From: a virus
DNA length: 30,911 nt
Virus record (IMG/VR): IMGVR_UViG_3300047494_000256
Location: 1 to 30,911 of that record
Reading direction: 5' to 3' (one strand)
Made by a program: the position numbers and the translations under genes. Below are positions 1 to 30,911 of the stretch, one piece after another. The notes beneath the pieces are model-generated. The model saw nothing but the letters and a program-made list of their open reading frames with translations, did no database searches and was not told where the DNA came from. Numbering within the stretch: the stretch's first letter is position 1; each line of letters opens with the position of its first letter.

Positions 1-888
1 ATGCACGTTTCGGCTCAAATCGTGCATAGCAGTATCAGCGATACCAGTACGATCGATACTCAAAACGATCGTCTCATCTCGCTGTGGCTGCACGGCCGTC
101 CGCGGTCGACGGTCGACGCGTACCGCCGCGAAGTGAACAGGATGCTGGCACACGTCGGCAAGCCGATCGCGCAGCTGACGCTCGAAGATCTGCAACGCTT
201 CGATGATTCGCTCGCCAGCCTCGCGCCGCGAACCCGCGCGCGATCGCTGGCCGCAACGAAGTCGATGCTGACGTTCCTCCGCCGCGCCGGGCTGCTCGCC
301 GTCGACGTCGGCGTCGCACTGCGATCGCCGCGGATCCCGTCCGACCTGACGGCGCGCATCCTCAGCCGCTCTGAAGTCCGCCGCCTGTTTCGCGCAGCGC
401 GCACGCCGCGCGACGCCGCGCTGCTGCAGCTGCTCTACCACTCTGCTTTCCGCCGGGCCGAGATATGCTCGATCCGCTGGCGGGACGTCTCGCTCGATGA
501 AGAGACCGGCGACGCGCTGATCTCAGTCATCGGCAAAGGCGACAAGCGCCGCACCGTTCGCGTGAACGCTGCAGTCTGGGCTCTCGCCGCGGCGCTCCGG
601 CGCCCCGAGGATGCCGAGGATGCGCCGGTGTTCCGCGGCCGCGGCGATCAAGCGATCTCGTTCTCGCAGCTCCGCAACATCGTCGCCGGCTGCGGGAAGC
701 GCGCGAAGATCGGGAAGCCGGTCTCACCGCATTGGCTCCGTCACGCGCACGCATCGCACGCGCTCGACCGGGGGGCGCCAATCTCGCTGGTGCGCGACAC
801 GCTGGGACACGCGTCGATCGCGACCACCGGCAAGTACGCTCACGCTCGGCCGCGTGAATCGTCCGGCAAGTATCTCGGCGGCGTCTAG
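1..888 (+). CDS. int: Tyrosine recombinase (phage integrase)
   Basis: A 295-residue XerC/XerD-type site-specific recombinase that would integrate and excise the phage by strand exchange at att sites. The N-terminal half (about residues 25-110) is a helical SAM-like core-binding domain. The C-terminal half carries a complete catalytic set: Arg151 in AFRRAEICSIRW, Lys179 in the GKGDKRR turn, His244 and Arg247 in HWLRH, His270 in LGH, and the nucleophile Tyr279 in TGKYAH. Length and motif spacing are normal, so it should be active. It is read toward the packaging genes. The start codon is the first base of the window, so a further upstream start and the att site cannot be judged. Xer-like chromosomal enzymes look similar, but the phage context favours an integrase. 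Confidence 0.93.
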   Translation: MHVSAQIVHSSISDTSTIDTQNDRLISLWLHGRPRSTVDAYRREVNRMLAHVGKPIAQLTLEDLQRFDDSLASLAPRTRARSLAATKSMLTFLRRAGLLAVDVGVALRSPRIPSDLTARILSRSEVRRLFRAARTPRDAALLQLLYHSAFRRAEICSIRWRDVSLDEETGDALISVIGKGDKRRTVRVNAAVWALAAALRRPEDAEDAPVFRGRGDQAISFSQLRNIVAGCGKRAKIGKPVSPHWLRHAHASHALDRGAPISLVRDTLGHASIATTGKYAHARPRESSGKYLGGV

Positions 889-1165
889 CTTCGGCTCTTC
901 CAGCGCAAAACTGCGATTTGCTGTTTGAGAGATTGTTCCAGTTCAGTTACCAGCGATTCGCGCGTGGTGCTGTGCGTGAGCGCGCCTAGCGCGCGGGTGA
1001 TCTTGTGACGATCCATTGGACGTCTTGAGACCCGCTTATTGGCGCGTCCGTTTCGCCACTCAACTTGTCCACCGGCCCGGGCCCGCGCCTATGCGCTGTT
1101 CGCGCTCGAAGTCGGGCGTCCGCGCACGCGCCGGCGGTCTTCACTATCGCCCCCGAGGTTTCGAC
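889..1165. other. Gap between integrase and next gene; GC hairpin
   Basis: No convincing gene is seen in these 277 bases. The first part (about 895-960) is less GC-rich than its surroundings. At 980-994 there is GCGCGC, a three-base loop and GCGCGC, a possible hairpin downstream of the integrase, but no T-run follows. A frame open from a TTG at 1016 runs into the next gene, but its first 50 codons lack the codon bias seen later. An att site would be expected near the integrase; I could not recognise one. Confidence 0.4.
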
Positions 1166-1675
1166 TTGACCCGACGTCAGCTGCAGCGGCACCGCGCGAT
1201 GAGCACGTGCACGCGATTCTTCGAGGGCCTGCGCGACGAGCTCAGCCCAATGCAGCTGCGAGCGCTGCCGCGCATGAAGGGCCTCGCCGGCCGATGCGGC
1301 TACACGGCGCAGAACGGCCGCGGCGGCGTGCGCCGATGCCATCCGAAGCGATCCGCGGCGAACAGTCGATTCCGCGCACGTGTTGCGTTCTATAGCGCCT
1401 TCGCTGGGCCGCGATCGTCGTACGAAGAGTATCTGCGCGCGCTGCATGCCCGCCCGCAGTACGACGAGGCGCAGTCGAAGCCGACCGGCCTCTGGGAGTA
1501 CACGAACGCCAACGGCATCACGACCGTCGGCCCGTGGAAACTCGTCGCACCGCCAGGCTACCTGATCTGGCACGTGCACGGCACGCCGTGGCTCATTCCG
1601 GTCACTCGCGGCGATCAGCGTCGCGCGATCGAGATGATGCGCGAGCGCCGGGCACGCCGCGCGCAGCACCGTTAG
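1166..1675 (+). CDS. Unrecognised phage protein
   Basis: A 169-residue protein that I do not recognise. The reading frame has strong G/C third positions, especially from 1200 onward. The TTG at 1166 is chosen because a GAGG lies seven bases upstream; the ATG at 1199 is the alternative. The middle contains a motif resembling a short basic metal-binding patch (CGYTAQNGRGGVRRCH). The last third is rich in aromatic residues (GLWEY, GPWKL, LIWHVHGTPW) and it ends in a very basic helix. It stands alone between the integrase and the terminase control region. It could bind nucleic acid, but nothing proves that. An antisense frame over the same bases is longer but has a noncoding-like composition. Confidence 0.55.
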   Translation: MTRRQLQRHRAMSTCTRFFEGLRDELSPMQLRALPRMKGLAGRCGYTAQNGRGGVRRCHPKRSAANSRFRARVAFYSAFAGPRSSYEEYLRALHARPQYDEAQSKPTGLWEYTNANGITTVGPWKLVAPPGYLIWHVHGTPWLIPVTRGDQRRAIEMMRERRARRAQHR

Positions 1676-1726
1676 AACTGCGCCCGCGCGTGAGGAGTCG
1701 CCTCCGCCGCCGGATGGTGCAAGCCC

Positions 1727-1804
1727 TCATCGGCGCGGCCGCCGCGGTGCGTACAGCGTGATCAGCGCGACAGCTAGATAGATCAGATCGTGCCAGGTGG
1801 GCAT
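1727..1804 (-). CDS. Candidate 25-residue membrane peptide
   Basis: A minus-strand micro-ORF that begins MPTWHDLIYLAVALITLY and ends in a basic Arg-rich tail, so it looks like one membrane segment with a positive end. Its ATG (complement of 1802-1804) is preceded by GGAG six bases upstream, a better ribosome binding site than many longer frames here. It lies directly beside the palindromic control region, with one GTTCGAAC copy eleven bases before its start codon. It could be a leader or small membrane peptide expressed leftward, or chance. No homology is recognised. Confidence 0.33.
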   Translation of the reverse strand: MPTWHDLIYLAVALITLYAPRRPRR

Positions 1805-1813
1805 GGATTGCTC

Positions 1814-1856
1814 CGTTCGAACAAAGTGCTTCCACTAAGAAAATAGAGTTCGAACG
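1814..1856. promoter_or_regulatory. Twin GTTCGAAC palindromes: probable operator/promoter region
   Basis: Two identical eight-base palindromes lie at 1815-1822 and 1848-1855. Their centres are 33 bases apart, close to three helical turns, so bound dimers would face the same side of the DNA. With one more base each they form a 9-base inverted repeat (1814-1822 and 1848-1856). The intervening DNA is unusually AT-rich for this genome and includes AAAATA at 1839-1844, a weak -10 candidate 17 bases after TTCGAA. The site precedes the terminase genes and faces the minus-strand micro-ORF, so it may control either or both. The binding protein is unknown; the half-site GAAC/GTTC recalls some SOS boxes, but spacing does not match. 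Confidence 0.5.
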
Positions 1857-1937
1857 ACCACACGACAGGGGGCACGGTCCGGACACGGATTTGGCGCCCG
1901 TCGCACGCGCGGTATGTCCGCCCATTTCGAGGATTCG

Positions 1938-2513
1938 ATGGCCCAGCGCACAGCCGATCAAAACGAGACGGCGCTGGATCTCGTCGAGGACATGATGCTG
2001 CGCGGTCACGATCGGCCGAACCCGATCAAGAAGCGCGTGAACGAGCAGCTCGCCGTGCTGAAGATCCCGCGCATCGGCGACAAACGCACTCTGCAGCACA
2101 TGATGGATCAGGTGCGCGCGCGCTGGCAGCGCCGGACCGGGAAGCCGGAAGAGACGCGGCAGCAGCTGCTCGCTGAAGCCGAAGTCGCGATGCAAGAAGC
2201 CTACACGCTGCTCGACGGCGCGAAAGCGCAGAACAATCAGAACGCGCAGGTCGGCGCGCTGCGCACGGTGATCGCCGCGCAGCAGCGGCGCGCGCGACTG
2301 CTCGGACTCGATAAGGTCAACGTCAACATCGGCGTCGACGAAGCGCAGCTCGAGGAGATTCGGAAGAAGCGCCTTGAGGAAGCTCTATCCGGGGTCAACG
2401 CCGATCCCATTCGAGACCTATACCTCCGCGTTCCACCGGATTCGGGACAAGGACACGGGTCAGCTGATTCCGCTGAGCCTGCGTCCGGAGCAAAAGAAGC
2501 TCCTCGAAGCTAA
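1938..2513 (+). CDS. terS: Terminase small subunit
   Basis: A 191-residue protein immediately before the large terminase, where the DNA-recognition subunit of the packaging motor is expected. It is charged and almost wholly helical. The segment ending VIAAQQRRARLLGLDKVNV (about residues 113-131) is the typical TerS pattern in which a helix ends in a Leu-Leu-Gly-Leu turn. The ATG at 1938 is preferred because GAGG lies five bases upstream; an in-frame ATG at 1914 would add eight residues. From 2374 the large terminase is read in another frame, and the last 47 residues here are low-complexity (Pro, Ser, Gly). They may be little more than the overlap product. Confidence 0.75.
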   Translation: MAQRTADQNETALDLVEDMMLRGHDRPNPIKKRVNEQLAVLKIPRIGDKRTLQHMMDQVRARWQRRTGKPEETRQQLLAEAEVAMQEAYTLLDGAKAQNNQNAQVGALRTVIAAQQRRARLLGLDKVNVNIGVDEAQLEEIRKKRLEEALSGVNADPIRDLYLRVPPDSGQGHGSADSAEPASGAKEAPRS

Positions 2514-3999
2514 GTGCGCGGCGATCGCCGCCGGTAAGCTGCGCCGCTTCATCAGCGTCAAGTTCCGCCAGTGGGGCTGCACGACGCTAGAAATGGCGGC
2601 GAACGATTACCTGACGGGCACCGCGACAGGTCAGTACGCCGCGACGATCGCGCACGATCTTCCGACGACGGTTCGCCTCTTCGAGATCGCGAATCGCCTG
2701 TACGAGCACCAGTCGACGCCCGCATTGTGCGAGCCCGGCACGAAGCGCCCGCTGTATCACTGGGAACGCGCAAACCAGAACAAACGCGAGCTCTACTATC
2801 CGGAGGCCGACAGCCGGTACTTCATCGGCACCGCCGGCAACCGCAGCTTCGGCCACGGCATGACGATCAACCGGATGCACCTCTCCGAGGCATCGCGGTT
2901 CCCATCACTTTCCGACGTTCTGACGGCCGCCGAGGGCGTGCCGATGGCGACGGGTGAGATATCGATCGAGTCGACGCCGTTCGGCGCGACCGGCGAATTC
3001 TACGATCTCGCGCAAGAAGCGTATCTCGGCGAGAACGAGTGGACGCTGATTTTCTTCTGCTGGTACGAGTTCGGCATGTATCGCATGCCGGTCACGCCGG
3101 ACGAAGCGATGCAAATCCTCGCCGAGGTCGCGACCGGCTCGCATCCGCGCTTCGGCAACGAAGAGCAGGCGCTCGCGCAGCGGCTCGCACGCGAAGGCAA
3201 GACGCTCGATGCCGGGATGTGGAAGTGGCGCCGCGTAAAGCGCGCGTCGCTGAAAGATCGCTTCTTCGAGCAGTATCCGGAAGATTGGGTCAGCTGCTGG
3301 CTCGCATCTGGACGATCGCTGTTCGATCTCGCGATGCTGATGGCGTGCGCCGACTCACCGATCCTCGAAAAGCTCGAGGGCGGCACGCTCTGGATCTACG
3401 AGCAGCCGATTCCCGGCCGCGAGTACGTCATCTGGGCGGATCCGGCTGAGGGCATCGAGCGCGGCACCGACGACGTCGACGCTGACGGTACGACCGTCGC
3501 GAGCGCGAACGCCGGCAAGACCGACTACGCCGCATGGGGCGTGATCGATCGCGAAACCAATGAAGACGTCGCCGTCTGTCTCTCGCGCATCACGCCGAGC
3601 GAGCTGGCGCGCCAGATCGATCTGCATGGCCGTCGGTACCACGACGCGCTGGCGGTTGTCGAGCGCAATAATCACGGACACGCTGTGCTCGCGCTGCTCG
3701 GCGACGATCGCTACGGCTATCCGGCGCTGTACGTGCATCCGGAAGACGATCGTCCCGGCTGGCCGACGACGACCGCAAACCGCACGCCGATGCTGGATGG
3801 CCTCGATCTCGCATTTCGCGAGGGAGACTGGACGCCGGTCGATCCCCGGATGCGCGCACAGATGCAGAGCTTCATCATCAACGCCAAGGGTCGCGCGGAA
3901 GCGGCCAAAGGCAAGCATGACGATTTGATCACCGGCCGCGCGATCGGAAACCAAGTGCGGCAGATGCCGCGCAACTACGCGATGAGCGGCCTGATGTAG
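2374..3999 (+). CDS. terL: Terminase large subunit
   Basis: The 541-residue ATPase and nuclease that packages DNA into the prohead through the portal. The N-terminus has the usual opening (RIRDKDTGQLIPLSLRPEQ, residues 22-40). A Walker A-like loop KFRQWGCTT (63-71), of the degenerate RQxGxST type, is followed by the Walker B region MHLSEASRF (168-176, acidic Glu172). The RNase H-like nuclease has acids Asp356 (WADPAEG), Glu430 (VVERNNHG) and Asp516/517 (KHDD). Start: TTG at 2374, with GGAAGAAG upstream. Frames further upstream do not look coding, so the gene truly begins inside the small-subunit gene. Confidence 0.93.
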   Translation: MRKLYPGSTPIPFETYTSAFHRIRDKDTGQLIPLSLRPEQKKLLEAKCAAIAAGKLRRFISVKFRQWGCTTLEMAANDYLTGTATGQYAATIAHDLPTTVRLFEIANRLYEHQSTPALCEPGTKRPLYHWERANQNKRELYYPEADSRYFIGTAGNRSFGHGMTINRMHLSEASRFPSLSDVLTAAEGVPMATGEISIESTPFGATGEFYDLAQEAYLGENEWTLIFFCWYEFGMYRMPVTPDEAMQILAEVATGSHPRFGNEEQALAQRLAREGKTLDAGMWKWRRVKRASLKDRFFEQYPEDWVSCWLASGRSLFDLAMLMACADSPILEKLEGGTLWIYEQPIPGREYVIWADPAEGIERGTDDVDADGTTVASANAGKTDYAAWGVIDRETNEDVAVCLSRITPSELARQIDLHGRRYHDALAVVERNNHGHAVLALLGDDRYGYPALYVHPEDDRPGWPTTTANRTPMLDGLDLAFREGDWTPVDPRMRAQMQSFIINAKGRAEAAKGKHDDLITGRAIGNQVRQMPRNYAMSGLM

Positions 4000-4017
4000 G
4001 TCGCGGGAAGGCGACGC

Positions 4018-4146
4018 ATGTCAGCAACACGGACGACATTCGCACCGAAACCGCCGTGGCGCGACATCGCCTTCGCGCTCGTGGTGCTGGTGATCGGGAC
4101 CGCGTGCATCGTCTGCGGCTTCGACGCGCTCGATTGCGGCTGCTGA
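4018..4146 (+). CDS. Small single-pass membrane protein
   Basis: A 42-residue peptide with one strongly hydrophobic stretch (IAFALVVLVIGTACIVCGF) after a short hydrophilic N-terminus, ending in CGC. GGGAAG lies seven bases before the ATG. Its stop overlaps the next start (TGATG), so the two should be translationally coupled. It opens a run of seven tiny overlapping genes inserted between terminase and portal. Function unknown; it could be a membrane anchor or effector for its neighbours. Confidence 0.6.
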   Translation: MSATRTTFAPKPPWRDIAFALVVLVIGTACIVCGFDALDCGC

Positions 4147-4433
4147 TGTTCGACAAACCGCCGCACGGCACGGACTGCGCACGTTGCGACAAAGTTGGGC
4201 CGTACGATGACCGGCACTCGAATCACGCCGCATCGACGCGCTGCTTCTGGTGCCTTGCGTTCCTGTGCTCGGAGCACGCTCAGCGCGCCTTCGCTGCCGA
4301 CGTCGCCGTCGACGCGTGCAAATTGTGCGCAGGTCAGGTCGAGAAGTCGATCGACGCGCAAGGTCTGTTGCACGGACCGGGACCGTACGAACTCGCGGAC
4401 TGGAAACGACGCTGCCACGGAGGCGATGCATGA
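4146..4433 (+). CDS. Cys-rich zinc-finger-like small protein
   Basis: A 95-residue protein with eight cysteines: CxxC at 11/14, CxxC at 33/36, Cys41, CxxC at 58/61 and Cys90, plus several histidines (24, 27, 44). The spacing implies one or two structural zinc sites of treble-clef or ribbon kind. The aromatic core around CFWCLAFLCSEH supports a compact fold. The ATG overlaps the stop of the upstream membrane peptide. The downstream gene also starts inside it, with GGAGG six bases before that next ATG. Zinc-binding is inferred from cysteine spacing alone. It may bind DNA, RNA or protein. Confidence 0.68.
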   Translation: MFDKPPHGTDCARCDKVGPYDDRHSNHAASTRCFWCLAFLCSEHAQRAFAADVAVDACKLCAGQVEKSIDAQGLLHGPGPYELADWKRRCHGGDA

Positions 4434-4717
4434 TCCCGACGACGGTCGCGCACGTGCTGCGCATCGACAACGCAATCGAGGAAGCAGCGCGGCCGCTCAG
4501 CGACGCGATCATCATCGTCGCTGGTGAACCGAAGCGGTATCTCGTGCGTCGCGGATCTGTCGTCAGCCTCTCCACAACTGTGCACGGAAGCGTGTACGAC
4601 AACGTCGCGATCACCGGTTCGTGCCCGCTCTGCAGCGGCAAGCGCATCTGCCCCGACTGCGGCGGTCCGTGCGAAATATGCACGATCACGCCCGGCGGCA
4701 AGAGCGACGCGCGATGA
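4430..4717 (+). CDS. Small protein with C-terminal triple-CxxC zinc ribbon
   Basis: A 95-residue protein of two parts. Residues 1-60 look like a small mixed fold with a beta-rich stretch (AIIIVAGEPKRYLVRRG). The tail carries three closely spaced CxxC pairs (65/68, 74/77, 81/84) with the sequence CPLCSGKRICPDCGGPCEIC, like a DnaJ-type zinc repeat or rubredoxin-like knuckle set. Start ATG at 4430 overlaps the previous stop (ATGA) behind a strong GGAGG. It is exactly as long as the upstream Cys-rich protein but I see no shared sequence. Function unknown. Confidence 0.7.
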   Translation: MIPTTVAHVLRIDNAIEEAARPLSDAIIIVAGEPKRYLVRRGSVVSLSTTVHGSVYDNVAITGSCPLCSGKRICPDCGGPCEICTITPGGKSDAR

Positions 4718-4812
4718 GCAAATCCACGGTGATCGCGATCGCCGCGATGGCCATCTTTCTCGCCGTGCACTGCGTCGGCGCGCTGCGCGACATCCGGAAC
4801 CTGCGACCGTGA
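4714..4812 (+). CDS. 32-residue membrane peptide
   Basis: Begins MSKSTVIAIAAMAIFLAV, giving a single hydrophobic segment of about 18 residues, then a short basic tail. It overlaps the stop of the zinc-ribbon gene by four bases (ATGA), so it is probably made by coupled translation. It is the second membrane peptide in this cassette, again beside Cys-rich proteins. Too short for homology judgement. Confidence 0.5.
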   Translation: MSKSTVIAIAAMAIFLAVHCVGALRDIRNLRP

Positions 4813-4874
4813 ACGGCGACGACTTCACCACTCCCGACCCCGACGACGAGGGCCTGCTCCATGATGACGACTGA
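4809..4874 (+). CDS. Very small acidic peptide (weak)
   Basis: A 21-residue frame starting with GTG that overlaps the preceding stop (GTGA) and runs past the next ATG. Eight of its residues are aspartate and one is glutamate, giving a highly acidic peptide. No ribosome binding site is visible. It may be a real coupled peptide or simply the bridge between neighbours. Confidence 0.28.
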   Translation: MNGDDFTTPDPDDEGLLHDDD

Positions 4875-5127
4875 AGCCGAGATCCGCGCCCGCCACAGAT
4901 GGTGCGGATGCAGCACGATCGGGTTGCCGAAGACGCAAGCCGACGAGCGCACCGCGAGCGGAAGTCGGCGCGAAAGCTGCAGCTGCGGCGCGACGTATCC
5001 CTACGGCGCATTCTGCGATCTGATGTTGACCGAGCTTCAGCAGCTCGACCACGACCATCACCGCATGGACGACGACGGTGCGCCCGCGCGCGATCACGCT
5101 GTGCTGCGCGCAGTGGGGCTCGATTGA
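4861..5127 (+). CDS. Small Cys/His protein
   Basis: An 88-residue protein with cysteine pairs spaced as CGC (residues 15/17) and CSC (41/43), another Cys at 52, and a histidine cluster (HDHHR) near residues 64-68. This suggests metal binding, though spacing is less regular than in its neighbours. GAGGG lies eight bases before the ATG at 4861; the adjacent ATG at 4864 is equally possible. It overlaps both flanking frames. Unrecognised family. Confidence 0.6.
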   Translation: MMTTEAEIRARHRWCGCSTIGLPKTQADERTASGSRRESCSCGATYPYGAFCDLMLTELQQLDHDHHRMDDDGAPARDHAVLRAVGLD

Positions 5128-5381
5128 AGACGATCGACTGCCCGATGCCGGGCGATCACGACGGCAGCTGCATCTGCGCCGGCACGCGCGAGCTGAGTGT
5201 GAAGCCGAAGACGAGCTTCTGCGACGTCTGCGGCGATCCGGAGACGCAGAAGAACCTCGGCTTCGTCGTGCGCGAGCTCGGCGTCCTCAAAGGCGCGCCG
5301 TGCACCGAATGCGGCACGATCGGCGACGTCGCGGAGTTCGAGCGACGGCGCCTCGCAGCGGCTAGTCTCGCATCTTCCTGA
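5124..5381 (+). CDS. Small protein with two CxxC pairs
   Basis: An 85-residue protein starting with TTG inside the previous stop (TTGA); an ATG at 5145 would give a shorter form without an obvious ribosome site. CDVC (33/36) and CTEC (60/63) form a four-cysteine zinc site about 24 residues apart. The extra CIC near residue 17 may join it. The C-terminal part is a charged helix. It ends the plus-strand part of the cassette, and its last 20 bases overlap the opposing gene at 5362..5571. Function unknown. Confidence 0.62.
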   Translation: MKTIDCPMPGDHDGSCICAGTRELSVKPKTSFCDVCGDPETQKNLGFVVRELGVLKGAPCTECGTIGDVAEFERRRLAAASLASS

Positions 5382-5571
5382 CCAGCGAAATCTGAGCCGT
5401 ATTCAGGATCACCGGTGTCGGCTTCTCGTCCATCGCAGAGCGGCCGCCCATCACCTCCACTGTCGGCTGAGTTCCGATCGCGCCGATTGCCGACTTCGCG
5501 TCTTGCTCGTTGACGTGAATATCTTTGTCGCGGCCGACGACTTCGATGACCCAGATGAGCGTGCTTTCCAT
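5362..5571 (-). CDS. Lone minus-strand 69-residue protein
   Basis: A small gene reading against all its neighbours. The protein (MESTLIWVIEVVGRDKDI at its start) has a balanced composition and normal codon use. It begins with a beta-strand-like segment and includes a patch with TQPTVEVMGGRS. A purine-rich AGGCGGG sits immediately before the ATG, rather close for a ribosome site. It overlaps the end of the plus-strand gene by 20 bases and lies just before the portal. It may be a late-inserted or separately expressed accessory gene. I do not recognise it. Confidence 0.58.
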   Translation of the reverse strand: MESTLIWVIEVVGRDKDIHVNEQDAKSAIGAIGTQPTVEVMGGRSAMDEKPTPVILNTAQISLVRKMRD

Positions 5572-5619
5572 CCCGCCTGATAGACGCTGACGCGCGTCTC
5601 ACCCTTCCCGGAGGTCCCG

Positions 5620-7992
5620 ATGAGCCGTAGCCGTCGAGCGCGCGCACATAAATCGGGCGCTCTGGCGACCCCGGCGAAGAAGAGCCTCGAGCTCGACATC
5701 GCGTCGAATACGATTCAGGGCTTCATCGGCGGCTCGTCGGTCGACCAGCAGATCTCGAAGAACCTCTCGCAGGCCGAGCTCTACTGGTACTTCGCGAATC
5801 ACCATCCGTGGATCGGATCCGCGACGGGACTGATCGCGCGCACGATCGCGGGCGCCGGCTACAACATCGTCGCGCCCGGCAGCGATCGCGATCAGGGTGA
5901 CGTCGACAAAGACCCGCGTGTCATCGCGCTGCGCGTGTTCCTCGATCAGCCGAATCCGGATCAGTCGATCGAAGATCTCGTCGAAGAGATCTCGCTCGAT
6001 CGCGACGTGCCCGGCAAGTTCTACGTGCACAAGCTGCGGCTGCCGAACGGTCAGCTCGTCGGGCTCGAACGCATCGACTCGCGCACGTGCGCGCCGCTGC
6101 TCAGCGCGGACGGCAAGTCGATCTCGAAGTTCGTCCAGAAGACGCGCGTCAACGGCAAGGTCGTCACGACGACGTACGATCCGAAAGACATCATCTTCGG
6201 CAAGCTCGCGGGCGGCGCGGATATCACCGGCCGCACCTCGCTGATCGATCAGATCGATCTCACGCTCGCCGTCGACTGGGGCGCGCGCAAGAGCGAAGCC
6301 GGGCGCTTTAAGAACGGCGTGCGCGCGGGCATGGTACTCGTCAACAAGACGGCGTCGAAAGACCAGCTCGAGCACAACCGCAAGACGATGGAAGAGTCGC
6401 GCAGCGGAGCTGACAATGCGCATCGTCCGATGGCTCTGGCCGGCGACTGGTCCGTCGAGTTCCCGCCGGCGCAAAACGAAGAGAACACGGGCCAGCAAGA
6501 TCGCGCGCGTCAGGAGATCTGCGCGATCTACCACGTGCCCGAGTCGAAGCTGATGACGACCGAAGGCACGCTGGGCGGCAACGGTAAGGAATCCGACGAC
6601 CAGACATTCCAGGAAGAGTGCGTGCTCCCGCGCGCGCGGTACATCTGGCGCACGCTGTCACGCGCGATCATGGCGGAGTTCGGGATCACCGATCTCGCGA
6701 TCGTGCCGAAGGCGAAGTACCAGCTGCGCATGTCGGCCGTCCCGGTCGCGGTGCAGCTGCTGCAGGCGGGCGGGTCGATCAACGAGGCGCGGGATCTCAT
6801 CGAGCTGCCGAAGAGCGCGGCGAAGGACGTCGACCTCGACACGCCTCTCGTTCAGGGGCTGCTGAAGTCGGCAGAGTCGGTGATCTCACCGCCGCCTCCC
6901 CCGGCGCCGATGTTCCCGCCGGGTGGCCCGAAACAGGGGACACCTGTCCCCGATCCGGGACAGCCGTCCACCGAGAAGCCGCCGGAGGGCACCCCCGCAA
7001 AAAAAGCGGGAGCCCGCGATGGCGGGCATACTGACGCCCTCAACGCGTATGTCGAGCAGCACCTCGACGACGTAGCCGCAGCGGCCAAGAAACTCGGCAA
7101 GGCGCTGCAGAGCGCGCACGCCGAGATCGCGGACCGGTTCTTCGCCACCGCGCAGCTGCCGGGACGCAAATCGGTCACCGTCGACGACGACGGCACGACG
7201 AGCGACGGCGACTCCGAAGACGCGCCTCTGCCGGAGACGGCAATCGCGCGTCTACGCAAGGCGATCGACGAGTTCGACGCCGGAGAGGTCGGCCAAGCCG
7301 TTTTCGACGCGCAGGAAGCGCTCTACGACCTCGGATTCGATAGGGCGCGCGTGCTGCTCGACGTCGAAGCCGGGCTCTTCGCTCCGCCGACCGCAACGAT
7401 CAAGCGACTGAAGGCCGACGCCGACGCGTTCGCGTTCCTCGTCCGCGATCGCGAGAAGGCTGCACTGCGGTCGATCCTGAGCGACGCGCTCGAGCAAGGT
7501 CTCGGTGCGGGTCCGACCGCGAAGCTGATCGAGTCTGCGTTCGACGTCGTGCACGTTGACGGCGAGCCCGAGGCGCACGCGCTCGATCACTACGTCGATC
7601 CGGACGGCGAGAAGTTCCGCCAGACGGCCAGCGGTCGCGTCTATGACGTGAACACCTGGTCGAAGATGGTGGCGCGCACCGAGATGTCCGTCGCGTCCAA
7701 CGCGGGCGCGAAAGACTTCTACGTCGCCGCCGGGCTGCAGAAGGTCCGCTGGATCGCAGCTGACGGTCCCGCGACATGCGACGAGTGCGCCGAAGCCGAC
7801 GAGCAAGTCGTCAGCCTGGGCGAGGACTTCCCCGGCGTCGACGTCGACACGCCGCCGGCTCATCCGAATTGCGTGTGCGCGATCGCGCCGGCAGACGACG
7901 ATCTCGACCTCGAGCAGTTCCGCGGAACCGCCGAGGATCGCGCCGCCGCTGCGCGCGGCAACCAGCCCGCGACGGGCGAGGACGATTCGTGA
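5620..7992 (+). CDS. Portal protein fused to MuF-like head morphogenesis domain
   Basis: A 790-residue fusion. Residues 1 to about 430 are a portal protein, the ring through which DNA enters; the segment AELYWYFANHHPWIGSATG (52-70) and the later stem and wing region are typical. Residues about 430-475 are a proline-rich linker. The C-terminus, from about 480, is helical and ends in a Mu gpF-like domain: an ARTEMSVASNAG helix, then CDEC (Cys720, Cys723) and HPNCVC (His748, Cys751, Cys753), a likely zinc knuckle. Portal and MuF are separate genes in most phages. GGAGG stands five bases before the ATG. The next gene overlaps by four bases. Confidence 0.9.
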   Translation: MSRSRRARAHKSGALATPAKKSLELDIASNTIQGFIGGSSVDQQISKNLSQAELYWYFANHHPWIGSATGLIARTIAGAGYNIVAPGSDRDQGDVDKDPRVIALRVFLDQPNPDQSIEDLVEEISLDRDVPGKFYVHKLRLPNGQLVGLERIDSRTCAPLLSADGKSISKFVQKTRVNGKVVTTTYDPKDIIFGKLAGGADITGRTSLIDQIDLTLAVDWGARKSEAGRFKNGVRAGMVLVNKTASKDQLEHNRKTMEESRSGADNAHRPMALAGDWSVEFPPAQNEENTGQQDRARQEICAIYHVPESKLMTTEGTLGGNGKESDDQTFQEECVLPRARYIWRTLSRAIMAEFGITDLAIVPKAKYQLRMSAVPVAVQLLQAGGSINEARDLIELPKSAAKDVDLDTPLVQGLLKSAESVISPPPPPAPMFPPGGPKQGTPVPDPGQPSTEKPPEGTPAKKAGARDGGHTDALNAYVEQHLDDVAAAAKKLGKALQSAHAEIADRFFATAQLPGRKSVTVDDDGTTSDGDSEDAPLPETAIARLRKAIDEFDAGEVGQAVFDAQEALYDLGFDRARVLLDVEAGLFAPPTATIKRLKADADAFAFLVRDREKAALRSILSDALEQGLGAGPTAKLIESAFDVVHVDGEPEAHALDHYVDPDGEKFRQTASGRVYDVNTWSKMVARTEMSVASNAGAKDFYVAAGLQKVRWIAADGPATCDECAEADEQVVSLGEDFPGVDVDTPPAHPNCVCAIAPADDDLDLEQFRGTAEDRAAAARGNQPATGEDDS

Positions 7993-8420
7993 ACGACGAC
8001 ATCAAGCGCAATCAGCGCATCAAGCCTGAGGTGATGGACGAGTTGCGCGCCTTCCGCGCAAAACTAGTCCAGCGCTTTAAGTGGCGCCTGATCACGCACC
8101 AGGAAGTGAATCGCGCCTTCGCCGATGCGCTCGCGCAGGTCGTCAAGAACGATCACGCGCTCATCGATGACGATCGCGAGTACACCCGCGTCAAATGCCG
8201 CGACTGCGGTCACACGACGTCGGTCCTCGCCGAAGTCGACAAGTGGTCGTGCCGCCATGCGCCGTACCGCTCGCGCGAGAAGTTCGTCGACGCGATCGGC
8301 GTCGACGGCGAGTATCTGCTCGATAAGAACGCGATGCCACTGCGGCCGAAGGCCATCGAGACGACGCCGTACGAGGACCAGACGATCCGGGGCTACTTCC
8401 CCGGGTTCAACGGCGCATAG
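7989..8420 (+). CDS. Small head-region protein with zinc-ribbon half
   Basis: A 143-residue protein whose GTG overlaps the portal-MuF stop (GTGA). The N-terminal half is a basic helical region. The middle has CRDCGHTT and, 18 residues on, a Cys-Arg-His (SCRHAPYRS), consistent with a three-Cys-one-His metal site. Position between portal and prohead protease implies a capsid-assembly or minor head role, but no family is recognised. Longer frames upstream in the same phase are shadows of the portal gene. Confidence 0.6.
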   Translation: MNDDIKRNQRIKPEVMDELRAFRAKLVQRFKWRLITHQEVNRAFADALAQVVKNDHALIDDDREYTRVKCRDCGHTTSVLAEVDKWSCRHAPYRSREKFVDAIGVDGEYLLDKNAMPLRPKAIETTPYEDQTIRGYFPGFNGA

Positions 8421-8440
8421 CGCCGACGACGGAGGTCGCC

Positions 8441-8899
8441 GTGGCGACGATGCTCGAGGCGATTCGCTCGAAGAGCGGATCCAGCGTTGCGCTGACGATG
8501 CGCACCGCGATCAAGGCGGCCACTCTCGCCGCAGCTGAACCGAAGAGCGGGATCGCGATCAAAGCGACGTCGTTCGACGACGAGGCCGGCGTCATCATCG
8601 CCAAGGTCAGCGTCGCCGGCGTTCAGGACCGCGAGAAAGAGACCGCGCAGCCGATCCCGCTGCGTGAAGCGACGTACGAGCTCGCCATGAAAGCTCGCCC
8701 GGTCGACGTCGATCTCAATCACGACGCCGTCGTCGGATGCGACATCGTCGGCGTCTGGTTCGGCGATCCGATGCCCGACCCCAACGCAGCGTACGTCGCG
8801 CTGCGACCGCACGATCGTCAGGTCTACGAAGACGCCAAAAACGGCGACATCATCGGCATGAGCTGGTCAGGCCCATACGTGCTGAGCGAGGCGACATGA
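8441..8899 (+). CDS. XkdF-like prohead protease
   Basis: A 152-residue protein resembling the protease domain of PBSX XkdF and other herpesvirus-type phage prohead proteases. These cut the scaffold and capsid delta regions during maturation. Diagnostic positions are His94 in VDLNHD and Ser141 in GDIIGMSWSG, matching the family's nHd and GfSxxG patterns. GGAGG lies five bases before the GTG start. In related phages the protease is usually the front part of a longer protein; here it stops and a separate gene begins in the overlapping ATGA. Confidence 0.78.
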   Translation: MATMLEAIRSKSGSSVALTMRTAIKAATLAAAEPKSGIAIKATSFDDEAGVIIAKVSVAGVQDREKETAQPIPLREATYELAMKARPVDVDLNHDAVVGCDIVGVWFGDPMPDPNAAYVALRPHDRQVYEDAKNGDIIGMSWSGPYVLSEAT

Positions 8900-10056
8900 A
8901 GAACAATCTCACACCCAAGAGCATCGACGAGATGCACTTCGACCGGCTCACGCTGGTCTACGGCCAGTATGCCGGTAAGGCACATGTGCCTGTGAACAGC
9001 GCGGCGGAGATCGTCGCGTGCAAGGGAGGCCCCGTGGAACACCCGATCACCTCCGCGTTGGTCGGAGCGTTCAAGCGCCTCGGCCTCGCGAACAAGAGCA
9101 CCGTCGAAGGCGAGCAGACCGCCGCGGTCGCGAGCAAAGACGCATCCGTCGACGAGTCCATCGCCGACGCGCTGCAGAGCACCGCGCGCTGCAACCTGTA
9201 CGGCTCGCTGTACGACATGGAATGGGCGATCGCACAGATCGTCGACGCGCCCGGCTTCGATGACGCATCACGCCGCGCCGCGATCGACGCCGTCATCATG
9301 AAGTACGGTGCGCAGATCGCTGCGCTCGTCGCCGTGATCTACAGCGAAGACGCGACAGCGGTCGGCGAGGTCGCAACGAAGTCCGGTGCGCGCCACAGCG
9401 CCGCAGATATCGAGAAGATCCAGGCCGCGCACAAGCAACTCGGCGAGATCGCCGATGCGGCGAACAAAGGCCGCGAGGCCACGACCGCGCTGCTTGAAGC
9501 GCCCGCCGGTTCGGCAACGCCCGCCGGGAACGCTGATAGCGATGCGGCCGGTACGGATGGCGAGAAATCTGCCGTCGTTCCCGCAGTCGAGTCCGTGGCA
9601 GCAACTGCCGCCGTGAAAGCCGATGAGACGCCCGCAGCCGACACGACGCTCATGGTCGGGATTGACGGTGCCGCGGTGAAGGCCGCGATCGACGAAGCGC
9701 TGGCCAACGTCAACACGATCGTTGCGGACGCCGTGAAGGCCGCGGTCGAACCGCTGCAGGCGACAACCGCAACGCTGCAGGCCGATCTCGCCGCGCAGAC
9801 CGCGCGCGCCGACGTCGCGACCGCCGAAGCTGCGACCGCGACGAAAGCCGCGAAAGAGGCGAAGAAGGCGCTCGACACCGCGATCGATACCGCGCGTTCG
9901 CGTCAGGCTCCGGCCGGCCACCAAGACACGACCGAAGCGGCTGCCGCGCAGAGCGATGCCGTGAAGTCCGACGCTGAAACCGCACCCGCCGTCGCTATCA
10001 AAGACATGACGATCGGGCAGGCGCTCCGCGTGCTGCACGCACCGACGGCGAAATAG
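8896..10056 (+). CDS. Scaffold protein (XkdF C-terminal-like)
   Basis: A 386-residue, Ala-rich protein that starts inside the protease stop codon. Residues about 165-190 (KSGARHSAADIEKIQAAHK) match a motif found in the C-terminal half of XkdF-type proteases. The later part is a long Ala/Thr/Lys coiled coil (about 265-345), as expected of an internal scaffold that guides capsid assembly and is then digested. Together the two overlapping genes would supply protease and scaffold from one coupled unit. Longer upstream extensions in this frame overlap the protease gene and are not coding. Confidence 0.72.
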   Translation: MKNNLTPKSIDEMHFDRLTLVYGQYAGKAHVPVNSAAEIVACKGGPVEHPITSALVGAFKRLGLANKSTVEGEQTAAVASKDASVDESIADALQSTARCNLYGSLYDMEWAIAQIVDAPGFDDASRRAAIDAVIMKYGAQIAALVAVIYSEDATAVGEVATKSGARHSAADIEKIQAAHKQLGEIADAANKGREATTALLEAPAGSATPAGNADSDAAGTDGEKSAVVPAVESVAATAAVKADETPAADTTLMVGIDGAAVKAAIDEALANVNTIVADAVKAAVEPLQATTATLQADLAAQTARADVATAEAATATKAAKEAKKALDTAIDTARSRQAPAGHQDTTEAAAAQSDAVKSDAETAPAVAIKDMTIGQALRVLHAPTAK

Positions 10057-10206
10057 CGCCCAGCTAAACCACTGTTCGACGCGCGTCGCGCGCGTCGCTC
10101 ACCACCGACCGTTTACCGGTCTGGTTCCGCGCGTCACGCGCGACAAGCGAACCGCCGCCGCGCGCATCGCGCGCCACGAAGCGGGATCGTATTTCGGAGA
10201 AGCCAC
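10057..10206. other. GC-hairpin leader before major capsid gene
   Basis: A gene-free stretch with several perfect or near-perfect stems. The clearest is GACGCGCG (10078-10085), loop TCG, CGCGCGTC (10089-10096). Others are GACCG/CGGTC (10107-10111 with 10117-10121) and CGCGCG, loop TCA, CGCGCG (10128-10142). They sit just ahead of the capsid gene, whose GGAG (10196-10199) is seven bases before its GTG. They may stabilise or process the capsid mRNA. GC-rich runs form such stems easily, so function is uncertain. Confidence 0.45.
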
Positions 10207-11265
10207 GTGGCTCTCGACTACGCACTCAAGGCAATGGACTCGGTCACCGACGCGAACTACGAGCGCAAGGACCTGTCCGACGTCATCACGGCGAAAGATG
10301 GTCCCCCGCGCCCGTTCCTGCGCGCCATCGAAACCGTGAAGGCCAAAGGCAAGACCCACTACTGGAATGAGGTGGGTCTCAATGCGCCGGGTCACGGCAA
10401 CGCGTCCTACGCCGAAGGCAACAAGCCGACGTCGCAGACGAACGTCCCGACGCAGCTCAGCAACGTCATCTGCCGCACGGGTCAGACCGCGCGCGTCACC
10501 GACACGGAAACCGCCGTGTGGACCGGCGCCGGCAACTACAAGCTCGCCGACGGCGAGATGGAACGCCTGATCCAGGAAGCGATCGATCTGGACACCGAGC
10601 TGAAGATGGAAGAGCAGCTCAACGAGATGGAGTGGATGCTCCTCAACGGCGATTCGACCAATGCCGAAGCATGGGCCGGTGGTCAGTGCGACGGCGTCGT
10701 GAAGATCCTCACGACCAACGTCGTCGCTGCGGCCGACATCACCAGCGCGGGCGCGAACGGCACTGCCGGTTCAGGCTTCGCTGTCGTGAAGCTGAACGCG
10801 GGCCTCTTCGAAGGCTACGTGCAGACGCTCGCGCAGAACATCCGCCTCGGCTACGCTCCGGCGGTCCCGGATCTGCTGCTCGCATCGACCCCGCAGAAGG
10901 CCGTGGTCAACGCCTTCATCGGCGGCGGCGCGGGTCGTCCGATCGTCCAGGTCGTGACGCCGGATTCCGCCGGTTACGTCGCCGGCCAGGAAGTCGACGA
11001 ATACCAGACCGGCTTCTTCAAGGTCTCGGTCAAGATCGAGCCCCAGGCCGAGCTCAGCGCGCTCTCCGGTAAGGCGTCCCCGCCCACCAAGACGCAGATG
11101 CTCATGCTCTCGACGAAGCGCTTCAAGCGCGCGGATCTCATTCCGCTGCGCAGCGAGCCGCTGGCGCGCATTGCGACGTCGGTCGAACGCATGATCACGG
11201 CCGAGTACTCGCTCGAATACCGGAACCAAAAAGAGTCCGGCAAGATCACGAACCTGCTCAACTAG
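10207..11265 (+). CDS. Major capsid protein (HK97 fold, SU10/DUF5309-like)
   Basis: A 352-residue shell protein. The order of features fits the SU10-type major capsid family: an early strand with THYWNEVGL, the segment LSNVICRTGQTARVTDTETAV (start of the spine region), a long helix (ERLIQEAIDLDTELKMEEQL) with the glutamate-rich pattern of this family, and a C-terminal beta-rich P/A-domain part. No long N-terminal delta domain is seen, consistent with a separate scaffold gene. It follows the hairpin leader, as expected for the most strongly expressed structural gene. GTG is the start. Confidence 0.87.
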   Translation: MALDYALKAMDSVTDANYERKDLSDVITAKDGPPRPFLRAIETVKAKGKTHYWNEVGLNAPGHGNASYAEGNKPTSQTNVPTQLSNVICRTGQTARVTDTETAVWTGAGNYKLADGEMERLIQEAIDLDTELKMEEQLNEMEWMLLNGDSTNAEAWAGGQCDGVVKILTTNVVAAADITSAGANGTAGSGFAVVKLNAGLFEGYVQTLAQNIRLGYAPAVPDLLLASTPQKAVVNAFIGGGAGRPIVQVVTPDSAGYVAGQEVDEYQTGFFKVSVKIEPQAELSALSGKASPPTKTQMLMLSTKRFKRADLIPLRSEPLARIATSVERMITAEYSLEYRNQKESGKITNLLN

Positions 11266-11394
11266 AGCCGCTTCGTCGGAGAGGTTCGTCGGCGTCGCGT
11301 TTGCGCGCGTCGACGGCCATCACGGATCGCCGTTCAGCGGCGCATCGGGTGCGAGTCCCGCGTTCGTGACCTTTGCTCTCTCCACGGAGAACCG

Positions 11395-12093
11395 ATGATC
11401 AGATTCAATTCGCCGCGGCATGAGCGGCTCAACTTTCAGCGCCACGAAGCCGACCCGATCCAGTTTCAGAAGCACGTCTTCGAAACGGACGATGAGGCGA
11501 CGATCGAGTTCTTGCGGACCGACTTCGCAAAAGAGCACGGCGTGATCGAAGTCGACGCACCGTCCGGCGCATCGACGAAACAGCCGCCCGCACCGTCCGG
11601 CGCATCGACGATCGATCTCGACGCGTTCCCGTTCGAGAAGCGCGAGTACAAGCGCGGCAACGAGCCGTTTACCGTCGCTCTGATCGCCGACAACGTCGGC
11701 GCGATCAAAGACGATGCCAACGCGATCGCGCGCGCATTCGTCGAGACGGCTTTCCCTGAGAAGTCCACGGCACAGCTGCATATCCTGACGCGCGCGCGAG
11801 CCGACGTCGGCGTCGAAGATCCACGCATCGTCGTCAATGAGACGGACCTCGGCCCGGCGCTGCTCTCGACGTTCCGCAACGCGCACGTCGTCGTTCGCGG
11901 CGCATCGCAGCGCGGTGACGACGTCGAGGTCGCAGCCATCGCGGCGGGCACTCCGGTGCTGTCGCTCGTCGACGGTGAAGGCGCGGCCGCCACGCTCTCC
12001 GCAGCGCTCAAGGCCACCGAAAACGCATACGGCAAGGCGTCGGCCGACGCTGCGAAAGCCGCCAAGCAGCTCCGCGTTTCCAGCGCGAAGTAG
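11395..12093 (+). CDS. Putative head protein with unexplained C-terminal domain
   Basis: A 232-residue protein just after the capsid gene. Residues 1-52 contain the short phage module typified by FQKHVFETDDEATIEFLRTD, seen in small head or capsid-associated proteins. After a tandem PSGAST linker, residues 100-210 look like a Rossmann-type alpha/beta domain: FTVALIADNVG, then FRNAHVVVRGASQRGDDVEVAAIAAGTPVLSLVDGEG. That last stretch resembles the nucleotide-binding end of GT4 glycosyltransferases, but the family's conserved acidic residues are not clear. It could be a head decoration protein. GGAGA lies four bases before the ATG. Confidence 0.55.
   Translation: MIRFNSPRHERLNFQRHEADPIQFQKHVFETDDEATIEFLRTDFAKEHGVIEVDAPSGASTKQPPAPSGASTIDLDAFPFEKREYKRGNEPFTVALIADNVGAIKDDANAIARAFVETAFPEKSTAQLHILTRARADVGVEDPRIVVNETDLGPALLSTFRNAHVVVRGASQRGDDVEVAAIAAGTPVLSLVDGEGAAATLSAALKATENAYGKASADAAKAAKQLRVSSAK
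11556..11611 (+). repeat. In-frame 33-base tandem repeat
   Basis: The 23-base sequence at 11556-11578 is repeated exactly at 11589-11611, with starts 33 bases apart. In the protein this duplicates PSGAST in the linker between the two domains. The in-frame period suggests slippage-generated linker lengthening. Confidence 0.85.
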
Positions 12094-12109
12094 ATCTTAG
12101 GAGTCCGCT

Positions 12110-13111
12110 TTGATCCTCGTGACGCCGGCGAGCTATCTGACGCTCGCGCAGATCAAATCGGACGAGACGCTCGACCTTACCACTGCCGCGGGTGTGCAGA
12201 TCAGCGATGCCACGCTGAACGACTGGCTTGAGGAGACGACCGGCGAGATCGACGCAATGATCAAGCAGTCGTTTCTGCCGGAAGAGAAGACGATCTCGCT
12301 GCAGGGCAGCGGTTCAAATCTGCTCGAGACGCATCAGTATCCGCTGATCTACGTCCGTCAGGTGAAGATCGTGCTGCCGAACGCCGTCGGCTTCGACATT
12401 CCGACGCAGTCGCTGCTCGTCGACTACGAGTCGGGCACGCTGCTCAACATGTCGCCGCTGACGTTCCAGGGCGTCGGCATCCAGACGCTGTTCCCGAAGG
12501 GCGTCAAGCTGCAGATCACGCTGGCGACTGGCGTCAACTACGCCGTCCCGCCGCCGGCGTTTACGATCAGCCAGCAATCCGGCGTCACGAATGCGTTTTC
12601 CGCAGGGTCGCACACCGTGCAGCTGACGACGCTGACGTGCGCGGGAGAGTCGCTGCCGTCCTCGCCGCAGACGATCACGCTGCCCGGCGGCTGCGGGATC
12701 AACGTCAACGTCACGAACGCGCCTGGTGGCCTGCGCTACCTGGTCTACATCGACGGCACGTGCCGCTCGGAGCTCGTCTCGATGGCGATCGGCACCGGCA
12801 TGATCGGCGTCACGATCGACAACTCGACGCCGACTCTGCAGGGCTGCTTCACGCTGGCCGGTCAGCTGCGCACGCCGCCGAGCGTCGACACCAGCGCGAT
12901 ACCGCTCACCGGCAAATTCGGCGGCTTGCGTGCGGCGCAGAAGAAGCTGATGCAGTCGCGCGCCTGGGAGCTCAAGAACAAGTCCAACCAGGGCATCGCA
13001 GGTCAGACGAGCGGGTCGAAATCGGTCCGGTACCGCGATAACACACGGTCGACGTTCAACGCGCAGCTCGACTCGCTGCTTTCGTCGCTCGTGTATCAAG
13101 GCATCGCATGA
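12110..13111 (+). CDS. Head-tail connector protein with Ig/Fn3-like insert
   Basis: A 333-residue protein. Residues 1-140 and the C-terminus (GLRAAQKKLMQSRAWELKNK and on) form a gp6/gp15-like helical adaptor that would join the portal to the tail. Residues about 150-255 are an inserted beta-sandwich: GESLPSSPQTITLP, then APGGLRYLVYIDGT, in the pattern of phage Fn3/Ig-like modules that sit on virion surfaces. Start: TTG at 12110, AGGAG six bases upstream. Four bases overlap the next gene (ATGA). The connector role rests on position and helix pattern. Confidence 0.65.
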   Translation: MILVTPASYLTLAQIKSDETLDLTTAAGVQISDATLNDWLEETTGEIDAMIKQSFLPEEKTISLQGSGSNLLETHQYPLIYVRQVKIVLPNAVGFDIPTQSLLVDYESGTLLNMSPLTFQGVGIQTLFPKGVKLQITLATGVNYAVPPPAFTISQQSGVTNAFSAGSHTVQLTTLTCAGESLPSSPQTITLPGGCGINVNVTNAPGGLRYLVYIDGTCRSELVSMAIGTGMIGVTIDNSTPTLQGCFTLAGQLRTPPSVDTSAIPLTGKFGGLRAAQKKLMQSRAWELKNKSNQGIAGQTSGSKSVRYRDNTRSTFNAQLDSLLSSLVYQGIA

Positions 13112-13446
13112 TCGACTGGTCGGCGTTCGATACGAACTCGCTGGTGATCAAGCGGCGACCCGCGCCCGATCAGGCGGTCGCTGTGGTGATGACGATCGCC
13201 GCCGACGTGCAGACGCCGGACGGCAAGATCGCGTACTACGATCCCAGCGGCGCCGTGCAAAAGGTCGATGCGCTGGTCAGCATCGATTACGTCGGCGCTA
13301 TTCCGGACATCCGGCTCGATGACATCGCAGTCGTCGACGGCGGCGACTCGTTCAACGTCGTCCACGTCGAATCGTGGACATTCCCACCGGCGCACCTCGA
13401 GCTCAGACTGCAGCGCGGTCCGATCGCGCGTAAGCAGACGGACTGA
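13108..13446 (+). CDS. Head-closure-like protein
   Basis: A 112-residue, beta-rich protein between the connector and the tail completion gene, the usual place of the head-closure protein (gp16 or gpFII type). Strand-like segments (IAYYDPSGAVQKVDALVSIDYVG, then DDIAVVDGGDSFNVVHVESW) suggest a small barrel. The assignment is by position and composition only. Its ATG overlaps the connector stop, and its own stop overlaps the next ATG (TGATG). Confidence 0.5.
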   Translation: MIDWSAFDTNSLVIKRRPAPDQAVAVVMTIAADVQTPDGKIAYYDPSGAVQKVDALVSIDYVGAIPDIRLDDIAVVDGGDSFNVVHVESWTFPPAHLELRLQRGPIARKQTD

Positions 13447-13904
13447 TGCAGTTTTCGAGCAGCGATCTTCCGGAATTCCGGCGGCGCATCGAGCGCATGC
13501 AGGGCAACGCATCGAACCTCGGACCGGGATTGCTGAAGGCGGGTTCATTCGTCGCCGGCGCGGCGATGAGCCGCATCGAAGCCGGCGGTCCCGGCTGGGC
13601 GCCGAACAAGACCGGCACACCCCTGCTGCAGCGCACAGGACGACTGTTGAACTCGCTCGCGCCGCAGAACAGCGTCGCGCTCACCGCTGACGGCGTGCGG
13701 ATCACCGCTGGTACCGACTACGCGGAGTATCTGCAAAACGGCACCGGCATCTTTGCCGGTCATCAGCCGTGGAAAGCGCGCTGGGGTCGCTCGATCGTGA
13801 CGCATCAGGGCATGCCGCCGCGGCCATTTCTCTACATCGATGAACCGGTTGTAGCTGGCGTGCTCAAACAGCTCGTCGGCTGGGTTATGAGGAGCGAAGC
13901 GTGA
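13446..13904 (+). CDS. Virion morphogenesis / tail completion protein (gpG/gp10-like)
   Basis: A 152-residue protein of the phage virion morphogenesis family (Mu gpG, HK97 gp10-type), which completes the head-tail interface. The pattern is clear: WAPNKTGTPLLQRTGRLLNSLA in the middle, then VRITAGTDYAEYLQNGT and PPRPFLYI near residue 127. These are the classic LxxTGxLxxSL, Y(A)xxxQxGt and PxRPFL motifs. Length is normal. It overlaps neighbours on both sides. Confidence 0.85.
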   Translation: MQFSSSDLPEFRRRIERMQGNASNLGPGLLKAGSFVAGAAMSRIEAGGPGWAPNKTGTPLLQRTGRLLNSLAPQNSVALTADGVRITAGTDYAEYLQNGTGIFAGHQPWKARWGRSIVTHQGMPPRPFLYIDEPVVAGVLKQLVGWVMRSEA

Positions 13905-14407
13905 TCGGTCCCGACGAGCAGATCGCCTCGATCTGGCAAGAGCTCTATCAGCTGATCCGCGCGCAGACATCGGCCGACGGTCCGAACCCGACCGGTAAAC
14001 TCGCGGGCGTCAACGACGTGCAGAAGAGCATCTCGCTCTGGACCGGCAAGGCGCCGGCGATCGGCGTGCAGCTGCGTGACGTACCGGAAATGCCGGACTC
14101 GCCGGGCCGCCACAAGATCAGCCTGCGCTTCGCGATCGTCGTCGGTGCGTCGTCCGTAGAAACGGATGCGCGCAAGGCCAACTTGACCGACGCGATGGCG
14201 TCGCTGGTGCCGCTCCTCGCGGACGGCAACGGCAACGGTCTCGGCCCGCTGCTGCGCGGCAACTTTGGCCTCAACGGCCTCGCGTATCGCACGTCGATTT
14301 CGAGTGCCGAATTCAGCTGGTCCGATATCGAGGGCGCTGGTGCCGGCGTACCGATCTGGGCCTACGCCATGTACACCTACGTCGCACAGACGCTGGTCAC
14401 GTTCTAG
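13901..14407 (+). CDS. Tail terminator-like protein
   Basis: A 168-residue protein in the tail-terminator slot, between completion and tail tube. Such proteins cap the tube and stop its polymerisation. Alternating strands and a helix, ending with an aromatic strand (PIWAYAMYTYVAQTLVTF), fit the gpU/gp37-type fold, but no decisive motif exists. GTG start overlaps the previous stop (GTGA). Confidence 0.55.
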   Translation: MIGPDEQIASIWQELYQLIRAQTSADGPNPTGKLAGVNDVQKSISLWTGKAPAIGVQLRDVPEMPDSPGRHKISLRFAIVVGASSVETDARKANLTDAMASLVPLLADGNGNGLGPLLRGNFGLNGLAYRTSISSAEFSWSDIEGAGAGVPIWAYAMYTYVAQTLVTF

Positions 14408-14417
14408 GGAGTCTGCT

Positions 14418-14903
14418 TTGGATATCCGTTATCGCTCCGACCGGAGCCCGATCGCCGTTCAGGACATCCTCGACGACGCGCTCGCCTTCTGGCAGCCGGG
14501 CGAAGTCAAAACCGTCGAAGGCGTCGTGCGCGTGCGCTCCGCCAGCATCGTCGCCGGCGAGCTCGTATTCGCCGCGAAGATGGCCGACGCGGTCACGGCC
14601 GTGCTGAATCTCGGTCCGGACTTCGTTGACGATGCGACCGGCAAGAATCCGAACTTCGTCTGCGCCGAATGCAGCGTCGAGACGAACGCCGATTACTTCC
14701 AGCCCGTCGACGTCCCGGTGTTCTATCGCGACGCGCGCGGCCGTCTCTGCATCCCGTGCTACCTGCGCAGCAATCCGCGTGCGCACGAGTTCCACCGTCG
14801 ACGCGGCGTTCACATCGAGTCCATCGTTGCGGCGCCCGCCGCATCCGCGACCACGGTCGCTCCCGCGGTTGATGCCGCGTCCGCGCAGACCGACAAAGTC
14901 TAG
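14418..14903 (+). CDS. Cys4 zinc-site protein in the tail module
   Basis: A 161-residue protein. TTG at 14418 is chosen because GGAG (14408-14411) stands six bases upstream. Residues 82/85 (CAEC) and 111/114 (CIPC) form a four-cysteine site 26 residues apart, likely zinc. The N-terminal 70 residues are a mixed fold and the C-terminus is Ala/Val-rich and disordered. No tail function for such a protein is standard at this position, so its role is unknown. A longer frame over the same bases, in another phase, is Arg/Ser-rich and not coding. Confidence 0.6.
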   Translation: MDIRYRSDRSPIAVQDILDDALAFWQPGEVKTVEGVVRVRSASIVAGELVFAAKMADAVTAVLNLGPDFVDDATGKNPNFVCAECSVETNADYFQPVDVPVFYRDARGRLCIPCYLRSNPRAHEFHRRRGVHIESIVAAPAASATTVAPAVDAASAQTDKV

Positions 14904-14954
14904 CGCGACACCGGGGCTGCGCATCGCGCCGCGCCCGACGTTCAGGAGCCGCCA

Positions 14955-16187
14955 GTGGCGACCGCTCCGTCCTCAGAACTCAGCGCTCTCGGCATCGGTA
15001 AAGAGACCGTTGCCGGTACGGCTGTCATCCCGACTCTCTTCGTCCCGGCGCAAGACGCGTCGCTCGCCGGCACCAACGGCTTCCACGACCGTCCGGCGCC
15101 GCGCCGTCATCTCGGCCGAACCGAACCGGCTACCGGCATGTTCACGGGCAAAGGCTCCGCGACAATCGAGGCCGAGCCCGCGCCGATCGCAGCGTTCTTG
15201 CTGCTCACGCTGGGCGCCGAAACCGTCACGCCCAACGCCGGAAACCCGACGACCGGCGGCAGCGCGACGACCACGACGGCAGCGACGGCGATCGGCGCGA
15301 CCGTCATCCCGTTCACCTCTGCAACCGGCTATATCGCCGGTGGCGGCTTCCGCGTCGACGCCGGGCTCGCGACGCAGGAAGACTTCATCGTCACCAGCGT
15401 CGCCGCGAACAACGTCACCGTCACGACCGCGGCAAAGTTCGCGCACGCCACCGGCGCTGCGATTGCACCCGCGGTGCTCGCGCAAGATCACACGTTCACG
15501 CTGCAGTCGCCGCGCCCGACGTTCACCGCGCAGCAGAACGTCGTCATCGAAACGAAGTCGGCCGCCGGTTGCAAGATGTCGACGCTCGACCTCACGGTCG
15601 ACCCGAAGAACATCGTCCTGGCCAAGTGCGGCTGGGAGTATTGCAGCGAAGCCGAAATCGGCTCGCCGACCACGCCCGCGTACCCGGCGCTCTTCCCGTA
15701 CGTCTTCGAAAGCACGCAGAGCCTCGGTACGGTCAACGGCGTCGCGTCCGATGCCTCTATCCAGGGCTTTACGGTCAGCATCAACACCGGGCTGATCACC
15801 GAATACCCGGCGCTCGGTTCCGGCCGCTACCGGCCGACGATCCCGGAATCCATCACGACCGTCAGCGGCACGATGGATCTCGCGTTCGAGACCACGACCA
15901 TGCGGCATCTGTTCTGGGGCAACTCGGGCGCAACCGCACCGCAGTCGATCGTCGCCTCCGTTGCGATCACGATCGTCGTCGCGTCGCAAGACTCGATCAA
16001 CGCGAACGTGCAGCACCAGATGAAGATCGTCATCGCGAAGGCGAAGCTGACCGACCTCGGCATCGATCCGAAGATGAAAGACTACATCAAGCAGTCCGTC
16101 AAGTTCGAATGCTACGAGTCCGCGATCGGCGCAAACGATGATCTCCGCGTCGTGGTAACCAACGCAAGCTCGGCAGCGTCGCTCTAA
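14955..16187 (+). CDS. Major tail tube protein with inserted beta domain
   Basis: A 410-residue tail tube subunit. The start (SSELSALGIGKETVAGTAV) and the closing region (IPESITTVSGTMDLAFETTTM and on) follow the phage tail tube pattern. Residues about 85-175 are an insert of the GATVIPFTSATGY...AHATGAAI type, a small beta module often seen in surface and tail proteins. Insert and core would project outward from the tube. GTG at 14955 has AGGAG six bases upstream. No sheath gene is present, so the tail should be non-contractile. Confidence 0.8.
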   Translation: MATAPSSELSALGIGKETVAGTAVIPTLFVPAQDASLAGTNGFHDRPAPRRHLGRTEPATGMFTGKGSATIEAEPAPIAAFLLLTLGAETVTPNAGNPTTGGSATTTTAATAIGATVIPFTSATGYIAGGGFRVDAGLATQEDFIVTSVAANNVTVTTAAKFAHATGAAIAPAVLAQDHTFTLQSPRPTFTAQQNVVIETKSAAGCKMSTLDLTVDPKNIVLAKCGWEYCSEAEIGSPTTPAYPALFPYVFESTQSLGTVNGVASDASIQGFTVSINTGLITEYPALGSGRYRPTIPESITTVSGTMDLAFETTTMRHLFWGNSGATAPQSIVASVAITIVVASQDSINANVQHQMKIVIAKAKLTDLGIDPKMKDYIKQSVKFECYESAIGANDDLRVVVTNASSAASL

Positions 16188-16228
16188 CCCCTTTCTCGCT
16201 CACCCACCCATCCCCGGAGTACTACAAG

Positions 16229-16849
16229 ATGGCCGAGCGCGAATTGCGCCCGTACGAGCGCCTGCGGAACGGTGAAACCACCGCGCCTACCGCAGGCGCC
16301 GCGCCGCCGCACGAATACGACGATCCCAAGCGGCAGTGGGAAATCCTGAATCCCGAGACGCTGCGCTATCCGCTCGATGTCGCGGGCGGCGTGCACGTGA
16401 TCGAAGTGAAGACAGAGTTTTCGATCAACGACCTCTTTCATCGGCGTGTGCTCGATGATCTCGAATCGTACTCGAAATTCGTGTACTACAAGCTCGCCGA
16501 GCTGAGTCCCGAAAGCGGCGCGCGCGCGGGTGTCGAGTGGGTGCGCTCGCATCCGCAGTATCTCGACATCATCCTCGGCAAGAGTGACACGAAGAAGATG
16601 CTCTGCGAGCTGCTGACCAAGATCAGCCGTTACGTGGAGCCGTTTTCGACGAAAGAGTGGAACGCGGCGACGGGGCGCGACGAGATCGTTGTGCACCGTC
16701 GACCTACGGTTGAGCAGCTGTCGCTCGGCATGGAATCGGCGCAGATGAGCGCCGCCGGGCTGTACATGTTCAATCGCTGGGCGGCTGAAGTGGCGCGTAA
16801 AAAGGCTGAATCGCAATCGGGAAACGGTCCGGCGGCGACGACCGAGTAG
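16229..16849 (+). CDS. Tail assembly chaperone, upstream product (gpG-like)
   Basis: A 206-residue protein just before the tape measure gene, where tail assembly chaperones lie. It is acidic-helical, with a FSINDLFHRRVLDDLESYSK segment (about residues 68-87) and a C-terminal helix. A -1 slippery heptamer near its 3' end (16819-16825) would divert some ribosomes into the next frame, producing a 270-residue fused protein as in lambda gpG/gpG-T. ATG at 16229 follows GGAG nine bases upstream. Confidence 0.78.
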   Translation: MAERELRPYERLRNGETTAPTAGAAPPHEYDDPKRQWEILNPETLRYPLDVAGGVHVIEVKTEFSINDLFHRRVLDDLESYSKFVYYKLAELSPESGARAGVEWVRSHPQYLDIILGKSDTKKMLCELLTKISRYVEPFSTKEWNAATGRDEIVVHRRPTVEQLSLGMESAQMSAAGLYMFNRWAAEVARKKAESQSGNGPAATTE

Positions 16850-16860
16850 GGTTCGCCGCC
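16819..16860 (+). promoter_or_regulatory. Programmed -1 frameshift signal: GGGAAAC plus stem
   Basis: The heptamer GGGAAAC at 16819-16825 is in the correct phase (G GGA AAC) for -1 slippage. Five bases later a perfect 8-base-pair stem forms from GGCGGCGA (16831-16838) and TCGCCGCC (16853-16860), enclosing 14 bases that contain the zero-frame stop at 16847-16849. The -1 frame is open from 16810 to 17040. Lambda G/T uses GGGAAAG; this is one base different and equally canonical. Confidence 0.88.
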
Positions 16861-16905
16861 ATTCTCCATCGTCTCCGACGGTCCGGATATTCGGACGACG
16901 AGATC

Positions 16906-17040
16906 ATGGAAAAGCATACGCTCGAGCAAGTGAAGCTGTTCGCGCACCTCGACCAGGCGCAGCGCCTCGAAGAGATCACGCTCGAGGCAAATATCATCAC
17001 ATCGCGCGTTGCGCAGATGTTCGGCGCGAAGAAAAAGTAG
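16906..17040 (+). CDS. Tail assembly chaperone, -1 frame extension (gpT-like)
   Basis: The T-type part. If read by frameshift, 71 codons (16825-17037) are added to the first 199 residues of the upstream protein, giving 270. The added sequence (LHRLRRSGYSDDEIMEKH, then a helical tail ending GAKKK) is protein-like throughout, including the 27 residues before the internal ATG at 16906. That argues for the fusion rather than a free-standing 44-residue gene. No strong ribosome site precedes that ATG. Confidence 0.75.
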   Translation: MEKHTLEQVKLFAHLDQAQRLEEITLEANIITSRVAQMFGAKKK

Positions 17041-17076
17041 CGCTCAGCCGCCAAGCAGCGGCGTCCGGAGATCCCT

Positions 17077-20000
17077 GTGGCGGCCGAAGAGACCACGCAG
17101 CTCCACGTCGACATCACGGGCGACGGCGCGGCGCTTGTTTCCGCCCTCTCTCCGGTTTCGCAGATCCTCGCGCGTATGGAAGCAGATCTGCGCTCGATCT
17201 CCGGCACGGGCACCGCCATGGGCGAAGCTGTCGCTGCGGGTGCGGAAGAGGGTGCTGCGGGCGTCAAGACGCTCAGCACGGCGGCCAAAGAGGCCACAGT
17301 ATCCGAAACGGGTCTCGAGGTCGAAGGCGATCGTCTCGTCGCCGGACTGCTCGCGCTCGCTGACCATTCGCGGACGGCCGCGATGGGGTTCGAAACGCTC
17401 GGCTTGGACGCCGGCGCTGCTGCATCGCGCCTTGCCGGCTTCGGCGAGGTCATGGAGCGCGTCGCGTCTGCAGCACCGGAGCTGCTGGCGATCGGTGCGG
17501 CCTTCGCGGCAGCATCGGTCGCCTTTAATTTTATCAAAGACGGCGTGAAAGACGCCGAGGCGATGCAGTCGCAAATGGAATCGCTGCGCGCCGCGGTGCA
17601 AGCTCAGGGCGGATCGTGGGACGAGGCGAGCGAGGCGATCGAGCGATTCGTTCAGATTGAAACGCTCGCATCCGGATACACGGGCCTCGAACTCGTCACG
17701 AGCATGAACAAGTTGGTGACCGCGGGCAACAGCGTCTCCGATTCGATGCAGATCATGTCGGTCGCGACCGAAGTGGCGCGCTCAAAGCACATGGAACTGG
17801 GCGAAGCCGTTCAGCTCATCATCGACGCCGAGGCTGGTCGCGGCCGTGGGCTGGAAAAGGTCGATCTCAACCTCAAGACCGTCATCGACTCACACGGCAA
17901 GCTGTCCGACGTGCTCAAGATTCTGCATAAAGACACGCAGGGCGCGACCAGCGATGCCAATGACGCGACGCTGCAGCAGGCGCGTCTTCACGCCCAAATC
18001 GAGCAGACCAGCGAGGCGATCGGCAAAGACTTGCTGCCGTATATGGCTGGCTTCTCGGCGACGCTGGTCGGCGGTCTCGAGAATGCGATCGACTTCGGTA
18101 AGGGCATCGTCCAGAGCTTCGAGAGCGTCATCGATGCAGCAAAGGCTGCGGGGCTGGCCGTCAAGGCGCTGAGCGAGGTCTTTAAGTCGGACGGATCAGC
18201 TGATCGCGATTTCGCGGCCGCCGGTGCAGCGTACGCAAAATCTCGGGCAGAGAGCGATCGAGGCAATGGCCTCATGTTCGGTGGCACAGACGCGTATACG
18301 CGCGGTCACAAGGTGATCAACGATGCGCTCTATGCCGCAAATCAGAAAGCTGCGCATGCCGGGGACAAACTCGACAACGACCGCAACGTCGGTACGCCCA
18401 AAGAGACGAAAACGAAGGATCCGGGCGAGACGACCTCATCGTTCACGCCGATCGATCCAAAAGACACCGACAGCGTCGACATCTTTACCCAAGCGCAGAA
18501 AGACCTCGAAGAGCAGCTGAAGCGCACGACGGATGGCGAGTCGGCGCTCCAAGAGGCCGTCAAAACCGCGAGCACTGTTCAGGGCCAAGCTACTGCTCAG
18601 GCAGCGCTCGAAGCGAAGCAGCTGTCCGACCTGTATCAAAAACGGCAGCTGCTGACAGATGCCCTCGATGGCGATAAGGCGTCGCAGCAGACCTACAACG
18701 AATTGCTCAGCGCGGAACAGGATGCGCTCGAAAAGGCCCGTGTTGCGTATAACAATTATGGAGCGGCGCACAACGACGGCTCGAAGCGCACCCCGGAAGA
18801 AGACAATCAACTCGCGCAGCTCAAGCAGAACTATGACGATGCCGCGAAATCGGTAGCCGAACTTTCGAAGCGGCTTGAAACGCTGACGCAGGACATCGCA
18901 AAAAACTCCGATTCGCTGGCGCAGGTGAACAATTCCATCAGTGCGTTCGCGGACAAGAATGCTGAAGCGGTTGCCGCGTCCGAGCGGCAGTGGGACGCAT
19001 ATTCTTCGAAGCGAAAACAGCAGATCGCAGACGAAGCCGCTGTCCAAAACCTGACAGATGCGCAACGAGTCAGCTACTACGCAGCTTCGCTGTCACAGCT
19101 GACCGCCGACGACAATGCTTACATGGTGAAGTCCGTCGCGGCTGCCGCAGCCGTCGCCGCCGCCAAGATGAAGCTCGACGATCTGGTAAAGGCGCACGCG
19201 AGCTCGGGCGATATCGATCGCGCTGCTCAGGAGCTGACGGGCGCAATGGCGGCCGAGGGTCAGATTACCGTGCTGATCCAGAACAATGAAAAGCGGCGCG
19301 AGCAGATCCTAAACGAATATGATGCCGCCGTAAAAGCTCAGATCGCCGCGGAGCAAGAAGCTCGTAAAAAGATGCTCGACGAGGTCGAAGGCGTCGAGAC
19401 GAAATTTATCGGGGACGTACTAGAGAAGCACCAGAGCCTGCGCGCGGATCTGCAGGACGTCTGGAACGACATCCTCGGCGACTTCGTCAAGATGCTCGAG
19501 GAGATGATCGTCAAGTCGGCGCTGCTCCAAGGCGTCAACAAATCGATCGCGAGCTTGTTCGGCGTCAGCGGTGGATCCGGCGGAAGCAGCCCGATGGGAG
19601 CTTTCGGCGCGCTCTTCGGAAGTTCGTCCGGCAGCGCCATGCCCGCGCCATACAGCGCTGGATATGCGACCGGCGCTGCAGATGGCGCCGGCGACGGCTG
19701 GACCGATAGCGATACACCGACGAATGTCAACATCGCGAGCGCTGGCGGGACGAGCATCACAAATTCGAATCCGTTGGCCACGAATCTCACGCAGGTCGGC
19801 GGCAAACTCATGATGGGCGCCGCGATCGGCGGCACGATCGCAAGCGTCGATGGCGGAAACCAGACGAATGGGGCTTTGCTCGGTGCGCTCGGCGGATTAT
19901 TCGGTCCGATTGGGGCTGTCGCAGGCGGCGTGATCGGTAGCCTCATCGGGCCGAAGTACTCGGCCGCAACGAATCCGGACATGGAGGGCAACGTCGCCGG

Positions 20001-20622
20001 CTACCAGCTAGATCTCCACAACTGGCAAGGCAACACCGGTGCGGCGGCCCAGTATGATCCGGGCCAGGGCGGTACGGCCGAAGATCAGCAAATGGAAGCC
20101 TGGGCGGCTGCGAATAAGGGCAACACAACGCTCACGCCCGATCAGCAAGCGTTGCTGCAGCAGATCACGCAACTCGACGGCGGAAACTCCAGCGCGGATC
20201 TCACCGTCGAGAATCTGCACCAGGGGATGCTGACGCTTGCGAACGGTCAGGTCATCTCGGCCGCGCAGATGGAGCAACTGTCGGAGAGCTTTTCGCAATA
20301 CGGCGCGGGAGATCCGAACAGCGCAGTGCCGGCGTTCACGCTGACGCGCAGCTATCCGGACTTCAACCTCGCATCGGTCGCTGCGCAAACCGCGGCCGCA
20401 ACGGGAGCGTCGACCACCGGGTCGGCGAGCGGCGGCGGCAGTATCAACCGTGCCGGTCTTGGATTTACCGGTGACATCAACGTCGACCTGAGCGGCTCGA
20501 CGATCGTCGGCGCCGAGGGCCTCGAGAGCGTCGGCGTCCAGATCAGCCAAGTCTTGCAGCGCGTTCAGAACGGCGAAGTAGCTGGCTCGAACATCGGGCT
20601 GCGTTCGATCTACTCCCCGTAG
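17077..20622 (+). CDS. Tape measure protein
   Basis: A 1181-residue protein following the chaperone, the normal place for the tape measure that sets tail length. It is helical and coiled-coil-rich over most of its length (about residues 470-810), with hydrophobic stretches near residues 135-155 (LLAIGAAFAAASVAFNFI) and about 930-955 (GALGGLFGPIGAVAGGVIGSL), typical of this class. By the rough rule of about 0.15 nm per residue, a tail near 180 nm is implied. The last third is Gly/Ser/Thr-rich and differs in composition. GTG at 17077 has GGAG six bases upstream. Confidence 0.88.
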   Translation: MAAEETTQLHVDITGDGAALVSALSPVSQILARMEADLRSISGTGTAMGEAVAAGAEEGAAGVKTLSTAAKEATVSETGLEVEGDRLVAGLLALADHSRTAAMGFETLGLDAGAAASRLAGFGEVMERVASAAPELLAIGAAFAAASVAFNFIKDGVKDAEAMQSQMESLRAAVQAQGGSWDEASEAIERFVQIETLASGYTGLELVTSMNKLVTAGNSVSDSMQIMSVATEVARSKHMELGEAVQLIIDAEAGRGRGLEKVDLNLKTVIDSHGKLSDVLKILHKDTQGATSDANDATLQQARLHAQIEQTSEAIGKDLLPYMAGFSATLVGGLENAIDFGKGIVQSFESVIDAAKAAGLAVKALSEVFKSDGSADRDFAAAGAAYAKSRAESDRGNGLMFGGTDAYTRGHKVINDALYAANQKAAHAGDKLDNDRNVGTPKETKTKDPGETTSSFTPIDPKDTDSVDIFTQAQKDLEEQLKRTTDGESALQEAVKTASTVQGQATAQAALEAKQLSDLYQKRQLLTDALDGDKASQQTYNELLSAEQDALEKARVAYNNYGAAHNDGSKRTPEEDNQLAQLKQNYDDAAKSVAELSKRLETLTQDIAKNSDSLAQVNNSISAFADKNAEAVAASERQWDAYSSKRKQQIADEAAVQNLTDAQRVSYYAASLSQLTADDNAYMVKSVAAAAAVAAAKMKLDDLVKAHASSGDIDRAAQELTGAMAAEGQITVLIQNNEKRREQILNEYDAAVKAQIAAEQEARKKMLDEVEGVETKFIGDVLEKHQSLRADLQDVWNDILGDFVKMLEEMIVKSALLQGVNKSIASLFGVSGGSGGSSPMGAFGALFGSSSGSAMPAPYSAGYATGAADGAGDGWTDSDTPTNVNIASAGGTSITNSNPLATNLTQVGGKLMMGAAIGGTIASVDGGNQTNGALLGALGGLFGPIGAVAGGVIGSLIGPKYSAATNPDMEGNVAGYQLDLHNWQGNTGAAAQYDPGQGGTAEDQQMEAWAAANKGNTTLTPDQQALLQQITQLDGGNSSADLTVENLHQGMLTLANGQVISAAQMEQLSESFSQYGAGDPNSAVPAFTLTRSYPDFNLASVAAQTAAATGASTTGSASGGGSINRAGLGFTGDINVDLSGSTIVGAEGLESVGVQISQVLQRVQNGEVAGSNIGLRSIYSP

Positions 20623-20663
20623 ATCCAACCGCTGCGCAAGCGGCGGCATTGAGGGCGTCTTTC

Positions 20664-23600
20664 GTGACGACCGATACCTGCATCACCGTCTACGACGCGA
20701 AAATGGCAAACGTACTGTGCGCCGATGCGTCGGCGGACGTTGCGGGCAGCGGCGACGTCCTGCAGTACGAAGACACGCCCAACGGCAGCGGCGCGGGCAA
20801 GATCGTGCTCGGTTTGCGCCGCGAAGATTTCCTAGCGCGCGGCTACTGGTCGTCGATGAACTTCGTCGAGATCTCGACGAGCGTTGACACGCTGCAGCAA
20901 GCGGTGACGACGAATCTGGCGCCGCTCACGGATACGCTGCCGTCTGCGTCGTGGACCGGGTCGGGCTATTCGCTTGGCAGCTCCGGTCCGGGCGGCGCCG
21001 CATCGTTGAACTTCGCGGGGACGAGCGCGGCGAATTCGAGCGCACAGCTTTACTCGAATATTTCGACCGGGCTGGTCAGCGTCGTGCCTGGCAACTATTA
21101 CGTCTTCAGCGCGTACGTGAATGCCGCCGTCGTCTCGTCGGGCAGTCCGCTGATTTCGATTTACAATTCGACCGGCGGCACTCGGTTTGTGGTGACGACA
21201 TGTCCGCTCGTCAATGGACGTGTCGCGACGCCTGTCTGGCTCTGCCCCGCCGGCACGACGCAAGTGGCGCTTTCGTTCGCCAATAATTCGACGGTCGTAC
21301 CAACGGGTTCGACGCTTTCTTTCTCGCAGCCGATGTTCGAGCAGGTCAGCGGGGCGACGTCGACGGCTTCCGCGTGGTACGTCCCGTCCTTCACGTCGGC
21401 CCAGCAACTTGCGGGTCTCGCATGCCGTCTGTACGTCACGTCGACGAAGCCGTGGGACGGTTCGCAAGAGCCGGAAGCGCAACAGGCATTTCTCGACAAC
21501 AGCATCACGAAGACGATCCGGATTCCGGTCACGACCTATGGGACCGACGCCGCTTCAGGCGTCCCGTATATCACGACTGCGCTGCCACTTGGCGGCGGCA
21601 CAATCTCTGCATACGGCGCGGGCACGGTCGTCGGCCGACGTCGCTATTGCGGATACATTCTGCGCCGCTCGAGCACGAACTCGAAATCGCCGCAGGTCAC
21701 GCTGTCGCTGATCGGCGCAAGCAATCGCATTACGGGCGTCGGTACGTTTACTGTCGCGAACACCGACGTCGGCACGGCGATCTACAATGCGCTCTACCAA
21801 TTTTCGTCCGTCGGCCGCTGGCCGTTCATCGTCGGCGTCCTGCAGTCGAACTTCCCGACCGTCGGTGCGCCGTACACCGCGACTTCCAACCGCTACCCCG
21901 TAACCGAGTTCATCTCGGACGCGCTGCAGGCGATCAGCAGTGGGGACCTGTGGGCATTCCGCGTTGGCCACGACCGCATTCCGCGGCTCGTGCAGCTCTA
22001 CACGTCGGCGACGAACACGTACACGTACAACGTCACGCTGCCGCAGGGTCAAATCGCGTTCGATCCGCTTGCGGTGACGATCGCAGACGATGCGTCGAAC
22101 GTCTACAACAGCGTTGAGGTCATCGGCAACACGGACTCGACGACGAATATCTCCGTCGACGCGATCGTGCAAGATGCAAATTCCATCGCGCTGTACGGGC
22201 AGATCGACTATCCACCGCAGACGAACACAAAGCTGACGACGCAGGCAGCATGCGTCGCGCAAGCGACGTCGCTGCTCAACGAGAGCTCGATCGCGACGCA
22301 GAACAACGGGTTCACGGTCTACACGCGCAATGACGGCAGCGCGCCGAACGCGCCGCTTGGCGTCGCGAACGGCGACGTCGTCAGCGGCGTCACGAACGTC
22401 ACGATCTCGCGCAACGATGCGACGGGATCCGTGCGCAATCTCGTCGCGGATTCCGAGCTGCTCTACGCGACCGGAACGCATGCGCTCTGGTCGAGCGCGA
22501 CGGCAGGCATGACGATCGCCGCGGGCGCCGGGCCAACGTCGGGCAACGCTTGGAAGAGTCCCGTGGGCACGGGCGCGGCGATCGGCGGATCCGGATACTC
22601 CGGGCTGTCGCCGGTGCAAGACGTCGTTCCGGGTCAGACCGTCGTGCTGTCGGGCTGGGCGAATGCTGCCGCATCGAGCGGTCTTGCGAAATGGCAGATC
22701 CTCGCTTGGCCATCACTAACGCCCGTCGCCGGCGGCGCAGCGAGCATCGCCGCCGGGACGACCGGCCGCGCAACCGGCACGGCAGTCGCTATCCCTACGG
22801 GCGTCACGCAAGTTGTCGTCAGTTTCAGCCTTGGCGCGGGCGCCGTCATTACCGCCGGCCAGTACGTGTACTGGGCGCAGCCGCAGCTCGAATTCGGCTC
22901 GTTCGTAAGCCCATACGTCGCGAACAACGCGGCGCCGGCAACCTACGGCCTGATCCAGAGCGCGAACACGTGCATCACCGCCGACGGCGACAGCCGACAG
23001 GTCGTGAAGTACTCCGCGATCGAGCCGGACTGGAACGCGACGATGGCGGAGATCGCCAATTCCGCGACCACGGCGCTGATGGTGAATGCGGCAAATACGT
23101 CGCAGGTCGGCGCGTATTGCGTGTCCGCGAACGCCGGTCCGCCGCCGATCTCGACGTCATCGCTCGTCGTCACGTTGCCGACCTATCTCGCGCTCTTTGC
23201 CAAGGGCACTGCGGTCGTCAGCATCCCGTCGAGCAGCGTTACGCTCACCGCGTCGCAGACGAATTGGGTCTGGCTGAATCCGTCCGGATCGTACACGGTG
23301 CTGCAGAGCACGGCGAAAGTCGCGGGCGCGATCCCCTACGGCTACTTCATGTGCTCGGCGACAGGTGTGCTCGGGTTCACGCAAACGGCATTGGTCGGCG
23401 TCGGGCTTTCCGCAGCGCCGAGCGGCGGCACGTTCACCTGCTCCGCGTTCAGCGTCACCGGCTGGACCGGCACGACGAGCTCCGGACAGAGCAGCTCGGC
23501 GCCGAACGCGTCGATCGCGTTCACGGTCGCCTACACGCCGCCGACCGGTGATCCGCGTCCGTTCTCGCAGTGGGGATCGGGCGGCATCTACTGGGCCAAA

Positions 23601-25814
23601 GCCAACAACTCGGGCTCGAGCGACGGCGACGTCAATCCGCTCGACTACGTGCAAGTCGGCGCGTTCAACGGCAGCACAATCCCGGCTACCGATTCGATCG
23701 GGCCGCTCGCCGCCGGTGCCGCATACCAGATCGCGCTGCAGCTGAAAGACCAGTTCGGCGACGGCGGTCCGTTTGTGATCCTCGGCCTGACGCCTGTGCA
23801 GCTGCAAGGCGCATCAACGATCGCCGGCGCCAACAACACGAACCTCGTTCCGGACTCGGACTGGAACGCGAATCTTGCGTACTGGCCGCATGCGAATGTC
23901 GGCGCGGCCGGCGTCGCGATCGTCAATCCGAATGCCACGTACGGCACCCGCTACATCAACCTCAACGGTGGCGGCAGCGGCCAGAACGCGGCGGTGTATT
24001 CGCGCCCGATCGCGGTGTCGACCGGTGTGACGATCACAGCGACCGTGCAATATCGCTGCTCGACGTATGCGGGAAGCACGTTCTTCGGTCTCGTTTCGAC
24101 GACCGACGAAGGCGTGCCGAACGCGACGCCCGCGACGGTCTACACGTCGTTTACGATTCCGAGCGGCGGCAGCGCGACCACGTGGGTCACGAAATCGATC
24201 ACCTACACGCCGACCTTCACCGGCACGCTGTCGTTCTGCATCTGGGCGACGAATCTCAGCACCGGGCTGATGGCATTCCAGCAGCCGCAGGTCGAACTCG
24301 GTTCATCGTTCACCCGATACATGCCGGGGCCGTCGGTCGATCCGTCGACTGGTGCATACGTTTACGCGGCGCTGCCGACGCAAGTTCAAGGGCTCATCAA
24401 CGCTGCGGGTCAGCTGATCGTCAGCCAGTTCACCGGCGGCGTGCAGAACGGCGATGGATCGCTGTCATTCTCCACAGGTGTGGGCACGTCGGTGCAAACC
24501 TTCGCGCTGGCCACCGGAACACTCGTAGCAATCAAAGGCGTGATGGCCGGTGGATCTGCCGGCGGCGCGGCGTCGATCTTAATCGGCAACACAACCAACG
24601 GCTACGGCATCGCGTTCAACGCGGGCGGCAGCGGCAGCGCCTACACATTCAAGTATGCAAGCGGCGTTGGAACAGTTTTCACGACGGTGGCGAAAACGTA
24701 CGATACGAACTACCACTCGTATCAGCTGTCGGTGCTCTTCCAGGGAACTCAGGTCTCGATCGAAGGCATGATCGATGGCACGCTGATCGCTCAGTACGTC
24801 GACACGAGCCCGGCTGCGGTCGCGAATCCGTCAGCCGTTCAGATCAACACGAACGGCACGACCGGCAAGCTCAACGGCATCACGATCTATCTCGGCCAGT
24901 CGACGTACCTGACGCTGCCGAATCAGATCACGAGCGTAATCGACCCGAACGGCAACGTGCCGTCGAGCGCGCCGTTCAAGGTCAACGGGACCTTCATGCC
25001 CGTTGTCGCGAGCGGATCGCTCACGTATACGGCATCGTCCGGCTCAACATCGGGAACCTCGCAGATCATCATCTATTGGGACGGAACGCACGCGTCCGTT
25101 GTGCCGGCGTTGCATTTCCCGTCTCAAGCTATCGGGGTCAACACGCCGGTCACTGCCGGGAATTATCCGACAGTTTCAACCCTGCTCCCGTCGACATCGT
25201 ATTATTTCGCAGCTCGTGTTGACACCGCGGCTTACGGGCTGCACATTCAATCGGTTGCTGGCGGCGCAACGCCTACGGCTGCAGATCATCAGTGGCTCAA
25301 TTCCGACGGATACGTCGCGTTTGCTCCAGATCTTCAATGCTCGACCCCGGCGGCGAGCACCGGATCCGGGAGCGGCTCGTCGCCTGGCGGCGGGGGCGGC
25401 GGACCGCAATGCCCCGCTTCGCATCAGCTGATGCCGACGACGCGCGGGCTCATCCGCGCCGATAAAATTGTGCCCGGAGATTTCGCGCTCTGGCCCGATG
25501 GCAAGACGCGTGAATTCGTCGGCTCAGAAAAGCTCGAAGGCTACCTGATGCGCGTGCGCGTTGCGTACAACGCCGACTGCACGATCTTCGAAGACTTCGA
25601 TGTCGAGGAGACGCACCAGTGGCAGGCCGCCGACGGAAGCTGGATCCGCACGAATAAAATGGCGTGCAAGCAGCTTTTGCTCGGCACTGACGGCGAGTAC
25701 TACCCGGTCGTCGGCGTCTGCTGGCTTGGCGATGGGTTCTACCAGAAGCTGCGCGTCGTAGGCCAGGAAATGCCGATGGGCCGCGTGGTCGGCCACAACA
25801 TCATCACGCAGTGA
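20664..25814 (+). CDS. Giant multidomain tail-tip protein with C-terminal Hint domain
   Basis: A 1716-residue protein directly after the tape measure, the largest gene here. The first 80 residues and about 250-590 resemble a baseplate hub (DDASNVYNSVEVIGN, ISDALQAISSGDLWAFRVG). Three CBM-like beta-sandwich modules lie at about 84-240, 591-755 and 1059-1223; the last two begin NLVADS/NLVPDS and all end near a Pro-x-hydrophobic-Glu motif. A LamG-like domain spans about 1245-1415. After a Gly-rich linker, Cys1583 to the end forms a Hint domain: CPASHQLMPTTRGLIRADKI, His1651 in ETHQW, and C-terminal His1711-Asn1712. GTG at 20664 (GAGGG eight bases upstream) is preferred to TTG at 20649. Confidence 0.83.
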   Translation: MTTDTCITVYDAKMANVLCADASADVAGSGDVLQYEDTPNGSGAGKIVLGLRREDFLARGYWSSMNFVEISTSVDTLQQAVTTNLAPLTDTLPSASWTGSGYSLGSSGPGGAASLNFAGTSAANSSAQLYSNISTGLVSVVPGNYYVFSAYVNAAVVSSGSPLISIYNSTGGTRFVVTTCPLVNGRVATPVWLCPAGTTQVALSFANNSTVVPTGSTLSFSQPMFEQVSGATSTASAWYVPSFTSAQQLAGLACRLYVTSTKPWDGSQEPEAQQAFLDNSITKTIRIPVTTYGTDAASGVPYITTALPLGGGTISAYGAGTVVGRRRYCGYILRRSSTNSKSPQVTLSLIGASNRITGVGTFTVANTDVGTAIYNALYQFSSVGRWPFIVGVLQSNFPTVGAPYTATSNRYPVTEFISDALQAISSGDLWAFRVGHDRIPRLVQLYTSATNTYTYNVTLPQGQIAFDPLAVTIADDASNVYNSVEVIGNTDSTTNISVDAIVQDANSIALYGQIDYPPQTNTKLTTQAACVAQATSLLNESSIATQNNGFTVYTRNDGSAPNAPLGVANGDVVSGVTNVTISRNDATGSVRNLVADSELLYATGTHALWSSATAGMTIAAGAGPTSGNAWKSPVGTGAAIGGSGYSGLSPVQDVVPGQTVVLSGWANAAASSGLAKWQILAWPSLTPVAGGAASIAAGTTGRATGTAVAIPTGVTQVVVSFSLGAGAVITAGQYVYWAQPQLEFGSFVSPYVANNAAPATYGLIQSANTCITADGDSRQVVKYSAIEPDWNATMAEIANSATTALMVNAANTSQVGAYCVSANAGPPPISTSSLVVTLPTYLALFAKGTAVVSIPSSSVTLTASQTNWVWLNPSGSYTVLQSTAKVAGAIPYGYFMCSATGVLGFTQTALVGVGLSAAPSGGTFTCSAFSVTGWTGTTSSGQSSSAPNASIAFTVAYTPPTGDPRPFSQWGSGGIYWAKANNSGSSDGDVNPLDYVQVGAFNGSTIPATDSIGPLAAGAAYQIALQLKDQFGDGGPFVILGLTPVQLQGASTIAGANNTNLVPDSDWNANLAYWPHANVGAAGVAIVNPNATYGTRYINLNGGGSGQNAAVYSRPIAVSTGVTITATVQYRCSTYAGSTFFGLVSTTDEGVPNATPATVYTSFTIPSGGSATTWVTKSITYTPTFTGTLSFCIWATNLSTGLMAFQQPQVELGSSFTRYMPGPSVDPSTGAYVYAALPTQVQGLINAAGQLIVSQFTGGVQNGDGSLSFSTGVGTSVQTFALATGTLVAIKGVMAGGSAGGAASILIGNTTNGYGIAFNAGGSGSAYTFKYASGVGTVFTTVAKTYDTNYHSYQLSVLFQGTQVSIEGMIDGTLIAQYVDTSPAAVANPSAVQINTNGTTGKLNGITIYLGQSTYLTLPNQITSVIDPNGNVPSSAPFKVNGTFMPVVASGSLTYTASSGSTSGTSQIIIYWDGTHASVVPALHFPSQAIGVNTPVTAGNYPTVSTLLPSTSYYFAARVDTAAYGLHIQSVAGGATPTAADHQWLNSDGYVAFAPDLQCSTPAASTGSGSGSSPGGGGGGPQCPASHQLMPTTRGLIRADKIVPGDFALWPDGKTREFVGSEKLEGYLMRVRVAYNADCTIFEDFDVEETHQWQAADGSWIRTNKMACKQLLLGTDGEYYPVVGVCWLGDGFYQKLRVVGQEMPMGRVVGHNIITQ

Positions 25815-25820
25815 GGACGC

Positions 25821-26207
25821 ATGTTTAAGCACTACGCGATCGTCCCGGCGCCCACCGGCGTCGCAATGGATCCGATGCACCCGTTCACGGTGTTTGCGTC
25901 ATTTGTTCCCTATCGCGCTCAATCGTGGCACACGCATCCGCTGGGCACAACCGGGGACTCTCTCGTCACCATCACGCTGCGATCGCGTAGCGCAAAAAAT
26001 CATCTTGTCGAACTCGACACGGCCGGGACGATCAAACTGCTTCCGGATCTGGTGTTCGGCGTCACGCTGGATGAAAAAGACCCGACGATCGCGCAGCATC
26101 CGTCATTGATTGCTGCGGGAGTCGTCGGGTCCGATTCAACCTACAAAGCGGCGGTTAAGCTGCACAAGTTTTATGGCTGGCAGCCGATGCACCCCGAACA
26201 AGACTAG
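25821..26207 (+). CDS. Unrecognised protein after tail tip
   Basis: A 128-residue protein starting seven bases after the tail-tip stop, with GAGG just before its ATG. It has a beta-rich first half (FTVFASFVPYRAQSW, DSLVTITLRSRS, HLVELD) and a helical end. Being adjacent to the Hint-bearing protein and before the reversed lipoprotein, it could be a tail-tip accessory or chaperone. No family is recognised. It ends one base short of the opposing gene's stop, so the two genes converge. Confidence 0.62.
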   Translation: MFKHYAIVPAPTGVAMDPMHPFTVFASFVPYRAQSWHTHPLGTTGDSLVTITLRSRSAKNHLVELDTAGTIKLLPDLVFGVTLDEKDPTIAQHPSLIAAGVVGSDSTYKAAVKLHKFYGWQPMHPEQD

Positions 26208-26208
26208 T

Positions 26209-27189
26209 TCAGAATTTACCGTCGATCGACGAGCCAGATTGCTCCCATGCGAATTCCATCGTCGACGGGCTGGCAGCGCTGTCGTCGCCGTAGCCCTGCA
26301 GATACTCGAATTTAACGTAGGTGCCGCTCGCCGTTTTAAGGATCGTGTATTCAGTCGCATTCGATCCGTCAATGGTCGTTTCGATTGGTTCAGCTGTGAA
26401 CGCGGAGGACCACGATGATGTCGGAATGTCGATGAAGGCAAGACCGTCATAATTCGAGAGATGCGCCGCACCGTAAGGAGCGTGCAACGTCGTTCCCGCT
26501 TCAGCGAGATTTTGGAAGGCGCCCGTGCAATACGGTCCGTCAACGTACAGGTCTGCACCGGTCGGCGAGGAGAGTGAAGTCTCGACTCCGCCGCTAAATG
26601 CGAGCGCACTCTGCAGCTGAGTGTACGTTCCGGTGTTGCAGCCGAACGCGATGCTCGGATACACGTAAACCGGGCTCGTTTGCGTCACCGTTTGCCCGCC
26701 GATGGTCGCGCTGCCGCTGACGCTGTCTGCTCCGCTCGCCTTCGTCGACGCGAGCACCAGCGAGCCCGTCGCCGTCGGCGCAGGCGTATCGGTCGTCGCA
26801 AGCGTCGTGGTTCCCGATTCGGTCCATGTCGGCGATGCGCTGGCCGCGGGAGACACCGTCAGCGTGACGGTCGCCGAATCGCTCGAGGATCCGGGCACTT
26901 CCGAAAACGGCTCATGATTCGAGCAGCCATCGCCGAGATTGCACGGCGCGGCCGCCATCATCACCGGCAATGGTGTCGCTGTGTCGCGGGTTCCGCGGCG
27001 ATTCGAGGCAAGCGTCCCGACGGGGTGCATTGCACCTGTCCACGCGATGCTGGCCGTGTATTGCGTTGCGATCGGCGTCGACGTCGGCGCGACGGTCGAT
27101 GGCGCCGCGGGCGTGGACCCGCCGCCTCCGCCGCAAGCCGCGAGTAGTGCTGCAGCGGCGATCGACGCCGCGATATAGATCCGCTTCAC
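26209..27189 (-). CDS. Lipoprotein moron (lysogenic conversion candidate)
   Basis: A 326-residue protein on the opposite strand to the late genes. The signal is clear: basic VKR start, hydrophobic core, lipobox LAAC with the lipidated Cys at residue 19, then GGGGGS and a Pro/Ser/Thr-rich linker. The remainder is Ser/Thr/Gly-rich and beta-type, with two cysteine pairs (CNLGDGC and GCN...YC). GTG at 27189 is used because it begins the signal peptide; GGGAG stands upstream. Reading upstream to 27321 adds a non-signal tail and is rejected. Reverse orientation and isolated position imply its own promoter and expression in the lysogen. Function unknown. Confidence 0.8.
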   Translation of the reverse strand: MKRIYIAASIAAAALLAACGGGGGSTPAAPSTVAPTSTPIATQYTASIAWTGAMHPVGTLASNRRGTRDTATPLPVMMAAAPCNLGDGCSNHEPFSEVPGSSSDSATVTLTVSPAASASPTWTESGTTTLATTDTPAPTATGSLVLASTKASGADSVSGSATIGGQTVTQTSPVYVYPSIAFGCNTGTYTQLQSALAFSGGVETSLSSPTGADLYVDGPYCTGAFQNLAEAGTTLHAPYGAAHLSNYDGLAFIDIPTSSWSSAFTAEPIETTIDGSNATEYTILKTASGTYVKFEYLQGYGDDSAASPSTMEFAWEQSGSSIDGKF

Positions 27190-27348
27190 CCGTAAGATCT
27201 CCCGGCGCTGCGCGCCACTCGAGTAAGCAGCCGCGAGCAGCTGCACTTCACACCGTAGCACACGCCGCGAATCTGTGCCCGAACCATTACGCCGCCATTC
27301 TTTCGCGGCCCTTACGCGCACGAGCGCGTCTTACGCTGGAGGGCCGCG
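27190..27348. promoter_or_regulatory. Divergent intergenic region (lipoprotein / lysis cassette)
   Basis: The 159 bases between the reversed lipoprotein and the lysis cassette must hold the lipoprotein promoter and may hold one for the lysis genes. On the minus strand a weak TTCGGG and TGCTACGGT pair can be seen near 27250-27285, but the spacing (20) is poor. CTTACGC occurs twice, 22 bases apart, at about 27310-27338. No repressor-type palindrome was found. GGAGGG (27338-27343) serves the GTG at 27349. Confidence 0.35.
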
Positions 27349-27945
27349 GTGATCGCCGACGTCTCCAATCCCGCCATCACCGCGGCGCGCGTCGCGCTCT
27401 CCACGATCACTGCGATATCGAGCGCAATCGGACCAGCCGATCTGATCGCCGGCGCGATTGGCTTCGTGATCGTCGTCGTGCGCCGCATGCGCCGCAAGCC
27501 AAGCGATATTCCTGAAGCGACGGATCCACGTTCGATCGCTCTGAAAGACGAGCTTGCCCGGCTTCCCATGCCGGAGGCTCACCGCAAACTCGTCGACTAC
27601 ATGCAGCTAGCGCTCGATGAGGCGACGGAGTCACTGCGCCGGATGACGGAGATCGCCGGTCGGTCGCGCCGCGAATCTGAAGAGCGCGAGCGGGAGCTGC
27701 TGCAGCGCATCGATCAGCTCGAGAAGCGCGTCGACATGTTGCTCGCGAGCGCCGACGAGTACTTCGGCCGCGAGCTGAGCTATCTCGCGCGCATCGAGGA
27801 TCTGGAGCAACAGGCTCACGACGCCGGTGCTCTCGCTGCGAGGTTGGCGAGCGCACAGGCGGAGCGCATCGCCGCGCTCGAGGCACGGCTCGCGAACGCT
27901 CACGCGGACGCCAGCGTCACGCTGGAGGCTTCACGTGTATCTTGA
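27349..27945 (+). CDS. Membrane-anchored coiled-coil protein, spanin-like?
   Basis: A 198-residue protein with an N-terminal hydrophobic segment (PADLIAGAIGFVIVVV, about residues 29-44) followed by a basic stop-transfer patch and then a long charged coiled coil (about 60-195). This is the shape of an inner-membrane spanin or a lysis-associated membrane protein, and it stands first in the lysis cassette. No spanin motif proves it. Its last 11 bases overlap the next gene. GTG start with GGAGGG five bases upstream. Confidence 0.6.
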   Translation: MIADVSNPAITAARVALSTITAISSAIGPADLIAGAIGFVIVVVRRMRRKPSDIPEATDPRSIALKDELARLPMPEAHRKLVDYMQLALDEATESLRRMTEIAGRSRRESEERERELLQRIDQLEKRVDMLLASADEYFGRELSYLARIEDLEQQAHDAGALAARLASAQAERIAALEARLANAHADASVTLEASRVS

Positions 27946-28234
27946 TCCGATCGTCATTGCTCGTGCACTGCTCGGTGGCCTCATTTTCGGCCTCGTGCTG
28001 GGCGGCACGCCGCTGATCCCACGGCGCCAGGAATGGCGCACGTGCTGGGTGCTCATCGTCGCCTCGCTGGTTTTCGGCGCGCTCATCTCCGGCTTTGCGC
28101 CGGCGGTCGTCGCGCGCCGCACGGCGTTCGACTCGTTCGCACTCGCGATCGCATTCGGTTCGCTCATCCGCCGTCGGGTGTCCGTGCGCATCGCGCGCGG
28201 GCGCCGCGCTCAGGCGTTCATTCGGAGACCGTGA
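27935..28234 (+). CDS. Holin candidate
   Basis: A 99-residue, three-helix membrane protein: segments at about 8-23 (IARALLGGLIFGLVLG), 36-58 (TCWVLIVASLVFGALISGF) and 65-78 (FDSFALAIAFGSLI), then a basic tail. Size, hydrophobicity and position directly before the transglycosylase fit a class I holin that opens the membrane for the lysis enzyme. GTG at 27935 has GGAGG upstream. Start overlaps the preceding gene by 11 bases. Confidence 0.62.
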   Translation: MYLDPIVIARALLGGLIFGLVLGGTPLIPRRQEWRTCWVLIVASLVFGALISGFAPAVVARRTAFDSFALAIAFGSLIRRRVSVRIARGRRAQAFIRRP

Positions 28235-28764
28235 TGGATTTTGTCACGTTCAAATCGCCCAGTCACCCCGCGCTGAATGCGCTCGCCGCGCAGATCAACA
28301 GCGAGGCGAAGATCGCCGGGATCCCGCCCTGCCTGCTCGCCGCGATCGCGATGCGCGAGACCGGCGGCAAGAACATCTTCCAGTACGGCATGCCGCATGC
28401 GCCGGGCTGCGGCGTCGGCGTTTGCCAGATCACGGCGGGCGTGAATTGGAGCAACGCGGCCGCGCCGACATTCGCCGGGTACAAGCTGCTCGACGTCGCC
28501 GACAACCTGTACGTCGCGGCCGCGTATTTTCTGCGCCCTTTGATGACGGACGCCGCGCGCTGGCAGCGTGACGATCCCGCGGGCTTCCAGGCTGCGTTCG
28601 AGGGTCAGCAGGCTTACGCCATCGCGGCCGGCTTCAACGCGGGCGAGGGCGCGGATCTGCGCGCGCTGCAGCTGCGGCGCGACGTCGACGCGTCGACAAC
28701 GGACGACTACGCGCACGGCGTGTTCGCGTTCTACACCGCGTTCGTCGCTGAGAGCCACGCTTGA
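28234..28764 (+). CDS. Lytic transglycosylase (endolysin)
   Basis: A 176-residue SLT-type lytic transglycosylase that cleaves peptidoglycan between MurNAc and GlcNAc. The family markers are AIAMRETGGKN (catalytic Glu42), GVGVCQIT (60-67) and AAGFNAGEGA (131-140), in the order and spacing of that fold. There is no signal peptide, so export would depend on the holin just upstream. The ATG at 28234 overlaps the holin stop (TGATG); GGAG lies six bases before. Neighbour context makes this the phage endolysin. Confidence 0.85.
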   Translation: MDFVTFKSPSHPALNALAAQINSEAKIAGIPPCLLAAIAMRETGGKNIFQYGMPHAPGCGVGVCQITAGVNWSNAAAPTFAGYKLLDVADNLYVAAAYFLRPLMTDAARWQRDDPAGFQAAFEGQQAYAIAAGFNAGEGADLRALQLRRDVDASTTDDYAHGVFAFYTAFVAESHA

Positions 28765-29570
28765 TGCGCGCGCTCGTTGCGATCGGCGCCGCGTTGCGCA
28801 AAGTCGGCGACGCGCTGAACACCGTACACGTGTTTAATCACGGCCTCGCCGCGATCGCGAGCTCCGTTGCGATCATCGCGATCGATCATGCCGTCGTGCC
28901 GCATCTGCCGCATACGGTTATCGCCGATACGCTTGGCGACGCGACGGATATTATTGCAAAGAATATTGCGATGCCGACCCTCGCTGCGGGCGCGGCCGCA
29001 ATCGGCGCCGGCAAGCCGTTCTGGGTCAGCGACGCGCGGCTTACGCGCGACAACGGCGCTGACGGCGGAGTATCGCCCGAAGCGGAGGCTGCAATCCCGA
29101 CCGCTCCCAAGGCCGTGCCGCAGACGCCCTCGTCGACGTCGACGAGTGCTCCCGGCGGCGCAGTGCCGTCGGTCATCGTCGGCCGCGCGGCCGACAAGGA
29201 GCAAAATTCTCCGATGGCCAGCATCGATCTCGGCACCGATCTTGCGATCGCCGGTGCCCTTCTCGGCGACGTATCGCCGATCGTCACCACAATCGTCGGC
29301 GATCTGTCGACGCTCGTCGCCGGTCAGCCGGTCACGATTCCGCCTACGAAGATCCAGGCCGGCAAGCTCGGGTCGCTCACGCTGAGCGGCACCGTGAAGT
29401 GGTCGTCCAAACAGGACGTCACGAATCCGACCGTCATCACGCTACTCGGCGACATCATCACCGACGGCACGCAGCTGCTGGCTGGCATGCCGGTCACGTT
29501 GCCGGAATTCACCGACAAGATCGGCGGCGGCTACATCGATCTCGGGCTGACGCTGCAGAAGACCGCGTAG
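28764..29570 (+). CDS. Repeat-bearing protein with N-terminal hydrophobic region
   Basis: A 268-residue protein overlapping the endolysin stop (TGATG). The N-terminal third has amphipathic or membrane-like helices (GLAAIASSVAIIAIDHAVV). A Pro/Ser/Thr linker follows. The C-terminus carries two similar units: LLGDVSPIVTTIVGD...LVAGQPVTIPP and LLGDIITDG...LLAGMPVTLPE, each about 45 residues. The pattern suggests a duplicated beta-domain. It may aid lysis or be a surface protein. No known family is recognised. A second start could lie at the MASIDLG methionine near the middle. Confidence 0.6.
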   Translation: MRALVAIGAALRKVGDALNTVHVFNHGLAAIASSVAIIAIDHAVVPHLPHTVIADTLGDATDIIAKNIAMPTLAAGAAAIGAGKPFWVSDARLTRDNGADGGVSPEAEAAIPTAPKAVPQTPSSTSTSAPGGAVPSVIVGRAADKEQNSPMASIDLGTDLAIAGALLGDVSPIVTTIVGDLSTLVAGQPVTIPPTKIQAGKLGSLTLSGTVKWSSKQDVTNPTVITLLGDIITDGTQLLAGMPVTLPEFTDKIGGGYIDLGLTLQKTA

Positions 29571-29573
29571 CAA

Positions 29574-29801
29574 GTGACTACGCGTTGCAAGGTCAAGTGC
29601 ATCGAGACCGGTCAGCACGCCGACGGCACGCACCGGGCGAAATTCGCGGCGGTTTACGATCACGATCCAAACAGCGAGAACGGCAAGTTCTTCAGGTATA
29701 CGCCGTCACTCACTCTGGACGTGGGGATTATCAACGATCAGAAGTTTGAGGCGGGCAAAGAGTACTACCTCGAATTCTCATCGGCGGACGTCATCGACTG
29801 A
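29574..29801 (+). CDS. Small widespread-type phage protein (ENxxF...YYxxF)
   Basis: A 75-residue protein of a common uncharacterised phage type. The pattern is an initial TRCKVKCIET strand, a middle AVYDHDPNSENGKFFRYTP, and a final GKEYYLEFSSAD. Proteins with this layout are frequent in tailed phages, often in the same accessory block as Acb2-like genes. The GTG start has a poor ribosome site. Its stop overlaps the next ATG (TGATG). Function unknown. Confidence 0.7.
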   Translation: MTTRCKVKCIETGQHADGTHRAKFAAVYDHDPNSENGKFFRYTPSLTLDVGIINDQKFEAGKEYYLEFSSADVID

Positions 29802-30022
29802 TGCACGTCGACAAGACGTTCGCTCGGCACAAGCCGGGCGAAGAGGGCGTCGAGCGCATCCGCGAGCTTCGCGCCGCCTACTCGACGCTCAAGGCCGTCA
29901 TCGAGCGCGTCGTACCGCACACCCGCGAGCGGTCCGTCGCGCTGACGGAGCTCGAGACGTCGGCCATGTGGGCGACTAAGGCCGCCATCTTCACCGACCC
30001 GGACGCGGTGATCGAGCCGTGA
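29801..30022 (+). CDS. Acb2-family anti-CBASS cyclic-nucleotide sponge
   Basis: A 73-residue helical hairpin protein. Residues 39-62 (PHTRERSVALTELETSAMWA) carry the Acb2/Tad1-hairpin signature P-x-(S/T)RE-x-S-x-ALT-x-LE...MWA, followed by Lys-Ala-Ala-Ile. In studied phages Acb2 forms a hexamer that binds cyclic di- and trinucleotides and so blocks CBASS immunity. A basic N-terminal part (FARHKPGEEGVERIRELR) also fits. It is short and single-domain, as in the family. The start overlaps the upstream stop. I infer activity from the motif; ligand choice cannot be told. Confidence 0.82.
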   Translation: MHVDKTFARHKPGEEGVERIRELRAAYSTLKAVIERVVPHTRERSVALTELETSAMWATKAAIFTDPDAVIEP

Positions 30023-30321
30023 AAAATCGCGGATTTATCGCCGCGGCCGCCGCCGCTCTCGGACTTGGCGCGTCGGTCGGCGAGATCATGCGCAAAGCGC
30101 CTCCTCTGCCGTCGGGGTTCAGACACGCTTTCGCTCCGCCGTCCCGACACCGCCATCGCCGCGACCCGCACCACGCGGGCAACTGCGTCGGGATCGCCGA
30201 GCGGTTCTACGGGCGCGGGCAGCGGCGGCGGCGAGCATCGGGCAAAACCCGCGACTCGGGCAAGCTGTCGAGCCACGCTGAACGGCGGGCTAGTGACCGC
30301 GCACGATCGCCGATCACCTGA
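30019..30321 (+). CDS. Weak coding frame after Acb2 gene
   Basis: A GTG frame of 100 residues that overlaps the Acb2 stop (GTGA). The first 40 residues (KNRGFIAAAAAALGLGAS, then APPLPSGFRHAF) could be a real small membrane-leaning peptide. Beyond about residue 42 the composition turns Arg/His/Ser-rich and resembles an out-of-frame reading. It may be a short gene with a frameshift or a decaying remnant. Only the N-terminal part is credible. Confidence 0.33.
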   Translation: MKNRGFIAAAAAALGLGASVGEIMRKAPPLPSGFRHAFAPPSRHRHRRDPHHAGNCVGIAERFYGRGQRRRRASGKTRDSGKLSSHAERRASDRARSPIT

Positions 30322-30363
30322 CGCGCGACGGCGCCGGCCATCGGGCCGAACCGCGGCGACCGC
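30322..30363. other. Remainder of poorly coding stretch
   Basis: From about 30150 to the hairpin at 30364 no reading frame has convincing composition on either strand. One frame open across it (from 30065) reads into the SATEEQ segment at 30404, which has protein-level similarity to the right-end gene, so the stretch could be decayed coding DNA. I see no RNA gene or att core. Confidence 0.4.
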
Positions 30364-30391
30364 GAGGCCCGCTCCGAAAGGGGCGGGTCTC
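30364..30391. terminator. GNRA-loop hairpin, probable terminator
   Basis: A 12-base-pair stem (30364-30375 with 30380-30391, two G-T wobbles) closed by a GAAA tetraloop. It follows the last clear rightward gene. The tract after it (TTCGCATTCT) is T-leaning but not a run, so termination strength is uncertain. The stem could work in both directions, ending the right-end minus-strand gene too. Confidence 0.6.
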
Positions 30392-30409
30392 TTCGCATTC
30401 TCGGCCACT

Positions 30410-30447
30410 GAAGAGCAGGCGATGAGCGAGCAGAAGCTGATGTTTCA
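30410..30447 (+). repeat. Inverted near-repeat, left copy
   Basis: The 38 bases here match the reverse complement of 30692-30729 at 31 positions. Both copies read as protein in the same phase: ATEEQAMSEQKLMFH here, NEEEAMNEQNMMFQ on the minus strand. The similarity is at amino acid as well as base level, which favours common ancestry. Confidence 0.72.
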
Positions 30448-30568
30448 CCGGCGCGGCTGCACCCAAAACTGTACCTCTCACCGCTCCGAAACCGCCGTCG
30501 TCGCCCTTAGCGCACGCGTTTTCGGCGGGATCGTCACGAGGGAGCCGGGTTGGCGAAGTCTTTGGTGA
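30422..30568 (+). CDS. 48-residue frame resembling right-end gene (fragment?)
   Basis: ATG at 30422 opens MSEQKLMFHRRGC, similar for about eight residues to the middle of the opposing gene (MNEQNMMFQ), then diverges into unlike sequence. It may be a truncated, frameshifted copy rather than a working gene. Its end overlaps the opposing gene's stop region by 35 bases. Confidence 0.25.
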   Translation: MSEQKLMFHRRGCTQNCTSHRSETAVVALSARVFGGIVTREPGWRSLW

Positions 30569-30911
30569 TGCCGTCGTCGGCTTTTTTCTGGGCCATCGAG
30601 ACGTCACGGAGTTCGTTCTGCTCGCGCAGCAGTTCGGACCGCTCTTGCGTCATCTGGTCGAACTGCTGCGACTGGCCCTGAACGGCGAGCTGGAACATCA
30701 TGTTCTGCTCGTTCATGGCCTCTTCTTCGTTGAGGTAGCCGGACTGGAACGCGCTCAGCCCGGAGTTCCCGAGGTTGCCGGTGCCTGCGACGCCGCCGGC
30801 TCCCGAAATGCCGCTGGTGAGTCCATCGATGCCCCCGACCAGCATGTTGCCGCCGCTCAGCAGCGTGCCTTGGACGAAGCCGCCGAGTGCGGAGCCGATA
30901 TTGAAGCCCAT
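30534..30911 (-). CDS. Unrecognised minus-strand protein at right edge
   Basis: At least 125 residues; its ATG is the last base of the window, so it may extend further. The N-terminal part is Gly-rich and hydrophobic (MGFNIGSALGGFVQG, then GGVAGTGNLG), and the C-terminal two thirds are a charged, Gln-rich helix (QGQSQQFDQMTQERSELLREQ). It points back toward the phage, opposite to the late genes. It could be a host gene flanking the prophage or a phage gene of the next transcription unit. No family is recognised. Confidence 0.65.
   Translation of the reverse strand: MGFNIGSALGGFVQGTLLSGGNMLVGGIDGLTSGISGAGGVAGTGNLGNSGLSAFQSGYLNEEEAMNEQNMMFQLAVQGQSQQFDQMTQERSELLREQNELRDVSMAQKKADDGITKDFANPAPS
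30692..30729 (-). repeat. Inverted near-repeat, right copy
   Basis: The minus-strand partner of 30410-30447, inside the right-end gene, encoding NEEEAMNEQNMMF. Identity to the left copy is 31 of 38 bases. Confidence 0.72.

Follow-up and report, generated by a model that had tools for sequence, protein, structure and literature searches.

Hint domains are known as inteins that are spliced out of proteins, as processors of hedgehog proteins and as proteases that release toxins. Close to the case considered here stand the A-type BIL domains, reportedly described by Amitai, Dassa and Pietrokovski. BIL domains have no +1 nucleophile and give rise mainly to cleaved products (PMC7664689; PMC7765530), and BIL2 transfers its thioester to a lysine with the formation of an isopeptide bond (PMC8616854).

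The present analysis concerns the tail-tip protein encoded by a virus for which the whole IMG/VR virus record of 30,911 nt (hereafter the window) was examined. The last 134 aa of this protein constitute an intein-like (Hint) domain in which the catalytic residues are in place, and the sequence, predicted fold, occurrence in other phage tails and probable role of this domain are compared below with those of the described systems.

Methods

Two relatives of the window, G001 and G002, were found via the portal protein, and both carry the tail-tip protein. Residue numbers of the tail-tip protein of the window refer to a TTG start at 20649, the true start being uncertain. Further members were sought in IMG/VR by two scans at the DNA level with the pattern [DN]-G-x-x-S-H-N-x4-stop and by an alignment scan with patterns placed off the protein end. 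Multiple sequence alignment with MAFFT misplaced the N-terminal block when two or three sequences were supplied and was correct with 20 sequences.

Results

Genomic context of the tail-tip gene

The gene order upstream comprises an integrase, a portal-MuF gene, an SU10-type major capsid gene, a tail tube gene and a tape-measure-like gene (17077-20622), the last of which directly precedes the tail-tip gene (20649-25814, + strand). The 1721-aa product is a central tail fibre-like protein, as assigned from the list of open reading frames, its position in the tail module and homology; its N-terminal part of about 770 aa shares about 40% identity with its counterparts in G001 and G002. The protein of G001 is interrupted by the contig end and that of G002 is complete, with 1917 aa.

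Some other features of the window were observed. The portal and a Mu-F-like head protein share a single 790-aa frame (5620-7992); G001 and G002 have them in different frames, probably as separate genes. Between the head and the tail genes, the segment 12110-13111 gives weak PHROG matches to tail fibre and esterase/lipase families. Between the tail and lysis genes, the opposite strand carries a gene for a lipoprotein-like product (LAACGGGGGS; 26209-27321, - strand), possibly a lysogenic-conversion gene; a counterpart like it in kind and place occurs in G002 (L007:14158-15231, - strand), with no similarity detectable by blastp.

Sequence of the C-terminal domain

The C-terminus of the tail-tip protein reads ...STGSGSGSSPGGGGGGPQ-CPASHQLMPTTRG...VEETHQWQ...GHNIITQ-stop and is arranged as a Gly-rich linker, Cys1588, a domain of about 130 aa, His1716-Asn1717, the tetrapeptide IITQ and the stop codon. 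The Gly/Ser-rich linker STGSGSGSSPGGGGGGPQ (25356-25409, + strand) resembles the Gly-rich linkers that precede the Hint domain in other C-terminal members. It is followed by the Hint domain proper, 130 residues from Cys1588 to Asn1717 (25410-25799, + strand), which begins C1588PASHQLMPTTRGLIRADKIVPGDF and continues with the segments VEETH1656QWQAADGSWIRTNKM...YQKLRVVGQEMPMGRVVGH1716N1717-IITQ-stop. Cys1588 (25410-25412, + strand) occupies position 1 in block A and is the predicted nucleophile of an N-S acyl shift, His1656 (25614-25616, + strand) is the block B histidine, and His1716-Asn1717 (25794-25799, + strand) form block G, the predicted site of Asn cyclisation; all of these are invariant in 20 of 20 aligned domains. 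The terminal IITQ (25800-25811, + strand) places Ile, which is no nucleophile, at +1, and the domain contains no endonuclease. Departures from the usual blocks were also observed: in block B a Glu replaces the usual Thr/Ser three residues ahead of His1656, and in block F the His-x-Tyr motif is absent and a Lys stands at the Asp position (KLRV), as is frequent in the relatives.

The original prediction had placed a Hint domain at the end of the tail-tip protein and was right as to its sequence and place, and its assignments of blocks A, B and G are consistent with the 20-sequence alignment. Six glycines and the Cys are indeed present; however, two residues (PQ) intervene between them. The residue numbers Cys1583 and Asn1712 imply a start five codons downstream and are replaced here by 1588 and 1717. 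Four residues follow the Asn, as had been said in one place, and not five, as implied by the phrase 'five residues after His-Asn'. The roles proposed there for the domain (cleavage on its own N-terminal side, covalent anchoring or ligation of the tip) are treated here as possible ones.

Detection, profile statistics and predicted fold

Searched alone, the window domain had no match in Pfam, NCBIfam or the solved structures, no Hint or intein family model detecting the sequence, and tblastn found nothing at an E-value of 0.1 in 50,697 phage records, in IMG/VR or in the GTDB genomes. The missing match to curated models is likely due to divergence of the sequence and not to its fold. The domain alone is thus an orphan, and its identification had to rest on relatives. 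A match at an E-value of 0.09 to Crystall_3 was under the cut-off and disregarded. With the domain alone as query, residues 1680-1709 (nt 25686-25775) matched PHROG family phrog_13839 ('DNA polymerase') at an E-value of 4.5e-4, which possibly reflects an intein C-terminal piece within that family.

The global profile score of the window domain against its relatives lies at z = 4.8 over shuffled sequences, falling to z = 2.1 when Cys1 and HNIITQ are held fixed, and none of 108 other 134-aa pieces of the window proteins attains it. The identity to the relatives is 13-20%. The window copy is the most divergent member, and a family HMM built without G002 gives no match to it.

The decisive evidence is provided by the predicted fold and by the orthologous domain in G002. 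AlphaFold2, given the window domain with 19 viral relatives as the alignment, returned five models alike with pLDDT 93.7 and pTM 0.85. As the alignment was fitted to Hint relatives, this result depends in part on the homology claim, although a two-sequence alignment gave no fold (pLDDT 36). A Foldseek search of the PDB yielded 51 matches at E<=0.001, and all 50 matches listed are inteins, BIL domains or hedgehog proteins, headed by the gp41-1 intein (rmsd 2.0, TM 0.81/0.85). Among viral models the matches were Hint and intein proteins of phages. The original prediction would, by its own account, have been contradicted by the prediction of some other fold; the two programs together gave a confident Hint fold.

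The orthologous domain in G002

The complete tail-tip protein of G002 ends GGGGGTIGGC...DASHLFV...NHRYLFDKTSSHNVKAQ-stop. The C-termini of the window and G002 proteins match at an E-value of 3e-4 and are aligned across the part from block B to block G. The family HMM made without G002 ranks the Hint domain of this protein first, at an E-value of 2e-5 and end to end. Searched against all phage records at an E-value of 0.1, the G002 domain had as its sole match the terminase intein of Mycobacterium phages (Phlyer etc.; 14 records, E-value 0.02), and this match starts at precisely the residue annotated as the first of the intein, which corresponds to the G002 Cys equivalent to Cys1588.

Recurrence in phage tails

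The two DNA-level scans gave ten matches, six of which fall in short chance frames; the four in long frames all belong to tail-like proteins with a Gly-rich linker, Cys and Hint domain. Loci L015-L017 and L029 were found by the pattern requiring His-Asn, four residues and a stop, so that these features are not independent evidence in their case. The alignment scan gave 22 loci, of which 17 remained once one cut contig and the four query relatives had been set aside. Nine of the 17 end 4-10 residues past His-Asn, with a Gly-rich linker in each of the nine; the other eight are internal Hint domains that are followed by about 190-400 residues and, wherever the upstream part is readable, lack a Gly-rich linker. 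This internal group (L033, L035, L039-L041, L045, L049, L050) has the signature CPxPxM...SHNK[TS]P in proteins of unassigned function, and in L045, L049 and L050 the proteins begin almost at the Hint domain and have no position-1 Cys.

The order Gly-rich linker, Cys, Hint, His-Asn, 4 to 10 residues and stop is found at the protein end in a total of about 15 phage tail lineages. All eight of the C-terminal carriers scanned match PHROG tail families, including phrog_5616 (tail fibre protein), phrog_1101 (tail protein) and phrog_31 (central tail fibre J), and the L016 protein matches a PHROG tail family together with Pfam Phage-tail_3. The ending is nearly absent from the phage-record collection, where two records carry it (MT835519 and phage NCTB), and this rarity may be the reason why it is unstudied.

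Only five columns are invariant in the alignment of the 20 domains, namely Cys1, Ala17, the block B His and the terminal His-Asn, and the window domain has all five. Pfam Intein_splicing is matched by 14 of the 20 domains and PT-HINT (PF07591) by six, NCBIfam intein_Cterm by 15 and intein_Nterm by seven. Among solved structures, the 20-sequence profile matches Tetrahymena BIL2 best (E-value 8e-12), along with many inteins and the BIL domain of Clostridium thermocellum, 2lwy (E-value 5.6e-9). The +1 residue of the relatives is I, V, L, A, K or Y and never Cys/Ser/Thr; together with the Ile of the window and the C-terminal tails of 4-10 residues, this bears out the earlier statement that the domain cannot splice in the normal way. 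Lys occupies +2 in 11 of the 15 C-terminal lineages and, in the internal group, +1; the post-Hint tail is conserved as HN[IVLY]K in most C-terminal lineages.

In two groups with close pairs, dN/dS values of 0.11-0.22 and 0.09 for the Hint domain indicate purifying selection. The homologue of the L036 tail protein in Pseudomonas phage KT1 ends where the L036 linker begins and has neither linker nor Hint domain, which supports the view of the Hint domain as a removable add-on.

The downstream small gene

Directly after the tail-tip gene lies a small gene of 128 aa (25821-26207, + strand), with homology to the post-Hint gene of G002 (Smith-Waterman score 58, reached by 0 of 500 shuffles); tblastn gave no match to it in the phage collection. 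The post-Hint small genes of G002 (L007:13601-13945) and L029 (L029:6940-7260) are similar to each other as well (score 56, 0 of 500 shuffles), the L029 tail protein being otherwise unrelated. The C-terminal motif shared by the small genes of the window, G002 and L029 is D-[ST]-x-[YF]-x-A-x(8)-G-x(3)-[FM]-[HD]-P-E. The small gene may encode a partner or assembly factor of the Hint tail protein, as judged from three cases, which are few. Read-through or frameshifting into a longer C-extein was considered and rejected: the downstream gene of the window is in frame after the TGA, but in G002 and L029 the small-gene start overlaps the tail-gene stop (TAATG and TGATG, respectively) in another frame, so that this is not a feature of the family.

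Discussion

With a probability of about 0.6, the domain is an A-type BIL-like module that would cleave itself off at Cys1588 and be trimmed after Asn1717. We infer cleavage, its order and its purpose in Hint tail tips from the predicted fold, the conserved catalytic residues, the recurrence, the purifying selection in the relatives and the absence from one homologue. The C-terminal A-type BIL-like Hint domain would be carried on the flexible Gly-rich linker; after folding, Cys1588, with the block B His1656, would attack the preceding peptide bond to give a thioester by an N-S acyl shift, and resolution of the thioester by water or an amine would release the 134-aa domain and leave a virion protein ending in a Gly-rich tail. 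His1716-Asn1717 would independently remove IITQ. Since no Cys/Ser/Thr follows Asn1717, transesterification would have no acceptor, which excludes normal splicing, and the thioester would not be passed to a C-extein. The Hint domain would then serve as a C-terminal cap that removes itself; it might assist folding or assembly and depart once the tip is finished. The recurrence of a linker-plus-Hint ending in about fifteen lineages suggests trimming or chemical tagging of the tail tip after synthesis. As the window copy is the most divergent, loss of activity is possible there, and it could be slow or inactive.

The same thioester could also serve ligation, if an amine attacked it and the Gly-rich tip end became covalently attached to the bearer of that amine, which could be an adjacent tail protein (through a Lys), the product of the downstream gene or a host envelope molecule. 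This is a serious alternative, though an unlikely one. In its favour, Tetrahymena BIL2 is the solved structure that matches best in sequence, Gly-rich ends are suited to amine ligation, a Lys is frequent at +2 of the C-terminal lineages and stands at +1 of the internal group, and a conserved small gene lies directly downstream in the window, G002 and L029. Against it, IITQ of the window has no Lys, there is no known partner, BIL domains that lack a nucleophile at +1 undergo hydrolysis by default, and a ranking of BIL2 above inteins is no functional test. The narrower proposal, that the Hint thioester bonds the Gly-rich tip end to a neighbouring tail protein or a host envelope component in covalent tip assembly or adsorption, is quite unlikely; if it is true, virions would be assembled or attached with the help of protein ligation that needs no ATP. 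It also seems improbable that the domain of the window phage is a folded but unreactive or unprocessed C-terminal module retained as a structural cap. The divergence of this copy and its loss of the block B Thr and the block F aromatic residue are in keeping with such a role; however, Cys1, the block B His and His-Asn are all retained despite 13-20% identity to the relatives, which are themselves under purifying selection.

Descent from a splicing intein, left as a stub after the host gene lost its C-terminal part, would explain the intein-type fold and blocks as well as the resemblance of the G002 Hint domain to a terminase intein. It is nevertheless very unlikely, given the identical ending (linker, tail of 4-10 residues, non-nucleophilic +1) across about 15 tail lineages, the missing endonuclease, the conservation of HN[IVLY]K in most tails and the Hint-less homologue that stops at the start of the linker. 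That Cys, His and His-Asn occur by chance in a domain of another kind might be suspected from the lack of a direct database match for the window sequence alone, but this is refuted, as far as prediction allows, by the predicted fold with the structure search and by the orthologous Hint domain of G002, and has a negligible probability.

The presence of a recurrent, selected Hint domain at the outermost end of tail fibres and tips points to post-translational self-processing of the organelle that contacts the host. Self-removal by a Hint domain would be a further route, beside those already described, by which phage tail fibres lose C-terminal maturation domains, and tail-tip Hint domains could be a source of new small cleaving or ligating domains.

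Comparison with known systems

The hedgehog Hog domain shares the fold (1at0) and the C-terminal location, and by autoprocessing it severs the part on its N-terminal side, as is proposed here; unlike it, the window protein ends after the Hint domain without a sterol-recognition region, and Hog uses no terminal Asn. The PT-HINT domains of polymorphic toxins, matched by six of the 20 members, are similarly borne at the end of long, fibrous proteins, but they precede a toxin domain, whereas the window protein stops four residues after the Asn. With class 1 mini-inteins (gp41-1, DnaB, DnaX) and the Phlyer terminase intein the domain has in common the fold, the Cys1 register and the size of the splicing domain; it differs from them in having Ile in place of a +1 Cys/Ser/Thr, no C-extein and a location outside a conserved enzyme site. 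A class 3 intein (WCT motif) was ruled out, as Cys1 is present and the block F position is Lys (KLRV), with no block F Cys.

BIL2 of the Tetrahymena BUBL1 locus (6y75, 6tmm) is the best profile match and among the best fold matches. It sits after a ubiquitin-like domain, where the thioester is formed; it is internal, has ubiquitin-like flanks and conjugates to lysine, whereas the window Hint domain has neither a downstream domain nor a known substrate. The 'large intein domain protein' of phage NCTB (SBV38301.1) and the MT835519 tail protein have a Gly-rich linker and a C-terminal Hint domain with HN and 7-8 residues, but are annotated only as an intein domain or not at all; no functional study of these two was found in the open-access literature, and an earlier mention of tail-end Hint domains is possible. 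The A-type BIL domains share the Hint fold, Cys1, the block B His, the C-terminal His-Asn and the lack of both a +1 nucleophile and an endonuclease, and the Clostridium thermocellum BIL domain superposes on the window fold with a TM of 0.77. The described BIL domains occur in variable bacterial proteins with a C-terminal flank; in contrast, the Hint domain here stands at the end of a phage tail tip, behind a Gly-rich linker and with 4-10 residues after it.
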